From a bacterium (GTDB taxonomy: Bacteria; Bdellovibrionota_G; JALEGL01), in the NCBI GenBank assembly GCA_022763185.1, contig JALEGL010000015.1:62001-126000 (forward strand): a DNA stretch of 64,000 nucleotides, read 5' to 3'. Made by a program: the position numbers and the translations under genes. Positions 1-64,000 of the stretch are shown in pieces. The notes under the pieces are model-generated. The model worked only from the letters and a program-made list of their open reading frames with translations. It was not told the DNA's origin and made no database searches. Position 1 is the stretch's first letter, and every line of letters starts with the position of its first letter.

Positions 1-2
1 CT

Positions 3-497
3 CTAAGCATAGCTCAATACAGTAAAGCGGTCCCTTTGATTGGCTCATATGATGCGTTTGGTTTTGGACAAGCTTTAACCCTCTCATCTTTTATTTTTTT
101 ACCCATGTTTGGATTTTTTCTGACGGTTTTGACTGGGCCTCTATATTTCAAAATTTCTAAACGATATCCTTACATAGTTACCCTCTTAATCATTGTGCAA
201 ATGGGAACAGTTTTCTGCTATCGTTTATCAATAAAAAAACTGCCCTTAAGTAAAACCTTTTTAACCGAATTTAATACTGAACATACTTTTTTAGCTGCTC
301 ATCAACATATGACCTATCCCTTTTATACAACTACAATTCTATTTTTTTGTTTATTAACTCTATGGCTAAGACGATTGATATATAAACAGACAGTTTATAA
401 ACCAATACTCAATGATTTGATTTTAACTATGATTTGTCTTGTTGTATTGACTTACCATGTCTTTGATTTTAAGCCTTTGTTGTACTTTTTTGCGTAA
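3..497 (+). CDS. Polytopic membrane protein, 3' end only
   Basis: The reading frame is open to the left edge of the window, so only the C-terminal ~165 residues are present. A TTG at position 36 is in frame but is not needed as a start. The visible part has about four strongly hydrophobic segments separated by short basic loops (for example SKRYP and RRLIYKQ), which indicates an inner-membrane protein. I do not recognise a family. The next gene is almost 500 bases away behind its own promoter, so this looks like the end of a transcription unit. No clear hairpin terminator follows it. Confidence 0.6.
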   Translation, partial: LSIAQYSKAVPLIGSYDAFGFGQALTLSSFIFLPMFGFFLTVLTGPLYFKISKRYPYIVTLLIIVQMGTVFCYRLSIKKLPLSKTFLTEFNTEHTFLAAHQHMTYPFYTTTILFFCLLTLWLRRLIYKQTVYKPILNDLILTMICLVVLTYHVFDFKPLLYFFA

Positions 498-588
498 ACT
501 TTGGTTACCTGATGTCGCAATTATGCGTCATCTAATGTTTACATATTTATAAACTATTGAAAATAAAGAGCTTTAATTTTGTTTATTT

Positions 589-604
589 TGGCACATTGAT
601 TGCT
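589..604 (+). promoter_or_regulatory. Sigma-54-type -24/-12 promoter ahead of pilin 1
   Basis: TGGCACATTGATTGCT matches the RpoN consensus (TGGCAC-N5-TTGCW). The GG and GC doublets are separated by exactly 10 bases. Transcription would start near 615, giving a leader of about 370 bases before the pilin start at 983. Sigma-54 control of pilin genes is well established in other bacteria. The site is seen directly; its use is inferred. Confidence 0.65.
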
Positions 605-633
605 ATTTAATTAAGTGTTCAATGCAATAAACT

Positions 634-772
634 TCAAAGGAGGACTTTGACGTTTTTTGAACAACAGAGTCAAGAGCCGTTCTCCTCAATAGGTTCTCAA
701 ACTCTTAAAAACTAGGGCACAATGGGGAAAGTAAGTGTGTTGTTTCAACCTCCTTCTCAGCAGCACACTTAC
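634..772 (+). promoter_or_regulatory. Structured leader between the sigma-54-type promoter and pilin 1
   Basis: This stretch of the long leader contains two clear stems. The first is TCAAAG-gagga-CTTTGA at 634-650, which presents a GGAGGA motif at the loop, a layout typical of CsrA-type binding sites. The second is GTAAGTGTG at 731-739 pairing perfectly with CACACTTAC at 764-772. A TTG-started 22-codon ORF at 647 has its ribosome-site-like sequence too close (3 bases) to be convincing. It could be a regulatory leader or a small RNA. The rest of 498-982 shows nothing else I can name. Confidence 0.3.
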
Positions 773-982
773 ACTTTTAAAACTCACTTTCTTACCTGAC
801 AACTTTTATTTACAATTATTTTTTCCATTAAAAATTCATAAGTTCCGTTGATTTTTATTAAAACATTGATGTATCATAACATCATACAGGATAGTTTTTA
901 TTGCTGGTGCTTCAAAGTAAATGCCTATTTTTATCTTGAACAGTTCTATTCAACTATAAAACAAACATTAGGAAAAATTGTC

Positions 983-2242
983 ATGTTAAAAAAAACAACT
1001 TCACTAGGATTTACATTGGTTGAGCTCTCTGTGGTTTTAATCATCATTGCTTTTGTTACAACGGTGTCCATGAACACTTATTTTGAACAGATCTTAAAAT
1101 CTAAAGCTTCTGAAGCTTTTGTCTACTTAAGATCTATTCACGATGCTCAGTTTGTTTTTGCCAATCAGACCATTTATACAAAAGGCAACTTAAGCCAGTG
1201 TATTCCACAAAGTCGTTTCTCGAGAATTGCGTCTTCTGTATGCGATAGCGATACCTACTGCAATGAGATTAATGCCAAGCCACCTGCAAGAAAAAAACAG
1301 TACGTTTACATTTACAGCACCTACAATGACAACCTTTTCTCAAGTGAAAATTGTAGTCAGTCCACTGAGTTTGCCCAAGTGGGCAGCTGGGAAGCTTTGG
1401 GTTTAAGCAGTGTTGATAGAAATCAAGATACGGCTATGAAACTACAAGAGCAAAAACGACCGTCATTGCTTGCTTCATTCAACCAAAACTTTGGCATTCC
1501 TACTGCATATGCTGGCTTACTCGATAACCTGATTGGTGCTGGTGACGACGATGCTGATCTGGATGGGGAGGCCAACGCAGACCTTGATGAATCTGTTGAA
1601 GATGTCATTGATCATGTTGATAACCTCTTAGGAGGCAACAATACTTCTGACAATGATGGCAGTGAAATTGATGCTTTGGTAGAAGGAGTTTTGGGGGACT
1701 CTAATTTAGGCGTTGATATTGATATTGACTTAGATGGAGAAGGAGATGCATTGCTTGAAGGCTCAGCTAGTGGAAGCAGCGAAGAAAATGAGAATGGTGG
1801 TCAGGATAGCCTTTTGGATATTGATCTAAGCCTAAACATGCCAGGAAACAACGACTCTAATTCTGATAATAATGACAATAACAACGATAGTAATAATAAC
1901 GATAATACCAGCGATGATGAAATCACCTTAGCGGGTGATAAAATCAATATTATTCGTCTGCCTACAGCCTTAAATTTTTCATTTTATGCCGCTCATGATC
2001 AGCAGGTCATGCAAGCTTACAATGTAGATGACATTTTAAAAACCATTACTGTTTTTGCCATTGCTGATGTTGATGGTGATTATACTGGCGGACAACTAAG
2101 CTTTCCAGAACTGTACGAAAACAATGGAGTTAATCCCATTTTAACAGATAATGTTTGGGTTGTATCCAGAAGTCTTTACATTGATGAACACGGTGAAATT
2201 CAAGTTGCAAGTGGCATTCATCAAGCCAACCCTGGTGAATAA
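983..2242 (+). CDS. Pilin 1: type IV pilin-like protein with Asp/Asn-rich insert
   Basis: A 419-residue protein starting at ATG 983 behind AGGAAAA. It opens with a short basic leader and a class III signal, LGFTLVELSVVLIIIAF, with prepilin peptidase cutting expected between Gly and Phe. A Cys-containing globular region follows, then a long acidic low-complexity stretch rich in Asp, Asn, Gly and Ser. A conserved C-terminal domain contains AIADVDGDYTGG and ends NPGE. It is clearly a paralogue of the protein at 55609: both share RFSxIASS, INAKPP and GSWEALG and the same C-terminal domain. It is much longer than ordinary pilins (about 150 residues), so it is probably a special surface or minor pilin. 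An in-frame TTG at 848 would add 45 residues but lacks a leader-like sequence. Confidence 0.8.
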   Translation: MLKKTTSLGFTLVELSVVLIIIAFVTTVSMNTYFEQILKSKASEAFVYLRSIHDAQFVFANQTIYTKGNLSQCIPQSRFSRIASSVCDSDTYCNEINAKPPARKKQYVYIYSTYNDNLFSSENCSQSTEFAQVGSWEALGLSSVDRNQDTAMKLQEQKRPSLLASFNQNFGIPTAYAGLLDNLIGAGDDDADLDGEANADLDESVEDVIDHVDNLLGGNNTSDNDGSEIDALVEGVLGDSNLGVDIDIDLDGEGDALLEGSASGSSEENENGGQDSLLDIDLSLNMPGNNDSNSDNNDNNNDSNNNDNTSDDEITLAGDKINIIRLPTALNFSFYAAHDQQVMQAYNVDDILKTITVFAIADVDGDYTGGQLSFPELYENNGVNPILTDNVWVVSRSLYIDEHGEIQVASGIHQANPGE

Positions 2243-2323
2243 TCCCCTAGACTCTAATTTTTTTACCTTTAACGTCTAAAGGCCACACATTTTCTGATGC
2301 GTGCACCTTAGACATCAACTTTT

Positions 2324-2893
2324 TTATATACAACTTGGATTTATTATTGCCGGTGAAGACACTACGGAGGCTGAGACTCCTCCAGCATTTCGTGCATAGA
2401 CTTCATACGAAACGTTGTCAATGCTTGCAGATGGGCCAAATGTGTCATTATACACAACTGAAGCCGTGTTGTTGGCAGGAACTACAATTGTTGTTGTTTG
2501 ACCCGTTACTCCAAAATTAGGAATATCGAAGGTTCGAATTAGAACAAAGTCATCTTCATTATTGGAGTGGTCTGCCCAAGAAACCGTAATCTGACAGTTT
2601 GCTGAATTGGATGCGGATATTCCACTCGGTGCAGCTGGGGGTATAATGTTATCATTGATTGGATCACAAACATCCCCTATACCGTCTGAATCCTGATCAG
2701 ATTGATCTGTATTTGCTATATCTACACAATTGTCCACATCATCTGCGATGGTATCTAGATCCGTGTCCGTTGGTAAAACTGGCGCTATCACTATTCCAGA
2801 ATCACTATCATTGTTTGTTCCACAGGCCACAAAACCCAAGGAAATAAAAATCAACAGTGTGCTAAATGTTTTTTTTCTATTGTTTATTTGCAT
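2324..2893 (-). CDS. Lipoprotein with thrombospondin-3-like Ca repeats and Fn3-like domain
   Basis: A 189-residue lipoprotein. The start at 2893 is chosen because AGAAGAA lies just upstream and it gives a proper signal peptide ending LGFVAC. After the lipid-attached Cys and a short linker come Asp-rich repeats of the thrombospondin type 3 kind (DTDLDTIADDVDNC, then DQDSDGIGDVC). These bind calcium in known families. The remaining ~90 residues look like a beta-sandwich of the fibronectin III type (SGISASNS, VSWADHSNNEDDFVL, YEVYARN). It is convergent with pilin 1. A role at the cell surface or in adhesion is inference. Confidence 0.75.
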   Translation of the reverse strand: MQINNRKKTFSTLLIFISLGFVACGTNNDSDSGIVIAPVLPTDTDLDTIADDVDNCVDIANTDQSDQDSDGIGDVCDPINDNIIPPAAPSGISASNSANCQITVSWADHSNNEDDFVLIRTFDIPNFGVTGQTTTIVVPANNTASVVYNDTFGPSASIDNVSYEVYARNAGGVSASVVSSPAIINPSCI

Positions 2894-2946
2894 GATTCTT
2901 CTTATAGCATTTTTAATGCTTTGTGTCAAAAATCCGACCCCATTAA

Positions 2947-3894
2947 TTATGCGGGGCTAGACTCTATATTTTTGCGCCTTTTTTCTAAACCATCCCAAAA
3001 AACTTGGACGGCTTTGAGCATTTGGTTGCCGTTTTGGATGAAAGCGTCTTCGTTGAGATGGGGGTTTTCAAAATAGTACTCTTCCAGTTCATCTTGGGTA
3101 TGATCTGCATGTTGGGCTTCTAAACGATCATGGTAGGTGAAAAAGCCAATGGAAAGTTTGCTGTTGTGTTTTTCTTTGTAGCTTTGTAAACCTCTGATCA
3201 ACTGTTTCCAAAAACCTCTGGCCGCCCAATTTTCCACCGCATAGCTGGCAGCTTGGCTGGTTTCATAATCTTCTGAACCATAAATGCGCACCAGCTCATC
3301 ACAAAAAAACAAGGTTGTCTCACAACCATGTTTGCGTTTACCAATATCATTAAACCCCAAACCCAAAGACTCGGCAATCCTAACCATCCACTCAAAGTGT
3401 GCAGCACTAAACCTAAAAGTTCCTCCATCTACAGTACCTTCAGGACTCAACAAAGCTGGATCTTTGGCATCATCATAGTCATTGCTCACCGCTTGGGTTT
3501 CATTGCGTAACTTTTTTTCTCTGGGTCTAAAAATAACCCCCAACTCATTGACCAAAATTTCTTTGGACGCACGCATGGATTCAATGGAGTCGGAATTGAT
3601 CACTTTGTGCAATTGTGCATGCAAAAACAAGTTGGAAAACACGGAAAACTGAATGATCAAATCTTTGACTTGCGCCGTATTTGCCTCGCCTTTTTCAAAC
3701 CAAGAGGTGTAAGCGTTATGGGTAATGATGGGATGATTGAGCAATTCATGTTCTATCCGTTGATGAAAGCTTAAAAATTGCTGTGCTCGCTCAAGGGTGT
3801 AACCCTGCTCTTGCTTGATAATGGCCTCAAGTGCTTCTTCTCCCAAACCCACAATATTATTTTTTTGTGCAAACTCTTGCAATGATGTGCCCAT
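2947..3894 (-). CDS. Heme-oxygenase-like iron oxidase/oxygenase (HDO, CADD/TenA-PqqC fold)
   Basis: A 315-residue protein; start 3894 is preceded by AAGGAG, so the in-frame ATG 30 codons upstream is rejected. The helical pattern and putative ligands match the heme-oxygenase-like diiron oxidase superfamily: Glu117 in VNELG, His166, Glu221 in YAVENWA, then H255-x3-E259-x2-H262 in YHDRLEAQH. In CADD the corresponding ligands are E, H, E and HxxxDxxH. Here about 42 residues are inserted between the first Glu and the first His. Known members perform oxidative C-C or N-N chemistry on amino-acid or fatty-acid substrates; the substrate here cannot be told. It stands alone, with no obvious biosynthetic partners. 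Confidence 0.7.
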   Translation of the reverse strand: MGTSLQEFAQKNNIVGLGEEALEAIIKQEQGYTLERAQQFLSFHQRIEHELLNHPIITHNAYTSWFEKGEANTAQVKDLIIQFSVFSNLFLHAQLHKVINSDSIESMRASKEILVNELGVIFRPREKKLRNETQAVSNDYDDAKDPALLSPEGTVDGGTFRFSAAHFEWMVRIAESLGLGFNDIGKRKHGCETTLFFCDELVRIYGSEDYETSQAASYAVENWAARGFWKQLIRGLQSYKEKHNSKLSIGFFTYHDRLEAQHADHTQDELEEYYFENPHLNEDAFIQNGNQMLKAVQVFWDGLEKRRKNIESSPA

Positions 3895-4111
3895 GAAGAC
3901 TCCTTGATTAAAAATTGGCAATGATGACATTAATTCTACCCGATGTGGATCAAATCTGTCAAAATCAGATTCAATAACACCCAATATTAAACCCTACGGC
4001 CTCAAGAAAGCTTATTGCGTAAACAAACGTTTCACCTTATACACTAACTATTTAAAATCATTGCCACTATTGTAAATATCCATTACTTTATGGTGTTGTG
4101 ATCTTGCATTT

Positions 4112-4140
4112 TTGCATCTGCATGCGATTGGGTCTATAAA
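4112..4140 (+). promoter_or_regulatory. Sigma-70-type promoter for the tyrosine-degradation genes
   Basis: TTGCAT (4112-4117), a 17-base spacer, then TATAAA (4135-4140), 18 bases before hppD. Three GCAT motifs overlap or adjoin the -35 region and could form a regulator site. Promoter strength and the regulator are inferred. Confidence 0.5.
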
Positions 4141-4158
4141 GCTGTACAGGGAGAATAT

Positions 4159-5277
4159 ATGGCAAATGAATTAGAAATTAAGGGTTTTGATTTTGTAGAG
4201 TTTTATGTTGGCTCGGCCAAAATGGTAGCCTACTGGTATGTTAAAGCCATGGGTTTTGATATTGTAGCTTATCAAGGGCCTGAAACAGGCTTTAAAGATA
4301 AATGCAGCTACTATTTAAAACAAAATGACATACACATTGTTCTGACCTCACCCTTGTCGCCTGCCTTTTGGGAAGCCACTTATTTCCTTAATTTACACGG
4401 GGACGGCGTTAAACGCTTTGGCTATCAAGTCAGCGATGTTGAAGCCTTATTTGACCATGCCATCAACAGCGGCGGTATTCCCATCAAAAAACCAAGTGTT
4501 GCAAAAGATGCGCAGGGTGAAGTTCTGTCTGCAGCCTTAAAAATTTACGATGATACTGAAATTATTTTATGCGATCGCAGTCAATACCAAGGTTTGTTCA
4601 TGCCTGGCTTTGATGAACCCAGACAAAAACTTAACATTGAACGCCAAGAAACCGGCTTACAAAAAATTGATCATATTGTGGGTAATGTCAGACAAAATGA
4701 GATGAACCGTTGGGCAGATTATTTTATTAGAGCTTTTAACTTTGAGCAGTTCATTGAATTTGGCCCTGGTGATATTTCAACCCAATACTCCGCCCTTTTA
4801 TCGAAAGTGGTAAAAAGCCATGATTTTGCCATTCGCAACCCCATCAATGAACCCTACGAAGGCAAAAGAAAATCACAAATTGAAGAGTACTTGGATGTAT
4901 ACCATGGCAGTGGTGTTCAACACATTGCTCTAGAATCTGATGATATTATGGCAAGCATTCAAGCATTGCGCAGCAACGGCATTGAATTTTTAAGCGTTCC
5001 GCAAACCTATTACGATGAATTAAAAAAGCGTAACCCAGGCATTGTAACAGAAGACATTGATGCTTTGGCCGATTTAGGTATTTTATGTGACATAGAAGAC
5101 CTAGCCGGTGGAGAAGGTTATTTGCTGCAACTCTTTACCAAGCCCATTGGTGATAGACCGTCTTTCTTTTATGAAATCATCCAGCGCCGCAAGGGAAGTC
5201 AAGGCTTTGGTCAGGGCAACTTCCAAGCTTTGTTTGAAGCCATAGAGCGTGATCAAGAAAGCAGAGGAAACCTTTAA
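4159..5277 (+). CDS. hppD: 4-hydroxyphenylpyruvate dioxygenase
   Basis: A 372-residue non-heme Fe(II) enzyme that converts 4-hydroxyphenylpyruvate to homogentisate in tyrosine catabolism. The vicinal-oxygen-chelate fold shows as two half-domains. The three iron ligands are visible: His172 (IDHIVGNV), His255 (VQHIALES) and Glu339 (FFYEIIQRR). The C-terminal GFGxGNFxALFEAIExxQ helix is the family hallmark. AGGGAGAATAT precedes the ATG. Its stop codon overlaps the ATG of the homogentisate dioxygenase gene by one base, so the two are translationally coupled and act on consecutive intermediates. Confidence 0.97.
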   Translation: MANELEIKGFDFVEFYVGSAKMVAYWYVKAMGFDIVAYQGPETGFKDKCSYYLKQNDIHIVLTSPLSPAFWEATYFLNLHGDGVKRFGYQVSDVEALFDHAINSGGIPIKKPSVAKDAQGEVLSAALKIYDDTEIILCDRSQYQGLFMPGFDEPRQKLNIERQETGLQKIDHIVGNVRQNEMNRWADYFIRAFNFEQFIEFGPGDISTQYSALLSKVVKSHDFAIRNPINEPYEGKRKSQIEEYLDVYHGSGVQHIALESDDIMASIQALRSNGIEFLSVPQTYYDELKKRNPGIVTEDIDALADLGILCDIEDLAGGEGYLLQLFTKPIGDRPSFFYEIIQRRKGSQGFGQGNFQALFEAIERDQESRGNL

Positions 5278-6467
5278 TGCCGTTTTATTATCAGCAAGGT
5301 GATATCCCCAAAAAACGGCATATTGCTTTTTACAAGAAACAACAGAATAAAAAAGATGGAAAAAGTTTGTATCGCGAAGAGCTTTTCAGTACCCAGGGTT
5401 TTTCCAGCATATACAGCAACCGCTACCGTTTGGACATGCCCACCAAAGTCAGTTCCATTGCCCATGCTCAAAACTTAATGCAAATGCAAACTTGGCAGGA
5501 TGTGCCTTTGATGTGGCACTTGTTTCATAGTTCAAGGCAGGAAAGCTCTGGCAGTCTCCATCAAGCCCAAACGCTGTGGATGGAAAACCATAACTGTACA
5601 ATTTTAACCAGTTCCCCTACAGAAAAATGCACTAACTTTCACAAAAATGCACATGAGCATCTGCTTGTTTTTATTCATCGTGGTGAGGGAACTTTTTTAA
5701 GTGAGTTTGGCAACCTTGTATTTACAGAAGGGGATTATATCATTATTCCCAAGGGCTGCATTTATCAATTTCAGTTTACAGCGCAAGAGAACCGTTGCTT
5801 CATGGTTTTATCTGATACTGCTTTTGATATTCCCAAACATTTTCGCAATGATATGGGCCAGCTTATGGAAGATGCTCCCTATTGCGAGCGCAATTTAAAG
5901 CTGCCTGTATTGCAAGAAGCCATCAATGAAAAAGGCAGCTTCCCGGTTCACATCAGTTGTAAATATGCTCAAGGAAGAAAAACCTACACGCATGTTTGGG
6001 ATCATCATCCTTTTGATGTCGTGGGCTGGGATGGTTGTGAATATCCCTTTGCTTTTAACATTAAAGACTATGCCCCTAAAGTGGGCGCCATTCACTTGCC
6101 ACCTCCTGTACATCTTGTATTCACCACTCAGCATTTTGTGGTTTGCAATTTTGTTCCGCGCTTGTTTGATTTTTATCCAGGCGCCATTCCCGCACCGTAT
6201 TTTCATAGCAACGTGGATTCAGATGAAGTTATTTTTTATGCAGATGGCGATTTCATGTCACGCAAAGGCATAGAACCTGGCTCCATCTCTTACCACCCCA
6301 TGGGCATCGCCCACGGTCCACAGCCTGGCAAAACTGAGGCTTCCATTGGCCAAAAAGAAACCCATGAATATGCGGTGATGGTGGATACTTTTGCACCCTT
6401 AAGTTTATCCAAAGAAATTCAAGCGGTGTCTGACCCCAATTACTGGCGCTCTTGGAGTGAAGATTAA
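5277..6467 (+). CDS. hmgA: Homogentisate 1,2-dioxygenase
   Basis: A 396-residue cupin-type Fe(II) ring-cleavage dioxygenase that opens homogentisate to maleylacetoacetate. The C-terminal region holds the metal-site signature: HSNVDSDEVIFY, with the His and Glu, followed by SYHPMGIAHGPQPG. It is shorter than the ~440-residue human and Pseudomonas type, a length also seen in other bacterial homologues. The ATG overlaps the hppD stop codon (TAATG). The aminotransferase gene starts 3 bases after its stop, so all three genes form one operon. Confidence 0.93.
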   Translation: MPFYYQQGDIPKKRHIAFYKKQQNKKDGKSLYREELFSTQGFSSIYSNRYRLDMPTKVSSIAHAQNLMQMQTWQDVPLMWHLFHSSRQESSGSLHQAQTLWMENHNCTILTSSPTEKCTNFHKNAHEHLLVFIHRGEGTFLSEFGNLVFTEGDYIIIPKGCIYQFQFTAQENRCFMVLSDTAFDIPKHFRNDMGQLMEDAPYCERNLKLPVLQEAINEKGSFPVHISCKYAQGRKTYTHVWDHHPFDVVGWDGCEYPFAFNIKDYAPKVGAIHLPPPVHLVFTTQHFVVCNFVPRLFDFYPGAIPAPYFHSNVDSDEVIFYADGDFMSRKGIEPGSISYHPMGIAHGPQPGKTEASIGQKETHEYAVMVDTFAPLSLSKEIQAVSDPNYWRSWSED

Positions 6468-6470
6468 GAT

Positions 6471-7586
6471 ATGTCCAAGGTCAATTTATTTATTCCTCAA
6501 CATATTCAAGATTTGCGCGCTTACAAGGCTGGTAAAAGTTTAGAGTCACTCAAAGACAAACGTGGCTTGACCAAATTTGCTAAACTGGCATCCAATGAAA
6601 ATCCTTTAGGACCATCGCCCAAAGCTATGGATGCAGCAAAAAAATGCTTGGAGCAATTGCACCTTTATCCTGACCCTGCCAGCTATGCCTTAAGGCAAGC
6701 TTTGGGAAACCATTTAAATCTTGATCCTCATCAGATTATCTGCGGTTCAGGGATTGACTCATTGCTGGCTTATATTTTTATGGCCTTTAGTGAAAAAGAT
6801 GATGTTATTCTTACCTCCAAAGGCAGTTTTATTGGCACTTATGTCAATGCCAAAAAACTAGGCCGGACTTTAAAAACCATTCCGCTAAACACCTGGGCTT
6901 ACGATCTCGATGCCATAGCTCAATCCATCACGGACAATACTCGCATCGTTTATTTGGCCAACCCCAACAACCCCACCGGGTCAATGATTGGCAAAACGGA
7001 TCTGAAAACATTTTTAAATGCTGTTCCGGATAATGTTTTAGTGATTTTAGATGAAGCCTACTATGAATACGCCTGCCATCATGAACAGTATCCCAATGGC
7101 ATTGAATTGCTGAGCGATCATTCCAACCTTATTATCACTCGCACCTTTTCCAAAGCCTATGGGCTTGCAGGCGCTCGCATTGGCTATGCCATGGCAAATG
7201 CATCTGTTATTGATACCCTCAACAGAGTTAAATTACCCTTTGAGCCTAGCCGCATGGGCCAACACATGGCCATGGCCGCTCTTGCAGACACTTCTTTTTT
7301 ACATCAAACTCAAGAGCTTAATAAAGAAGGTTTAGAGTATTTTTATCAATCTTTTACTGAGCTTGGCTTATCTTTTGTCCCAAAAACCGGTTCCAATGCC
7401 ATCATGCTCTATTTTAAAAATGCTCAAATAGCTCAGGATTTCTATCATGCGTGCTTTAATCAAGGTTTAATTTTAAGACCTCTAAATGCTTTTGGCTTTG
7501 ATCAAGGCATAAGAATCAACACCGGTACACAAGACCAAAATGTTTTTGCCATTGAAGTGATGAAAAAAGTTTTAATGCAAAAATAG
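6471..7586 (+). CDS. HisC-like PLP aminotransferase, probably aromatic/tyrosine
   Basis: A 371-residue fold-type I aminotransferase of the histidinol-phosphate aminotransferase family. Visible hallmarks are SNENPLGPSP near the N-terminus, ANPNNPTG, LDEAYYEY and the PLP-lysine motif TRTFSKAYGLAGARIGY. By sequence alone it could be HisC. Its position 3 bases after hmgA argues that it makes 4-hydroxyphenylpyruvate from tyrosine, the first step of the same pathway. No histidine-biosynthesis genes are nearby. HisC-like enzymes are known to act on aromatic amino acids, so this assignment is a context-based inference. Confidence 0.85.
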   Translation: MSKVNLFIPQHIQDLRAYKAGKSLESLKDKRGLTKFAKLASNENPLGPSPKAMDAAKKCLEQLHLYPDPASYALRQALGNHLNLDPHQIICGSGIDSLLAYIFMAFSEKDDVILTSKGSFIGTYVNAKKLGRTLKTIPLNTWAYDLDAIAQSITDNTRIVYLANPNNPTGSMIGKTDLKTFLNAVPDNVLVILDEAYYEYACHHEQYPNGIELLSDHSNLIITRTFSKAYGLAGARIGYAMANASVIDTLNRVKLPFEPSRMGQHMAMAALADTSFLHQTQELNKEGLEYFYQSFTELGLSFVPKTGSNAIMLYFKNAQIAQDFYHACFNQGLILRPLNAFGFDQGIRINTGTQDQNVFAIEVMKKVLMQK

Positions 7587-7755
7587 CCAAGAATCAGCCT
7601 TAATGTAATTTTTATTGCTTATGCACAAAGCTCATGAGACATCCATGCACCTAAAATTCTGCCCAATACCCCACAAGCTATAATTTTAATTCCGCTTTTG
7701 CAAAGCTAAGCACCTAAATACATTAAGTATTTTACCTAAATATTTTTTTGAAATC

Positions 7756-7771
7756 TGGCCTACATTTTGCT
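7756..7771 (+). promoter_or_regulatory. Sigma-54-type promoter for the secreted Gly-rich protein
   Basis: TGGCCTACATTTTGCT has GG and GC doublets exactly 10 bases apart and matches 14 of the key -24/-12 positions except the AC after TGGC. It sits 50 bases before the gene at 7821, leaving room for a ~38-base leader with a ribosome site (GAGGGGAAA). Confidence 0.5.
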
Positions 7772-7820
7772 AATAAGCATTGCATAATAAGAATACAAAC
7801 AATTTCGAGGGGAAATAATA

Positions 7821-8459
7821 ATGATCAAAACAATACAAATTAGTTTTGCGCTTCTGATGCTGCCTTTTATAGCTTTTTCTGAACAGTTTAAAAGCTATGA
7901 GGAGCTGGAACAGCAATTTAATGAGGACCTTAAACAAGCTGTGCTAAAAAAAGAGATTTCTGAAAAGGACACTACACAGATTTATGATCAACTCGATGTG
8001 CTTGTAGAGAATAAGCTTATCGATTTGAATCGAAGCACGCGTTTTTACCTATGTGCCGGGGCAGCTTTGAACATTGCCTATGTTTTTGAAGTTTTTCAAG
8101 GAAAATGGTGCAGCAGTTTAAATGGTTACCCAGGCATAACACTGACTGCCGGACCAGAGTCTTTGTTATCTGAAGATAAAGAGGCTGAACTTTTGGGCGG
8201 CATTGGACTTGCCAGTGCTCCAGCACAAGCTTATGGCGGCGTTTCTCTTGCTGTTTTTATGGGAGAAGGGGAGCCTGAGGGCATTTATTTCGGTGGGCAA
8301 GGAAGAGCTGCCGGCGTACTCTACGGCGGTGAAGGCATGCTGCTGAATAGAGAAGGCAATAGAGATAAGAGTGTACTTCCTGGAACAATTATTTTAGGCG
8401 GTGTTGGCGTAGGTTCTCCAGGCGGAGTCATAAGCTCAATCAGAATGAGAGTAGAATAA
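7821..8459 (+). CDS. Secreted protein of unknown function, Gly-rich C-terminal half
   Basis: A 212-residue protein with a signal peptide (MIKTIQISFALLMLPFIAFS, cleaved near Ser-Glu). A charged helical segment follows (residues ~22-70), then a Gly-, Ala- and Leu-rich region with repeated GG pairs (LLGGIGLASAPAQAYGGVSL, YFGGQGRAAGVLYGGEG). Two Cys lie in the middle part. I recognise no family. It has a strong ribosome site, a sigma-54-type promoter and a good terminator downstream, so it is a single-gene unit despite lying between the two tyrosine-degradation blocks. The Gly-rich part could be a beta-structured or membrane-associated domain. Confidence 0.7.
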   Translation: MIKTIQISFALLMLPFIAFSEQFKSYEELEQQFNEDLKQAVLKKEISEKDTTQIYDQLDVLVENKLIDLNRSTRFYLCAGAALNIAYVFEVFQGKWCSSLNGYPGITLTAGPESLLSEDKEAELLGGIGLASAPAQAYGGVSLAVFMGEGEPEGIYFGGQGRAAGVLYGGEGMLLNREGNRDKSVLPGTIILGGVGVGSPGGVISSIRMRVE

Positions 8460-8565
8460 GACTAAAGCTTAATGCACTGTGTGTGAATTCACAGTCTATC
8501 TTAAAATAAAGTTCTAAAGAAAGTGTATTTGATAAGCGCTTTTTTAAGTTCTAATAAGGATCCTC

Positions 8566-8594
8566 AAAGCCCACTTTAAGCAGTGGGCTTTTTT
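8566..8594 (+). terminator. Intrinsic terminator
   Basis: AAAGCCCACT and AGTGGGCTTT form a perfect 10-bp stem with a 6-base loop, followed by Ts. It ends the transcript of the secreted protein at 7821. The rest of 8460-8827 shows no gene or other element that I can support. Confidence 0.85.
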
Positions 8595-8827
8595 ATGGCC
8601 TAATGCAAGAGTTTGTGATTTCTTAACTGCATTTATTTAGATGGCTATTCCCTTTTTATAAAAGTGTTTTGTTTTAAGCATGCATCCGGAGCTTGGTCAG
8701 TAAGCCTTAAACAGCATTTCTACTTTTTAATTTTCATCCATGACCAATGAAAATAATGCTGCAGCAAAAGAGCGGAACCATGCAATCAAGAAGTGGCACT
8801 TAAAGAAGTTTTTCAAACGGCCATCGT

Positions 8828-9628
8828 TCAATGAATAAGCGATGAACTGCATGATTTTGGGATAGGGACTTCACGGTACGGGCTTTTTATTTTTAGGTGC
8901 TCGAGTATTTTATTATCTAAGATGGTGCCAAGACTTTCTTGAATTGACCAAGCTGAAGGTAGATACGATAGGTCCCATTCAGAATACGTATCTTCTGAAT
9001 AACTTTCACAAGATTCGCTGCTCTTAAGAGTGTTGCAACAAATCTGTTGTCCGTTAGGTGCTACTTCAATTGGGTTATCCACTGCACCCAAGAGATAAAA
9101 AAAATAAATCAGTCTTGATTGAAAATCTTGTGCTGAGTTTTTCCATGCACGCGATAGTTGGTAATTGCCTAAAAATGACCCTAGCAAGTTTGATGTAAGA
9201 TCTTCATAAGAAAAAGGACCTACGTTTATATCTCCCGAAGCATATTCATTGCATTGTTTTATTTCTAACAACTCTCCAAATTTAAGCACCGTCATGTCAG
9301 GTGGAATGTTGGGCAATATATTTAAAGATGACACAAGCGAGTAGTACATTCCATGGTATTGAGCAAAAGCAAACATCGAAATATGCCTTAAGTCTAGCCA
9401 TCCCCACCTTTTAGAATAGACATACCGATAAGTTTCACCCTCAAAATGATTGGCTACACCAGAGGTAAACCCTCCATAATGGTAATCTAAATCCAAAAGT
9501 GAATCTATCTCAGATGCTACTAATTTTTCTTTTAGCGCTGACAGGCCAATAACATGTTCACAAATAGGCTTTGCCATTAGCAAAGAATTTATAAGAAATA
9601 CTCCAAATATAAAATATTTTTTTAACAT
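8828..9628 (-). CDS. Secreted protein of unknown function
   Basis: A 266-residue protein. The ATG at 9628 is preferred over an in-frame GTG six codons earlier because it gives a compact signal peptide (MLKKYFIFGVFLINSLLMAK). The mature part is rich in aromatic residues (YHYGGFTSGVANHFEG, KRWGWLDLRHISMFAFA). It has several Cys, including a CC pair and two more close by (QICCNTLKSSESC), which suggests disulfides in the periplasm or outside the cell. I do not recognise the family. It is transcribed opposite to the flanking tyrosine genes. Confidence 0.6.
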   Translation of the reverse strand: MLKKYFIFGVFLINSLLMAKPICEHVIGLSALKEKLVASEIDSLLDLDYHYGGFTSGVANHFEGETYRYVYSKRWGWLDLRHISMFAFAQYHGMYYSLVSSLNILPNIPPDMTVLKFGELLEIKQCNEYASGDINVGPFSYEDLTSNLLGSFLGNYQLSRAWKNSAQDFQSRLIYFFYLLGAVDNPIEVAPNGQQICCNTLKSSESCESYSEDTYSEWDLSYLPSAWSIQESLGTILDNKILEHLKIKSPYREVPIPKSCSSSLIH

Positions 9629-9791
9629 GCGATTTTTCAATATCACATTTAAGGCATTATGTGCTGTCTTTTTTATGCTTTGCGCCAGTTGAAGCTGTTC
9701 AAGTTTTCTTTACTGCTGATGATTATGTGTTAAGTATGTAGATACAGAATCACTAAAACAGATGTAAACCCTATATTTAAGGATAAATCGT

Positions 9792-10799
9792 ATGAAACTC
9801 GTCAGTTTTCTAAATTCTTACAATAAAGAACGTGCAGGTATCTACCTTGAAGATCTGGGGTGTTTCGAGCTTTATCACAACGGTCAAAACCTGGGTTTAG
9901 ATCTGCCTAAAAATATGAACCAGTTTTTAAACCAAAGTGACATTTTTTTAGAACGTGCACAAAAATTGGAAACAGCTATATTGCATGCCCCTAGCGATTT
10001 TTCAAAAGAAAAGGTTTCATCTTTGCTTTCACCGGTTCCGCAGCCAACATCTTGCCGAGACGCTTATGCTTTTAGGCAACATGTCCAAACCATGCGCGCC
10101 AATCGTGGTGCAGAGATGATTCCTGAGTTTGATGAATTTCCCGTGTTCTATTTCACCAACCACAATGCTGTATTTGGCGAAGGCCCCATTGAGGTTTACG
10201 ATGACCACTTGGATAAGTTGGACTTTGAATTGGAAATTGCTGCGGTCATTGGCAAGGGAGGCAAAAATATCCCGGCTCATAAAGCCGATAAGCATATTTT
10301 TGGTTTTATGATTATGAATGATCTATCTGCCCGAACTTTGCAAATGCAAGAGCTTAAGCTGAGCTTGGGACCAGCCAAAGGCAAAGACTTTGCCAATTGT
10401 TTTGGTCCGTGGCTGGTGAGCAAAGATGAACTTCAAACGCTTGCGCAAGATACCGGCCAGGGCCTGACCTACAACCTAGAAATGAAAGCTACGCTCAATG
10501 GCAAGCTTATCTCACAGGGCAACATGAACAGCATGCACTGGACCTTTGCCCAAATCATTGAACGCGTTTCTTATGGCGTAGAGCTTTATCCTGGAGACAT
10601 CATTGGCTCTGGCACCGTGGGTACAGGTTGCTTAGGAGAAATCAATGGTACGGCCAGCTTACGCGCCAAAGAAAAAGGTGAAACTTACACGCCCATCTGG
10701 CTCAAAGACAAAGACACCATAGACTTGGAGATTACGGGTTTAGGAAAATTGAGCAACACATTGATCCTTAAAAACGCATCGTACCACATATTAAAATAG
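9792..10799 (+). CDS. fahA: Fumarylacetoacetase (FAA hydrolase family)
   Basis: A 335-residue enzyme of the fumarylacetoacetate hydrolase family that splits fumarylacetoacetate into fumarate and acetoacetate, the last step of tyrosine breakdown. The metal-site region is clear: FELEIAAVIGKGG, then MNDLSART and the Lys in GPAKGKDFANCFGPW. The GSGTVGTGC loop near the C-terminus is typical. Other family members hydrolyse or decarboxylate different diketo acids; the neighbouring hppD and hmgA make fumarylacetoacetase by far the likeliest. A ribosome site (AAGGATAA) precedes the ATG. The flavin-reductase-like gene follows after 15 bases. Confidence 0.92.
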   Translation: MKLVSFLNSYNKERAGIYLEDLGCFELYHNGQNLGLDLPKNMNQFLNQSDIFLERAQKLETAILHAPSDFSKEKVSSLLSPVPQPTSCRDAYAFRQHVQTMRANRGAEMIPEFDEFPVFYFTNHNAVFGEGPIEVYDDHLDKLDFELEIAAVIGKGGKNIPAHKADKHIFGFMIMNDLSARTLQMQELKLSLGPAKGKDFANCFGPWLVSKDELQTLAQDTGQGLTYNLEMKATLNGKLISQGNMNSMHWTFAQIIERVSYGVELYPGDIIGSGTVGTGCLGEINGTASLRAKEKGETYTPIWLKDKDTIDLEITGLGKLSNTLILKNASYHILK

Positions 10800-10814
10800 A
10801 AAAAGGAATAGAGC

Positions 10815-11663
10815 ATGTTGAGTATTGATCCCAAACAATTTGAAGCCACCTATATTTATAAAATTTTAACCTCCAGTGTGGCCCCACGCCCCATTGCCTT
10901 GGTTGCAAGTTACAATCCATCCGGGCAAAACAACCTGGCGCCCTTTTCATTTTTTAACGTTTTTGGGTTCAATCCGGCCATCATTGGTTTTTCTCCTACC
11001 TGTAGAGGCAGAGACGGGAGCTTTAAAGACACTTACAACAACCTTGTTCAAAGCAAAGAGTGCGTGGTGAATATTGTCAATCATAGCATGCAATACCAAA
11101 TGAACCTCGCATCCGGTGAATACGCCACGGATGTTGATGAGTTTGATAAAAGTGGTTTTACAGGCTTGGACTCGGATTGCGTTAAGGCCAAACGCGTTAA
11201 GGAGTCTCCAGTACAAATGGAATGCAAACTCAAGCAAGTTATTGATTTGGGTGGGCAAAAAGGTTCTGGCAATTTAATTTTATGTGAAGTGCTGCGCTTT
11301 CACCTCAACCCTGACTGCCTCGATGAAAACAATATTCCTGATCCTATCAAAATCAATCATATTGGCCGCAATGGCGGTGAATATTATACTCTTGCCAACT
11401 CTGATAGTTTGTACACCTTGCAGGTTAAAAAAGGGGCTATAGGCATTGGCTTTGACGCTTTACCAGAATTTATCCGCACAAGCAGCGTCTTAACCGGCAA
11501 TGAACTGGGACAACTGGCATCCGTGCAAGAAAGACCGCACAACAAGTTAGATGTTAAGATAGACAATCTTAATCTTGATAATTGCCATGAGACCATAGCC
11601 AACGCTATTGCAAACAATGATATCGATTTGGCGTGGAGAATTATCAATGAATTGGATGCATAA
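10815..11663 (+). CDS. Flavin-reductase-like FMN-binding protein
   Basis: A 282-residue protein. The first ~200 residues are a flavin-reductase-like split-barrel: TSSVAPRPIALVAS, NLAPFSFFNVFGFNPAIIGFSP, KECVVNIV and CEVLRFH. About 75 extra C-terminal residues are unlike the short members. Such proteins bind FMN and often supply reduced flavin or act as flavoredoxins. It is co-transcribed with fahA (15-base gap, good AAGGA site) and is followed by a strong terminator. Its chemical role in the tyrosine pathway is unknown; supplying electrons to a monooxygenase is possible, but no such enzyme is adjacent. Confidence 0.85.
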   Translation: MLSIDPKQFEATYIYKILTSSVAPRPIALVASYNPSGQNNLAPFSFFNVFGFNPAIIGFSPTCRGRDGSFKDTYNNLVQSKECVVNIVNHSMQYQMNLASGEYATDVDEFDKSGFTGLDSDCVKAKRVKESPVQMECKLKQVIDLGGQKGSGNLILCEVLRFHLNPDCLDENNIPDPIKINHIGRNGGEYYTLANSDSLYTLQVKKGAIGIGFDALPEFIRTSSVLTGNELGQLASVQERPHNKLDVKIDNLNLDNCHETIANAIANNDIDLAWRIINELDA

Positions 11664-11675
11664 ATTTTAATTGGG

Positions 11676-11717
11676 GGACAGCTACCTTATTTGTTAATTA
11701 AGGTAGCTGTCCTTTTT
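11676..11717 (+). terminator. Intrinsic terminator sharing arms with the proS terminator
   Basis: GGACAGCTACCTTA (11676-11689) and TAAGGTAGCTGTCC (11699-11712) form a perfect 14-bp stem with a 9-base loop and then TTTTT. The arm GGACAGCTACCTT recurs in the hairpin at 58045-58081. Confidence 0.9.
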
Positions 11718-11742
11718 AAAAAACAAACATGGAGTATTTTTA

Positions 11743-12306
11743 ATGAAGTGGATCAATAGAACATGTCTAACTATAATTTTTATGTTTTGCAGTAGCCTGT
11801 ATGCTAAGCAGGTTGCCTTTTGGGATTTTGCTATTAATGGCCAAGCCTATCCAGCTGGGTTTATTTCTACACTTTCGGCGCAAAGATCTATTGGCGTAAA
11901 AAGTATGCTTGGCTTACGTTTGGGACATAACTTACTTAGACATGGCAATTTGGGTGTGCAAGATAACGAACGTGGCCAAGGTTTTGGTGGATCCATTGAC
12001 TACAGTTATTATTTAAAGTCAACACGCATCGGATGGTATGGAACAGCACGATCTGACCTATGGTTTAACCGGGTTGATTGGAAGAATAATATCGGTCAAA
12101 GCAATGAAAGCTCTGGAAGCACAGATGTTATTGTTGTCCAGCCTACAGTAGAAATAGGCTACACCTGGCTGTGCAAGAAAAACTTTTTTATCAGACCCAA
12201 CCTCGCATTTGGTATAGAGATCAATGTCGATACTCAAGGTGAAGAAGTGGGCGAAGGCGCCATTGGCTTAATTGGCCTAAGTTTTGGCTGGAGAAAAATA
12301 GACTGA
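11743..12306 (+). CDS. Probable small outer-membrane beta-barrel protein
   Basis: A 187-residue protein with a cleavable signal peptide ending SSLYA. The mature part alternates polar and hydrophobic residues in short strands rich in Gly, Tyr and Trp (SIGVKSMLGLRLG, GGSIDYSYYLKS, RIGWYGTARSDLWF, VEIGYTWLCKK, LIGLSFGWRKID). This is the look of an 8-stranded outer-membrane barrel. A GGAG ribosome site is present. It lies behind the terminator of the flavin-reductase gene, so it has its own transcript or depends on read-through. No specific function is recognisable. Confidence 0.65.
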   Translation: MKWINRTCLTIIFMFCSSLYAKQVAFWDFAINGQAYPAGFISTLSAQRSIGVKSMLGLRLGHNLLRHGNLGVQDNERGQGFGGSIDYSYYLKSTRIGWYGTARSDLWFNRVDWKNNIGQSNESSGSTDVIVVQPTVEIGYTWLCKKNFFIRPNLAFGIEINVDTQGEEVGEGAIGLIGLSFGWRKID

Positions 12307-12449
12307 CAGCCCTTCCGTTCATGGTTCTTGATTCAGTACAGTAAACCCACAATTTAAATGATGTCATAGCGCTTATCATGACCTTGGTGATGTGTCGTGT
12401 TTGAGCTATTTTGTATTTTCATTGTAATTCAAAGCACTTGCCCATAAAC

Positions 12450-12466
12450 ATGATTTAATAAATCAT
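12450..12466. promoter_or_regulatory. Perfect palindrome, candidate operator of the 13-aa ORF / ComQ-like unit
   Basis: ATGATTTA-a-TAAATCAT is a perfect 8-1-8 inverted repeat lying 22 bases upstream of the -35 box at 12489, the usual place for an activator or repressor site. The stand-alone winged-helix protein encoded at 13747-14031 is a natural but untested candidate to bind it. Confidence 0.4.
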
Positions 12467-12488
12467 AAATATTACTTATAAAAAACGC

Positions 12489-12517
12489 TTTACATTAATT
12501 TTTATTAATAGTAGCGT
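12489..12517 (+). promoter_or_regulatory. Promoter of the 13-codon ORF
   Basis: TTTACA (12489-12494), a 17-base spacer, then TAGCGT (12512-12517). The start point would be near 12524, just ahead of the AAAGGTGG ribosome site. The -10 box is a weak match, so activation may be required. Confidence 0.45.
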
Positions 12518-12540
12518 ATCTTCAAGAAAGGTGGAACACA

Positions 12541-12582
12541 ATGAAAATTACTAAAGATATTTTTACCAACTTACCTTGGTAA
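12541..12582 (+). CDS. 13-residue ORF ending Pro-Trp (leader peptide or signal-peptide precursor)
   Basis: ATG to TAA encodes MKITKDIFTNLPW. It has the best ribosome site in the neighbourhood: AAAGGTGG with a 6-base gap. Its last codons lie in a perfect 7-bp hairpin, TTACCAA (12563-12569) with TTGGTAA (12576-12582). An intrinsic terminator follows 15 bases later, then the ComQ-like prenyl transferase gene. Two readings are possible: a leader peptide governing attenuation of the downstream gene, or a very short substrate whose Trp is prenylated, as ComQ does to the Trp of ComX in Bacillus. ComX precursors are much longer (~55 residues), so the second reading is speculative. Confidence 0.5.
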   Translation: MKITKDIFTNLPW

Positions 12583-12596
12583 CATTAATTAAATTG

Positions 12597-12654
12597 AGCC
12601 ATAGACCTTCTGACTTGAGCTTTTTGCGTAAATCATGAGGCCTGTGGCTTTTTT
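12597..12654 (+). terminator. Intrinsic terminator/attenuator before the ComQ-like gene
   Basis: AGCCATAGACCTT (12597-12609) pairs with AGGCCTGTGGCT (12638-12649) with one mismatch. Inner TGA/TCA pairs extend the stem, and five Ts follow. It lies between the 13-codon ORF and the gene at 12675, which has no promoter or ribosome site of its own, so read-through here would set expression of that gene. Confidence 0.7.
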
Positions 12655-12674
12655 ATGTTTAAAACCAAACGCTT

Positions 12675-13652
12675 ATGTCTGACCCACTTATAAAAGAAAT
12701 TCTTTCATGCCCAGAACTTCAAGCTTGGCCAAATTTGGAGCCAATTTTAAGCAAAAGAAAACCTGGAACAGTTGCCTTATTTAAAATTGCTAGAGAAGCT
12801 AGCGGCAATATTTTAATTGACAGTTTGCCGATTGAAGCCGCAATTGTATGTTTTACCATCAACTGTATACTCATTGATGATGTTCTCGATGATGATGCAA
12901 AAGGTATCTGGCAAGATTATGGCGCTGGCCGCGTTGCCAACTTAGCTGCAGCTTTACACGCACGACAGCAAACACTCATTTATCACTCAAATTTTTCAGA
13001 CCCTCAAAAACAAGCAATCATGTTTCATTTAAATCAGATGAAACTCAAAGAAACCATGGCTCAAGAAATGGCCACACAAAATCCTCTAAGCATGAATCAA
13101 TATTGGGAGATTGTGCATGGAAAAAGCGGCAATGTATGCGCAACCGCCATGAAGCTGGGTGGATTACTGGGTGGAGCAGATCAAAACCAAAAAGAAGTGT
13201 TGTACACAATTGGCAAAAACCTTGGAGAAGTGGGTCAAATATCCAATGATCTTAGAGGCGCTTTTGATGAAAGCATCAACCCAGATTGGGCCATGCCTGG
13301 CTGCAGCTTGCCTATTTTAATTACTTTGACAAATCAACATCCTCAGTTGGATGCCTTAAAACAACTCATTGATAACGGCATTCACAGCACAAGCGAACTG
13401 AAAAAAGCGCAGGATATCCTTTTAGAATCCGGAGCCGTTAGCTTATGCTGCGAACATATTGCACAACGTTTAGAGCTTATGTACGAAGGCCTATGTCAAT
13501 GCACCTTAGATAACAAAACCCATCTTATTAAAAACATTGGTGGAGACATCAAGCATGCCATTGCCTGGGTTAAAGATCTGGATACCCAACTGCTAAATGA
13601 AACCCTTGAAACATTAGATGCTTTGGATGAAAAACTAAGTTTTTTCTGCTAA
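12675..13652 (+). CDS. ComQ/polyprenyl-synthase-like protein (class I isoprenoid transferase)
   Basis: A 325-residue all-alpha protein of the trans-isoprenyl diphosphate synthase superfamily. The first Asp-rich motif is present (DDVLDDD, residues 68-74). The conserved GKSGNVCATAMKLGGLLGG helix follows at ~149-167. The second motif is degenerate, QISNDLRGAFDE (188-199), instead of DDxxD. A degenerate second motif suggests a ComQ-like peptide prenylase or a modified synthase rather than an ordinary chain-elongating GGPP/octaprenyl synthase. The gene has no visible ribosome site and starts 20 bases after an attenuator-like terminator, which ties it to the 13-codon ORF upstream. No other isoprenoid genes are nearby. 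An ordinary prenyl synthase remains possible. Confidence 0.7.
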   Translation: MSDPLIKEILSCPELQAWPNLEPILSKRKPGTVALFKIAREASGNILIDSLPIEAAIVCFTINCILIDDVLDDDAKGIWQDYGAGRVANLAAALHARQQTLIYHSNFSDPQKQAIMFHLNQMKLKETMAQEMATQNPLSMNQYWEIVHGKSGNVCATAMKLGGLLGGADQNQKEVLYTIGKNLGEVGQISNDLRGAFDESINPDWAMPGCSLPILITLTNQHPQLDALKQLIDNGIHSTSELKKAQDILLESGAVSLCCEHIAQRLELMYEGLCQCTLDNKTHLIKNIGGDIKHAIAWVKDLDTQLLNETLETLDALDEKLSFFC

Positions 13653-13746
13653 ATTTAAATGCGCTATGAACGCTGTACAATACAATAGTTTGTTTTACCA
13701 ACTGTAATGCGCTAAGCATTGACTACTGTTCACATGTTTTTATAAA

Positions 13747-14031
13747 TCAGATCTTTAGACAAATTGATTTATTACGGTCTGAAAAAATTATTTTTTTCGA
13801 CGTCTGTTCAAAAATTTTGCGCTTTAGCCGAGACAGCGCAACATCAAGATGATTGTTGTAATAGTTTATTAAGTTTTTCTTGTTGGTCCAAATTTCAAAA
13901 ATTATTTTTTCACGTTTAATTTTATTCATTTTTTCTTGAAGCAAAAGATATAAAATTTGTACTTCAATAGATGTCAATTGAATGACTTTACCTTTAACTA
14001 TTAAAGTTTTTTTAACTGGATTGAGCTTCAT
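13747..14031 (-). CDS. Stand-alone OmpR/PhoB-type winged-helix DNA-binding protein
   Basis: A 94-residue protein consisting only of a C-terminal-effector-type winged helix: IQLTSIEVQILYLLLQ, then REKIIFEIWTN, and the recognition-helix/wing part HLDVALSRLKRKI. There is no receiver domain. Start 14031 is chosen because AGGAAAA precedes it and because an earlier in-frame ATG would lie inside a terminator stem. It converges with the ComQ-like gene. It is very Lys- and Ile-rich and AT-rich compared with housekeeping genes here, which may mean transfer. It could regulate the neighbouring ComQ-like unit or the secreted protein upstream; neither is shown. Confidence 0.75.
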   Translation of the reverse strand: MKLNPVKKTLIVKGKVIQLTSIEVQILYLLLQEKMNKIKREKIIFEIWTNKKNLINYYNNHLDVALSRLKRKIFEQTSKKIIFSDRNKSICLKI

Positions 14032-14059
14032 GATTTTCCTATTGTTTTTTTCAAACAAA

Positions 14060-14103
14060 GTCTTACAAGAAAGATTTATTTTTATAATTCTTCCTTGTAA
14101 GAC
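14060..14103 (-). terminator. Terminator after the secreted Cys-rich protein gene
   Basis: On the minus strand GTCTTACAAGGAAGA pairs with TCTTTCTTGTAAGAC (14 of 15 matched plus a wobble) around a 14-base AT loop, followed by TTTG. It separates the gene at 14122-14778 from the winged-helix gene. Confidence 0.7.
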
Positions 14104-14121
14104 ACCTAACAAAATATTTTT

Positions 14122-14778
14122 TTACTGTTGCTCATTAAATACTACTGTATAGTTACAGCGAACCCTACTTCGAGAACCTCCTGGACTATGACAGCAACTG
14201 GATTGATTGATTAAAAATCCATCAGAATAAAAACTATTGTCACTGGTACGACATCTACATGTTGTTTTATCATGACTATCTAGATCAAAGGGTTTTTCTA
14301 GATCACCAGACAAAATGAAATTTTTATCTGTTAAATTGTATTTAAAATCTAACAAAGACATGCTTTTATAGTCTGATGAAATTTCATCTTCTTGATCCAC
14401 TTCAAAAGACAGTGTTAAGGTGTAAGACAATACACTGATTCCATCATGACGTCTTCCACTCAAAGGGCTATACTGTATGTAGCTTTTAAAACGATGGTCT
14501 TCACATTGCTTACTGAGTTGAATAGACTGATTATTGACTTGGACAATAAGTGTTTTTTCTTGGCAGTTAAGACTCAAGTAAATCTTTGATCCTTGATCAT
14601 TTGTATACAGCTTATTTTGAAAGCTCGTACAGTTTTCCATAAACCTTTCTTCTACTTTCAACTGATTCATCATATTCTCATAGTCTTTTGAATCGGCATT
14701 GAAGCCCCTATGTTGAGCATGGGTTTTGGTTTGAAATATTACAATGGCAATAAGTGCCAATACAACATGTTTATACAT
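14122..14778 (-). CDS. Secreted Cys-containing protein of unknown function
   Basis: A 218-residue protein with a signal peptide (MYKHVVLALIAIVIFQTKTHAQ) behind a good AGGAG ribosome site. The mature protein is polar and has a Cys-rich end: CRCRTSDN, SSCCHSPGG and RVRCNY in the last 50 residues. Together with three upstream Cys, this suggests a disulfide-bonded periplasmic or extracellular protein. No family is recognised. It lies upstream of the winged-helix gene on the same strand but is separated from it by a terminator hairpin. Confidence 0.6.
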   Translation of the reverse strand: MYKHVVLALIAIVIFQTKTHAQHRGFNADSKDYENMMNQLKVEERFMENCTSFQNKLYTNDQGSKIYLSLNCQEKTLIVQVNNQSIQLSKQCEDHRFKSYIQYSPLSGRRHDGISVLSYTLTLSFEVDQEDEISSDYKSMSLLDFKYNLTDKNFILSGDLEKPFDLDSHDKTTCRCRTSDNSFYSDGFLINQSSCCHSPGGSRSRVRCNYTVVFNEQQ

Positions 14779-15054
14779 GGTTTTTCTCCTTAAATTTAAA
14801 ATAAATAATAAGTTTTGAAGCTTTATGCTTCACAAAATAAATAAAAATACTGTGCTATATTAAGGAAGTTGTAATTGGGGACTAGCCCCACCAAATGGGT
14901 GAAGAAACAAAGAATGCGTTGAAGGTTTTATAGGAGTGGTTTTGCTTCACATCTTGTCTGTAGCACAGGCTGAATTTAAAATTCAACTTAAAAAAATGTA
15001 AGGTTCTTTAATGCTGTCAATGATGATACAGTCGATGCATTGGGAGGATGGGAC

Positions 15055-15291
15055 ATGCAATTGCTATTTAAACATCTAAAAAAATTGCTTATCTTTATTG
15101 TTGGCTTAACGATTATCATTATTGGCATTGCCTTGCTTGTTTTACCGGGGCCAGGCATTGTGACCATTGCCGTGGGCTTGGGTGTTTTATCGCTAGAGTT
15201 TGTCTGGGCCAAACGTTTATTTGAAAAAGCTAAAACGTATAGCAAAGATCAGTTTGAGCAGATTCAGAACAAGTTAGACAAAAAAAATTAA
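15055..15291 (+). CDS. Small PGPGW-family membrane protein
   Basis: A 78-residue protein with two hydrophobic segments around the motif LVLPGPGIVTIAVGLGVLSLEF, the hallmark of the PGPGW putative transmembrane family. The C-terminal third is charged and helical (AKRLFEKAKTYSKDQFEQIQ). The ATG at 15055 is preferred over a TTG five codons earlier because GGGAGG stands 7 bases before it. The function of the family is not known. The tryptophanase gene starts 47 bases later on the same strand. Confidence 0.8.
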   Translation: MQLLFKHLKKLLIFIVGLTIIIIGIALLVLPGPGIVTIAVGLGVLSLEFVWAKRLFEKAKTYSKDQFEQIQNKLDKKN

Positions 15292-15338
15292 CTTAAAAAT
15301 TAGACAAAGCCTATCCATATCTGCAAGAGTAGCTCTCT

Positions 15339-16718
15339 ATGTACAAAACCATCATTGAACCGTTTAGAGTTAAAACCGTTGAACCGATTAAAATGACCTC
15401 GCAAAAAGAGCGTGAGTCTATTTTAAGACAAGCCCATTACAATTTATTTTTGATTAAAGCTGAAGATGTCATGATTGACCTTTTAACCGATAGCGGCACC
15501 GGCGCCATGTCTGGGGCACAGTGGGCAGCGATGATGGAAGGCGATGAATCCTATGCCGGCAGCCGCTCTTACTATGCATTTGAAAAAGCAGTCTCTGACT
15601 TAACCGGCTTTAAGCATATTTTTCCAACCCACCAAGGCAGAGCGGCTGAAAGAATTTTATTCTCTATTGTGGGTGGTCAGGGCAAATCTATCCCCAACAA
15701 CACCCACTTTGATACCACCCGAGCCAATATTGAACACACACAAACCGCAGCCGTTGACCTTATGCCAGAAAGTTCTAAAGATACCCGCAGTTATGCTCCG
15801 TTCAAAGGCAACATGGATCTTGATAAATTAAAGCAGTTCATTCAAGACACTGGTGCTGATAAAATACCTTTGTGCATGCTCACCGTGACCAACAACAGTG
15901 GCGGTGGCCAACCGGTATCCATGCAAAATATTCGTGAAGTAAAAGCAGTTTGCCAACAACACAACATACCGCTGTTTTTAGATGCCTGTCGTTTTGCAGA
16001 AAATGCCTACTTTATAAAATTGCGTGAGCCCGGCTATGCCGACAAAAGCATCAAAGCCATTGCCCAAGAAATGTTTTCTTATGCCGATGGCTGCACCATG
16101 AGCGCCAAAAAAGATGGTATGGTTAATATGGGTGGTTTTTTGGCCTGCAATGATGACAGCTTGGCAGAAAACATTCAGGAGCTGGAAATTTTAACTGAAG
16201 GCTTTCCCACCTATGGCGGCTTGTCTGGTCGTGATTTAGGCGCTTTGGCGCAAGGCTTAAAAGAAGTGCTGGAAGAAGATTATTTGCAGTATCGGATTCA
16301 ATCTACTCAATATTTAGGCAACGGTTTAAAAACGGCTGGCATTCCCATTGTTGAACCCACCGGCGGTCATGCAGTCTACATTGATGCCAAAGCCTTTTTG
16401 CCTGAGATTCCAGCGCATCAATTGCCCGCACAATCGGTGGCCAATGCACTCTATGTATTAGGCGGAATTCGTGGCGTAGAAATTGGCACCTTGATGTTTG
16501 GCCGACCCAATCCTGAAACAGGCATAGATATTCCAGCGCCCATGGAACTGGTGCGCTTGGCCATACCCAGAAGAATGTATACTCAAAGTCATGTCGATTA
16601 TGTTATAGAAGTGGCCCATGAACTGGTTAAACAAAAAGATTCTTTACATGGCTACACCATCACCGAACAAGCCAAAAGTCTAAGGCACTTTTCTGCCAAG
16701 CTTGCGCCTTTTTCCTAA
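15339..16718 (+). CDS. tnaA: Tryptophanase
   Basis: A 459-residue PLP beta-eliminating lyase that splits tryptophan into indole, pyruvate and ammonia. It shows the family landmarks IDLLTDSGTGAMS, PTHQGRAAE, FLDACRFAENAYFIK and the PLP lysine in MSAKKDGMVNMGG. It could be confused with tyrosine phenol-lyase. The residues that separate the two favour tryptophanase: FDTT (an Asp where TPL has Thr) and VEIG (no Arg as in the TPL motif MERG). The C-terminus LRHFSAKL is also as in TnaA. No TnaC-like leader peptide or Trp permease is adjacent, unlike in enterics. Confidence 0.9.
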   Translation: MYKTIIEPFRVKTVEPIKMTSQKERESILRQAHYNLFLIKAEDVMIDLLTDSGTGAMSGAQWAAMMEGDESYAGSRSYYAFEKAVSDLTGFKHIFPTHQGRAAERILFSIVGGQGKSIPNNTHFDTTRANIEHTQTAAVDLMPESSKDTRSYAPFKGNMDLDKLKQFIQDTGADKIPLCMLTVTNNSGGGQPVSMQNIREVKAVCQQHNIPLFLDACRFAENAYFIKLREPGYADKSIKAIAQEMFSYADGCTMSAKKDGMVNMGGFLACNDDSLAENIQELEILTEGFPTYGGLSGRDLGALAQGLKEVLEEDYLQYRIQSTQYLGNGLKTAGIPIVEPTGGHAVYIDAKAFLPEIPAHQLPAQSVANALYVLGGIRGVEIGTLMFGRPNPETGIDIPAPMELVRLAIPRRMYTQSHVDYVIEVAHELVKQKDSLHGYTITEQAKSLRHFSAKLAPFS

Positions 16719-16789
16719 ATATTAAATATTGGGTATGGATAACGAGGCTTGTTTTTCTTGTTACAATTTAGCGCAAACAGAAATATAAA

Positions 16790-17722
16790 TTACAAACCTT
16801 GAATAAACTTCTGTGCAATTTTGGCTTGCGGATATGCCGCTTCAATCTCTCTTAAGCAGGTGGGACTGGTGACATTGATTTCTGTTACATAGTCTCCAAT
16901 CATATCAATACCCACAAACAACAAGCCTCTTTTTTTAAGCTCAGGCGCAATACTTTGACAGATTTTCAAGTTTTGCTCAGAAATAGCTTGAGCCACGCCT
17001 TTACCGCCGGCAGCCAAATTACCTTTGAAGGATCCTTTTTGGGGAATACGCGCGAGCACATAAGGAATAACTTCTCCATGAACCAGCAAAATGCGTTTGT
17101 CACCCTCACTGATTTCTGGGAGATATTTTTGCAGCATCACGGTTTTTGTATAATTTAGCGTTGATTGAGTTAGAAGCTCTTGAACGTTACTGCTTTGTTT
17201 ATCAATAACATGAATCCCTTCACCGCCCATGCCGTCCATAGGTTTGATCACCGTTTTTTCGTGTTCTTCTACAAATTTAAATAAAGCCTGTTTATTTTTA
17301 GTGACCAATGTGGGGGCAATGCATTTTGGAAACCATTGAATAAACATTTTTTCATTACAGTCCCGTAAACTCTTTGGGTCATTGATAACCTTAACTCCTT
17401 GCTCCTTGGCCATATCCAAAACATAGGTGGCATAAATGTATTCCATATCAAAGGGTGGATCAACCCGCATTAAAATGCAATCAAACTCTGTTATTGGTAT
17501 CAACTGTTCTTGCTCAGCTTCAAACCAATGCTGCTCATCCATATAAACTTTAAGTTTCTTGCTCATGACTTTAGCCTGACCACTGATGACCAACAGATCT
17601 GAAGGTAGGGCATAAAAAATGTCAAAACCTTGTTCTTGCGCTTCTAGCATTAAGGCAAGGCTGGTATCTTTTTTTGGTTTAATTGTTTCTATAGGGTCCA
17701 TCAGGACCAAAACTTTTTTCAC
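16790..17722 (-). CDS. gshB: Glutathione synthase
   Basis: A 310-residue ATP-grasp ligase joining gamma-glutamylcysteine and glycine. Typical features are the N-terminal MDPIETIKPKKDTSLALMLEAQ, MRVDPPFDMEYIYATYVLD, the ATP-binding loop VIKPMDGMGGEGI, SEGDKRILLV and the C-terminal GIDMIGDYVTEINVTSPTC. Length matches the bacterial family. It is probably co-transcribed with the hydrolase gene upstream (25-base gap). The partner gshA is not in the window. Confidence 0.95.
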   Translation of the reverse strand: MKKVLVLMDPIETIKPKKDTSLALMLEAQEQGFDIFYALPSDLLVISGQAKVMSKKLKVYMDEQHWFEAEQEQLIPITEFDCILMRVDPPFDMEYIYATYVLDMAKEQGVKVINDPKSLRDCNEKMFIQWFPKCIAPTLVTKNKQALFKFVEEHEKTVIKPMDGMGGEGIHVIDKQSSNVQELLTQSTLNYTKTVMLQKYLPEISEGDKRILLVHGEVIPYVLARIPQKGSFKGNLAAGGKGVAQAISEQNLKICQSIAPELKKRGLLFVGIDMIGDYVTEINVTSPTCLREIEAAYPQAKIAQKFIQGL

Positions 17723-17746
17723 GGTTTACGCCTTTCATTGATTGTT

Positions 17747-18442
17747 TTACTTAAGTTTTTCAATGCATCTCTCAATAAAGGCATTGATTTGTTGAGCATG
17801 GGTTAAGTTAATCAAATGCCTGGCCTGAGGTAAGAAAAGATCATCCGGTCCCAACTTTTTATCTAAAAACAGTACGGTGTCTTTCCCACCGTGCGCTCTA
17901 AAAACCGGACACCGGTACTCACCTAAAAAGCCAGTTTTGATCCACGCTGCAGCTGCTTGCCCTTGCCATCTGAAAAAATCAATCTCTATTTGCCGTGACA
18001 TGGTTTTTATTAAATGTTTGTCTTTTGTAGATAAACCTTCAAAAAAAGCAATCCAATGCGGTGAGCAGGAACGGATTGCTTTAAGCACAGCATTGGGCAA
18101 GCGTTGTCCCAAGCTTTCTGCAAGCTGATGCAAGAACTGCTTTGGCATGGGTTTTTGCAAACTCCCAAGTAAGATCAAGGCTTGGGGATCGAGATATTGT
18201 GACAACTCTTGAGCCATCATACCTCCCATGGACATGCCCACCAAAACATAAGGTTTGGGTAACTTTTCTTGTAAGACCTCAGACCAGCGCATGCAATAAT
18301 CTTGTAAACTTTCTTTCTTTTTAGGCTTTAAAAAGCCTGGCACTTGCAAACGCTCTGCAAAATGATTTTGCTGGGGAACAAACACCAAAGCATTGGCGCC
18401 TAAACCGGGAATACATACAATGTTCATGTCTTGTTTTCTCAT
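17747..18442 (-). CDS. Alpha/beta hydrolase, BioH-like
   Basis: A 231-residue hydrolase. The N-terminus IVCIPGLGAN gives the oxyanion region. GMSMGGMMAQ is the nucleophile elbow, AHGGKDTVL supplies the acid and ARHLINLTHA the catalytic His. The small size and spacing resemble BioH-type carboxylesterases, but no biotin genes are nearby, so the substrate is unknown. A second possible start lies five codons downstream at 18427. It lies directly upstream of gshB on the same strand. Confidence 0.75.
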   Translation of the reverse strand: MRKQDMNIVCIPGLGANALVFVPQQNHFAERLQVPGFLKPKKKESLQDYCMRWSEVLQEKLPKPYVLVGMSMGGMMAQELSQYLDPQALILLGSLQKPMPKQFLHQLAESLGQRLPNAVLKAIRSCSPHWIAFFEGLSTKDKHLIKTMSRQIEIDFFRWQGQAAAAWIKTGFLGEYRCPVFRAHGGKDTVLFLDKKLGPDDLFLPQARHLINLTHAQQINAFIERCIEKLK

Positions 18443-18532
18443 TAAAATCCAGTTGAATATAGCAAAACACTTGAAGTCTTGGTATATTCAGTCCTTGATT
18501 TATATTTTTTTTATGATTTAGAGTAAAAAACT

Positions 18533-19126
18533 ATGGGAAAAAACAAAAAAGAACAAACGCTTGAGCATGATGTTAAAGAGCTGAACAATACTGAAGAAAA
18601 CACTCAAAACATTGAAGACGAAGAACAAGAACAGTCTTTTGTGGATTGGTATGACCGTTATGTGCGGTTGAGTGCTGACTTTGAAAACTTTCGCAAACGC
18701 AGCCAAAAAGAAAAATCTGACCTGATCAAATATGGTCATGAAAATTTAATGATTGATCTACTACCGGTCATCGATAATTTTGAACGTGCTGTAGAACATG
18801 CCAAACAAGCCAAAGATATTGAAGCCATCCAAACCGGCATCAGCATGATTTTTAATCAATTGCTCAGCAACCTAGAAAAGCATGGCGTCAGTGCAAAAAG
18901 CGCTCAAGGCCAAGAGTTTGATCCAAACCAACATGAAGCCATCAGCCATATTGAATCTGACGATGTTGACAACAATCATGTCATTGAAGAAATGCAAAAG
19001 GCCTATTTTTTACATGATAAGCTTCTAAGGCCTGCTTTGGTTTCTGTATCTAAGGGTCCCTCAACAGAAGCTGTTACTGAGGAAAGCCATACAGAATCAA
19101 CCGCTATAGAGGAGAGTGACCTATAA
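18533..19126 (+). CDS. grpE: Nucleotide exchange factor GrpE
   Basis: A 197-residue co-chaperone that releases ADP from DnaK. It has the expected order: an acidic Glu/Gln-rich N-terminal coil, the long dimer helix with RLSADFENFRKRSQKEKSDLIKYG, LLPVIDNFERA, and a C-terminal beta-wing with FDPNQHEAISHIES and a final LRPALVSVSKG. The dnaK gene follows 45 bases later. No hrcA or dnaJ is adjacent. Confidence 0.95.
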   Translation: MGKNKKEQTLEHDVKELNNTEENTQNIEDEEQEQSFVDWYDRYVRLSADFENFRKRSQKEKSDLIKYGHENLMIDLLPVIDNFERAVEHAKQAKDIEAIQTGISMIFNQLLSNLEKHGVSAKSAQGQEFDPNQHEAISHIESDDVDNNHVIEEMQKAYFLHDKLLRPALVSVSKGPSTEAVTEESHTESTAIEESDL

Positions 19127-19171
19127 TATGTGTCATTGCAAACATCTTATTGTGAATGGATACTTAAGGCA

Positions 19172-20974
19172 ATGAGCAAAAAAGTATTGGGCATAGACTT
19201 GGGTACAGTTAATTCCTGTGTGAGTGTTTTTGAGTCTGGTGAGTGTAAAGTCATTGTTAATGAAGAAGGCTCAAGAACAACGCCTTCCGTTGTTTCATAC
19301 AAGACCCTTGAAAACTATGATGTAGGGCATCCTGCAAAAAGACAAATTGTTAGCAATCCTAAAAATACCTTTTATGCCGTTAAGCGTTTATTGGGTAAAA
19401 AGTTTGATAGCGATGCCGTTCAAGAAACCCAAAAAAATGTAGGCTATACCCTTGGTCAATCGACTAACGGTGATGCCCGTTTAGCCTTTGAAGATGAACT
19501 CATTAGCCCACAAGAGGTTTCATCCAGAGTTTTACAAAAAATGCGTGATATTGCTAAAAACTATTTTGATGAAGATATTACCGAAGCCGTGATCACCGTT
19601 CCAGCCCACTTTGATGACTTTCAACGACTAGCGACAAAAAACGCGGCTAAAATTGCCGGCCTTGATGTTTTACGAATCATCAATGAACCCACGGCAGCTG
19701 CTCTGGCTTATGGACTCAATAAAAAAGTCTCTGGAAATTTTGTTGTTTTTGATTTAGGCGGCGGTACCTACGATGTCAGTGTTTTAGAAATTAACAACTC
19801 TGTTTTTCAAGTGAAATCAACCAGTGGTGACAACTTTCTTGGTGGTGAGGATTTTGACCATAAGATAGTTGAATGGATCTTAACAGAATTCAAAAAAAGT
19901 TCGGGTATAGATTTAAGTTCTGATTCTTCTGCCATGCAAAGAATTAAGGAAGCCGCTGAAAATGCTAAACATGAATTGTCTAGTGAGATATCCACCCGTA
20001 TTAACTTACCGTTTATTACTTCACAAGATGGAGATGCTCAACATATTCAACTCGATCTTAGTCGCAGTGAATTTGAAAACATGGTAGAAGATTTGATAGA
20101 TAAGCTTGAAGCTCCTGTTGTAGAGGCCCTTAAAGAGGCTGGGCTCTCAATTGAAGACATTGAAGATGTTATTTTGGTAGGGGGCATGACCCGCATGCCT
20201 AAAATTGTTGAAAAGGTACAAAGTTTATTTAATCAAGAACCTTATCGTAAAATCAATCCTGATGAAGCCGTTGCTGTTGGCGCAGCAACCCAAGGTGCCA
20301 TCATTAAAGGTTTATTTGATGAAGTGGTTTTGCTTGACGTAACCCCTTTGTCCTTAGGTATTCAAACCGAAGGCGGTCTTTTTACGGCCTTAATTGAACG
20401 TAACTCTACCATTCCAACTCAAGCCTCTGAAATTTTTTCTACCACCCAAGACAATCAAGAGTTTGTTGATGTCCATGTTTTACAAGGTGAGCGTGAGTTT
20501 GCTAAAGACAACCTCTCTCTTGCGCATCTTCGTTTAAGTGGCATTCCTCCTGCTCCCAGAGGGGTCCCACAAATTGAAATCACTTTCACTATTGATACCA
20601 ACGGATTGCTTAGTGTTTCTGCAAAAGACCTAGGAACCGGTGAAACTCAAAAGATGGAAATTAAGCCAACCAGTGGTTTAACTGAAGTTGAGATTAACAC
20701 CATTCTTGAAAAATCACAGACCATGGCTCAACGTGATTTAGAACTTAAGCAACTTACCCATGAAAAAAACAATCTGCAAGGCTTGCTGTATTCTATTGAG
20801 CGTTCGGTTAAAAAACTTTTTGCTCAACTGACACCGGAACAACAAGAAAACTTTCAAACTGTTTTACAAAAGGCCCACCAAGAACTTAAAGGAGACAATA
20901 TTGACAATATCAGAGCCTGTAGTGCTGAATTAACAAAAGTTTCGCATACCATATCCAGCACCTTGTATCAGTAG
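19172..20974 (+). CDS. dnaK: Hsp70 chaperone DnaK, somewhat divergent
   Basis: A 600-residue Hsp70. The start at ATG 19172 (after TAAGG) gives the canonical MSKKVLGIDLGT; an upstream in-frame GTG is rejected. The ATPase domain shows GIDLGTVNSC, VPAHFDDFQRLATKNAAKIAGL, INEPTAAALAYGL and FDLGGGTYDVSVLEI. The linker DVTPLSLGIQTEGG and substrate domain follow. It differs from typical DnaK: Val replaces Thr in GTTNSC, HFDD stands where YFND is usual, the protein is ~40 residues shorter, and it lacks the acidic EEVKD-like tail. It could be the main DnaK or a specialised paralogue served by the adjacent GrpE. Confidence 0.93.
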   Translation: MSKKVLGIDLGTVNSCVSVFESGECKVIVNEEGSRTTPSVVSYKTLENYDVGHPAKRQIVSNPKNTFYAVKRLLGKKFDSDAVQETQKNVGYTLGQSTNGDARLAFEDELISPQEVSSRVLQKMRDIAKNYFDEDITEAVITVPAHFDDFQRLATKNAAKIAGLDVLRIINEPTAAALAYGLNKKVSGNFVVFDLGGGTYDVSVLEINNSVFQVKSTSGDNFLGGEDFDHKIVEWILTEFKKSSGIDLSSDSSAMQRIKEAAENAKHELSSEISTRINLPFITSQDGDAQHIQLDLSRSEFENMVEDLIDKLEAPVVEALKEAGLSIEDIEDVILVGGMTRMPKIVEKVQSLFNQEPYRKINPDEAVAVGAATQGAIIKGLFDEVVLLDVTPLSLGIQTEGGLFTALIERNSTIPTQASEIFSTTQDNQEFVDVHVLQGEREFAKDNLSLAHLRLSGIPPAPRGVPQIEITFTIDTNGLLSVSAKDLGTGETQKMEIKPTSGLTEVEINTILEKSQTMAQRDLELKQLTHEKNNLQGLLYSIERSVKKLFAQLTPEQQENFQTVLQKAHQELKGDNIDNIRACSAELTKVSHTISSTLYQ

Positions 20975-21013
20975 TTTTTTGATTTTGATTGTCTGTTTAG
21001 GAGAACACGTATC

Positions 21014-23011
21014 ATGAAAAAAAATATCCTTTATCTAGTTTTAGCATTTATTATTTCATCCTGTGCAAGCAGTAAGATGGTGGTTTATAACGGTGTAAAA
21101 ATGCCTCTCAATGAAGCTGCAAAATTGCATTATGCCGAAGGTGAAAAACTTTACCAATATAAAAACTATGCTGCTGCTGATGAAAAGTTTAAAACTTTGA
21201 TCAGAGAATTTAAATACAGCAATTATGCTGACAATGCTTTATGGCGAAGAGCACAAATTGCTGAGCAACAAAGACAGTACGACAGTGCTTATGTGTATCT
21301 AAGAACATTGATTCAAGATTATCCTGACAGTGATTTGAAGTACAAAGCTTTATATAAAACGGGCGAGTACGCCCTTAAAAACAATGATGAACTCTTGGCC
21401 CTAAACTATTTTTCTAAAGTACCGGTCAGTCAGGTAGCATTATCTAGACGCTCCTTTTTAAATAACAATGTTGAAGCGCTGGCCAATAAAAACAATGATT
21501 TTGCCAGCTTAAGCTCATGGTATATTTTAAATTTCTACGATGCCAGCAGCAGTCCAAGCTACAGGATTAATCTGCAAAAAAAAATCATTGCTACAATCAG
21601 TAAAATAAACAGTCAAGCAGAGCTCAATGCTGTTATCCATCCTGATAATCAAACCTTTCCCAAAGGTTATTTATCTTTTCAAAAAGCTAAAATCTATTTG
21701 GATCAAGAAAACAACGAGCAAAAAAGTAAACGGGCCTTTTATGACTTCATTGCTCAATACCCCAATCACAGCTATATCCCTAAAGCCTATAAGTATTTAA
21801 AAAGTTTAGGTGCAGAAGGTTCAACACAAACTTCAACAGAGACCATTCACATTGGTTTAATGGTTCCCTTAACGGGCCCCAAGGCACACATTGGTCAACA
21901 AATTTCCAAAGGCGTTATTTTAGCACAAGACATTTTTCAAGCGCGCTATCCCAATGCACCCAAAGTAAAACTATTGATTCAAGACACACGAGGAGATGCC
22001 CAACAAAGCATTATTGCTTACGAGAAACTGATGCAAAACAGCATTAGACCCACGCTTATTATTGGTCCATGTTATCAAGAAACCACTCAAGCCATAGAAC
22101 CCATGCTTGAAGATTACCGTGTTCCCGTGTTTTCTTTAAGTTCTTCAGAAAAAATTAATTTGAATAATCCCTGGTTGTTCAGAAACAGCCTAACCAAATC
22201 TGAACAAGCCTTGGGTCTGGCTTATTTGGCTAAACATGTTTTACAAATCAAGCGTGTTGCGGTTCTGTATCCCGACAACAGCTATGGTCAGGAATTTCTA
22301 CAGTTATCACAAGCTGCGTTTAAAGATTATGGCATTGATATGGTCAAATATGAATCTTATCAAACAGACCAATCTGATTTAACCGACGCCGTGAGAAAGC
22401 TTGTGGGTATTTTACCCTATGAAGATAGAAAGGCAGAAATTTGTCCAGACTATGTTGCTCAAGAGCGCACCAAACAATGGTTGCTTAAGCCTGAAACAAC
22501 CAAACGTTGTTATGCCAAAAATAACCTGCCTCCCATCATTAATTTTGAAGCCATTTTTATTCCTGATGGTGCTCAACGTGCCAAAAGAATTTTTCCAACT
22601 TTACGCTATTACAATGTTTCTGGCGTGACCTTGTTGGGAACCAATCTATGGGATGTTGAAAACTTTATTGATCGCAACACCAAAAAAGCAGCTCAGGGCA
22701 GTATTATTTTAAGTGCTTTTTATAAGAACAAACGTGCCCCGCACGTTCAATCTTTTGTACAAAATTTTTACAATAAATTTAAACAAGAACCTGGAATCCT
22801 ATCAGCGCAAGCTTATGATACAAGCTCAATCGTTTTATCCACTCTCTTTAATCAGGCGCCACGCTCAAGCTCTGATTTAAGTAGAAGCTTACGCCAAACC
22901 AAAAATTTTGCTGGCGTTACCGGTGAAATCTACATCAATAATGATGGCGAAACCCGAAGAAAGTTAACCCCTTTGTTGGTGGATGGCGATAAATTTAAAG
23001 AGTTGTATTAA
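21014..23011 (+). CDS. LpoA/ABC-binding-protein-like lipoprotein with TPR N-domain
   Basis: A 665-residue lipoprotein (signal ending IISSCAS). Residues ~30-250 are TPR-like repeats (AAKLHYAEGEKLYQYKNYAAAD, DNALWRRAQIAEQQRQYDSA). From ~275 a periplasmic-binding-protein type I domain begins (IHIGLMVPLTGPKAHIGQQI, then LIIGPCYQETTQAIEP and VAVLYPDNSYGQEFL). This TPR-plus-PBP plan is that of LpoA, the outer-membrane activator of penicillin-binding protein PBP1A. Homologues without proven PBP activation exist, so the role is likely but not certain. It follows dnaK by 39 bases. Confidence 0.75.
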   Translation: MKKNILYLVLAFIISSCASSKMVVYNGVKMPLNEAAKLHYAEGEKLYQYKNYAAADEKFKTLIREFKYSNYADNALWRRAQIAEQQRQYDSAYVYLRTLIQDYPDSDLKYKALYKTGEYALKNNDELLALNYFSKVPVSQVALSRRSFLNNNVEALANKNNDFASLSSWYILNFYDASSSPSYRINLQKKIIATISKINSQAELNAVIHPDNQTFPKGYLSFQKAKIYLDQENNEQKSKRAFYDFIAQYPNHSYIPKAYKYLKSLGAEGSTQTSTETIHIGLMVPLTGPKAHIGQQISKGVILAQDIFQARYPNAPKVKLLIQDTRGDAQQSIIAYEKLMQNSIRPTLIIGPCYQETTQAIEPMLEDYRVPVFSLSSSEKINLNNPWLFRNSLTKSEQALGLAYLAKHVLQIKRVAVLYPDNSYGQEFLQLSQAAFKDYGIDMVKYESYQTDQSDLTDAVRKLVGILPYEDRKAEICPDYVAQERTKQWLLKPETTKRCYAKNNLPPIINFEAIFIPDGAQRAKRIFPTLRYYNVSGVTLLGTNLWDVENFIDRNTKKAAQGSIILSAFYKNKRAPHVQSFVQNFYNKFKQEPGILSAQAYDTSSIVLSTLFNQAPRSSSDLSRSLRQTKNFAGVTGEIYINNDGETRRKLTPLLVDGDKFKELY

Positions 23012-23149
23012 ATCCTTTCCTCCAAGACTAAAAGACATTGATAACGGGTGAAAACCAAGAACTTTAAAATTTTTAATTCAACTGTATGGGGTGATGCCCC
23101 ACAAAAATACCTGTACTAAAACATGGCTTTTTTATGGTAGGATGTTTTT

Positions 23150-23464
23150 GTGCCTGCGCAAAAATATCAAATTCATATTCGCTTTATTTCAGGCTCCTTG
23201 CATGGAAAACTGTTAACCATTGATAGCTTTCCCTGCAGCATTGGTCGCGAGCTGGATAATGATATTATTTTAGCCGATGACAGGGTTTCACGCCACCATG
23301 CATCCATCAAGTTCATTCAACAAGCCTACTACCTGTTTGATCATAACAGCCATAATGGAACTTTGTACAAAGGCCATCCTATAGAAAAACTGTGCCTTGA
23401 GACTGGCATGGAGTTTCAAATTGGCTTTTCTATCTTAAAAATTGAAGCTATTGTGCAGCTGTAA
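23150..23464 (+). CDS. Single-domain FHA protein
   Basis: A 104-residue protein that is almost entirely a forkhead-associated phosphothreonine-binding domain. The conserved residues are in order: IGRELDNDI, SRHHASI and HNGTLYKG. It begins with GTG at 23150. No kinase is in the window, so the partner is unknown. Small FHA proteins often act as adaptors in Ser/Thr kinase signalling or type VI/III secretion; neither system is visible here. Confidence 0.85.
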   Translation: MPAQKYQIHIRFISGSLHGKLLTIDSFPCSIGRELDNDIILADDRVSRHHASIKFIQQAYYLFDHNSHNGTLYKGHPIEKLCLETGMEFQIGFSILKIEAIVQL

Positions 23465-23661
23465 ACATTCTTTTACGCTAATGTAGTCTGTAAAACTTGC
23501 ATAAGACAACTTTTGTTAACACTTTTTTTGAAACCAAAGTTATTCTGATCACTTAGAGTCATTTTTAGGCATACAGGGTGTTTTTTTACAGCATTGGCGT
23601 AATCTTGCTCACTTAGCCTTAATTTTTACTTAATAAATTCAAATAGTTATATTTAATTTTT

Positions 23662-23677
23662 TGGCATCAAACTTGCT
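23662..23677 (+). promoter_or_regulatory. Sigma-54-type promoter for the barrel-like protein
   Basis: TGGCATCAAACTTGCT has the -24 GG and -12 GC exactly 10 bases apart. A similar sequence 70 bases upstream (TGGCGTAATCTTGCT) has a one-base shorter spacing and is probably not functional. The start point would fall near 23688. Confidence 0.5.
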
Positions 23678-23690
23678 CATTAATAAGGCA

Positions 23691-24614
23691 GTGAGCATAA
23701 CTTTTACAAAATACCCATCTTTTTTACGCTTTAAGTGTTTTTGCCTATGCTTAAGCAGTTTTGCCTTTGCGCAAAGCAATGCTGTTCACGATAAAATGAA
23801 GTCTTTGAATAAACCTGCTTTGTTGAAAAAAAGGCATATACAAATCCAGGCAGACCATACAGGCATAAGATTTCAAAATCATAAATACTTTCAATTGAAT
23901 GCAAGAAATCAATTGATTGTCAGAAAAGATCGTTTTTTAAACAAATTGTACAATGATCAACAAGACCTAGGCACACATGAAAGTGCTTTGGCTTTTGAAT
24001 TTATCAATGAAAGTTTTACCGGGACCAAGCTTTCTTCACACTTTATTAATTACAAAAAAAGACAGGCTTTTAATTCTTTTAACTTTAGAGATACCAATAA
24101 TAGACAGCAACAATTAAATTCTTTCACGATAGCTCAAGAGCTTACTCAAGAACTGGGTAATCATTTTAGATTCAGTCTCCTTGCTGGTGTTGCTCATTGC
24201 AATGACAGTTTAAGTAGCAAATCATTTATTACACCCACCAGCCGAGTTGGTTTGAGTTATAGCGCCGATCAGTTTATATCTTCTATTAACTACAGTTATG
24301 GCCCCGACAATATTGATGTATTATCTCCTTTTGAAGGCGCTCAAATCAATGAAAGCATTTCTCTAAATACACAGGTGAAACTGAGCAAACGTTTTAACTT
24401 AAAGCTTGATTGTCAACACATTAAATCTAGACAAATGTTAGATGCTCAACAAAGAAATAAAAATATTGTTTTGGCCAGAGCCAGCTTAAGCTACAAAATT
24501 AAGTCTAAGCTTAGAGCCAATGTTCATTACCGTCTTGTTGATCAAGGCCTTAACGGTTTAGATAGTTATCAAGGAACAAAAACTTCTTTCTCACTATCCT
24601 ATGCTGCATTTTAA
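23691..24614 (+). CDS. Probable outer-membrane beta-barrel protein
   Basis: A 307-residue protein read from GTG 23691. A TTG ten codons earlier lies inside the sigma-54-type promoter and is unlikely. The N-terminus is a signal peptide ending LSSFAFAQ. The second half has alternating strand patterns (FRFSLLAGVAHC, SRVGLSYSADQF, SSINYSYG, FNLKLDCQHI, VLARASLSYKI, LRANVHYRL) and the chain ends in Phe. These are outer-membrane barrel traits. No specific family is recognised. The transcript would be nearly leaderless if the promoter call is right. Confidence 0.55.
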   Translation: MSITFTKYPSFLRFKCFCLCLSSFAFAQSNAVHDKMKSLNKPALLKKRHIQIQADHTGIRFQNHKYFQLNARNQLIVRKDRFLNKLYNDQQDLGTHESALAFEFINESFTGTKLSSHFINYKKRQAFNSFNFRDTNNRQQQLNSFTIAQELTQELGNHFRFSLLAGVAHCNDSLSSKSFITPTSRVGLSYSADQFISSINYSYGPDNIDVLSPFEGAQINESISLNTQVKLSKRFNLKLDCQHIKSRQMLDAQQRNKNIVLARASLSYKIKSKLRANVHYRLVDQGLNGLDSYQGTKTSFSLSYAAF

Positions 24615-24820
24615 GCCTTCTACTAAAACAAAGTTCTAACACTTACACAACAACGCCAACGACTAACCCAATAGTATTATATAGTTCTTTAAAAAGATTT
24701 GGGACAAATTATATTTTTTATCACTCGGCAAGTCCAGCTTACCATGTCAAGATCTACGCTGTTGATAAAAGTGATTTTCTCTCACGCAACCGGCAATAGT
24801 TTATAAAATACCTATTGTTT

Positions 24821-24946
24821 TCAGATTTGGTTTTTAGTTGTCATTCCTAATAATTTTTTTCGTTTTTTGTACAAAAAAACTGTATAGCCTAAAAGAATCC
24901 CTAAAAAAACGGCATAAGCGAGATAGGCATAGACTTCTGATTTCAT
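24821..24946 (-). CDS. ccmD: CcmD-like small membrane protein
   Basis: A 41-residue protein with an N-terminal transmembrane helix (YAYLAYAVFLGILLGYTVFL) followed by a basic stretch (YKKRKKLLG), the typical form of CcmD. CcmD helps release holo-CcmE from the CcmABC complex in System I. Its ATG overlaps the ccmC stop (ATGA), exactly where ccmD is usually found. Too short to be found by size-limited gene calling; identified by position and topology. Confidence 0.8.
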   Translation of the reverse strand: MKSEVYAYLAYAVFLGILLGYTVFLYKKRKKLLGMTTKNQI

Positions 24947-25596
24947 AACTGCTCCTCTAATTGTTGTTGCTTCAATTGTGCTTCAAGTTTAAACAGCTTA
25001 AATCGCTCCCACCACAGCATTAAAAAAACAAAAATTAAACTGAGCATCATCAAAAGCAAGGCTTGTTGCATGGATGCTGGCAGACCATCTTTTTCACTGA
25101 CCACACTTGGGTGTATTCCTCTCCAAAGTTTAACAGAGTAATGAATCAAAGGGACATCTAAAAAAGCAATAATGGCTATGACTGCTGCAATTTTTGTTTC
25201 TTGACGTTGTCCTTTTAAATACTGCCGTAAAATCAAATACGCCGTATACATCAAAAACAAAAGAAAGGTTGTCGTTAAGCGTGGTTCCCAAGTCCAAAAT
25301 GTTCCCCAAATAGGCTTAGCCCATAAAGGCCCCGTGCACAAAACAATACAGCAAAATATATATCCAACCTCAACACCAGCATAAGCCATATGATCCCAAA
25401 CCTTTTTTTTGTCCCACAGATGCATCAGCGATGTAACAAAGGCGATAAAAAAACCAAAGTACATGGTGATGGCGCTAGAAACATGAATGTAGAAAATTTT
25501 TTGAACAAACCCTTGGCTTTGCTCTAATGGCGTAAACATAAAAACAAAAATCAAACTCAATAAAAGAGCCCCTAAGGATAACAGCTTTAATTTCAT
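24943..25596 (-). CDS. ccmC: Cytochrome c biogenesis protein CcmC
   Basis: A 217-residue inner-membrane protein with six helices. It carries the periplasmic Trp-rich heme-handling motif WGTFWTWEPRLTT and flanking conserved His residues (FYIHVSSA and IHYSVKLWRGIHP). CcmC loads heme onto CcmE. Start 25596 is preceded by GGAGGA and overlaps the ccmB stop (TAATG). An in-frame start 23 codons upstream would lie inside ccmB and is rejected. Confidence 0.93.
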   Translation of the reverse strand: MKLKLLSLGALLLSLIFVFMFTPLEQSQGFVQKIFYIHVSSAITMYFGFFIAFVTSLMHLWDKKKVWDHMAYAGVEVGYIFCCIVLCTGPLWAKPIWGTFWTWEPRLTTTFLLFLMYTAYLILRQYLKGQRQETKIAAVIAIIAFLDVPLIHYSVKLWRGIHPSVVSEKDGLPASMQQALLLMMLSLIFVFLMLWWERFKLFKLEAQLKQQQLEEQL

Positions 25597-26228
25597 TATT
25601 CCTCCAAACTTATTTCTGATGTTATATAGCCAATGGACAATGCAATCAAGATCATCCCTAAACACGTGATCAATTCTTGCTCAATATTGCTTGACATGGC
25701 CTTAACAACAACACTGTACAAAAATAAAATAACCGGCGCACAGCAGGGAAATAATAATAAAGGTAATGCTATATTTTTGTTTGGGAGTTGCGCCAATAAA
25801 CCGGTTACAACCTGACTGATAACACTTAATAATATGATTCCCAGTCCATAAAGCATGTAAATTTGAAATGAAAAACCTATCCCTTGTAAAACCAGTAAAA
25901 CAAAAAGAACAAACAGAGGTATACTTAAAAGCAAAAGATGAACGATAATTTTTACCCAGAACAAGGCGTATCTTAAGGGTGTGAATAAAACCAAACCTTT
26001 TTCAAATCCATTTTTTCTGTATCGGTCACTGATTGAGACAGCAACAAAAATCATTAAATAGAGAATAATAAACCAGAGCATGGCATGCAGGTTTTTTTCT
26101 ATCAACTTGGTTTGATCAAAGCCCATTTGCAAAACAAAATAAGAACACAAAACCACAACCGTATGGCTAACACTATTAACTTTGTGTCTCATCTCACACT
26201 GCAAGTAGGTTTTAAGTAAAGGCAACAT
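25596..26228 (-). CDS. ccmB: Cytochrome c biogenesis ABC permease CcmB
   Basis: A 210-residue membrane protein with about six helices. The family is weakly conserved, but the ALPLLLFPCCAPVILFLYS segment and the position between ccmA and ccmC identify it. With CcmA and CcmC it forms the complex that uses ATP to release heme-loaded CcmE. It follows ccmA after 3 bases and overlaps ccmC by one. Confidence 0.85.
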   Translation of the reverse strand: MLPLLKTYLQCEMRHKVNSVSHTVVVLCSYFVLQMGFDQTKLIEKNLHAMLWFIILYLMIFVAVSISDRYRKNGFEKGLVLFTPLRYALFWVKIIVHLLLLSIPLFVLFVLLVLQGIGFSFQIYMLYGLGIILLSVISQVVTGLLAQLPNKNIALPLLLFPCCAPVILFLYSVVVKAMSSNIEQELITCLGMILIALSIGYITSEISLEE

Positions 26229-26231
26229 AGG

Positions 26232-26837
26232 TTAATCTAAACTCCATACTTGCTCAAAAAAATCATGCGCCAATACTTGCATATGCGTACAAAGGAGTAA
26301 GGTTTTTTTATGCTTCTGATCTACAATCCACTGTAAAAGTTGGTCTTGAGCGCCCTGATCCAAACCATCAAACGGTTCATCTAAAAATACAGTTTGTGGA
26401 TCAAACAACAAAGCTCTACACAAAGCTGCTTTTTGCAATTCACCTTTTGAAAAAGTCCCTAAGCTTTGGCTGAGCTTGTGCTTTAAGATAAACTTCTCTA
26501 ATAAATGTTGAACATGCGCATCATCCTGAAAATCTGAGTGATACAATTTTAAATTTTCTTCTAAAGTCATGTCCAGACATAAAAACTGCGAACCTAAACA
26601 CAGCCCAAGTTTTTTTTGAAAGGTACTTTTATCAATGTTAGAGCCGTTTAAATAATAACGAAGCTCACCACCATCCAAACTTTTAATACCTGCCAAAACT
26701 TTGATTAGCGTTGTTTTTCCTGAACCATTGTTCCCTTGCAATAAAACACTTTGTTTATCCTGCAAGTCAAAGTTTTTTTTCTTGATTAAGTAGTGATCAT
26801 TAAAAACAATAGAAATATTTCTAGCTTCAACCTTCAT
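26232..26837 (-). CDS. ccmA: Cytochrome c biogenesis ABC ATPase CcmA
   Basis: A 201-residue ABC ATPase. Walker A is LQGNNGSGKTTL, the signature is TFSKGELQKAALCRAL, and Walker B is TVFLDEPFDGLD. Start 26837 overlaps the end of the upstream gene by 11 bases, which suggests translational coupling. A possible start 11 codons earlier is less likely. It powers the CcmABC complex. Confidence 0.93.
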   Translation of the reverse strand: MKVEARNISIVFNDHYLIKKKNFDLQDKQSVLLQGNNGSGKTTLIKVLAGIKSLDGGELRYYLNGSNIDKSTFQKKLGLCLGSQFLCLDMTLEENLKLYHSDFQDDAHVQHLLEKFILKHKLSQSLGTFSKGELQKAALCRALLFDPQTVFLDEPFDGLDQGAQDQLLQWIVDQKHKKTLLLCTHMQVLAHDFFEQVWSLD

Positions 26838-27981
26838 GTTTCTGTTTTTCCAAACATAACAGGTACTCAATTAAACTATTTTTTTGTCTAAGATAAAATG
26901 CCTTACTGACTGTTCCCTGCTTAAATTTATTTTCTAGCCCCAGTAGTGTTTGATAAATCTTTTCTTTTTTCTCATCCTGACCAATGTATGTTTTTTTATC
27001 ATAAACCACTAAAGCCGCAAACAAGAGCAGTGCCAGTAAAGCTCCATAAACAATAATTTTTAATGTAAATACTGCCGTTGTGGGTAAAGCCTTGAATTCA
27101 AAACTGATTGGCGTATTGGCTGGTATGGGGCCGCCCTTGTATAATTGTTGCATTTTACCAAACATTTGCATATCAGCCTGTTTTTTTAGAGGCGCCGCCG
27201 AAAACTTAACGCTTGGACGATCTATAAAAACATTGATGTTTTTTCGATCAACTGCCATTTGATTGCTGTAGTTTTTTTGTCTGTTTTTTATAGGCACCAA
27301 ATAAGAGAACTTCAATGTTTTGACATTACCCTCTCCAGGAAATAAATCTTCTTTAAAACTTAAGCTTTCTTGCTCCTCATTCAGTTCAAATGTGGAAGTA
27401 TAAATCCCACTGATAAAACGTAAATCATAGGCACCTGACATAAGCTTATATACGATAGCCTGTGAAAGATTATTTGGATCTAAGTGATAGGTTTTTTCAC
27501 CTGTATTGACCAAACGCACTTGCTGAACAACCTTCATCACGTCGTTGTCACCTATACTAAAAAAGAAGGTTTCACTGCTTTGTATTGCACTTAAACTAGA
27601 TGTGCTTGCATACACTTGCAATGGATCCAATTGAAGGGTTTCTTGATTTGGATTGAACTTCAATGATTCACCAACATAAGGCACACCTTGAAAAAGGGTG
27701 TAGTATAAATAGCTGTATTCTTCTCCAGACTCTAAGTTGTTAAAAGAAAACTGTCCTTGAGTATTGCACTTGGTTTCTGCGGCTGCTATTTCTTTGTTGT
27801 TTTTATAAATACTTAAACGAACCACTTGCTCACTTAAATCAACTGTGCTCTGATCTACGGATTCATCCAAAACAACAGAACCCTCAATGCTGGCAGCATT
27901 GGCAAAGCTACTGAAAAAATTAAGGGCTACAGGCACGATGAGCAGCAATAGATATTTATGCATTCTATTAAATTTTTGCAT
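26827..27981 (-). CDS. Unknown periplasmic, membrane-anchored protein within the ccm operon
   Basis: A 384-residue protein with an N-terminal signal peptide (LLLLIVPVALNFFSSFANA). A beta-rich carboxypeptidase-regulatory-like first domain follows (EGSVVLDES, GQFSFNNLESGEEYSY), then a second beta domain, one transmembrane helix at about residue 310-330 (IVYGALLALLLFAALVVYD) and a cytoplasmic helical tail. The start has a GAGGAAAAG site. It overlaps the CcmI-like gene upstream by 14 bases and ccmA downstream by 11, so it belongs firmly to the operon. Its place suggests a role in cytochrome c assembly, perhaps substituting for missing CcmH/I functions. It has only one Cys outside its signal and tail, so no CxxC redox motif. 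Confidence 0.7.
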   Translation of the reverse strand: MQKFNRMHKYLLLLIVPVALNFFSSFANAASIEGSVVLDESVDQSTVDLSEQVVRLSIYKNNKEIAAAETKCNTQGQFSFNNLESGEEYSYLYYTLFQGVPYVGESLKFNPNQETLQLDPLQVYASTSSLSAIQSSETFFFSIGDNDVMKVVQQVRLVNTGEKTYHLDPNNLSQAIVYKLMSGAYDLRFISGIYTSTFELNEEQESLSFKEDLFPGEGNVKTLKFSYLVPIKNRQKNYSNQMAVDRKNINVFIDRPSVKFSAAPLKKQADMQMFGKMQQLYKGGPIPANTPISFEFKALPTTAVFTLKIIVYGALLALLLFAALVVYDKKTYIGQDEKKEKIYQTLLGLENKFKQGTVSKAFYLRQKNSLIEYLLCLEKQKHEG

Positions 27982-28297
27982 TGCTAAGCTTTTCCTCTAT
28001 TTTTTTTAGATACCGTTCTCTGTTTTGCTCTTCTAACTCTAAAGCTTTCATAGCGTTGACGGCTTGGGCTTCATACTTATCTCTTAAATTTTTATAGTCT
28101 TCTTTGGATAACTTGCCGGTTTCATAATCAAAATCTAACTCTTTAATGATCATGATAATGTTGGCTTTTTTTTGTTTTAACTGTTTACGTTCATCTACAA
28201 CATAGTCCAAATAAATTAAATCCAGTGCTTCTTTCTGAAACAAGGGATAAACCAATAAGGTCATGATACTAAAAATCAGGATAATCAACACAATCAT
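27968..28297 (-). CDS. CcmI-like short membrane protein
   Basis: A 109-residue protein: one N-terminal transmembrane helix (IVLIILIFSIMTLLVYPLF) and a charged coiled-coil-like region with ELDFDYETGKLSKEDYKNLRDKYE. That segment resembles the N-terminal part of CcmI/CycH, which presents apocytochrome to the heme lyase. The TPR half of a full CcmI is absent. It has no Cys at all, so it is not the thioredox protein CcmH. Confidence 0.65.
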   Translation of the reverse strand: MIVLIILIFSIMTLLVYPLFQKEALDLIYLDYVVDERKQLKQKKANIIMIIKELDFDYETGKLSKEDYKNLRDKYEAQAVNAMKALELEEQNRERYLKKIEEKLSNAKI

Positions 28298-28306
28298 ACT
28301 TGCTCC

Positions 28307-30307
28307 TTAAGCATAAATGGCTCCTTCCTTAGAGCTTGGTAGCATAACAACAACACCGCCAAGCACCAGCAACAATCCACCAAACCATATGAAATTAATC
28401 AATGGCGTGATAATTATTTTCAAATAAATACTTTGATCCTGTGGACTAAAGGTAATCATTGCTGCATATACATCTTCTTTGATTGAACGAATAACGGATA
28501 TCTCTGTGCCTTGTTGCGCTTCTTGATTGCGACTGGGTGTATAATAAATTAAGCTGGGCTTAAGCTCACCAAAAAATGTTTTATGTTTCCAGACATTGAT
28601 TTTGGCAATGACTTTTTCTCTGTGTTGATTGTTATCTGGATATAAGGTTTCAAACTTTAATGTGTAGTTTTTAATTTTAGCAACTTGGTTAATTTTTAAT
28701 TTGAACTCTTTTTCATGTCTGTAGGCTGAACCGGTAAACCCAACAAACAACAGCACCAAACCCAAGTGAACAATGTACCCCCCATAGCGACGTTTGTTAG
28801 AAATAATCAAACGCATCAGTGCCGTCAATGGACTTTCTTTAAAGAACTTTTGTCTAAGAACAATACCGTGTTTGTATTCAAAAAATATGGTGGCGGTAAC
28901 AAACGCACACAAAGAAAAGGAGATATTAATATAAATATTGGTCAACAAAGAGCTGGTCTTGGGTGCTACAAACAATAAGACCAATGAACTCATCACTAAA
29001 AATACAGCTGGCCATAAAAAATGTTTCTTCAACTGTTCTTGGCTGGTTTTTCTCCAGGCCACCAAGGGGCCAACCCCAGTCAAAAACAATAAAATGAGCC
29101 CAATGGGTACCATAATGCTGTTGAAGTAGGGTGCACCAACGGTTATTTTTGTCCCTCTAACCCATTCTGATAAAACTGGAAACAAGGTTCCCCATAAAAT
29201 AGCAAAAGCGGCGCCCACTAAAACCAGATTATTAAATAAAAAGGCTGACTCACGAGATACAATAGCGTCTAACTCGTGCGCAGAGCGCAAATCTTTAAGT
29301 CTATACAACAATAAACCCACAGATGTTCCAACAGTCATGATTAGAATGACCAAAAAATAAGTGCCAATATTAGACTGCGCAAATGAATGCACAGAAGAAA
29401 CAATACCTGACCGGGTTAAAAAAGTACCCAACAAAGTCATCACAAACGACAAAATGACCAGAGCCATATTCCAAGTTTTAAGCATCCCCCGTTTTTCCTG
29501 AATAATGGCTGAGTGTAAGAAAGCTGACGCCGTCAACCAGGGAATAAATGCAGCATTTTCTACTGGATCCCAAGCCCAATAACCACCCCAGCCCAAAACT
29601 TCATAGGCCCAGGAAGACCCCAGTAAGTTACCCAGGGATAAAAAGAACCAGGCAATCAGTGTCCAAGATCTCACCTGAACGATCCAGCGATTATCCAGCT
29701 GGCCGGTGATTAGAGCAGCCATTGCAAAAGCAAAAGGCACAGTCATTCCCACATAACCTAAGTACAAAGAAGGGGGGTGAATAATCATATAATAGTTTTG
29801 TAAAAGTGGGTTTAAGCCTTGTCCATAATCAATACTAAAAGGAACCACACTGAAAGGGTCTGCATCAAAACTGATCAAGACCAGAAAAAACCCGGCAATG
29901 GCCAACAGCACTGCCGCCACCATTGGCAAAAAGTTATAGTTTTTTTGTCTGTTTTGCCACATGACCACACTTGAATAAATACAAAGAATAAGCAACCAAA
30001 ACAAAAGCGACCCATTTTGCCCACCCCACAAAGCCGCCAATTTATAGATGGTTGGCATGGTATCATTGGCATGTTGATGCACATACTCAACATGGTAACG
30101 CCCTGTTAATAAACATTGCCATAAACAGATGGTTGCCGTTAAAACCGCCAAACTCATTGCCCAAACGCTGTTGCGGACAACCCTTACATACACCGTTCTT
30201 TTTTTAACCTGAGCAAAAATAGCGGTCAAAAAACCAAAAACACAGACCATCAAGGCTAAATAGATGCTGTATTGACCTAGTTTTTCTGGGCTTAAGTAAG
30301 TACTCAT
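28307..30307 (-). CDS. ccmF: Cytochrome c heme lyase CcmF
   Basis: A 666-residue polytopic membrane protein with some 14-15 helices. The heme-handling Trp-rich motif is GSSWAYEVLGWGGYWAWDP followed by VENAAFIPWL. Conserved flanking pieces include LWGGQNGSLLFW and FGGLLLVLGG near the C-terminus. CcmF accepts heme from CcmE and attaches it to the apocytochrome CxxCH thiols. It overlaps ccmE by 4 bases. Confidence 0.95.
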   Translation of the reverse strand: MSTYLSPEKLGQYSIYLALMVCVFGFLTAIFAQVKKRTVYVRVVRNSVWAMSLAVLTATICLWQCLLTGRYHVEYVHQHANDTMPTIYKLAALWGGQNGSLLFWLLILCIYSSVVMWQNRQKNYNFLPMVAAVLLAIAGFFLVLISFDADPFSVVPFSIDYGQGLNPLLQNYYMIIHPPSLYLGYVGMTVPFAFAMAALITGQLDNRWIVQVRSWTLIAWFFLSLGNLLGSSWAYEVLGWGGYWAWDPVENAAFIPWLTASAFLHSAIIQEKRGMLKTWNMALVILSFVMTLLGTFLTRSGIVSSVHSFAQSNIGTYFLVILIMTVGTSVGLLLYRLKDLRSAHELDAIVSRESAFLFNNLVLVGAAFAILWGTLFPVLSEWVRGTKITVGAPYFNSIMVPIGLILLFLTGVGPLVAWRKTSQEQLKKHFLWPAVFLVMSSLVLLFVAPKTSSLLTNIYINISFSLCAFVTATIFFEYKHGIVLRQKFFKESPLTALMRLIISNKRRYGGYIVHLGLVLLFVGFTGSAYRHEKEFKLKINQVAKIKNYTLKFETLYPDNNQHREKVIAKINVWKHKTFFGELKPSLIYYTPSRNQEAQQGTEISVIRSIKEDVYAAMITFSPQDQSIYLKIIITPLINFIWFGGLLLVLGGVVVMLPSSKEGAIYA

Positions 30308-30747
30308 TCAACACCTCTTTTTTCTACGCTGCTGACTGTTTGCATTTGTAAAGATGGCTCTAACTTTTCTTCATAGCGTGAGGCACACTTGGCCAACACC
30401 TCTGTCGCCACAAAACGTTCTCCAGCGTAAGATCCCGTTAACACCACATCCGATTCGTCTTTAAAGGTATCGGGCATAGCTCCTTGATAAAAAACGTTTA
30501 CCGTTTTATCGGTTTCTTTGACTTTAAACTCCCAAGTCAGGTCTTGAGTATTTTTCTCAATGCTGCCCGGAACCACTCTGCCTGCCAATTTAATACTTTG
30601 TTGATCATATTTGGACGTATCTTGTAAAAATTCATCCACGGTAACATAGTATTTGGTTGCTTGCGGTAAGGTGGTGGTCACCACAATACCAATACCAATA
30701 ATTAATAAGGATAAGGCAATGATAAATTGAGTGCTTTTTAATTTCAT
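30304..30747 (-). CDS. ccmE: Cys-type heme chaperone CcmE (CxxxY variant)
   Basis: A 147-residue periplasmic OB-fold heme chaperone with one N-terminal membrane anchor (FIIALSLLIIGIGIVVTT). Family landmarks are YYVTVDEF, LAGRVVPGSI and GSYAGERFVATEVLAKC. In classical CcmE heme binds covalently to the His of HxxxY. Here that position is Cys121, giving C121-x3-Y125 (CASRY). Such a Cys variant is known from Desulfovibrio and some archaea, in systems lacking CcmH, which agrees with this operon. The ATG overlaps the cysteine desulfurase stop (ATGA). Confidence 0.92.
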   Translation of the reverse strand: MKLKSTQFIIALSLLIIGIGIVVTTTLPQATKYYVTVDEFLQDTSKYDQQSIKLAGRVVPGSIEKNTQDLTWEFKVKETDKTVNVFYQGAMPDTFKDESDVVLTGSYAGERFVATEVLAKCASRYEEKLEPSLQMQTVSSVEKRGVE

Positions 30748-31901
30748 AACTTTTTAGTTCTTGCCCTTTCTACCAGTTTTGGAAATATTTTGCATACTTG
30801 TTGTATTTCTTGCTCAGTATTATTCCAGCCTAAAGAAAAGCGTATGGCACTACTGGCTTCTTTTTTACTGTATCCCATGTTCAACAAAACATGGGATGGC
30901 TCAACAGAGCCGGATGTACAGGCTGAACCGGTTGATACGTCAATTCCTTCCATATCCGCCGCCACCAGTAAAGCTTGGGCATCAATATCTTGAAAAACAA
31001 TACAGGATGTATTACCCAAGCGTTCTTGTGATTGTCCCACTATATCGATATCTGAAATCGATTGTACAAAGGCTTCTTCTAACTGATTGCGTAAGCGTTT
31101 GCACTGCGCTTGTTCTTGTTGTTCTATCTCACTCAACTCCTGAAAGGCTGCTGCCATGGCCACGATACCCAGCAAATTCTCTGTTCCCCCACGACGTCCT
31201 TTTTCCTGAGCCGACCCCTGCCATAATGCTTTAAAGGGAGCACCGTCTTTCTTGATCAAGACACCAACACCCGGCAATGCTCCCAATTTATGGCCTGAAA
31301 GGCTAAAGTAATCAGAAAAAGCCAAAGCCTCGGCAATATCCATTTTTCCTATGGCCTGCACGGCATCAATGTGTAGATACGGCTTTTTTTCATTGTGTTT
31401 TAGCATGCAATTCACACACTGTTTGATCGGCAAAACGATGCCAGTTTCATTGTTGGCCAAATGCAAAGAACAAAAATCAAGACTTTGGTTTTTAATGCTT
31501 TGCTCAAAATGATGCATAAAACCCTGACCTTGCTTTGAAGCGTGTACAATATTGAGTTGCGCTGACATGGCCAAGGCTTTTGCTTGTGCACCCAAAATAC
31601 AAGGGTGTTCTGTATCACTGCTCACAATAGAGCTGTTGGCCTGTAAAAAAGCATTCCATGCCAAGTGATTGGCCTCCGTTGCGCCTGAGGTAAAAATAAT
31701 AGAGCTCCCCGGCACCCCTAAATACTTAGCAATACTGTCTCTTGCTTGATCTAAATAAGCCCTAGCGCGCCGGCCAAGACCATGAATACTGCTAGGATTT
31801 CCTGTTTCTAGCGCAAGAAAGTCAATAACAGCTTGTCTGACACTGGGCCTTAGAAGACTCGTAGCATTGTGATCCAAATATATACGCTTTTCTTGCTGCA
31901 C
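30744..31901 (-). CDS. Cysteine desulfurase (NifS/IscS family)
   Basis: A 385-residue PLP enzyme that converts cysteine to alanine, leaving sulfur on an active-site Cys. Visible motifs are IYLDHNATS, SGATEANHLAW, the PLP lysine in SGHKLGALPGVGV and the catalytic loop STGSACTSGSVEPSHVL. It starts with GTG behind AGGTGA. It is the first gene of the ccm operon by overlap with ccmE; no isc or suf scaffold genes accompany it. Its link to cytochrome c assembly may be only transcriptional. Confidence 0.92.
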   Translation of the reverse strand: MQQEKRIYLDHNATSLLRPSVRQAVIDFLALETGNPSSIHGLGRRARAYLDQARDSIAKYLGVPGSSIIFTSGATEANHLAWNAFLQANSSIVSSDTEHPCILGAQAKALAMSAQLNIVHASKQGQGFMHHFEQSIKNQSLDFCSLHLANNETGIVLPIKQCVNCMLKHNEKKPYLHIDAVQAIGKMDIAEALAFSDYFSLSGHKLGALPGVGVLIKKDGAPFKALWQGSAQEKGRRGGTENLLGIVAMAAAFQELSEIEQQEQAQCKRLRNQLEEAFVQSISDIDIVGQSQERLGNTSCIVFQDIDAQALLVAADMEGIDVSTGSACTSGSVEPSHVLLNMGYSKKEASSAIRFSLGWNNTEQEIQQVCKIFPKLVERARTKKL

Positions 31902-32016
31902 CCAATCACCTAAATAAAGAATTTACCTTAAACGTTTAACTGAATTGTCTATACCATCCTTGTTTTTGTTGGTCTAGGCTCATCTAAGACAATTGACTTG
32001 ATAAATCGTCGCATGG

Positions 32017-32166
32017 CTATGGGTGATCATTTTGGTAATAAGCCGTTACAGCAACGCCGACCAACAAGCCTATAGTAGCGATAGAAACTATAAGTTCTAG
32101 TAATGTAAATGCTATGCGTGTTTTTTTGATACCATTAAGAGCTTTTAAAAATGAACCCAAGCGCAT
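32017..32166 (-). CDS. 49-residue mini-pilin (class III signal and stub)
   Basis: ATG at 32166 encodes 49 residues: a basic leader ending KKTRIA, then FTLLELIVSIATIGLLVGVA, then TAYYQNDHP and a stop. This is a complete prepilin signal (Ala in place of Gly before Phe, with Glu5 present) with almost no globular domain. No ribosome site is seen. TACAAT, a -10-like hexamer, lies immediately upstream, so the mRNA could be leaderless. It may be a remnant of a decayed pilin, a minor pseudopilin-like peptide, or a small pilus component. It falls below usual gene-size limits. Confidence 0.5.
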   Translation of the reverse strand: MRLGSFLKALNGIKKTRIAFTLLELIVSIATIGLLVGVAVTAYYQNDHP

Positions 32167-32268
32167 TATATTGTAGCAAAAGATAATATACTAGATCTCA
32201 ATGAACAATTTATTGTCATGATTTCACTGGCTGCTTACCAGCCTTGCTTTTTTGTTATCATCGCGCCT

Positions 32269-33072
32269 TTATTCACTAAACATTTGAACGTCGTTTAATA
32301 CTTCTTGGCCCCACATGATAACATCATTGGATGTCGTATAGTCTTGAATAAAGTTAGCCAAGTCACTGGCACCTTCATTTAACCAATACATTACACAATC
32401 TTCATTGGTGGTATGCGCTCCGTTTTCGGTATCTTGATGGTTCTGGGCCATCGGCACTCCTGCATTGACTAAACCCACTGCATGCCCCATTTCATGGATA
32501 AGCGTTGATTGTTCTACAAATCTCTGAGTCAATACTCCTCCAGAAGCAACAATGGCATCTTTAAACACTGCAATAATAGGTGTTTCACTGATATTGAAAG
32601 CAAGAACATTTGAACCTGAAGCTGCATTACCTTCAAGAAAATAAATGTAAAATACTGCTTCATTTTCTGTGGGGCGCGTATTGAAAAATGTTTCATTTAA
32701 ATTTAAAACATCTTGCACAGACCACAGGTTTTTATTTTGCTGGCCCATGGCAGTCATGTCATCTAAGTTTTGTGGATATATAATATCAGGCGGCGTTGTC
32801 CGATATTGAAAAATCGCCGTTAAATTCTCTCCAAACACACTCCATAATGCTTGTCCATTAGTTCGATTACCCACAAAAGGTTCTGCTCCTGGCTCAAAAA
32901 ATACCTCTATGCGTACTGTTTCACTTTTTTTAAAATAATTTTCTGGTGTAGAAAATTTAAACCTTTGTTCTTGACCAGAGCAACTAAGATGAGTCGCCAT
33001 AAAAACATAACTAATGCCAAAAGTGACATACATTAACAAGCCGCGCATGGGTTTTTTTACAGCTAAAATCAT
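32269..33072 (-). CDS. Lipoprotein zinc metalloprotease (metzincin-like)
   Basis: A 267-residue protein with a lipoprotein signal ending THLSC. The zinc motif HEMGHAVGLVNAGVPM lies at residues 193-208. His193, Glu194 and His197 are in place, but Asn203 replaces the usual third ligand of HExxHxxGxxH. Downstream NHQD, GAH and the Met-turn-like CVMYW (226-230) suggest that His212 or His220 supplies it. This arrangement resembles the bacterial 'membrane metalloprotease' family. Substrate unknown; a role in degrading extracellular or prey protein is only a guess. Confidence 0.8.
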   Translation of the reverse strand: MILAVKKPMRGLLMYVTFGISYVFMATHLSCSGQEQRFKFSTPENYFKKSETVRIEVFFEPGAEPFVGNRTNGQALWSVFGENLTAIFQYRTTPPDIIYPQNLDDMTAMGQQNKNLWSVQDVLNLNETFFNTRPTENEAVFYIYFLEGNAASGSNVLAFNISETPIIAVFKDAIVASGGVLTQRFVEQSTLIHEMGHAVGLVNAGVPMAQNHQDTENGAHTTNEDCVMYWLNEGASDLANFIQDYTTSNDVIMWGQEVLNDVQMFSE

Positions 33073-33216
33073 AGTTCTTTAGTGCTTATTACATTAATCT
33101 GAATTAAACATCACCCTATAATCGTTTTTAAAACGTATAAAAAAACCCATTAAAATATTAAAAATAGATCAGTATTTTTCAACAATCCTCAAACTTTGCT
33201 ATGAAGGTTCTATTGT

Positions 33217-34383
33217 ATGGTAACTTATATTGAAAGCTCTCTTCCCGCAGAAGATCGTAAAGAAATTGAAAACGCATTTTATGAACTGATTGAGAAATAC
33301 AGTCATGATTTTTCTCTTTTAGAAAAACCTTTGCAAACCTTGGTTGAGCAACATGGTGGTTTTATTTACCAACATTTTTTCAACCATTTTTTTTCTTTGA
33401 ATCTTTCCATGATCAATGCCGGGAAAATCTGGGATGAATGCTTAAGCTTTTACAAAAGCCAGCCACACTTAGATTATCGTGTGGCTTTCTTACAAAACCT
33501 TTTAACAAACAAGCATGTGTTTCAACCCATAATCCTTGAACAAGAAAAACGCAGCCATCTTTTGGCATCAACCTATACTGATGCCTTGACCGGTATATAC
33601 AATCATCGTTACTTTAATAGTTTCTTGATGAAAGAGCTTTCACGCAGCAAACGCTCAAGCCTACCTTTATCTTTACTGCTCTTAGATATTGATTATTTTA
33701 AAAGAATCAATGATAAATATGGCCACTTAAGCGGTGATTATATTCTTAAAGAAATTGGTCGCGTTATTTCCATTTCTGTTAGAGGTACGGATATGCCTTG
33801 TCGTTACGGTGGAGAGGAGTTTGCCATTGTTTTACCAGACACCGATACACGTGGGGCTTTGGTTCTAGCCAAACGTATTCAAAAGCGGGTTGCCCAATTG
33901 AATTTTCAAGGCATCCCTCAAACCATCACTTTAAGCGGCGGGATATCCACTTTTCCCAGGCATGCTGGTGAAATCAAAGAATTGATCCATGCTGCAGATA
34001 AGGCTTTGTATAAAGCCAAAAACAATGGTCGTGATCAAGTCCATATTTTTGAGCGCGTCGGTGATCAACGCAAACAACCTAGAAAAAATTTTCAAACTAC
34101 TGGCCACTATACCCTCAATGAAAAAACCGATAATAAAAATCCTTTCATCACTAAGAATATTTCTCAATCCGGTCTATTGATTCAAACCATTTCATCAATT
34201 AATTTGGGCGATCAAGTGCATATCATGATGCATCTACCTAACAAAGCTCATTTAAATTGTGTCGCCCGTGCGGTTCATATTCATCATGCTCATAAAGTTG
34301 ATATTTTTGAAATTGGTTTGGAAATTGTCCATATGGACGGCAAAGACAAAACCCTGCTCGGTCAGCTGCTGCAAGAGGATTAA
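33217..34383 (+). CDS. Diguanylate cyclase with C-terminal PilZ domain
   Basis: A 388-residue signalling protein. The N-terminal ~115 residues are helical and unrecognised. The GGDEF domain has DALTGIYNHRYF, LLDIDYFKRINDKYGH and the active-site RYGGEEF. An inhibitory I-site RGTD sits five residues before GGEEF, so product feedback is expected. The last ~110 residues are a PilZ domain with RKQPRK and NISQSG (RxxxR and NxSxxG), which binds cyclic-di-GMP. Enzyme and receptor are thus in one chain. No membrane segments are seen. Target unknown; motility or pili are plausible given the pilin genes around. Confidence 0.93.
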   Translation: MVTYIESSLPAEDRKEIENAFYELIEKYSHDFSLLEKPLQTLVEQHGGFIYQHFFNHFFSLNLSMINAGKIWDECLSFYKSQPHLDYRVAFLQNLLTNKHVFQPIILEQEKRSHLLASTYTDALTGIYNHRYFNSFLMKELSRSKRSSLPLSLLLLDIDYFKRINDKYGHLSGDYILKEIGRVISISVRGTDMPCRYGGEEFAIVLPDTDTRGALVLAKRIQKRVAQLNFQGIPQTITLSGGISTFPRHAGEIKELIHAADKALYKAKNNGRDQVHIFERVGDQRKQPRKNFQTTGHYTLNEKTDNKNPFITKNISQSGLLIQTISSINLGDQVHIMMHLPNKAHLNCVARAVHIHHAHKVDIFEIGLEIVHMDGKDKTLLGQLLQED

Positions 34384-34547
34384 TTATCCTTGATAAGCTA
34401 TCACGCATCACAAAGTAAATTTATAGTGCAATAAGTATTTCTCATGGCTGAGTTCAGCTTTTTACTTTTATTTTTAAAATCAGCTGCTATAAGCCTTCAT
34501 TAATTATATTAATTTTTTATGAAATATTATAAGCGATGGAAATAATC

Positions 34548-35030
34548 ATGAAACACGTATTTGTATTGAGTTTTTTATTGATCACCAGCATTGCTTTGGC
34601 TCAAGGTCCAGGACATTTGTCTGACCCAGATCAATGGCAACGTCTTGATGGCGGTGTTGATGCAAGAAATACTCAAAACACCCATCCAAGGAATAGTAGA
34701 ACACACAACTACTCTAATGATCAATATGAACAATATTATTGGCTAGATGGCAACTACTACCCCAGCTATTCCAACACGGTTCAACAAAAACCCAGCAGAA
34801 CCATTCATCAATACCAAAGGGGACAAATTAAAATTTGTAAGTTTGGCACAAATTTTATGCGCATCATCACTCCCAACAGCCAACAAACCTTTAACTATAC
34901 TTTATCCGGGAGATCCCCCATTGTTACCGTTGTCAATACCACCATTCAACTGCATGTGGATACTGATGGTTCATGGCATGCTGTTGACGAAAAAAATGAT
35001 CCCCTATTTCAGGAAGTAGAGTGCGATTAA
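34548..35030 (+). CDS. Small secreted protein of unknown function
   Basis: A 160-residue protein starting at ATG 34548; an ATG four codons earlier is also in frame. The signal peptide is MKHVFVLSFLLITSIALA. The mature part begins with a polar Gln/Asn/Tyr-rich stretch (NTHPRNSRTHNYSNDQYEQY). A beta-like domain follows with two Cys (KICKFG near the middle, EVECD at the end) that could form a disulfide. I recognise no family. It is monocistronic by context. Confidence 0.6.
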   Translation: MKHVFVLSFLLITSIALAQGPGHLSDPDQWQRLDGGVDARNTQNTHPRNSRTHNYSNDQYEQYYWLDGNYYPSYSNTVQQKPSRTIHQYQRGQIKICKFGTNFMRIITPNSQQTFNYTLSGRSPIVTVVNTTIQLHVDTDGSWHAVDEKNDPLFQEVECD

Positions 35031-35239
35031 ACCTAATGGGTTCTCTCAATGTCAAACCCTATTTGTATTTTAGAGAAGCCAATAAGTGCTTGATCTATCT
35101 TAAACCAGATCTATACCTTTTAAAAAATGTATTTCAAGTACGTCTATATCAATAATCGAGCTGTAATAAAAACTACACTGTTTTGTACTCTAAGGTTAAA
35201 GACAACTCTTCGCTTAGAGTACAATTTTTACATTTTAAT

Positions 35240-36970
35240 TTAACGATAGAAACTGCGCAATACACCACTATTGACAATACTGCCACCTGTTGCTCCCCAG
35301 CCTAAAAGTGCGTCTCCGTTGCGATTTAAATCCATAAAGTGATAATTATCAACAACTGTACCTGCTGGAGAAATTTGTTCTGGAGTTGTCCAAGTTTCGT
35401 TAATGTATTCCATTCTGTACATGACTTCGTCACTTAATGATGTTTGTTCGATAAAAATCAATACATAACGACCATCTTTATCCACTTCTATTTGCTTACT
35501 CACAACCACAAAACCATCTTGGCTCAAATGTTCTGTTCCTACATTGATGGGTCTTTGCCACACACCATTAACATAGCGAGCATACATTAAAACACCACAA
35601 TCACTGCCACCACAATTAGTAGAACCGTCAAGTTGTGTCCAAGTAACCATGGCATCTCCATTATCTTCTATCGCAACTGAAACGTTAGGAACCGCCCAGG
35701 TAAAAAATGATCCAGGAACAGCGTTACCTGCTGGACTTAGTATATGATCTGCATCAGATTCACTGTTAGGATCATCCCATACGCCTCCATCTAGATAAGA
35801 ATAAAAAATTCTATTCTCTCCTAAATTATCTTGTTGCACCCATGCCATTATGCCTTGCCCTGATGCATTGATGGCCGCATCATTGTATGTACCCCAAGGT
35901 TGAGCACTGGGAACGGGTGTGTCGGGTGTTGGGTTATCCGTTAAACCACTTGGGTCTACCCAATTGCTGCCGTATCTATAGCTTCTAAAAATCTGTTGCC
36001 TTGTTCCGTCCGATTGACGCCATGTTATAATTCCCTGTCTTGCATCATTCATCACAATAATGGGTAAAATCGCTGTTTGACCCGCTGGGCTAATCGCATC
36101 ACTTGTAGGATCAACGGTGTTGGACCAGTTACCCAAAGCAGCTTTTTCTGTTCTTAACACTCGATTGTTGCTGCCATCAGACTGAAGCCAAATAATACTT
36201 GCATCACCGACTTCATTGACCACAACTTCTGCTGCACCATTCAATGTTGCTGTGGCCCCTAAAGTAAAATGGGCATCTTTATTAGCCGGTTGTTGCCAGC
36301 TGCCATTGATATATTCTGCACGCATGATTTGCCAAGCATTACTTGAATTGCGTTGCCCCCAGGTCAAAACGCCATAGCCATTATCATTAAGATCAAGTCT
36401 TGGATTTTCTGCAATGCTAGATGCATCAATATTAAATTGATCATTAAGATCTGAGGGGTCTGTCCAAACACCTTCATTAAATTCACTCATGTAAATGCTC
36501 AAATCTCCAGAAGCATTTCGCTGTTCCCAAAAAACAAACCCTAAGCCATTGTTGTTAAGGGCCGGCCATATACCAAAACTACCACTGCTGCCAAGCATAA
36601 CTCCATCGGTATCATTCAAAGGATCTACCCATTCCTTATCTAAACAATTGACTGTAATTTTAAGACCCAGAGTCACCACACCTCGGTCTGAGTTTATGGT
36701 GCAGTTTTGTGTACTGGGCTCGGAGACTACACTCAGTTGGTAGTTCGCTCCTAAATCCAAAGGTAAAGAAAACTCTAAACTTCCATCCTCGGTAAAATGT
36801 AAATCATCTTCGCCATTATTTTGTAAAGTTAAGAGGCCGTTTAAACCTGAAACACTAACTTGAATAGACTCTCCTTGTCCAGCCAGTTGTAAACCAGATC
36901 CACATGAGTATAAAAATAAGTAAGCTGGAATCAATAAGTAATAAAATTTTTGTATGCAATTTTTAAACAT
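35240..36970 (-). CDS. Large repeat lipoprotein (paralogue A)
   Basis: A 576-residue lipoprotein (signal ending LFLYSCGSG). After a beta-sandwich start with SVSGLNGLLTLQNNG come about seven to eight repeats of ~55 residues. Each has an Asp/Asn-Gly turn, an aromatic strand with W and Q (FWEQRNASGDLSIYMSEF, LTWGQRNSSNAWQIMRAEY, AWVQQDNLGENRIFYSYL, VTWTQLDG) and then W..P. This is the look of a beta-propeller. It is paralogous to the gene at 43472. A surface ligand-binding role is inferred; no enzyme motif was seen. Confidence 0.75.
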   Translation of the reverse strand: MFKNCIQKFYYLLIPAYLFLYSCGSGLQLAGQGESIQVSVSGLNGLLTLQNNGEDDLHFTEDGSLEFSLPLDLGANYQLSVVSEPSTQNCTINSDRGVVTLGLKITVNCLDKEWVDPLNDTDGVMLGSSGSFGIWPALNNNGLGFVFWEQRNASGDLSIYMSEFNEGVWTDPSDLNDQFNIDASSIAENPRLDLNDNGYGVLTWGQRNSSNAWQIMRAEYINGSWQQPANKDAHFTLGATATLNGAAEVVVNEVGDASIIWLQSDGSNNRVLRTEKAALGNWSNTVDPTSDAISPAGQTAILPIIVMNDARQGIITWRQSDGTRQQIFRSYRYGSNWVDPSGLTDNPTPDTPVPSAQPWGTYNDAAINASGQGIMAWVQQDNLGENRIFYSYLDGGVWDDPNSESDADHILSPAGNAVPGSFFTWAVPNVSVAIEDNGDAMVTWTQLDGSTNCGGSDCGVLMYARYVNGVWQRPINVGTEHLSQDGFVVVSKQIEVDKDGRYVLIFIEQTSLSDEVMYRMEYINETWTTPEQISPAGTVVDNYHFMDLNRNGDALLGWGATGGSIVNSGVLRSFYR

Positions 36971-37148
36971 GCGTACCTTTCTCTTTAGTGACTTTATATA
37001 ACTTTGAATAGGACATAGAGCAAACGTCTTACAACTATCAATTTCTATGCCACAATTTTATCCTAATTAATTCAATTGTTTAGCCCTATTGTCTGCTATA
37101 AGATTAACTAAAGTTAACTCATTATTGACAATTTTTGTCATTCTAATA

Positions 37149-37166
37149 ATTCATTCTGGAATGAAT
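37149..37166. promoter_or_regulatory. Palindrome upstream of lipoprotein A
   Basis: ATTCATTC-tg-GAATGAAT is a perfect 8-2-8 inverted repeat in the AT-rich spacer, ~180 bases upstream of the lipoprotein start at 36970. A TGACAA/TTGTCA inverted repeat lies next to it. Either could be an operator. The rest of 36971-37229 shows nothing further. Confidence 0.3.
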
Positions 37167-37229
37167 ACTTGCTTTAATATAGTAGCAAAATATTCTTTTT
37201 TATCTAATGATTTTTGATTATGAATGATT

Positions 37230-37973
37230 TTATAAAACCTGATCTTGCCCCAAGCATTCTACATAAAGCTGATAACATTGATCACGCAGTGCCGTAACAT
37301 CTTGCTTGTTTTTGGTTTTGCATGAGATAGGTGAAAGAACCTCAACGATTATTTTGCCAGGGTAAAGTTTGTAACTGCTTTTCAAGTTCACTTTATCCAT
37401 ACCCACAAAAACAACAGGTAAAATTTCGGCTTGTAAATCCACTGCCAAATGAAAGGCTCCTTTTTTAAAAGGCATTAATTTACCGCTTGGACTTCGCGTA
37501 CCTTCTGGCGCAACAGCAACATGAATACCTGACTTAAAAATTTCTTCTGCCATTTTTAAAGATTGTCTCGCCGCATGGGCGCCTTGTCCAGCCTGAATAG
37601 GAATTTGTTTACCTCGCTTTAAAAAAGGGCCATAAATAGGCCATTTAAAATGACTGGCTTTTTCCACGCCACGAACCACACCGGGAATCGTTTGATACAG
37701 TACAAAATGATCTAAGATATTGATATGGTTAAAGATGACAACATAAGTTTTGCCACGCTCTATATTATCTAAACCTTTAAACTCAACCCTTAAACCAGAA
37801 ATCTTGAGCATACCCCAACACATTAGCGCAATCATCCACTCTAAGCGTTCTATCTTTATAACAAAACTGAGTATAAAATAACTTAAGGCAATACTAAAAA
37901 CAAAGACGCCGCCGACAAGCCACTGCAAACAAGATCTAAAACTCACCCAGAATTGATACAAGGACTTCATCAC
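37230..37973 (-). CDS. plsC: 1-acyl-sn-glycerol-3-phosphate acyltransferase
   Basis: A 247-residue membrane-associated acyltransferase that makes phosphatidic acid from lysophosphatidate. Hydrophobic helices occupy the first ~60 residues. The catalytic block is [10 protein letters not shown] (the HxxxxD motif), then [10 protein letters not shown], and [22 protein letters not shown]. The ATG overlaps the uvrA stop by 4 bases, so it is the last gene of the phosphohexomutase-uvrA-plsC operon. Confidence 0.92.
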
Positions 37974-40849
37974 CCAGCTTTTTTGGTTTTCTTGTTGGCT
38001 TGTAAATATTTTTTTAAGTATTGCCCGGTGTAAGACTCTTTGTTTTTGACCAAATCTTCCGGCACGCCCATACCCACAAGCTCACCACCTTTAACGCCAC
38101 CTTCAGGTCCTAAGTCAATCACCCAATCCGCTATTTTAATGACATCAAGATGATGCTCTATCACTACCACGGTGTTGCCTTGATCTACCAAGCGTTGCAG
38201 AACTTCATTGAGTCGCTCTACATCAGCAAAATGCAAACCGGTGGTGGGCTCATCTAAGATATAAATGGTTTTACCGGTTGAACGCTTGCTTAATTCTTTA
38301 GACAACTTCACCCTTTGCGCTTCACCTCCAGATAAGGTGATGGCCGATTGCCCCAAGGTAATATAGCCTAAACCCACTGCAATTAGAGCTTGCAGCTTGG
38401 CATGAATGCTGGGAATTTTTTCATAAAATTTGGCCGCCTCTTCCACGGTCATGTTTAACACTTCAGAAATGGTTTTACCTTTGTATAAAATTTCCAAGGT
38501 TTCACGATTGTAGCGCTTCCCCCTGCATTGCTCACAGGTTACATAGACATCGGGTAAAAAGTGCATTTCAATTTTAATAATGCCGTCTCCCTGACAGCCT
38601 TCACAACGTCCCCCTTTAACATTAAAAGAAAAGCGACCTGGTTTATAGCCTCGCATCTTAGCTTCAGGCAATTCAGAAAACAATTCCCTGATTGGGGTAA
38701 AAATACCGGTGTAGGTGGCTGGATTGGATCTGGGTGTTCTACCAATCGGCGTTTGATCAATGTCAATGACCTTATCAATTTTTTCTAAGCCGCCAATAGA
38801 CTTGATATGTCCAGCTCTGGTTTTTGAACCATGCAAATGTTGTTTGAGCAGAGGAAATAAGGTGTCAATAATCAGGGAAGATTTCCCTGAACCGGATACT
38901 CCGGTGACACAGGTTAAACAACTCAAGGGTATCTTGATGTTAACGTCTTTAAGGTTGTTGGTTTTTGCACCTTTGAGCTCAATAAAATGCCTGCCCACTG
39001 AACGCCGTTTTTCAGGTAAAGGAATGATCTTTTTACCGGATAAGTATTGTCCGGTGATGGACTGCTTGCTTTGACAAATCTCTTGCGCCGTCCCGGCGGC
39101 CATCAATTGTCCACCGTGCACACCGGCACCTGGACCAATATCAATGACATAATCTGCTCCAAACATGGTGTCTTCATCATGTTCAACCACCAACACTGTA
39201 TTGCCTAGATCTCTAAGATGCTTCAGTGTTTCTAACAGTCTATCATTATCGCGTTGATGCAAACCAATGGACGGTTCATCTAAAACATACAATACGCCCA
39301 TTAAGCTGGAGCCAATTTGCGTTGCCAAACGTATTCTTTGTGCTTCTCCTCCAGATAACGTTCCGGCAATTCTATCTAAAGTTAAATAATCCAAGCCCAC
39401 ATTAACCAAGAAAGCCAAACGTGAACGAATCTCTTGCAAAACTTTTTTAGCAATGACTTGCTGACGCTCGCCCAGCTCCAAAAGCTGAAAAAAAACAAAG
39501 CAGTCTTGAATGTTTTTTTGTGTAACTTGTGCAATATTTAAGTCACCAACCTTGACATACAAGGCTTCTTTACGCAGACGCGCTCCATGACAATCAGGAC
39601 ACTCTACCACACTCATGTATTTTTTTTCTGTGTCTTCTCTAAAGTCTTCAGAATCAGACTCTTTGTATCGGCGCATGAGATTTGGAATCACACCTTCAAA
39701 CACTTTTTTAACCGTGTATGAACCACTTTCCATGCTGTATTCAAAGTTGATCTTTTCTTTGCCACTACCATGCAAAATAATGTCTTTCACTTTATCAGAA
39801 AGTTTTTTCCACGGTGTATGAATATCAAAATTATAATGCTCGGCTAAAGTTTCAACTGTTTGAGCATGAAACCCAGCATAGCGCGTATTCCAAGACGCCA
39901 CCGCTCCTCCCCGAATAGATAAATTAGGATTAGGAATAACCATATCCGGGTCAATAAATTTTTTAGTGCCCAAACCATCGCAACTGGGGCATGCCCCCAA
40001 AGGGTTATTGAATGAAAACAAGCGCGGCGCTAACTCTGGAAAAGATATGCCGCAATCTATACAGGCAGCCTTTTCTGATAACAGTTGTTCTTTAGCATGC
40101 TCCCCCAGAACTTCCAGTTTCATGACCCCTTGCCCTTGCTCTAAAGCAGTTTCAACCGAGTCTGCAATTCTTGTTCTGGATTTTTCTTTCACCACCAAAC
40201 GATCCACAAATACATCTATGGTGTGTTTTTTGTTTTTATCCAGCTCAATTGGACTGGCCAGTTCATGAACGTTGCCATCAATTTTAACTTTGGTAAATCC
40301 AGCTTTTAATAAAGACTTGAGTTCTTTTTGATATTCACCTTTTTTCCCTCTGGCAATGGATGCTAAAAGATGAATTTTACTGCCTTCAGGCAAAGCCATT
40401 ATTTGATCAACAATTTGTGATGCACTTTGTGAGCTTATTTTTTTTTCACAATTGTAACAATATTGCTCTCCCACCCTGGCAAATAACAATCTAAAATAAT
40501 CGTAAATTTCTGTGGTTGTGCCTACTGTAGAGCGGGGATTTTTTGATGAGCGCCGTTGGTCTATGGATATGGCTGGAGACAAACCTTCAATGGCATCCAC
40601 ATCCGGTTTTTCCATTTGATCTAAAAACTGCCGGGCATAGGCTGATAAGGATTCTACGTAGCGGCGCTGACCTTCAGCGTAGATGGTATCAAAAGCCAAG
40701 GACGATTTACCAGAGCCTGACAAACCGGTAATCACCACCAGTTTATCTCTGGGAATGGTGACATCAATATTTTTTAAATTGTGTTGTCTCGCACCCCTAA
40801 CCACAATATGTTTATGATCGTCTTGCAGTTGAGCATTTTTTTTTAGCAT
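37970..40849 (-). CDS. uvrA: UvrABC excision nuclease subunit A
   Basis: A 959-residue duplicated ABC ATPase that recognises DNA damage for nucleotide excision repair. It has both Walker A motifs ([14 protein letters not shown] and [14 protein letters not shown]), both signatures ([12 protein letters not shown] and [12 protein letters not shown]) and zinc-binding CxxC pairs ([33 protein letters not shown]). Length is normal. It overlaps the phosphohexomutase gene by 7 bases and plsC by 4. Confidence 0.98.
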
Positions 40850-42267
40850 GTTTCAACAAACTCCATGGCAGCATTGATCAAGGCTTCACTGGCTTTGATA
40901 TTTTCTGCTTCTGCATAAAGTCTAAACAAAGGCTCGGTTCCCGAAGGTCTAATCAACAACCAGGCACCATCTTCTGTATAGTATTTAAAACCGTCCACAG
41001 TTTGCGTGGATGCAACCAATTTATCACCCCATTGTTTAACATCTGTCTCTTGTAATTTCTGCATTACTTTTTGCATCAAACTCTGAGGAACTTTTAAGTC
41101 TTTTCGGATAAATTCATAGGGCCTAAAGCTTTGACATATATGCTCATAAATTTGACTCAAGGATTTTCCAGTGATGGCCATGGCTTCAAGCAACAACAAG
41201 GCTGTCATAAAACCATCTCGCTCAGGAAGATGATCGTCGGTGCCAATACCTCCTGATTCTTCTCCGCCAATCTGAGCATGACCTTCAACCATTTGCTCTG
41301 CAATATATTTAAAACCCACTTTGGTTTCAATGCACTTTAAGCCATTGGCCTCTGCAATCACATCCACCATACGCGTGGTAGAAACACTGCGTGAAACATT
41401 CCATTGTTTGTTACGGTTGTAAATCATGTGCCAATAAACGGTGGATAAGATTTTTTGCGTGCTAAAATAACGTCCTTGTTCATCTACGGCACCCAGTCGA
41501 TCTGCATCTCCGTCATTAGCAAAACCACAATGAAAATCATCTTGAGCAATAAGTGTACACAACTCTTTTAAGTTCTGCTCTGTAGGTTCAGGAGCAATGC
41601 CCCCAAAACCTGGGTTATCTTCAGTGTGTAAACTTTTTACTTCTATTCCAAGACGTTCTAGCAATACTGCAAAGTGTTTTGAGGCGGAGCCATGCATGGT
41701 ATCTATGGCCACTTTAAACTTGGCTTTTTTGATGGCTTCAACATCAACCAAGCTTAAAAGTTTTTCTGTATATTGTTCTAAAGGATTATAATCTTGAATC
41801 TTTCCTTGGGCTTCGTATTGGTCGTACAAGTTTGCATCAAACGTTAAGGCATCGACCTGAGCTATCGCCTGCTCAAACTGTTCTGTGGTTTTAACCAAAG
41901 CCGAGCCTCCAAAAGTTTCTTTAAATTTAAAGCCGTTCCAAGTTGGCGGGTTATGACTGGCAGTGATCACCACGCTTCCAGCAACGCCTTTTTCATATCT
42001 GGCACACCAAGATAGGAGAGGTGTAGGCATGGCTTCTTGAGTCATCAACACCGTAAAGCCACTTTTTGCAAAACAGGCGGCCACCCATTTGGCAAACTCT
42101 GTTGATAAAAAACGCTTATCAAAGCCTACAATAATTTTATTGAGCTCAGGTTTGTCGTGTTGCAGTTGTTTTGCAACACCCAAAGCCACACGGCCAACAT
42201 TGTCAAAGGTATAATCTTTGGCGATTTCTGCTCGCCAACCATCGGTTCCAAATTTAATATGTGTCAT
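40843..42267 (-). CDS. Phosphoglucomutase/phosphomannomutase family enzyme
   Basis: A 474-residue alpha-D-phosphohexomutase. The N-terminus [12 protein letters not shown], the phospho-serine loop [15 protein letters not shown], the metal loop [11 protein letters not shown], the sugar-specificity loop GGEESGGIG and the phosphate-binding [15 protein letters not shown] are all present in order. Whether glucose- or mannose-phosphate is the main substrate cannot be told from these motifs. It feeds cell-envelope sugar synthesis and begins the operon with uvrA. Confidence 0.93.
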
Positions 42268-42334
42268 ATGCTAAGAGCACATACCACTTTTTCATTATTT
42301 ATTAAACGAAGAATGCTAAATTTTAAACTATGGC

Positions 42335-43369
42335 TTACTCACCTTCATTAAACTTATACATTGCTGGAATCACTTTTAATTCACCTGTGTTTTGATCAAT
42401 ATACATCCCTCTACCAAAATAACTCACTTTTAAGTTAGACGAACCGCTCAATGGGTTAACAAATTCATAGCTGGTGTTTTCTGGCTCCGGTGTAGGAGGA
42501 GTTCCAGGTGTGGGATTTGGCGTGGGTTTTACTCCGCCAGTTGGAAACTCTCCCCCTATTCCTCCTACTGGTGTACCTTTTGGTGGCCGAGGTGGCGCTA
42601 CTGGATCAAGCGCATACGCATTTTGGAGAAAGAAATTTTCCACACGTGTGGCCATATCAAAAACTTTACGCTGAATATTAAGGGCCACATTGTCAGGGTC
42701 TAGATCGCCATCCAAGTCAGCAACAGCCCATGCACTGACCGTTTGTCCAGCAAGTACCTGTGTGTTACCGCTAGCAGAAAAGCTTTTAGTCTCAACAGCA
42801 TTTACACCGTCATTTGAAAGGATCGTTGCCAAATCAGAATCTCCAATCAACATATACGAATAGTATCTAGGCTCAACAACAAGATGTATTCCTTGCGCAG
42901 CTGCGGTATTGCTCACTGGAAACCCATACGTCCCTGCAACCTTGCCTTGCCATGTACAGGCTGAAATGTCATTCACTCCTGTTCCAGAAAAACTGCCCGA
43001 AGTAGCACTAGGGTCATGACCAAAGTATAGATCTCCTTTGGTACCTTTGCCAGCACTGGGAGGAAGCCCTGCAACATAACTTCCTCCACTTAGACTGTAT
43101 GTTTCAAAACTTCCAAAGGCTGGAGAAACAATGCACGTATACAGACTCCCCCCATCTTCTACAACTTTTGTTCCGTTGGATGCTGTTACCATTGCTCCAT
43201 CAATAATTTTCCTTAATTGAAGCTTGGCTTCATTTGTTTTTGAGTTTTGAATATATTTACCGTACTGAGATATAACAACAGCTGCCAATATACCAATTAT
43301 AGCAACCGCAATCATTAACTCAACAAGAGTAAAGGCCTGGACACGTTTTTTAAAATTTACTTCCTTCAC
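42335..43369 (-). CDS. Pilin 3: type IV pilin-like protein with Pro-rich insert
   Basis: A 344-residue protein started by GTG 43369. The class III signal is VQAFTLVELMIAVAIIGILA, with Ala before Phe and Glu at +5. A Ser/Gly-rich body follows (residues ~70-210) with AWAVADLDGDLDPDN, then a Pro/Gly-rich linker (PRPPKGTPVGG, PTPNPTPGTPPTPEPE) and a C-terminus reading YFGRGMYIDQNTGELKV and ending FNEGE. The VADxDGD loop and the YID..GE..NxGE end match pilins 1 and 2, so the three form one family. The start codon is 6 bases after a TATAAT box, implying a leaderless mRNA. Confidence 0.8.
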   Translation of the reverse strand: MKEVNFKKRVQAFTLVELMIAVAIIGILAAVVISQYGKYIQNSKTNEAKLQLRKIIDGAMVTASNGTKVVEDGGSLYTCIVSPAFGSFETYSLSGGSYVAGLPPSAGKGTKGDLYFGHDPSATSGSFSGTGVNDISACTWQGKVAGTYGFPVSNTAAAQGIHLVVEPRYYSYMLIGDSDLATILSNDGVNAVETKSFSASGNTQVLAGQTVSAWAVADLDGDLDPDNVALNIQRKVFDMATRVENFFLQNAYALDPVAPPRPPKGTPVGGIGGEFPTGGVKPTPNPTPGTPPTPEPENTSYEFVNPLSGSSNLKVSYFGRGMYIDQNTGELKVIPAMYKFNEGE

Positions 43370-43375
43370 TGTTCT

Positions 43376-43384
43376 ATTATACCA
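43376..43384 (-). promoter_or_regulatory. Extended -10 promoter of pilin 3
   Basis: On the minus strand TGGTATAAT is a perfect extended -10 (TGnTATAAT). It ends 6 bases before the GTG start, so transcription would begin at or next to the start codon. Confidence 0.55.
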
Positions 43385-43471
43385 AATTCGCTCAATAAGC
43401 GCTTGAAAAAAAATGTTGCTTGGAAAAAAAATTAAATTTATATTTTCGAGTTACTGTAATAAATTACTGTA

Positions 43472-45140
43472 ATGATTCAAAAAGTAATTGTTAGCCGTAT
43501 CCAATTAAAAAAAAATCTCCCCTTCTTTTTTAACGCTATTATTCCTTTTCTTATGCTCTGCTTGCGGTTCAGTTGGACTTCAAGTTAACGACGACAAAAA
43601 ATCCACACTTTCCATCAACGTAACCGGCTTGCTTAATACTCTTACTTTATTGAATCAACAAGGAGGCGACACACTGAATATCAGCGGCAATGGTATGTAT
43701 TCTTTTGTGTTAAATAGCCCTTTGGGTTCTGATTACGCACTGGAAGCAATATCCAACTGTACCGATAAATGTACAATCGATTCTGCTACAGGAACCCTTG
43801 ATGGAAACAATATCATTAACATCGTTTGTCAACCTCTTGCATGGGAACACCCTCTTAACATTAATGATTATGTAAGCCCGGTAGGTACGCAAAATGATTA
43901 CTTTCCTAAACTTTCTATGAACTCAAATGGAGAAACCTATATGTTTTTTCAAGGCGATCATAATGGCACCATTCGCTATAACTACCTGGCTCAAAGAACC
44001 AGTGCTGGAATGTGGTCATTTCCTACCGACTCTAGCCAACCTTTCACATTAAATTCACCCAATGTAAGTAACGAACATTCTATAGTCACAAGCGCAAACC
44101 AGTCTGCCCATGCTGCATGGATTCAAGAAGACTCGTTTGATGATCAGCAAGTCTATTTTGCACATTATGATGGAACCAGCTGGGCAAAACCAAACAATTT
44201 ATCCGATTTTTTAAGTATTCCAGGATCCGATGCAACAAGTTTAAATCTGGTAAGCAATTCAGAAGGTAAAACGCTATTGACTTGGAAACAAGACATTGGA
44301 GGAGGAAACTTTCAACTTTTTTTTGCTGAAAATTTTTCTGGAGCCTGGACACAAATAAGCAACTACAGTGACGCTATTCCCCCTGCAATTGTAAATGTCT
44401 TAAGCACAACTACAGACATAAATGAATTTGGAGATGCTGTCATCCTACATACACTATCTTTAGACGGAGGAATCAGCTACAAAACATTTTTAAGCCTTTA
44501 TGATGCCTCAACATCATCTTGGCTCCACCCTAACGATCTTAATGACGAGATCACGGCTTTAGCCAATGTAACATCACCTATTATATCGCTGTTTGACTCT
44601 GGTGACATTCTACTGGTTGGACTTAGAAATGGTAGCCAAGCGGTTGATGCTTATACATTTTCTAAAGCTACCAATACTTGGTCTTCATCAAACCAAATTT
44701 CAGTTAACGGCAACTGTACTAACCTAGGTATGGCAACATCGTCTTCAGGAGATGCTATTGTTCACTGGAAAGAAGCCAATCAATTATTTTACGCCCATTA
44801 TAAAAATCAAGTTTGGAATCTACCCAACGATGCCAATGATTTTGTCTCAACGGCCACAGGCGGAGTTTTTTCTAGCGATGCTGCAATGGATAAATACGGC
44901 AACTTTACACTTGTCTGGTCTCAATTAGGAAATGCTAACAATGATATTTATTTTGCGCACTATATAAAATCATCTGATACCTTACACACACCAAACGATG
45001 CTTCAGATACAATAAGCCCAGCAATGTCGAGTGGAGCTCTTGCCCCTCATGTAACTATGGGACCTCAGTGTCAAACGGTTATAGCCTGGTCTGAAAGCGA
45101 TGGTTCACAAAATCATATTTATATGAGTGAATATAAATAA
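43472..45140 (+). CDS. Large repeat lipoprotein (paralogue B), frameshifted at an A9 run
   Basis: The long open frame (43629 onward, 503 residues) has no plausible start of its own. Its in-frame upstream sequence continues to a lipoprotein signal (LLFLFLLCSACGSVG) and then hits a stop at an A9 run (43507-43515). An ATG at 43472 in another frame reads MIQKVIVSRIQLKK into the same A9 run. Removing one A joins the two into a complete lipoprotein of ~555 residues. The body is paralogous to lipoprotein A (35240): a beta start with NVTGLLNTLTLLNQQG, then repeats such as AAWIQEDSFDDQQVYFAHY and LVWSQLGNANNDIYFAHY. It could be phase-variable, corrected by slippage, inactive, or a sequencing error. 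Confidence 0.65.
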
Positions 45141-45152
45141 GTGATTAAACTC

Positions 45153-46097
45153 TTATACATTTAAACAACGGTAAGCTTTTAGCATGCTTGAACAATCCGC
45201 TAAATTCTTTCCAACAATATCATAAGCCACACCATGCGCTGGTGAAACCCTAACAAACGGTAAACCCAAAGTAATATTAACAGCTTGCTCAGTTCCTGGA
45301 TATTTGGCTGCTACCAAACCTTGATCATGGTACATGGCTAAAATAGCTGTCCATTGTTTGGTTTTACGCGCCTGTGAAAACAAAGCATCGGCAGAAAAAG
45401 GACCTTCGACAACATAACCTTGTTTATAAAGTTGTTCTATGGCTGGTTTGATGATGGTTTTTTCTTCGCTGTTCTCACTGAGTTCACCGCAGTGAGGGTT
45501 CAGTGCGCACACTGCTATTTTTACAGAATCTTTCCCTAGACTTTTAAAATGTGTCACCGTATCTTGAACAGCCATAACAATTTTTTCCTGGCTAATGTTA
45601 TGGCTGACATCTTTAAGTAAAACATGATTGGTCAATAAAACAATGTTCAACTCATCATTGCTCAACATCATCCATGTTTGCTTAACTTTGGTCTTTTCTT
45701 GTAAGTACTCAGTGTGACCAGCAAAATCTTTGATCACCTTTTGCATAATTTTTTTATCCAGTGGTGCGGTGACAATGGCTTGCAACTTTTGCTGCATGGC
45801 TTGCTCAATAGCAGCATCCAAAGATGCTTTGGCAATTTTAGCTCTTTGTATTTTATCACCAGGCTGTGCGTAGGCCTTGATAGGAAGGCCTTCCCACACA
45901 ATGCTGCCCTGTTGAATAAGCTCTTTGTAGCCGGATAAAAAGTTCTGTTCTTCAGCCAAAGCTTCAAAACTTTTTTGATCTGAAAAAATCTTAACGGTGT
46001 CGGAATCACCCAGCTTGCACTTAAGCAAACTCTTGGCAATAATCTCAGGCCCTATGCCCCAAACATCTCCCAGTGTTATACCAATTGCTTTAATCAC
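45153..46097 (-). CDS. pdxA: 4-hydroxythreonine-4-phosphate dehydrogenase
   Basis: A 314-residue enzyme of pyridoxal phosphate synthesis. The N-terminus GITLGDVWGIGPEII (normally GDPxGIGPE), the metal ligands in FAGHTEYL and AMYHDQGLVAAKYPG, and the C-terminal VRVSPAHGVAYDIVGK are conserved. It is the last gene of an operon after the SurA-like gene, echoing the surA-pdxA order of enterobacteria. The Trp in GDVWG replaces the common Pro-Ala/Ser region and is unusual. Confidence 0.93.
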   Translation of the reverse strand: MIKAIGITLGDVWGIGPEIIAKSLLKCKLGDSDTVKIFSDQKSFEALAEEQNFLSGYKELIQQGSIVWEGLPIKAYAQPGDKIQRAKIAKASLDAAIEQAMQQKLQAIVTAPLDKKIMQKVIKDFAGHTEYLQEKTKVKQTWMMLSNDELNIVLLTNHVLLKDVSHNISQEKIVMAVQDTVTHFKSLGKDSVKIAVCALNPHCGELSENSEEKTIIKPAIEQLYKQGYVVEGPFSADALFSQARKTKQWTAILAMYHDQGLVAAKYPGTEQAVNITLGLPFVRVSPAHGVAYDIVGKNLADCSSMLKAYRCLNV

Positions 46098-46115
46098 GCC
46101 TTCAATGCTGCTTGC

Positions 46116-47078
46116 TTAATATTTTTGAATATTGGCTTTTCTACGTAAATCAATGACAAAACGTTCAAAAGCTTTAGCCAACAACTTACTTTCCTCTTGT
46201 TGCTTGTAAGCTTCAACCATGGCATCGCTGATTTCAATATCTACGTATTGTTTGTCTTTTAAAAATAAAAGATAAAAACCATTTTCATCTTCAATAACAC
46301 TACTCTTTTGGCCTGGCTCGAGTGACTCGGCTGCTTGTAAAATATTTTGCTTTAAATCTGTTTTTTTAACCACACCCAAGTAGCCTCCTTCAGTGGGAGC
46401 TGGACCTTCAGTATGTTTTTTTGCTTGCTTAATAAAGTCATTCTGGTTTTTAATTTTGCTGTTAATTTTTTGTACTTCCTTAAGACTGCTTGTTTGTCTG
46501 GCCTTAAAAAGCATATACAGCTCAAAAGCATTGTCTTTTTTTTCACTGGCTTGTTGTTGCTTTTTTTCTTCTAACACTTTTTTTATATTATCAACGCTTA
46601 AATCTTTAAGTTTTGGACGAATCAACCATGCCATCAAACGACCTTGCGCTTGTTGTTTAGCCAAGCTTTGTTTGTATTCTTCAAAAACAACCCCTTCTTG
46701 CTTTAGTGCAAACCGAAGTTCATCAATGTTTTTCATGCCATTTTGCTGCATGACTGATCTAAGCGATGCTTGAATGTCTGATTCAGAAGGACCAAAGCCA
46801 CGCTTTTCAATTTCTTGTTCAACCAACTTATCATTAATCAATTGGTCCATTACTTTAGTATTGAGCTCCTCTGTTGTAAGCGTTTTCAGATTAGGAGCCT
46901 GAGCAAGCATGCCACGCCTGGTTGATTCTAAGTCTGACATTAAAATAATTTCATTGTTCACTCTGGCAACTACTTTATCAATTACTTTTGCCCAAGCATG
47001 CTTGCCATGAAACATAGTAATTAACAGGCCAATACTACATAGTGTTGTGTTTAATTTAAATTTTTTCAATAAGTGCAT
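46116..47078 (-). CDS. surA: SurA-like periplasmic chaperone/peptidyl-prolyl isomerase
   Basis: A 320-residue protein with a signal peptide (ending HGKHAWA), started at ATG 47078. The SurA N-domain follows (DKVVARVNNEIILMSDLEST, then LINDKLVEQEIEKRG). One parvulin (PpiC) domain is present near residues 200-270 (GPAPTEGGYLGVVKK, SLEPGQKSSVIEDENGFYLL). E. coli SurA has two parvulin domains; this one has one. It would help fold outer-membrane proteins. It overlaps the preceding PpiC lipoprotein gene by 23 bases. Confidence 0.85.
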   Translation of the reverse strand: MHLLKKFKLNTTLCSIGLLITMFHGKHAWAKVIDKVVARVNNEIILMSDLESTRRGMLAQAPNLKTLTTEELNTKVMDQLINDKLVEQEIEKRGFGPSESDIQASLRSVMQQNGMKNIDELRFALKQEGVVFEEYKQSLAKQQAQGRLMAWLIRPKLKDLSVDNIKKVLEEKKQQQASEKKDNAFELYMLFKARQTSSLKEVQKINSKIKNQNDFIKQAKKHTEGPAPTEGGYLGVVKKTDLKQNILQAAESLEPGQKSSVIEDENGFYLLFLKDKQYVDIEISDAMVEAYKQQEESKLLAKAFERFVIDLRRKANIQKY

Positions 47079-47964
47079 AATTTCTTTCAATTTTTGTTTG
47101 TGAAAAAAAGTTCTGTTTCCATTCTAATAACACTTTTTCTTTCTTTTTTTCCAATAAAAGTGCATTTATTTCATCCTTCACATGTTCAAAGCTCGGTATA
47201 TAGGCTGGACGCACTTTAATCAACTTTACAATATGATAGCCGTAGTCAGACTTGATAATGCTACTGATACTGTCTTTTTTTGCGCTTCTCAAGTATTGCA
47301 CAATGGCTTTGGGTAGCAAATCAATTTCATACCATCTGGCTGGTGTATACCTGATATCTAAAACATCCATATCCACCTGCAAGGATTCAAAACCCTCCTC
47401 ACCTAGTTTTTTATAGGCATTAACGGCTTCTTGTTCATATTTACTTTCTAACATTTCCAGCATGTATTGTTTTTTTTGTTCAAATTTTTTTTTATTGTTT
47501 TTATAGAACACTTTGAGTTGCGCAACCGATGGCGGGCTGATGTCTTGGGTAATGGCTTGTTGCACTTTGGTCAATAGTAAAAAGCGTTTTATCTTTTCAT
47601 TGATTTGCTCAATTTCAAGTCCTTCTTCTTTTAAAGAGGCCGGCATGGACTCTTTTTGGGCATTGATTTCTTGTTGATTAACGTCAAGCCCTCTTTTTTT
47701 AGCTTCTAAAATAAGTGCAGTCTCTTCTATCAACTCATGGATCAGCATTTTTTTAAGTGCTTGTTTTTCTTCAGAGCCCAATACATCTAGGTTCAATTGG
47801 TATTCATTTATTTTTTGTTCAAAATCTTGGCGAGTTATTGAGTATCCATTGAGCTTGACCAGAACTGTTGCATGATCATTGCGCTCGCAAGAAAACAACA
47901 AGCCTAAGATAAAAAACACCATGGCAGGCCATGCTGGTGAGTTGTGTAAAGAAAGAGGTTTCAC
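47056..47964 (-). CDS. PpiC-type lipoprotein foldase
   Basis: A 302-residue lipoprotein (signal ending LGLLFSC). A helical SurA_N/trigger-like domain follows (VKLNGYSITRQDFEQKINEY, LIHELIEETALILEAKKRGL). The parvulin-like domain is at the C-terminal half (DSISSIIKSDYGYHIVKLIKVRPAYIPSF). The catalytic parvulin core looks shortened, so it may act more as a chaperone than an isomerase. It is the middle of three consecutive related genes and overlaps both neighbours. Confidence 0.82.
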   Translation of the reverse strand: MKPLSLHNSPAWPAMVFFILGLLFSCERNDHATVLVKLNGYSITRQDFEQKINEYQLNLDVLGSEEKQALKKMLIHELIEETALILEAKKRGLDVNQQEINAQKESMPASLKEEGLEIEQINEKIKRFLLLTKVQQAITQDISPPSVAQLKVFYKNNKKKFEQKKQYMLEMLESKYEQEAVNAYKKLGEEGFESLQVDMDVLDIRYTPARWYEIDLLPKAIVQYLRSAKKDSISSIIKSDYGYHIVKLIKVRPAYIPSFEHVKDEINALLLEKKKEKVLLEWKQNFFSQTKIERNYALIEKI

Positions 47965-48812
47965 TGCTGTGCTAATTTTTCAACGTTATTTTGCAAAACT
48001 TTGATCGATGCGTTGCTGCGCAATTCTACCAATTCATTTTCAAGATTTTTTTTGTTTTTTTGCTGTATCAAATGTTGGCGTATGTCTTTTGCAAAATGTT
48101 TTAAGTCTCTTTTGTCGCCAGTAAGAACAATAATATGATAACCAAATTGCGTTTTGATACTCTCTGAGACATCACCCACTTTTTCCAAAGCAAAACTGGT
48201 TTCTGTAAATTCTTTGACCATGGTTTTTCTATTAAAGTAGCCCAGATCACCACCGTTATTTTTAGTCCCTGGATCTTCTGAATGTTGCTTGGCCAATTGG
48301 GCAAAATAGTTTAATTTTGGATTGGCCAGATAGTCTTGTCGAATTTCTTTTATTTTAGCTTTTGCTTGTTCATCGGTTCTTCCAGAACCTTCTCCAGAAC
48401 GAATAAGAATATGACTGGCTCTAACCTGACTGAACAGGTCTTTATTCTGCTCAAAAAATTGAGCCACCTCTTTATCAGTTACATTAGCAAGCTTGGTATT
48501 GTAGCGTTCTTTTAGATACTCTCTTACCATCGCTTGCTTAACATCATAAGAACGCTCGTGAATCTTACTTTTGACTGCTTGCTGATACAAAAGCTCTTCA
48601 TCAATTAGATCTCTTAATAAATCTGTCCGGTTTTCCTGTTTCTCATAGTTTTTAACCGGAATTTCACTGACTTTGCTTAAAGCCATCTGGAAGTCTCTCA
48701 CTGTGACATGTCTTTTATTTACATGGGCCAACACTTCATCCCTTTGCGAACGCATACCGCAAGAACTCAATGAAAGGGCTAAAAAGAATATTAAAATTGG
48801 TTTTGCCTTCAT
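47961..48812 (-). CDS. PpiC-type lipoprotein peptidyl-prolyl isomerase (PrsA-like)
   Basis: A 283-residue lipoprotein (signal ending ALSLSSC). The ATG at 48812 is chosen over an in-frame GTG nine codons earlier because it gives a compact signal peptide. A helical domain with VNKRHVTVRDFQMAL and LIDEELLYQQAV is followed by a full parvulin domain: VRASHILIRSGEG, AKQHSEDPGTKNNGGDLGYF, and SESIKTQFGYHIIVLTG. This is the most complete isomerase of the three. It heads the operon with the second PpiC gene, the SurA-like gene and pdxA. Confidence 0.88.
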   Translation of the reverse strand: MKAKPILIFFLALSLSSCGMRSQRDEVLAHVNKRHVTVRDFQMALSKVSEIPVKNYEKQENRTDLLRDLIDEELLYQQAVKSKIHERSYDVKQAMVREYLKERYNTKLANVTDKEVAQFFEQNKDLFSQVRASHILIRSGEGSGRTDEQAKAKIKEIRQDYLANPKLNYFAQLAKQHSEDPGTKNNGGDLGYFNRKTMVKEFTETSFALEKVGDVSESIKTQFGYHIIVLTGDKRDLKHFAKDIRQHLIQQKNKKNLENELVELRSNASIKVLQNNVEKLAQQ

Positions 48813-48989
48813 AACTGTGCTGCATAATATACGGGCCACCGTACTTTTTCAACATATACAGCTTAAAATTATGCTAATCTTTTCTTCATGGTCTTAAACC
48901 TGTATTCTTGAACTGGGTAGACTGCAGGTTATAATAACAAAGCTTGACTATGAATTGAGTTTTAAAGTGATTTATTATAGAAACAGTGC

Positions 48990-51032
48990 ATGAAAACTAT
49001 AATTTTTACCCTATCTTTTTTTTTATCTTGTACCACTTTGCTTCAGTGCGCTTCATCCAAAAAAATCAACCCTGTTGAGCAATACATGACACGATCAGGT
49101 TTAAACTACCAACATTTTAATAAGAACATTCGCCCGCAAGATGACTTGTATAGCTTTGTCAATGGCCACTGGATGGATACCTATAAACTCCCTGCTGACA
49201 AATCAAACTTTGGTGCATTTGGCGAGCTGCATGAGCAATCCAGAAAAGATGTCAAAGCAATTATTGAAGACGCTTCAAAGCAAGACAGCAAGAATGCTAA
49301 AAACGTAGCTGCACTTTATCAAAGCTATATGAATAAAAAATTACTGAATAAAAAAGGCTATACCCCACTTAAAAAAGAGCTTGCTGCCATTGATGCAATT
49401 GAAAATCTAAAATCACTTTCTGCGTACATGGGCACCTCTCAAATTATATCTGAAGCACCCTTTAGTTTTTACGTTTATGCAGACAAAAAGAACCCGGATG
49501 TTAACGTTTTATACCTTCATCAATCTGGTCTTGGTCTTCCCAATCGAGACTTTTATTTTGAAAAAGATAAAAAAAGTGAGTCTATTCGTAGTGCTTATGT
49601 TGCATACATTCAAGATCTCTTAAGCAAAATAAATTATCCCAAGCCTGAAAAAACTGCTCAAGCCATTATGGCACTTGAAACCCAGTTGGCTCAGCATCAG
49701 TGGACCAAGGAAAAGTTGCGTGACCCCATTGCTCAATACAATCCTAAACAAGCAAAAGATATTAAAAAACTTTTATCCAATTTGGATTGGGACGCTTGGC
49801 TGCAAACAGCAACCCTGCCAAAAAATTTAGATGGCGCAATTGTTGCTCAAGTAGACTACTTTAAAAAGCTCAATGATATGATTACAGACGTAGCTTTAGA
49901 CCAGTGGAAAGCCTATTTCACCTGGCACATGATTAATTCTAAAGCGGACTATCTATCCCAAGACTTTGCCAAAGCAAAATTCAACTTTTATGCTGGCGTT
50001 TTAAAAGGCGTTAAAAAACAAGAGCCGCGTTGGAAAAGAGCGGTTAATTTGGTCAATGCCTCTTTGGGTGAAGCTGTGGGCGAGATGTACGTTAAAAAAC
50101 ATTTTCCTGCTGAATCTAAAAAACAGATGAATATCCTGGTTGAAAACCTAAGAAAAGCCTATGCGCAATCCATCAAAGAGCTGGACTGGATGGGTGAATC
50201 CACCAAAAAACAAGCTTTGATCAAACTGAAACAATTCACGCCCAAAGTAGGTTACCCCAACACATGGATCAACTATGATTCACTAGAGCTTTCTGAAGAT
50301 AGTTTATTTGCAAACATGCAGGCCATTACTGTATTTGATGCACAAAGAAACATCAACAAACTCGGTAAACCGGTGGACCGAGAAGAATGGTTCATGACCC
50401 CGCAAACGGTCAACGCCTACTATAGTCCAGTGATGAACGAGATTGTATTTCCGGCTGCTATTTTACAAGCCCCTTTTTTCAATCCGCAGGCAGATGATGC
50501 CGTCAATTATGGCGCCATTGGCGCTGTGATTGGTCATGAAATGGGTCATGGTTTTGATGATAAAGGATCCTTGTATAATGGCAAAGGCGAGTTAAAAAAC
50601 TGGTGGACAGAACAAGACAAACAAGCCTTTAAAAAGAAAACTGAAAAATTGGTTGCGCAATTCAATGCCTTTACCGTGCTTGATGGTGAACTGCATGTCA
50701 ACGGTGAATTCACCCAAGGCGAAAACATTGGCGACTTAAGCGGCTTGACTATAGCTTATAAAGCTTATCGTTTATCACTCAATGGCAAAGAAGCCCCTGT
50801 GATTGATGGCTATACCGGTGATCAACGCTTTTTTATGGGTTGGTCACAGGTATGGCGGCGTAAATTTACCGATGAAGCTTTGGCTGACCGGATTAAAACT
50901 GACCCGCATGCGCCTTCAGAGTTTAGAACCAATGGCACCGTGATGAACATGCCGGAGTTTATGCAAGCCTTTGATGTAAAGCCAAGCGATAAACTTTACC
51001 GTGAACCCAAAGACCGGGTGAAAATTTGGTAA
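48990..51032 (+). CDS. M13-family zinc endopeptidase (neprilysin/PepO-like)
   Basis: A 680-residue lipoprotein (signal ending TLLQC). The N-terminal M13 domain has PQDDLYSFVNGHWMDTYKLP. The catalytic domain has NAYYSPVMNEIVFPAAILQ, the zinc motif VIGHEMGHGFDDKGS, the third ligand region GENIGDLSGL and the C-terminal RTNGTVMNMPEFMQAFDVK. It cleaves peptides on or outside the cell surface. Monocistronic, read away from the PpiC operon. Confidence 0.95.
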   Translation: MKTIIFTLSFFLSCTTLLQCASSKKINPVEQYMTRSGLNYQHFNKNIRPQDDLYSFVNGHWMDTYKLPADKSNFGAFGELHEQSRKDVKAIIEDASKQDSKNAKNVAALYQSYMNKKLLNKKGYTPLKKELAAIDAIENLKSLSAYMGTSQIISEAPFSFYVYADKKNPDVNVLYLHQSGLGLPNRDFYFEKDKKSESIRSAYVAYIQDLLSKINYPKPEKTAQAIMALETQLAQHQWTKEKLRDPIAQYNPKQAKDIKKLLSNLDWDAWLQTATLPKNLDGAIVAQVDYFKKLNDMITDVALDQWKAYFTWHMINSKADYLSQDFAKAKFNFYAGVLKGVKKQEPRWKRAVNLVNASLGEAVGEMYVKKHFPAESKKQMNILVENLRKAYAQSIKELDWMGESTKKQALIKLKQFTPKVGYPNTWINYDSLELSEDSLFANMQAITVFDAQRNINKLGKPVDREEWFMTPQTVNAYYSPVMNEIVFPAAILQAPFFNPQADDAVNYGAIGAVIGHEMGHGFDDKGSLYNGKGELKNWWTEQDKQAFKKKTEKLVAQFNAFTVLDGELHVNGEFTQGENIGDLSGLTIAYKAYRLSLNGKEAPVIDGYTGDQRFFMGWSQVWRRKFTDEALADRIKTDPHAPSEFRTNGTVMNMPEFMQAFDVKPSDKLYREPKDRVKIW

Positions 51033-51042
51033 GCTTTTAAAC

Positions 51043-54000
51043 CTAAACCACGCTTTCTAAAAAAGCCTTGGTTTCTTTAAAGGCGTCCATGTCATGGTCA
51101 ATGGATATGCTTAAACGCTGATCGGGGTGCAATTGAATTTTTTCATTGCGCTTGACCTGCTTTAAAAGCTTATCCATATTGATCGGGGCTTTGTCACTAA
51201 ACTCTATGCTTGGGCCTTCATCAGAGATCCTTAAAACGCTTACACCACAATTTTTAGCAACAATTTTTAGTTGAATAACCTCAACTAAATTTTCTACGGT
51301 TCTTGGAATAGGCCCAAATCTATCTCTTACCTCAGTAATCAAGCTTTCTAAGGCTTGTTCATCTTTGGCTGCAGAAAACCGTTTATACAGAACCAGCCGC
51401 TCACCGGTATCTCTAACATACTCCTCAGGAAAATATGCTGGGAGCGTGGTTTGAATTTCTGGTTCAATTTCTTCAGGCTGCTCTTCTTCACCTTTGAGTT
51501 TGCGCACTTCTCTTTCTAATAAAGAGGCATAGAGTTCAAAACCTATTTCTGCTACATGTCCTGATTGAGCAGAACCCAACATATTGCCTGCCCCTCTAAT
51601 TTCCAAGTCATGCATGGCTATTTTTAAACCAGACCCCAAATCGGTAAAACGTTGAAGAGCCTTAAGCCGTTTTAAAGCATCACTGCTGATAATCTCTTCT
51701 CCAGGAATCATCAAGTAGGTATACGCTTCTCTATCAGAACGCCCAACCCTACCTCTTAATTGATACAGCTGTGCCAGGCCAAAGCAATCGGCTCTGTTGA
51801 TGATCATGGTATTGGCATTGGGAACATCAACACCCGATTCAATAATGGTGGTGCTGAGCAAAACATCAAACTCTTTTTTAATAAAGCCCAGCATTTTTTG
51901 TTCAAGCATTTTTTCATCCATTTGGCCGTGGGCAAATTCAATTTTGGCTTCTGGCACCAGCGTTTTTAGATGCAACCACTGAGCTTCCATCGTATCAACT
52001 CTGTTGTGTAAAAAGAAGACCTGTCCTTTTCTGGCCAACTCTTTTCTGATGGCATCCCTTATCAAGGCATCGTCATTTTTACATAAAAATGTTTTCACGG
52101 CTTTACGGTCCAAGGGAGGCGTATTGATAATGGATAGATCTCTAATCCCGGTCATGGATAGTTGTAAAGTTCTGGGAATTGGGGTTGCTGTTAAGGTAAG
52201 AACATTAACTTGATTGCGATAACTTTTGATGGTCTCTTTATGTTTTACCCCAAAACGATGCTCTTCATCTAAAACCAGCAAACCCAGGTTTTTAAATTTG
52301 ATATCTTTGGACAGCAAACGATGAGTACCGACGACAATATCCAGTTCACCCTGAGCCAATTGTTCTATGATCTTTTTTTGAGCCGCCTTTGTTTGAAACC
52401 GGCTTAAAAAATCAACCTTAACTGGATAGCCTTGCATGCGCTCTTTAAAGGTTTCATAATGTTGTTGACATAAAATGGTTGTCGGCACCAATACTGCGGT
52501 TTGCTTACCTTCCTCTACGGTTCTAAATGCTGCGCGTAAGGCAATTTCAGTTTTACCAAAACCCACATCACCACACACCAGCCTGTCCATGGGCTTTGCA
52601 CTTTCCAGATCTTGTGCAATGTCATCTATGGTTTTGAGTTGGTCCGGGGTTTCTTCAAAAGGAAAATCACTTTCAAAGGCTTTGTACATTTCATCTGCAG
52701 CTTGGTAAGCTTTACCACTGGCCAACTGCCTCTTGGCATAAAGCTCTATCAGCTCTTGCGCCATTTCTTCCACGGCTTTTTTGGCTTTGGCTTTGGTTTT
52801 TTCCCAGGTAGAATTTTGACCTAATTTGTCGAGTGTTGGTTTACGTCCTTCACCGCCAACATATTTGTGAATTCTGTTGAGTCTATAAACAGGCAAAAAC
52901 AATTTATCCTGACCGGCATATTCTATTCTTAAAAAATCATTTTCTAAGTCATTGAACTTGATTCGCTCTAAGCCTTGATAAACTCCTACCCCATGGTCAA
53001 TATGAACAATGAAGTCGCCCTTGCTTAAATCTTGTAGAGAATTAAACTGCTGCGCTGCTTGTACTTTTTGCTCAACCACTTTCTTTTTTGAACCAAAGAT
53101 ATCTTTGCTGCTGATGAACACTTCATGACCGTCATGATCTATAAAACTCTCAGATAAATAGCCCTGCAACAATGTGATGTCCGTTTTTTTAGAATCATTA
53201 GCTGACTGTGATGTGTTGTTTAATTTTAAGGCAGCTGAAAATTCATGCTGTTGTAAAATTTTCTTTAACTTATGTGCATCACTCTCTTGTTCACAGACAA
53301 CAGTCATTGATCTAGCATTATCTCTTTGTTCAGCAATAAAGTTTAGCAAAGGCTTTAAAGGCTCTTGCTTTTTATGTTCAATTTTAAGGGCTTGACGGAG
53401 CTCTATCAAACCGGCAATATTTTTTTTAATTGTTTTATTCAGCGTTGTGCTTTCACTGTTGCTTTGAATATCTTGTAAAACAACTCTTGATTGCTCACCC
53501 CATAACTTAAAATTTTTTTCTGCTTCAATAAAATGTTCTTGCGGATAACACCGCACCTCTTCTTGATCTTGTTGCGCACCTTTTTCCTCAAGTCTGTCCA
53601 TCAACTTTTTTTGGTTCCGGTTTAAAACCATGGGATCTATGCTTACCCAAACAGCCTGGGCATCTTCTTTGATATAATCTAAAATACTGTGCCGCTCTGG
53701 ATAAAACACCGGTAACAAGTCATGGTAAATGGGCAGATAACGCTGCTCGTCCAGTGCCAATAAAATATTGGTTCTTTTAGACGCCGGAATTTCTCTAGCA
53801 TCCACATAAGCTTTAATATTTTTTCTAGCTGTTTGGCATACTGCTTTGGATAATAAAATTTCAGAAGAAGGAGTAAGGTTAATCTTACTCTCCTGATCAA
53901 TTGACGTTTGATTAAACAGATCAAAACTACGAATGCTTTCAATTTCATCGCCAAAAAACTCTATTCTGTGCGGTTGTTGCGCTTGACTCAAAAAAACATC

Positions 54001-54489
54001 TACAATAGCGCCACGCACAGAAAATTGTCCTTTACCATCAATTTGCGATACTTGATCATAGCCTGCTGATATCAGGTTCTCTATCAATACTTGTCTATCG
54101 ACCTCTTCTCCAACAGACAAGCTTAAGCTGCTTGACTTTAGTACAGGAATGGGAAGGGTTATTTGCGATAATGCATTGACAGGCACAAGGACAATATCTG
54201 CTTTTTTTTGCAATAAGGCATGCAGCACCTTAATTCTATCCTGCATGTCGCGTTGATCTTCTAAAAAATGTCTGGATTTAAACAAGCTTTCTTTGGCAGG
54301 GTAAGCCAAAATTTGAATTTTTTGGTTTTTTTTCTGGTACTGAGAAAAAAAACGAAGATCCTCAAAAATATTTTGTAGGGTGGTTTCATCAGGCAGTACT
54401 AAAATATGTTGTTGACCCGGTTGATAAACCTGCTCTAAAAAAATTTTAGCATACGCAGGACCCAACAAGCCTGTAAATACTGTTTTCAT
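51043..54489 (-). CDS. mfd: Transcription-repair coupling factor
   Basis: A 1148-residue SF2 translocase that removes stalled RNA polymerase and recruits UvrA. The UvrB-homology region is at the N-terminus (FSVRGAIVDVF, IEFFGDEIESIR). The RNA-polymerase interaction domain has KGDFIVHIDHGVGVYQGLE. The motor has CGDVGFGKTEIALRAAF, LDEEHRFGVKHKE, LTLTATPIPRTLQL and QLRGRVGRSDREAYTYLM. The C-terminal autoinhibitory domain is present. Its partner UvrA is encoded 10 kb away. Confidence 0.97.
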   Translation of the reverse strand: MKTVFTGLLGPAYAKIFLEQVYQPGQQHILVLPDETTLQNIFEDLRFFSQYQKKNQKIQILAYPAKESLFKSRHFLEDQRDMQDRIKVLHALLQKKADIVLVPVNALSQITLPIPVLKSSSLSLSVGEEVDRQVLIENLISAGYDQVSQIDGKGQFSVRGAIVDVFLSQAQQPHRIEFFGDEIESIRSFDLFNQTSIDQESKINLTPSSEILLSKAVCQTARKNIKAYVDAREIPASKRTNILLALDEQRYLPIYHDLLPVFYPERHSILDYIKEDAQAVWVSIDPMVLNRNQKKLMDRLEEKGAQQDQEEVRCYPQEHFIEAEKNFKLWGEQSRVVLQDIQSNSESTTLNKTIKKNIAGLIELRQALKIEHKKQEPLKPLLNFIAEQRDNARSMTVVCEQESDAHKLKKILQQHEFSAALKLNNTSQSANDSKKTDITLLQGYLSESFIDHDGHEVFISSKDIFGSKKKVVEQKVQAAQQFNSLQDLSKGDFIVHIDHGVGVYQGLERIKFNDLENDFLRIEYAGQDKLFLPVYRLNRIHKYVGGEGRKPTLDKLGQNSTWEKTKAKAKKAVEEMAQELIELYAKRQLASGKAYQAADEMYKAFESDFPFEETPDQLKTIDDIAQDLESAKPMDRLVCGDVGFGKTEIALRAAFRTVEEGKQTAVLVPTTILCQQHYETFKERMQGYPVKVDFLSRFQTKAAQKKIIEQLAQGELDIVVGTHRLLSKDIKFKNLGLLVLDEEHRFGVKHKETIKSYRNQVNVLTLTATPIPRTLQLSMTGIRDLSIINTPPLDRKAVKTFLCKNDDALIRDAIRKELARKGQVFFLHNRVDTMEAQWLHLKTLVPEAKIEFAHGQMDEKMLEQKMLGFIKKEFDVLLSTTIIESGVDVPNANTMIINRADCFGLAQLYQLRGRVGRSDREAYTYLMIPGEEIISSDALKRLKALQRFTDLGSGLKIAMHDLEIRGAGNMLGSAQSGHVAEIGFELYASLLEREVRKLKGEEEQPEEIEPEIQTTLPAYFPEEYVRDTGERLVLYKRFSAAKDEQALESLITEVRDRFGPIPRTVENLVEVIQLKIVAKNCGVSVLRISDEGPSIEFSDKAPINMDKLLKQVKRNEKIQLHPDQRLSISIDHDMDAFKETKAFLESVV

Positions 54490-54619
54490 ATGCTGTGCCT
54501 GTATCCCCTAAATTGATCGTGAGGTCAATTGAAAAGCTCTGCCTTGTTTTAGACCTTAACACCCAAAAGAATCTCACAGAAGCTAGGAACATAAATTAAC
54601 ATTTTTATACCTTCATGCT

Positions 54620-55483
54620 ATGCTGACAAGATTAAGTATGCAATTAATTAACAGTGGAAAATACATCTTAAAATTTTACTTTTCTGACCCTGGCGCCAGC
54701 CCGGCATGGGTCTCAAAGTCATTTGATTATATTGATAACCTCCCTGATCATCATAGACAATCCCTGATAGATATCCATTTTAAAAATGATGGTGCCGATG
54801 TTCCTTTAGCCTTCATCAATTTGGCCAAACTGGGATTTATGGCTTTAGAAAAACGTTTTGAAAGTTCTGATCAATCCTTGAAACTTGATGATCTTGACCA
54901 AGAGTTCATTGTTCTAAAGGAAAAAATAGACTCTTTTGTTAAGCAAAACAACTTTGGCACTGAGCGTGTACAGTTCTACAGCCAAGAAATGGAAAACTTA
55001 GAAAGCCAAGTTAATTCTTTTTCAAAAAAGCTTAAAGAATCAAAAAGTTTATTTTATAGAAAAAAAGATAAACAAGAAAAACCTAAAAAAACAAAAGCAC
55101 ATACGACACCCTCTAAAAAATCCAATTCTAGATTGATGTTTCTGTTTTCTATTTTTTTAATTGTTTCCGGTATTGTTTTTTTCAAACCAATTTCAACCTT
55201 TGTATGGCAAATGTTTATTGGTTCCAGCGTAGAACAGATCAGCACTGAGTTAAAAGTATCCAAACATAGCATTGAGGGAAGACGTCTAACTCTTTTTGTT
55301 TCAGAGATGGAATTAAAATCAAAATCTTACAGTGAACTAAGAAATATTTTACAAACCATGTTAGAGAGATCTTTTGACAAAGGTTTTGAAAACTTTACAG
55401 TTAAAACCCTTGAAAATAAAGTCGTAGCAAAAAATATTTTGTCTAATAATAAACCTTCTCTTTATTTGTTTTATACACCATAA
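54620..55483 (+). CDS. Membrane-anchored protein of unknown function
   Basis: A 287-residue protein. The N-terminal ~150 residues are soluble and end in a charged coiled-coil-like segment (FYSQEMENLESQVNSFSKKL, then a Lys-rich stretch). A single transmembrane helix follows near residues 172-192 (LMFLFSIFLIVSGIVFFKPI), with ~95 residues beyond it, probably periplasmic. ATG 54638 is an alternative start. I recognise no family. It lies upstream of pilin 2 but is separated by a palindromic terminator. A pilus-assembly role is possible by position only. Confidence 0.6.
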   Translation: MLTRLSMQLINSGKYILKFYFSDPGASPAWVSKSFDYIDNLPDHHRQSLIDIHFKNDGADVPLAFINLAKLGFMALEKRFESSDQSLKLDDLDQEFIVLKEKIDSFVKQNNFGTERVQFYSQEMENLESQVNSFSKKLKESKSLFYRKKDKQEKPKKTKAHTTPSKKSNSRLMFLFSIFLIVSGIVFFKPISTFVWQMFIGSSVEQISTELKVSKHSIEGRRLTLFVSEMELKSKSYSELRNILQTMLERSFDKGFENFTVKTLENKVVAKNILSNNKPSLYLFYTP

Positions 55484-55501
55484 AACTTAAGTTTTATGGT
55501 G
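55476..55501. terminator. Perfect palindrome at the end of the preceding gene
   Basis: CACCATAAAACTT and its exact reverse complement lie back to back (13 + 13 bases), overlapping the stop codon of the gene ending at 55483. As RNA it forms an 11-bp stem with a 4-base loop. The following T tract is weak (CAACTTTTA), so it may be a terminator or a protein-binding site. Confidence 0.55.
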
Positions 55502-55573
55502 CAACTTTTATTGCAAAAAACCAAACAACTTTAGTTTACATTTTTTGTGTCAATAAAAATATATATGTTCCGT

Positions 55574-55602
55574 TGTTTTTTAGGCACCCTTTTTTGTATA
55601 AT
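55574..55602 (+). promoter_or_regulatory. Promoter of pilin 2
   Basis: TATAAT (55597-55602) with a weak -35 (TTGTTT, 55574-55579) at 17 bases. The start codon at 55609 is 6 bases after the -10 box and no ribosome site exists, implying a leaderless mRNA. The sequence GTTCCGTTG just upstream (55567-55575) recurs at 842-850, ahead of pilin 1. Confidence 0.5.
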
Positions 55603-55608
55603 ATATGC

Positions 55609-57132
55609 ATGTACCGCAACAATAAAAAAGGATTTACCTTGGTTGAACTCATGGTGTCTGTTGTCATTCTTGGCATACTTAGCGTTGTCACAGCTTTTTC
55701 TTACATCAAAATGATGCAGGAAATACGTTCAGCCGAAGCCATGGTTTACATCAGAAAAATCCACGATGCTCAAGTTACTTTTGCTTCTGCACCGCCTTCA
55801 CTTTACAGTCCCAGTTCAAGTTTTTGTAAACCACAAAATAGATTCTCTAAAATTGCATCCTCTACCTGTCCTCAAGGACAAGTCTGCAACGATATCAATG
55901 CAAAACCACCCTCAGGGAAAAAAGAGTACATTTATATCTACAGTACAAAAAGACAACATATTTTTGATGGATCTTGCGATGAATCTCAACACTATCAACG
56001 TTATGGCAGCTGGGAAGCATTAGGCATAACTGATTCTAATGAAGTTGCATCAAGTTACAATTTTAAAAATGAATTGAGTAATTTAATTGTGCCTATCGCG
56101 CAAGCAGGTTGGGGTAATTTTGTTAACGGTAACGGTAACGGTAACGGTAATGGTAATGGTAATGGTAATAACTCGAACAACGATAACAACTCCAGTGGCA
56201 GTAGTGATCCAGACCATCATTTAAACTCTGATAACAATAACAATACCGGCAACAGCAGCAGCAACAATGGCAATGGCTCTTCTCCCGCTGGTGAATGCAG
56301 TGCAGGACAAAACTCTGGAAACAGTAGTCAGGGATGTAACAATAATAATGGTAATAACGGTAATAACGGCAATAACGGCAATAACGGAAATAGTGGTAAC
56401 AATGGGAATAATGATAATGATTATGCCAACAATAACTCTGGCAATGATGACCCTGACCATCATTTAAACTCTGATAACAATAACAATACCGGCAACAGCA
56501 GCAGTAACAATGGCAATGGCTCTTCCCCCGCTGGTGAATGCAGCAGCGGACAAAACTCTGGAAACAGTAGTCAAGGATGTAACAATAACAATGGAAACAA
56601 TGGTAATAACGGGAACAGTGGCAACAATGGGAATAATGACAATGATTATGCTAACAATGACTCTGATGATAATGATAGCAATCAAGATGTTTCTGACGCA
56701 AATGAAAATAATCAAGATTTGAATAACGACGCTGAACAAAACAACAACAATGATATTGCCCAAAACCAGCCTTTATCAAATGACGATTACAGCATCCCTT
56801 CTAACCCAGTTAGCGTTGAACAAACAGAAGAAATCAGCGTTATTCGGATTCCTGACCCACTGCATTTTTCTTTCTTTGCAGCACAAGATGCCACAGTTAT
56901 GGATGCATACAATGTTGATCATTTAAATAAAACCATCACTGTTTTTGCCGTTGCTGATACAGATGGTGACTATGCCGATGGTAACTTTACCTTTCCAGAA
57001 ATTTATGAACAGGACCTGGGTAATCCAAGAAGTCATGGTAAAGTATGGACGATTTCAAGAAGTATTTATATTGACGCCAATGGAGAAGTACAAACAACAG
57101 GCGGTATACACCACTCTAACAAGGGTGAATAG
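55609..57132 (+). CDS. Pilin 2: type IV pilin-like protein with Asn/Gly-rich repeats
   Basis: A 507-residue protein. ATG 55609 gives the short leader MYRNNKKG and then FTLVELMVSVVILGIL. The Cys-containing N-terminal domain matches pilin 1 (RFSKIASSTC, INAKPPSGKKEYIYIYST, GSWEALG). Residues ~170-400 are low-complexity: Gly-Asn dipeptides, then two ~80-residue copies starting DPDHHLNSDNNNN, each with ECS...QGC Cys pairs and GNN triplets, then an Asp/Asn stretch. The C-terminal domain again matches pilin 1 (VADTDGDYADGNFTFPEIYE) and ends HSNKGE. Such size and composition are far from a standard pilin; a surface-exposed flexible stalk is inferred. Confidence 0.8.
   Translation: MYRNNKKGFTLVELMVSVVILGILSVVTAFSYIKMMQEIRSAEAMVYIRKIHDAQVTFASAPPSLYSPSSSFCKPQNRFSKIASSTCPQGQVCNDINAKPPSGKKEYIYIYSTKRQHIFDGSCDESQHYQRYGSWEALGITDSNEVASSYNFKNELSNLIVPIAQAGWGNFVNGNGNGNGNGNGNGNNSNNDNNSSGSSDPDHHLNSDNNNNTGNSSSNNGNGSSPAGECSAGQNSGNSSQGCNNNNGNNGNNGNNGNNGNSGNNGNNDNDYANNNSGNDDPDHHLNSDNNNNTGNSSSNNGNGSSPAGECSSGQNSGNSSQGCNNNNGNNGNNGNSGNNGNNDNDYANNDSDDNDSNQDVSDANENNQDLNNDAEQNNNNDIAQNQPLSNDDYSIPSNPVSVEQTEEISVIRIPDPLHFSFFAAQDATVMDAYNVDHLNKTITVFAVADTDGDYADGNFTFPEIYEQDLGNPRSHGKVWTISRSIYIDANGEVQTTGGIHHSNKGE
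56128..56169 (+). repeat. Hexanucleotide repeat (GGTAAY)7 in pilin 2
   Basis: Seven in-frame copies of GGTAAC/GGTAAT encode Gly-Asn dipeptides. Length changes in units of six would keep the frame and alter only the stalk length. Confidence 0.9.
56206..56670 (+). repeat. 243-bp tandem duplication in pilin 2
   Basis: Two near-identical copies begin at 56206 and 56449 (period 243 bases, 81 codons). They differ mostly at third positions and in the number of GGN-AAT-AAC nonamers; the second copy is slightly shorter. Silent differences show that the duplication is not brand new. Confidence 0.9.
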
Positions 57133-57203
57133 AACACTATTCTTCACATAAATACTAAAAACTGCAGTTTTGTATCTGGATTTTGTCACAGTAACCCTTT
57201 ATA

Positions 57204-57731
57204 ATGAAGACCTTGATGAAACATTTTATTAAAGTTTTTCTCTGTTCAAGCTTGATTTCTGCCACTTTATTTTTTCAAAGCTGTTTTGATATCGCCTTGA
57301 ATGATTTGGATGCCAATGATTTTATTGATCCCAACCTTGTCACGCCTACTCCCACTGGTCCGGTCACACCCACATTTGAAAATGATATTTTACCTGCCTT
57401 TACTTCTGCTTCATGTACCAGCTCAGGCTGTCATGGCAATGGTGCAGTGCAAGCTTCTGGATCTAATCCCCCTGGCTTAAATTTACAAATTGGCGATGGC
57501 GCCCCCAGTGGTCCCAATGAAGATACTGCTCAATATTTGTATGATTTTTTATTGGGAAACAATGGCAATACCCTTTATGTTGATACCGGCGCTGCGCAAA
57601 GCAGTTTTCTTTTAACCTATCCTCAATCCACCGGCAGTACCCACGCAGGTGGCCCCAGTGCCTGGGGAGGAACAGGTAGCAGCAACTATCAAACGGTATT
57701 GGCCTGGATACAAGCTGGCGCACCGTTTTAA
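57204..57731 (+). CDS. Cytochrome c-like lipoprotein with CX4CH motif
   Basis: A 175-residue lipoprotein (signal ending LFFQSC). A Thr/Pro-rich linker (PTPTGPVTPTF) leads to a domain starting FENDILPAFTSASCTSSGCH. The pair is C-x4-CH rather than CxxCH. A similar opening is common in bacterial cytochrome-c-like domains of surface lipoproteins, so covalent heme is likely but not proven. The domain ends with VLAWIQAGAPF, the typical closing helix. It lies 71 bases after pilin 2 on the same strand. A second ATG at 57216 may be the true start, because TATAAT overlaps the first. Confidence 0.7.
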   Translation: MKTLMKHFIKVFLCSSLISATLFFQSCFDIALNDLDANDFIDPNLVTPTPTGPVTPTFENDILPAFTSASCTSSGCHGNGAVQASGSNPPGLNLQIGDGAPSGPNEDTAQYLYDFLLGNNGNTLYVDTGAAQSSFLLTYPQSTGSTHAGGPSAWGGTGSSNYQTVLAWIQAGAPF

Positions 57732-57741
57732 GCCGTTTTCT

Positions 57742-57930
57742 GAGAGGGAAAAACGCTTTTCCCCTCTTGTCGAAAACGCGGTTTCCGACATATTCATAAA
57801 GCTATACTTGTGAAGAGTAAGGCATTGCCTTACGAAGAGCTAGTATAACTTATGCCGCCCACGGCACCCTTTGCGCTCGCAAGCGCTATCGCAGTGCTTG
57901 CTCGTTCTTTACCAAAAGGTTCCCGACACT
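57742..57930. repeat. Cluster of consecutive hairpins in a 359-base spacer
   Basis: Between the cytochrome-like gene and proS the spacer is more GC-rich than its surroundings and holds at least four inverted repeats. They are: GAGaGGGAAAA with TTTTCCCCTC (57742-57766); GTCGAAAAC-gcg-GTTTCCGAC (57769-57789, one mismatch); an outer CATAA..TATACT/AGTATAACTTATG pair (57795-57808 with 57842-57854) enclosing GTAAGGC-att-GCCTTAC (57817-57833); and GCGCT/AGCGC near 57881-57895. No ORF is convincing here. It may be a mobile-element remnant or structured RNA. Confidence 0.45.
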
Positions 57931-58044
57931 ATATTGATAATCAAAATTATTTTTATGCAACATGAAGGCCTTGAGGGCTTTAGCCCAATCAGCCGAATGT
58001 TCATAAAAATAATTTTACTGGATTTTAAAAATACCTAAAAAAAG

Positions 58045-58081
58045 GGGACAGCTACCTTTTTATTAAAAAGGTAGCTGTCCC
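58045..58081 (-). terminator. Intrinsic terminator of proS, sharing arms with 11676-11717
   Basis: GGGACAGCTACCTTTTT and its exact complement form a 17-bp stem with a 3-base loop. On the minus strand it is followed by C and seven Ts, so it ends the proS transcript. The arm GGACAGCTACCTT is shared with the terminator 46 kb away. Confidence 0.88.
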
Positions 58082-58090
58082 TGAAATAAA

Positions 58091-59806
58091 CTAAGCCTGT
58101 TTAAAAATACCATGCAACAAGTCTTTCAACTGATCTGGGTTGACCAGTTTTTTTCCTTGTTCTGTTCGCTGTTTGATTTCAACTTTGCCTTCAGCCAAAG
58201 CTTTGGCACCCACCGTGATCTGTACCGGGATGCCCAATAAATCGGCATCTTTAAATTTTCCACCCGTGCCCATTTTACGATCATCGTACAAGACGTCATA
58301 GCCCAAAGATTTGAGTTGCTCATACACAGTATCGGCTGTTTCTTGAACATCCCCTGGTTTATGATCTGTACTGATTAAATAAATATCAAAGGGAGCCAAA
58401 GCTTTTGGCCAAACAATGCCAAATTCATCATGATTTTGTTCTATCGCCGCGGCCGCTGTTCTGGCAATACCAATACCATAGCAGCCCATGACCATGGGCT
58501 GCTGTTTGCCATTTTCATCTAAAAAGTTGGCGCCTAGTGTTTCACTGTACTTCGTGCCCAGCTTAAACACATGACCCACTTCAATGCCCCGTTCAATGTT
58601 AATGGGAGTTTTGCATTTTGGACAAGCGTCACCGGCTTTGACTTCACTCAGTAAAACATGCTGATCCAAATTAAAATCTTGTCCCGCAACAACACCTCTG
58701 GTGTGATAACCTTCTTTGTTACCGCCACTGGTGTAGGCCTGACCCTCAACAATAAATTTATCAACAATCACTGCTTCCAATGCATCTGCCTTAATGTTTT
58801 GAGGACCAATAGAACCTGGATAAACACCCACCAATTGCTTTACTTTTTCTTCTTCAGGCAAACGCATGTGTTGACCCTTAAGATAACGGAGTAAGGCAAT
58901 TTCATTGAGATCTCTATCTCCTGGCAAGACCACGGCATAGAACTTGGAATCCACTTCCACAATCAAAGTTTTTAAAACGGTGTTGAGTTCAATATTTAAA
59001 AAGTCTGCCACCTCTTTGGTTTTTTTCATATTGGGCGTGTGTACATCTTCTTGCTTGATCTGATCTGGATTATTCACGACTTGATCAATGTAAGCATCGG
59101 CCTTCTCACTGTTGGCCGCATAGTCACAGCTGCTGCACACCAAAACCGCATCTTCGCCAGTCTTGGCCATGACCATGAATTCTTGTGAGAGCTGCCCACC
59201 AATGTTACCTGAGTCAGCTTCTACGGCTTTAAAACGCACACCACATCGGGTAAAAATGTTTTGATAGGCCTTAAACATTTTTTGATAACTTTCATCCGCT
59301 GCTTCAGAGCTGACATCAAAACTGTAAGCATCTTTCATGGTAAATTCACGCGAGCGCATCACACCAAAGCGTGGTCTGACTTCATCTCTAAACTTGCTTT
59401 GAATTTGGTATAAATTCACTGGCAGCTGCTTGTAAGACTGAATCTCACGGCGAACTAAATCAGTGATGGCTTCTTCGTGTGTGGGTGCAAAACAGTACTC
59501 TCTGTCTTTTCTATCCTTGATTCTTAACAGCTCTTTACCCGTGCTTTCCCAACGGCCACTTTCTTCCCACAACTCTTTAGGGTGAATAGCCGGTAAAGAG
59601 ACTTCCATGGCGCCGGCAGCGTTCATTTCTTCACGCACGATTTGCTCAACTTTACGAAACACTTTTAAACCCAAGGGCAAGACATCATAAATGCCGGCGG
59701 CAAGCTGACGAATCATGCCGGCTCTTAGCATCAGTTGGTGACTGACAATTTCTGCTTCTGCTGGAACTTCCTTTTGGGTAGGACAAAAAAACTGCGAAAA
59801 CTTCAT
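58091..59806 (-). CDS. proS: Prolyl-tRNA synthetase
   Basis: A 571-residue class II aminoacyl-tRNA synthetase of the bacterial type with the inserted editing domain (middle region, VADFLNIELNTVLKTLIVE to YTSGGNKEGYHTRGVVAG). N-terminal motifs include RAGMIRQLAAGIYDVLPLG, FAPTHEEAITDLV and FRDEVRPRFGVMRSREFTMK. The C-terminal anticodon domain starts at APFDIYLI. Length is normal for the family. Monocistronic, ended by a strong terminator. Confidence 0.98.
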   Translation of the reverse strand: MKFSQFFCPTQKEVPAEAEIVSHQLMLRAGMIRQLAAGIYDVLPLGLKVFRKVEQIVREEMNAAGAMEVSLPAIHPKELWEESGRWESTGKELLRIKDRKDREYCFAPTHEEAITDLVRREIQSYKQLPVNLYQIQSKFRDEVRPRFGVMRSREFTMKDAYSFDVSSEAADESYQKMFKAYQNIFTRCGVRFKAVEADSGNIGGQLSQEFMVMAKTGEDAVLVCSSCDYAANSEKADAYIDQVVNNPDQIKQEDVHTPNMKKTKEVADFLNIELNTVLKTLIVEVDSKFYAVVLPGDRDLNEIALLRYLKGQHMRLPEEEKVKQLVGVYPGSIGPQNIKADALEAVIVDKFIVEGQAYTSGGNKEGYHTRGVVAGQDFNLDQHVLLSEVKAGDACPKCKTPINIERGIEVGHVFKLGTKYSETLGANFLDENGKQQPMVMGCYGIGIARTAAAAIEQNHDEFGIVWPKALAPFDIYLISTDHKPGDVQETADTVYEQLKSLGYDVLYDDRKMGTGGKFKDADLLGIPVQITVGAKALAEGKVEIKQRTEQGKKLVNPDQLKDLLHGIFKQA

Positions 59807-59890
59807 GTTTGTCCTATAACATAAATCAATTGTTTTTCTTACAATTACTTATCAAGTCCTCATAGAGTTTTTTCTAACAAGCAAAAATCT

Positions 59891-60388
59891 TTAGGGTTTT
59901 ATCAAAGTGCTTCCTATTGTGATGAGGTAGGTGCCATGCAACAAAAAACCTTGTTTATCAAAATATTGTGTATAGTACGGTTTATTTGTTTCTTCATTTT
60001 CTTGAGGTAGAAAAAAAACATTCTGCAAACATACATACTGTTCGGTTTTTGCTGCCTCTTCCAGTTTCTTGAGTATATTGCTATAATTTTGATCATGTTC
60101 TTTTACGCAATCATCATTTTCTTCATCACTATAAATATGTTGTTTTGAAATGTTGTACAACCCAAGGTCTGGAATTGCAATAAGAAAGCCCTCATAAGTG
60201 TATGGATTGGGCTCACTAATTTCAATACCTGGTTGAATAGCAAAAATTTCAACTTTAATGGTATCTTTTAGAACATTTCCACAAACCTCTTCCGTTGCAA
60301 TGAGTGAATTTTGTGCATATACAGCACTTGATATTAAAATTATGCTTATCGTTGTAAAAATAATTTTTGCACTTTTTTGAACTAACAT
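59891..60388 (-). CDS. Small secreted protein of unknown function
   Basis: A 165-residue protein behind a good AAGGGG ribosome site, with a signal peptide ending SSAVYAQ. The mature part has a beta-like region (IKVEIFAIQPGIEI, YEGFLIAIPDLGLY), an acidic stretch (SDEENDDC) and three Cys. No family is recognised. It lies on the strand opposite phoH and is the upstream neighbour of proS. Confidence 0.6.
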   Translation of the reverse strand: MLVQKSAKIIFTTISIILISSAVYAQNSLIATEEVCGNVLKDTIKVEIFAIQPGIEISEPNPYTYEGFLIAIPDLGLYNISKQHIYSDEENDDCVKEHDQNYSNILKKLEEAAKTEQYVCLQNVFFLPQENEETNKPYYTQYFDKQGFLLHGTYLITIGSTLIKP

Positions 60389-60710
60389 TTTATCCCCTTA
60401 TATTTATTGTATTGTTTACTTACACTCAAGCTTTTTTGACTCGCGTTTTTTGATGCATCATCAAAATTCACATTGGCCGGCTGCTGTCCAGCACCCATGA
60501 AAATTACATCCACCGCTTTTTTATAATTTAAAGTTAAATGATATCAATCCCCATTAAAAGCAGAACCAAGACCGACATATTATATCTTTCATTTTAATTC
60601 AATCTCTTTTTTATTGTTTTGTCATCGATACTTGTATGGATTTGTATACTTTTTAGATGAATAGAAAATAAACACGACTGCATATTTTTTCCCTGTATTT
60701 TTGCTGAATA

Positions 60711-60733
60711 TGATACAATAAGATTATCTTATT
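60711..60733 (+). promoter_or_regulatory. Extended -10 promoter with overlapping palindrome, upstream of phoH
   Basis: TGATACAAT (60711-60719) is an extended -10. AATAAGAT-t-ATCTTATT (60717-60733) is a perfect 8-1-8 inverted repeat over the expected start point, fit for a repressor site or a 5'-end hairpin. The leader to the phoH start would be ~95 bases. The remainder of 60389-60823 shows no gene. Confidence 0.45.
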
Positions 60734-60823
60734 AAGCATTACATATCTGTATGTCTTATTCCGTACACAAGAACTTATCCCTATTTTGGGTCATCAGGAT
60801 TATATCCAACAAAGGAGTTTTAT

Positions 60824-61807
60824 TTGAAAAAGCCTAAATTGATCAAACACGCATCCAATAACCCCGATCACGTTTTTGAACTGTCGCATCCTGAGTACGC
60901 ACAAAGCTTGTTTGGAGAAAATGATGGCAACTTAAAACTCATTGAAAAAACCTTCAATGTTGATATTTTGCCGCGTGGAACACAATTGCATTTTCAAGGC
61001 AATCCACAGAACATCAAAAAATCCATTGATACCCTTAGCCAGCTGCAAGCAGTTTTGGTTAAGCAAAAAAAGTTATCCCAAAAAGATATTGATATGCTGA
61101 TTCGTGGTGCTCAACATGGTCAAGATACGCAAATCAAGGATTATTATGACCATTCTCTGGGACAAAACAAACTCAACCAGGCCATTACCCCCAAAACTGA
61201 AAATCAAAAAACATACATTGATACCTTACAAAAATCCGATATTGTTTTTGCCTGGGGTCCAGCAGGTACCGGTAAAACCTATTTGGCCATGGCCATGGCG
61301 GTTGCAGCCCTACAAAAACGTTTGGTTAAAAAAATTATTTTAACTCGCCCCGCGGTTGAAGCCGGAGAAAAACTGGGCTTTTTACCCGGTGACTTGGCTG
61401 AAAAAGTCAACCCATACTTACGGCCTTTGCTGGATGCCTTGCATGACATGGTAGAAACCGAACGGGCTTTTTCCTTGATTGAGCGTGGTATTATAGAAGT
61501 GGCCCCTTTGGCTTTTATGCGTGGCCGGACCCTCAACAATGCTTTTGTGATTTTGGACGAAGCGCAAAACACCACTGCAGCTCAAATGAAAATGTTTTTA
61601 ACCCGCTTAGGTTTTGGCAGTAAAGCTGTGATTACCGGTGACGTTACCCAAATCGATTTACCCAGAGGGGATGCTTCTGGTTTGGTTGAAGCTTTAGATA
61701 TTTTAAAAAATGTTCCTGGTATTGGTTTTGCCAAACTAGACAGAAAAGATGTGGTGCGTAACCCCTTGGTGCAAAAAATAGTTGAAGCTTACGAGCTAAA
61801 CACATAA
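60824..61807 (+). CDS. PhoH-family ATPase (PhoL)
   Basis: A 327-residue cytoplasmic ATPase of the PhoH/PhoL family. An N-terminal KH-like part (FNVDILPRGTQLHFQGNPQN) precedes the ATPase core with GPAGTGKTYLAMAMA, RPAVEAGEKLGFLPGD, VILDEAQNTTAAQMKMFLTR and TGDVTQIDLPRG. It starts with TTG, shown by AAAGGAG seven bases upstream and no ATG nearby. It precedes ybeY by 9 bases; the phoH-ybeY-lnt order is widely conserved and links it to RNA metabolism. Confidence 0.93.
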   Translation: MKKPKLIKHASNNPDHVFELSHPEYAQSLFGENDGNLKLIEKTFNVDILPRGTQLHFQGNPQNIKKSIDTLSQLQAVLVKQKKLSQKDIDMLIRGAQHGQDTQIKDYYDHSLGQNKLNQAITPKTENQKTYIDTLQKSDIVFAWGPAGTGKTYLAMAMAVAALQKRLVKKIILTRPAVEAGEKLGFLPGDLAEKVNPYLRPLLDALHDMVETERAFSLIERGIIEVAPLAFMRGRTLNNAFVILDEAQNTTAAQMKMFLTRLGFGSKAVITGDVTQIDLPRGDASGLVEALDILKNVPGIGFAKLDRKDVVRNPLVQKIVEAYELNT

Positions 61808-61816
61808 AAGCTTAAT

Positions 61817-62272
61817 GTGCACAATCAACATAATGTTTTAAGCTCTAGCGAGCACCCGGATTGGGAAATTTTTGAACAGCAAGCCCAACATGATTTGAAA
61901 CACTTGCTCACATGGCAACAGCAACAAGCCAGTGAAGTTTCTGTTGCTTTTGTTGCTGAATCTACCATCCAACAGCTGAATTTGGACTATAGACAAAAAA
62001 ACAAGCCCACCGATGTGCTGTCTTTTGAGCAAGATGAAAGTTTTGGTGAATACCATTGTTTAGGTGATATCATCATTTGTGTGCCCATAGCCCAAAAGCA
62101 AGCTGTAGAAAAATCTGTAACTTTAGCGGATGAAATAAGACTTTTGCTCACACATGGCTTTTTGCATCTCTTAGGCTACGATCATGCTGAAGCGGAAGAA
62201 GAAAAAATTATGTTTGCATTGCAAGATGAACTGGTGCAAAAACTCAAGCAAACTGCTATATCTTCTCAATAA
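61817..62272 (+). CDS. ybeY: Endoribonuclease YbeY
   Basis: A 151-residue metal-dependent endoribonuclease acting in 16S rRNA 3'-end maturation and ribosome quality control. Landmarks are LNLDYRQKNKPTDVLSFEQD, LGDIIICVP and the zinc motif LLTHGFLHLLGYDHAEAEEE (H-x3-H-x5-H). It starts with GTG 61817. It is co-transcribed between the PhoH-like gene and lnt. Confidence 0.95.
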   Translation: MHNQHNVLSSSEHPDWEIFEQQAQHDLKHLLTWQQQQASEVSVAFVAESTIQQLNLDYRQKNKPTDVLSFEQDESFGEYHCLGDIIICVPIAQKQAVEKSVTLADEIRLLLTHGFLHLLGYDHAEAEEEKIMFALQDELVQKLKQTAISSQ

Positions 62273-62273
62273 A

Positions 62274-63839
62274 ATGAACTTCAATCTTTTCTGCAATTAT
62301 AAACCTTACCTTATCTACGCTACATGCATTGTGTTATGGGTTTTTTCATTTCCGGCCACCTATGACGGTCAGTTGATCAGCCCACCCTGGCTCAATGCTT
62401 TTTGTGTGACTTTTTATTTTTTATTTTTTTTAGCCAGCATACACAATAAAAAACCCAAAGCGGCTTTTAAAACTGCTTTTTTCCTAACCTTTATTGCTTA
62501 CTGTTTTGTTCTCAATTGGATCAGGATTTCTATGCATGAGCATGCCGGTATGCCTTTATGGCAAGCACAAATTGCGCTTATTATGGCTTCTGCAATTGTT
62601 GCTCTATATCCTGCTTTGGCTGCAACTGCATATGCTTACTGTTCATCTTGGACAATATCCAAAAGACAAAAAGTCTTACTGGGTATTCTTTGTTTTTCTA
62701 GCATGGAGTGGCTCAGACAAGTGACACCCTTTGGTGGGTTTCCCTGGGTGATGCCCGGCTATGGCTTGCATGCCTTATCTGCCCTTTGTCAAATCAGCTC
62801 GGTTTTGGGTGTCTTGGGTTTAACGGTGGCTTTGTATGTATTTCAATTTTATCTCTTTCAGGCCGTGCTTGATCGATCTTTACGTTTGGGGCTTGTAACG
62901 ATTCTTTTACCCTCAATACTGTGGCTTGCAGGCTTGGCTCAAATTCACCAGGTTCAATCTTTAAAGGTTAAAACACTGAATATGGCTTGGATTCAGGGCA
63001 ATATTCCTCAAAGCTTAAAGTGGACAACCCAAGGAAAAACCATGGCCATGGAGGTTTACAACTCACTGTCCAAAGAACATGTAGCTCGTGGAGCAGAGAT
63101 TATTGTTTGGCCAGAAGCTGCTGTAACCCAAGTCTACAATCAAGAACGACAAAAAAATCTTAAATTTAGTGCGGATTATTTGGAAAACAGCTACTTGTTA
63201 TTTGGGGCACCTTCATACACTTACAAAAACAAAAAACGGTATTTCCAAAACTCAGTATTTGCGGTCAATAAAGACAACCGCCTTTTAGCCCGCAGTGATA
63301 AGTTTCACTTGGTTCCTTTTGGGGAATATGTTCCTTTTCCTTTTAGTTTCATAGAAAAATTAATACCTGCCGCCGCCGGTAGTTTTATCTCTGGATCTGA
63401 ACAAGTCATTATAAAGCTTCCTCAAGCAAACTTTGGTACCTTGATCTGTTATGAAAGTTTATTTTCATACTTATCACGTCATGCTGTGATCCAGGGAGCG
63501 GATATTCTCATTAACCTCACCAACGATGCCTGGTTCAATGAAAGCTCTGGTCCCTATCAACACAAAATTTTTGCTAAATTTAGAGCCATAGAAACCCGGC
63601 GTAGCCTAGTCAGAGCCGCCAATACCGGTATCTCAACTTGGTTTGATGCCACTGGCAAACAATACCAGCACCTTGACTTGTTCAAACGCGGAAGTTTACA
63701 GGCCCAGATCCCAATCTATACATCACGTTCTTTTTATGTACGTTTTCCTCAACTCATGCTGTATATCATTGTCTTGGCATGGTTCATATTGTTGCTAAAT
63801 CTACAAAAAGCTCGTAAAGATAAACTGTGGCCCTTTTAG
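62274..63839 (+). CDS. lnt: Apolipoprotein N-acyltransferase
   Basis: A 521-residue inner-membrane enzyme that adds the third acyl chain to lipoproteins. ATG 62274, one base after the ybeY stop, is chosen; an in-frame start 30 codons upstream would overlap ybeY. About seven helices precede the nitrilase-like periplasmic domain. That domain has the catalytic Glu (VWPEAAVTQ), Lys (SDKFHLVPFGEYVP) and Cys (GTLICYESLF), and a final transmembrane helix. It serves the many lipoproteins encoded in this window. Confidence 0.96.
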   Translation: MNFNLFCNYKPYLIYATCIVLWVFSFPATYDGQLISPPWLNAFCVTFYFLFFLASIHNKKPKAAFKTAFFLTFIAYCFVLNWIRISMHEHAGMPLWQAQIALIMASAIVALYPALAATAYAYCSSWTISKRQKVLLGILCFSSMEWLRQVTPFGGFPWVMPGYGLHALSALCQISSVLGVLGLTVALYVFQFYLFQAVLDRSLRLGLVTILLPSILWLAGLAQIHQVQSLKVKTLNMAWIQGNIPQSLKWTTQGKTMAMEVYNSLSKEHVARGAEIIVWPEAAVTQVYNQERQKNLKFSADYLENSYLLFGAPSYTYKNKKRYFQNSVFAVNKDNRLLARSDKFHLVPFGEYVPFPFSFIEKLIPAAAGSFISGSEQVIIKLPQANFGTLICYESLFSYLSRHAVIQGADILINLTNDAWFNESSGPYQHKIFAKFRAIETRRSLVRAANTGISTWFDATGKQYQHLDLFKRGSLQAQIPIYTSRSFYVRFPQLMLYIIVLAWFILLLNLQKARKDKLWPF

Positions 63840-64000
63840 ATGCATATCCCAAACCGTATTGGTTGATTGTGTTGTGTTTATTGCTCAGCAGCGCCATTTT
63901 GTACGTTTTACCCCAGCGCTTTTGGCTACGTTTTTATGTTTCTGTTTCACAAGTCAATAGCGAAAACCTTGATGAAGAACGTTTTATTGCCTTAAAGAAA
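63827..64000 (+). CDS. Membrane protein, 5' end only
   Basis: A GTG at 63827 overlapping the end of lnt by 13 bases opens a frame that runs off the window (58 codons seen). It encodes one transmembrane helix (YWLIVLCLLLSSAILYVLP) near the N-terminus, then RFWLRFYVSVSQVNSENLDEERF. The overlap suggests coupling to lnt. Family not recognisable from this much. Confidence 0.5.
   Translation, partial: MALLDAYPKPYWLIVLCLLLSSAILYVLPQRFWLRFYVSVSQVNSENLDEERFIALKK

Follow-up and report, generated by a model that had tools for sequence, protein, structure and literature searches.

A 13-codon open reading frame (ORF13) that ends in a Trp codon, an intrinsic terminator and a gene for a ComQ-like prenyltransferase follow one another on the same strand of a 64,000-nucleotide stretch of bacterial DNA, hereafter called the window (GTDB lineage Bdellovibrionota_G; JALEGL01). 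Comparison with homologous loci in Anaerolineae (Chloroflexota) marks this locus as a pared-down outlier within a ComQX(P)-like family. On balance, we lean toward reading the unit as a reduced ComQX-type pair, in which the 13-residue peptide would be prenylated on its C-terminal Trp by the enzyme, with a leaky terminator between the two genes.

A short Trp-ending ORF, a terminator and a prenyltransferase gene

The unit comprises the following features, numbered by position in the window:

12528..12534, forward strand: Shine-Dalgarno (SD) sequence AAGGTGG, 6 nt 5' of the ATG (anti-SD duplex -7.2 kcal/mol)
12541..12582, forward strand: 13-codon ORF encoding MKITKDIFTNLPW, with a TAA stop and a C-terminal Trp; proposed miniature acceptor peptide, whose position matches that of the Trp-tailed peptides in 24 homologous loci
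12596..12654, forward strand: intrinsic terminator, a long imperfect hairpin (12596-12650) plus T6 (12649-12654); -25.9 kcal/mol, z -4.8; equivalent terminator in 18/24 homologous loci
12675..13652, forward strand: 325-aa ComQ-like (trans-IDS-like) prenyltransferase, assigned from PF00348, signature residues, tree and AF2 model

Among 131 intergenic ATG-initiated ORFs of 8-50 codons in the window, ORF13 is the sole one with an SD this strong, and equal or better SDs precede 9 of the 48 large genes. Between the upstream gene and the enzyme gene, ORF13 alone carries a strong SD, the runner-up (-5.6 kcal/mol) falling within the end of the terminator. Shuffled sequences are 13 kcal/mol less stable than the terminator hairpin, and none of them (0/200) equals it; the enzyme ORF begins 20 nt past the terminator with no SD (+1.5 kcal/mol). 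These results partly confirm the unit as it was observed in a preliminary description of this DNA. The 13-codon ORF with an excellent ribosome site, the intrinsic terminator after it and the polyprenyl-synthase-like gene 20 bases farther on without a ribosome site are all present; the promoter that had been placed upstream of ORF13 was not recovered by a consensus scan, which gave one site in the region (at 13654) versus 7.2 expected by chance.

Because 7 of the 615 intergenic small ORFs on the contig (1.1%) end in Trp, the terminal Trp of ORF13 taken alone amounts to a coincidence of about 1 in 90. Its codon may also be partly fixed by RNA structure, since the last two codons of the ORF, UGG UAA, sit in a 7-bp hairpin (UUACCAA-CUUACC-UUGGUAA, -5.7 kcal/mol). 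A T-box was considered for the leader because the SD resembles the T-box core; Rfam gave no match to a known RNA at the gathering score, and its single match was at chance level (E = 4).

The preliminary description had also raised a peptide-controlled transcription attenuator, in which the position of the ribosome on the ORF13 Trp codon would decide whether the terminator forms and would thereby control the downstream gene. The layout has the outline of such a device, with a short ORF, a single Trp codon 14 nt 5' of a strong terminator and a gene behind that lacks an SD. However, pairing of the ORF13 region with the two terminator arms is not above chance (as low in 259/300 and 169/300 shuffles), and one Trp codon only is present. 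The proposal finds no support in the predicted pairing, and we consider it very improbable.

No SD-driven ORF was found downstream of the enzyme gene, where comX lies in ComQXPA systems, and the 266-kb contig holds no other SD-driven, Trp-tailed small ORF fit as a precursor, the others being a MazE end and a 20-mer. A Trp-rich 45-aa candidate on the contig proved to be the C-terminal portion of a MazE-like protein. The same contig carries a likely MazEF toxin-antitoxin pair (L121, 7072-7688, reverse strand), whose antitoxin-like protein terminates in WDENEWQW.

Signature residues and phylogeny of the enzyme

The enzyme matches Pfam polyprenyl_synt (PF00348) with 50.7 bits (cut-off 27), and normal synthases in four relatives from the phylum score far above this, at 165-220 bits. 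An AF2 model built from a four-row alignment (mean pLDDT 79, pTM 0.79) adopts the isoprenoid-synthase fold and compares with solved polyprenyl synthases at TM values of about 0.63-0.76. The NCBIfam match pattern of the enzyme is that of genuine ComQs. Its best match in that collection, the family 2 encapsulin cargo polyprenyl transferase (NF041169), was rejected as an identity because it reaches 57 bits against a cut-off of 450 and because true ComQs match the same entry likewise.

Signature residues were tabulated for 43 canonical enzymes, four plasmid ComQs (each with comX adjoining), five other ComQ-like proteins and the Anaerolineae family. The window enzyme has a FARM (LIDDVLDDD, residues 66-74), a GQ (187-188), a pseudo-SARM (NDLRG, 191-195) and a family-specific Trp at position 205. 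It shares the PF00348 fold, the FARM and the conserved Lys and Gln with canonical trans-isoprenyl diphosphate synthases (IspA, IspB, GGPP synthase), but departs from the canonical pattern of HDDxxD...RR, KT and FQxxDDxxD. Four diagnostic positions are absent from it, as from ComQ, namely the pre-DD His (present in 43/43 canonical enzymes), the Thr of KT (43/43), the aromatic F/Y of FQ (43/43) and RR (41/43). In addition, the first SARM Asp is replaced by Asn, as in 3/4 of the ComQs, and the sequence QISNDLRG bears out the degenerate second Asp motif described earlier. W205 occurs in the window enzyme and in 24/24 members of the Anaerolineae family and in 0/43 canonical enzymes. By its sequence, the window enzyme is not a chain-elongating synthase.

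ComQ prenylates the Trp of ComX. ComQ from the ComQXPA systems of Bacillus (IPR033965) resembles the window enzyme in its intact FARM, in having Asn for the first SARM Asp (in three of the four examined), in the absence of RR, in KS for KT and in the lack of F in FQ. According to a review, ComQ-like enzymes have repurposed the SARM to recognise Trp (PMC13290415).

An earlier tree was replaced by one that includes the Anaerolineae family, because long branches had come together in the first version. In the new tree the window enzyme is sister to all 24 Anaerolineae enzymes (100/99), apart from 14 canonical synthases; it stands outside the canonical enzymes yet not within the ComQ clade, and its branch is long (1.88). 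Firm grouping with chain-elongating synthases, which had been named beforehand as an outcome that would speak against the proposal, does not happen.

These data also bear on the possibility that the enzyme is the cell's diverged house-keeping farnesyl or polyprenyl diphosphate synthase, with ORF13 and the terminator serving as a leader. Such a role is conceivable because the assembly yielded no further trans-prenyl synthase: the enzyme is the sole PF00348 protein found there, yet UppS, which needs FPP, is present. However, the pre-FARM His, RR, the Thr of KT, the Phe of FQ and the first SARM Asp are all lost, and the tree puts the enzyme firmly outside the canonical group. Furthermore, ispA adjoins xseB in three relatives from the same order, with tlyA close behind, and none of xseB, ispA and tlyA was found in the window's assembly, the tlyA result being weaker since that query was run without a positive-control genome. 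Because both neighbours are missing as well, the lack of ispA is most simply explained by one assembly gap, and a house-keeping role for the window enzyme appears quite improbable.

Close relatives of the window enzyme were found neither in a single-protein scan of genome contigs nor among viral contigs, and a domain-wide sample of 385 genomes likewise gave none (top score 39 bits). A plasmid search returned one weak Streptomyces match only. When 84,980 species genomes were scanned with a three-row alignment, one much closer homologue was detected, in an Anaerolineales MAG (locus L059; 35% identity, 109 bits). No second member of the window subtype, that is, the enzyme together with a 13-mer, was found in the collections searched, and the source bacterium belongs to a barely sampled phylum.

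Several other ComQ-like loci were observed. In an Elusimicrobia MAG (L060, 4145-7780), a ComQ-like enzyme gene lies behind three tandem Frankia_peptide-like precursors (two checked with Pfam, under the cut-off), of which two carry DWNLPDEQ or DWSLPDEQ, and it is followed by a gene whose 712-aa product combines cNMP-binding and PqqD-like domains. A Priestia megaterium plasmid (NZ_CP045273) carries an unannotated ComQ-like gene (L058, 3486-4493), whose product is 28.6% identical to a Deltaproteobacterial enzyme (L027/L061). A plasmid of Stenotrophomonas rhizophila (CP031730; L052) has a comQXPA locus with a gene order up to comX as in a Lysinibacillus plasmid (L053), and is possibly a contaminant replicon in the Stenotrophomonas assembly.

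ComQX(P)-like loci in Anaerolineae

A profile made from the window enzyme and its L059 homologue was run on 396 Anaerolineae genomes. This search recovered L059 and 24 further strong members (L067-L090; 154-282 bits), the next scores being 106, 103 and then at most 97. L090 was excluded from the counts because its gene is split at a contig edge, and the loci counted are thus 24 (L059, L067-L089). The window enzyme is about 30% identical to the family over its full length and has the motifs AWP, DDxLDxD, YW, NPDW and AQxIL..GAVS in common with it, but the Anaerolineae enzymes keep the SARM Asp where the window enzyme has Asn.

In all 24 loci, an SD-driven ORF lies directly upstream of the enzyme gene on the same strand and encodes a peptide of 48-68 aa (89 in L083) with a Trp in its C-terminal part; tails include ...TSWMGWGY, ...ALGWSAWW, ...SWVGWR and ...VPSWF. 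The Trp is found within the last 12 residues in 22/24 peptides, within the last three in 16/24 and at the very end in 2/24. Four of the peptides are alignable and have dN/dS values of 0.11-0.20. A terminator hairpin occupies the gap between peptide and enzyme in 18/24 loci (at most 1/100 shuffles as good). The window locus agrees with the family in its order of peptide, terminator and enzyme on one strand, in its strong SD and in the Trp at the peptide end. The earlier proposal of a ComQ-like transferase paired with a Trp peptide is therefore strengthened by its sister enzymes, each of which follows such a peptide. These homologous loci further count against attenuation, because their peptides are long and under purifying selection where tested, yet the terminator is present too.

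In contrast, the peptides themselves differ. The window peptide has 13 aa rather than the length range given above, and the Anaerolineae peptides carry a conserved [MIVL]xxF leader, often with WxxW, to which the 13-mer has no significant match: its best score is -3.9 bits versus at least 9.5 in members, and 24% of shuffles equal it. A MAFFT alignment that matched F and W suggested that ORF13 is homologous to the N-terminal end of the longer peptides, but this reading was rejected because the test proved not significant. The preliminary description had held that relatives with the enzyme gene but no ORF, or with non-conserved codons, would speak against its reading. No relative with the gene and without an ORF was seen, but the ORFs of the relatives far exceed ORF13 in length and do not conserve the PW codons.

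A kinase homologous to the ComP-like sensor kinase of L059 is present in 19 of the 21 Anaerolineae loci with longer flanks. Seven loci combine a NarL-type kinase with a REC-LuxR regulator, and the remaining kinase loci, where checked, have a HisKA kinase. Both types share a homologous membrane sensor half, which is weakly homologous to ComP of Anoxybacillus as well (for L103, 62 bits across most of its length). Among L059 (2443-6610) and L096-L115, complete ComQXPA-like loci, with kinase, Trp-tailed peptide, ComQ-like enzyme and LuxR-type regulator, were seen beside loci of the second type with the HisKA kinase. A second enzyme subgroup in Anaerolineae (L091, L092) has upstream peptides of 85-86 aa with DYAWALP or EIGWPL near the end.

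Judged by their gene content, the Anaerolineae loci represent ComQX(P)(A)-like modules that lie beyond the Firmicutes, and their enzymes form a previously undescribed family whose members likely prenylate peptides. No prior report of such modules was found in the open-access literature; a ComQXPA census lists none outside Firmicutes (PMC4008528), and for Chloroflexi the kinase-regulator pair alone is given (PMC8895600). The earlier statement that known ComQX systems are Firmicute thus agrees with the literature but is overtaken by the Anaerolineae loci. Because these enzymes adjoin Trp-tailed peptides and sensor kinases, lipid-peptide signalling in the style of Bacillus probably extends well beyond Bacillus and its kin.

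A candidate minimal prenyl-peptide pair

Unlike the Anaerolineae loci, the window locus has no adjoining ComP-like kinase. A sensor-domain profile gave no match in the window's genome (97% complete), and three positive controls matched with 480-572 bits. No homologue of the ComA-type (REC + LuxR) regulator of L059 was found on the 266-kb contig. Convergent with the enzyme gene is a gene (13747-14112, reverse strand) for a solo OmpR-type DNA-binding domain with no receiver. Likely tyrosine catabolism genes (HPD-like, HmgA-like, FAH), a HisC-like aminotransferase and a beta-eliminating lyase (tryptophanase or tyrosine phenol-lyase) lie near the locus (4159-10799 and 15339-16718).

As in ComQXPA, a small peptide gene with a Trp codon at or near its end adjoins the enzyme gene. 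However, the ComX precursor is encoded downstream of comQ, whereas the window peptide is encoded upstream with a terminator between; the peptide has 13 aa versus 51-56 aa in ComQXPA (a ComX precursor of about 50-70 aa being expected), and the two enzymes fall in different clades. PalQ/PalX, a RiPP system of Paenibacillus alvei that was set beside the window by description, has its acceptor Trp at the very C-terminus, as proposed for the window, and an enzyme of the isoprenoid-synthase superfamily. It differs in the NHLP leader of PalX, the PalP kinase in the cluster and the retention of both SARM Asp residues in PalQ. PalQ is strict in its need for a C-terminal Trp, and in vitro the octapeptide DNVRRFFW by itself serves as its substrate (PMC10853753).

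In the reduced ComQX-type pair that we favour, a single transcript would encode the very short peptide, behind a strong ribosome site, and then the prenyltransferase, with a leaky intrinsic terminator between the two. Most transcripts would stop past the peptide and few would read through to the enzyme, resulting in much peptide per enzyme. The retained first Asp motif may hold an allylic diphosphate (geranyl, farnesyl or longer), and the parts for IPP chain elongation are lost. The prenyl group would then be put on the C-terminal Trp of the 13-mer, comparable to the action of ComQ on the ComX Trp and of PalQ on a C-terminal Trp. The 13-mer is probably the acceptor of the enzyme. With ComP lacking, the product may act via another sensor or inside the cell, or may have no signal role.

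A different explanation, which we regard as unlikely though of appreciable weight, is that the enzyme is a ComQ-like peptide prenyltransferase with another substrate (a peptide, free Trp or a small molecule), and that ORF13 is a decayed longer precursor or a chance ORF. The leader found in all relatives is missing from ORF13, the enzyme's branch is long, and the lack of a ComP-like receptor in the genome would fit a decaying system; moreover, the related enzyme Ord1 farnesylates free Trp (PMC13290415). Against this, ORF13 is in the expected position, is followed by a terminator and retains both a very strong SD and the terminal Trp; no alternative precursor of this kind was seen on the contig. 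Tentatively, and with less confidence than we place in the reduced pair itself, the locus may represent the smallest ribosomal prenyl-peptide system, one in which a leaderless 13-residue product is prenylated directly on its C-terminal Trp and used without a ComP-type receptor, within an undescribed ComQX(P)-like family outside Firmicutes.

The Anaerolineae peptide-enzyme-kinase modules, found in about 6% of the sampled genomes (24/396), are a larger result than the window locus. Should the 13-mer prove to be the substrate, the window locus would define the minimum for a prenyl-peptide system, with a substrate that is cheap to synthesise and test. The new branch joins a small set of Trp-prenylating enzymes, which are wanted as peptide-lipidation tools, and the Anaerolineae modules would give a mostly uncultured group a peptide pheromone language.
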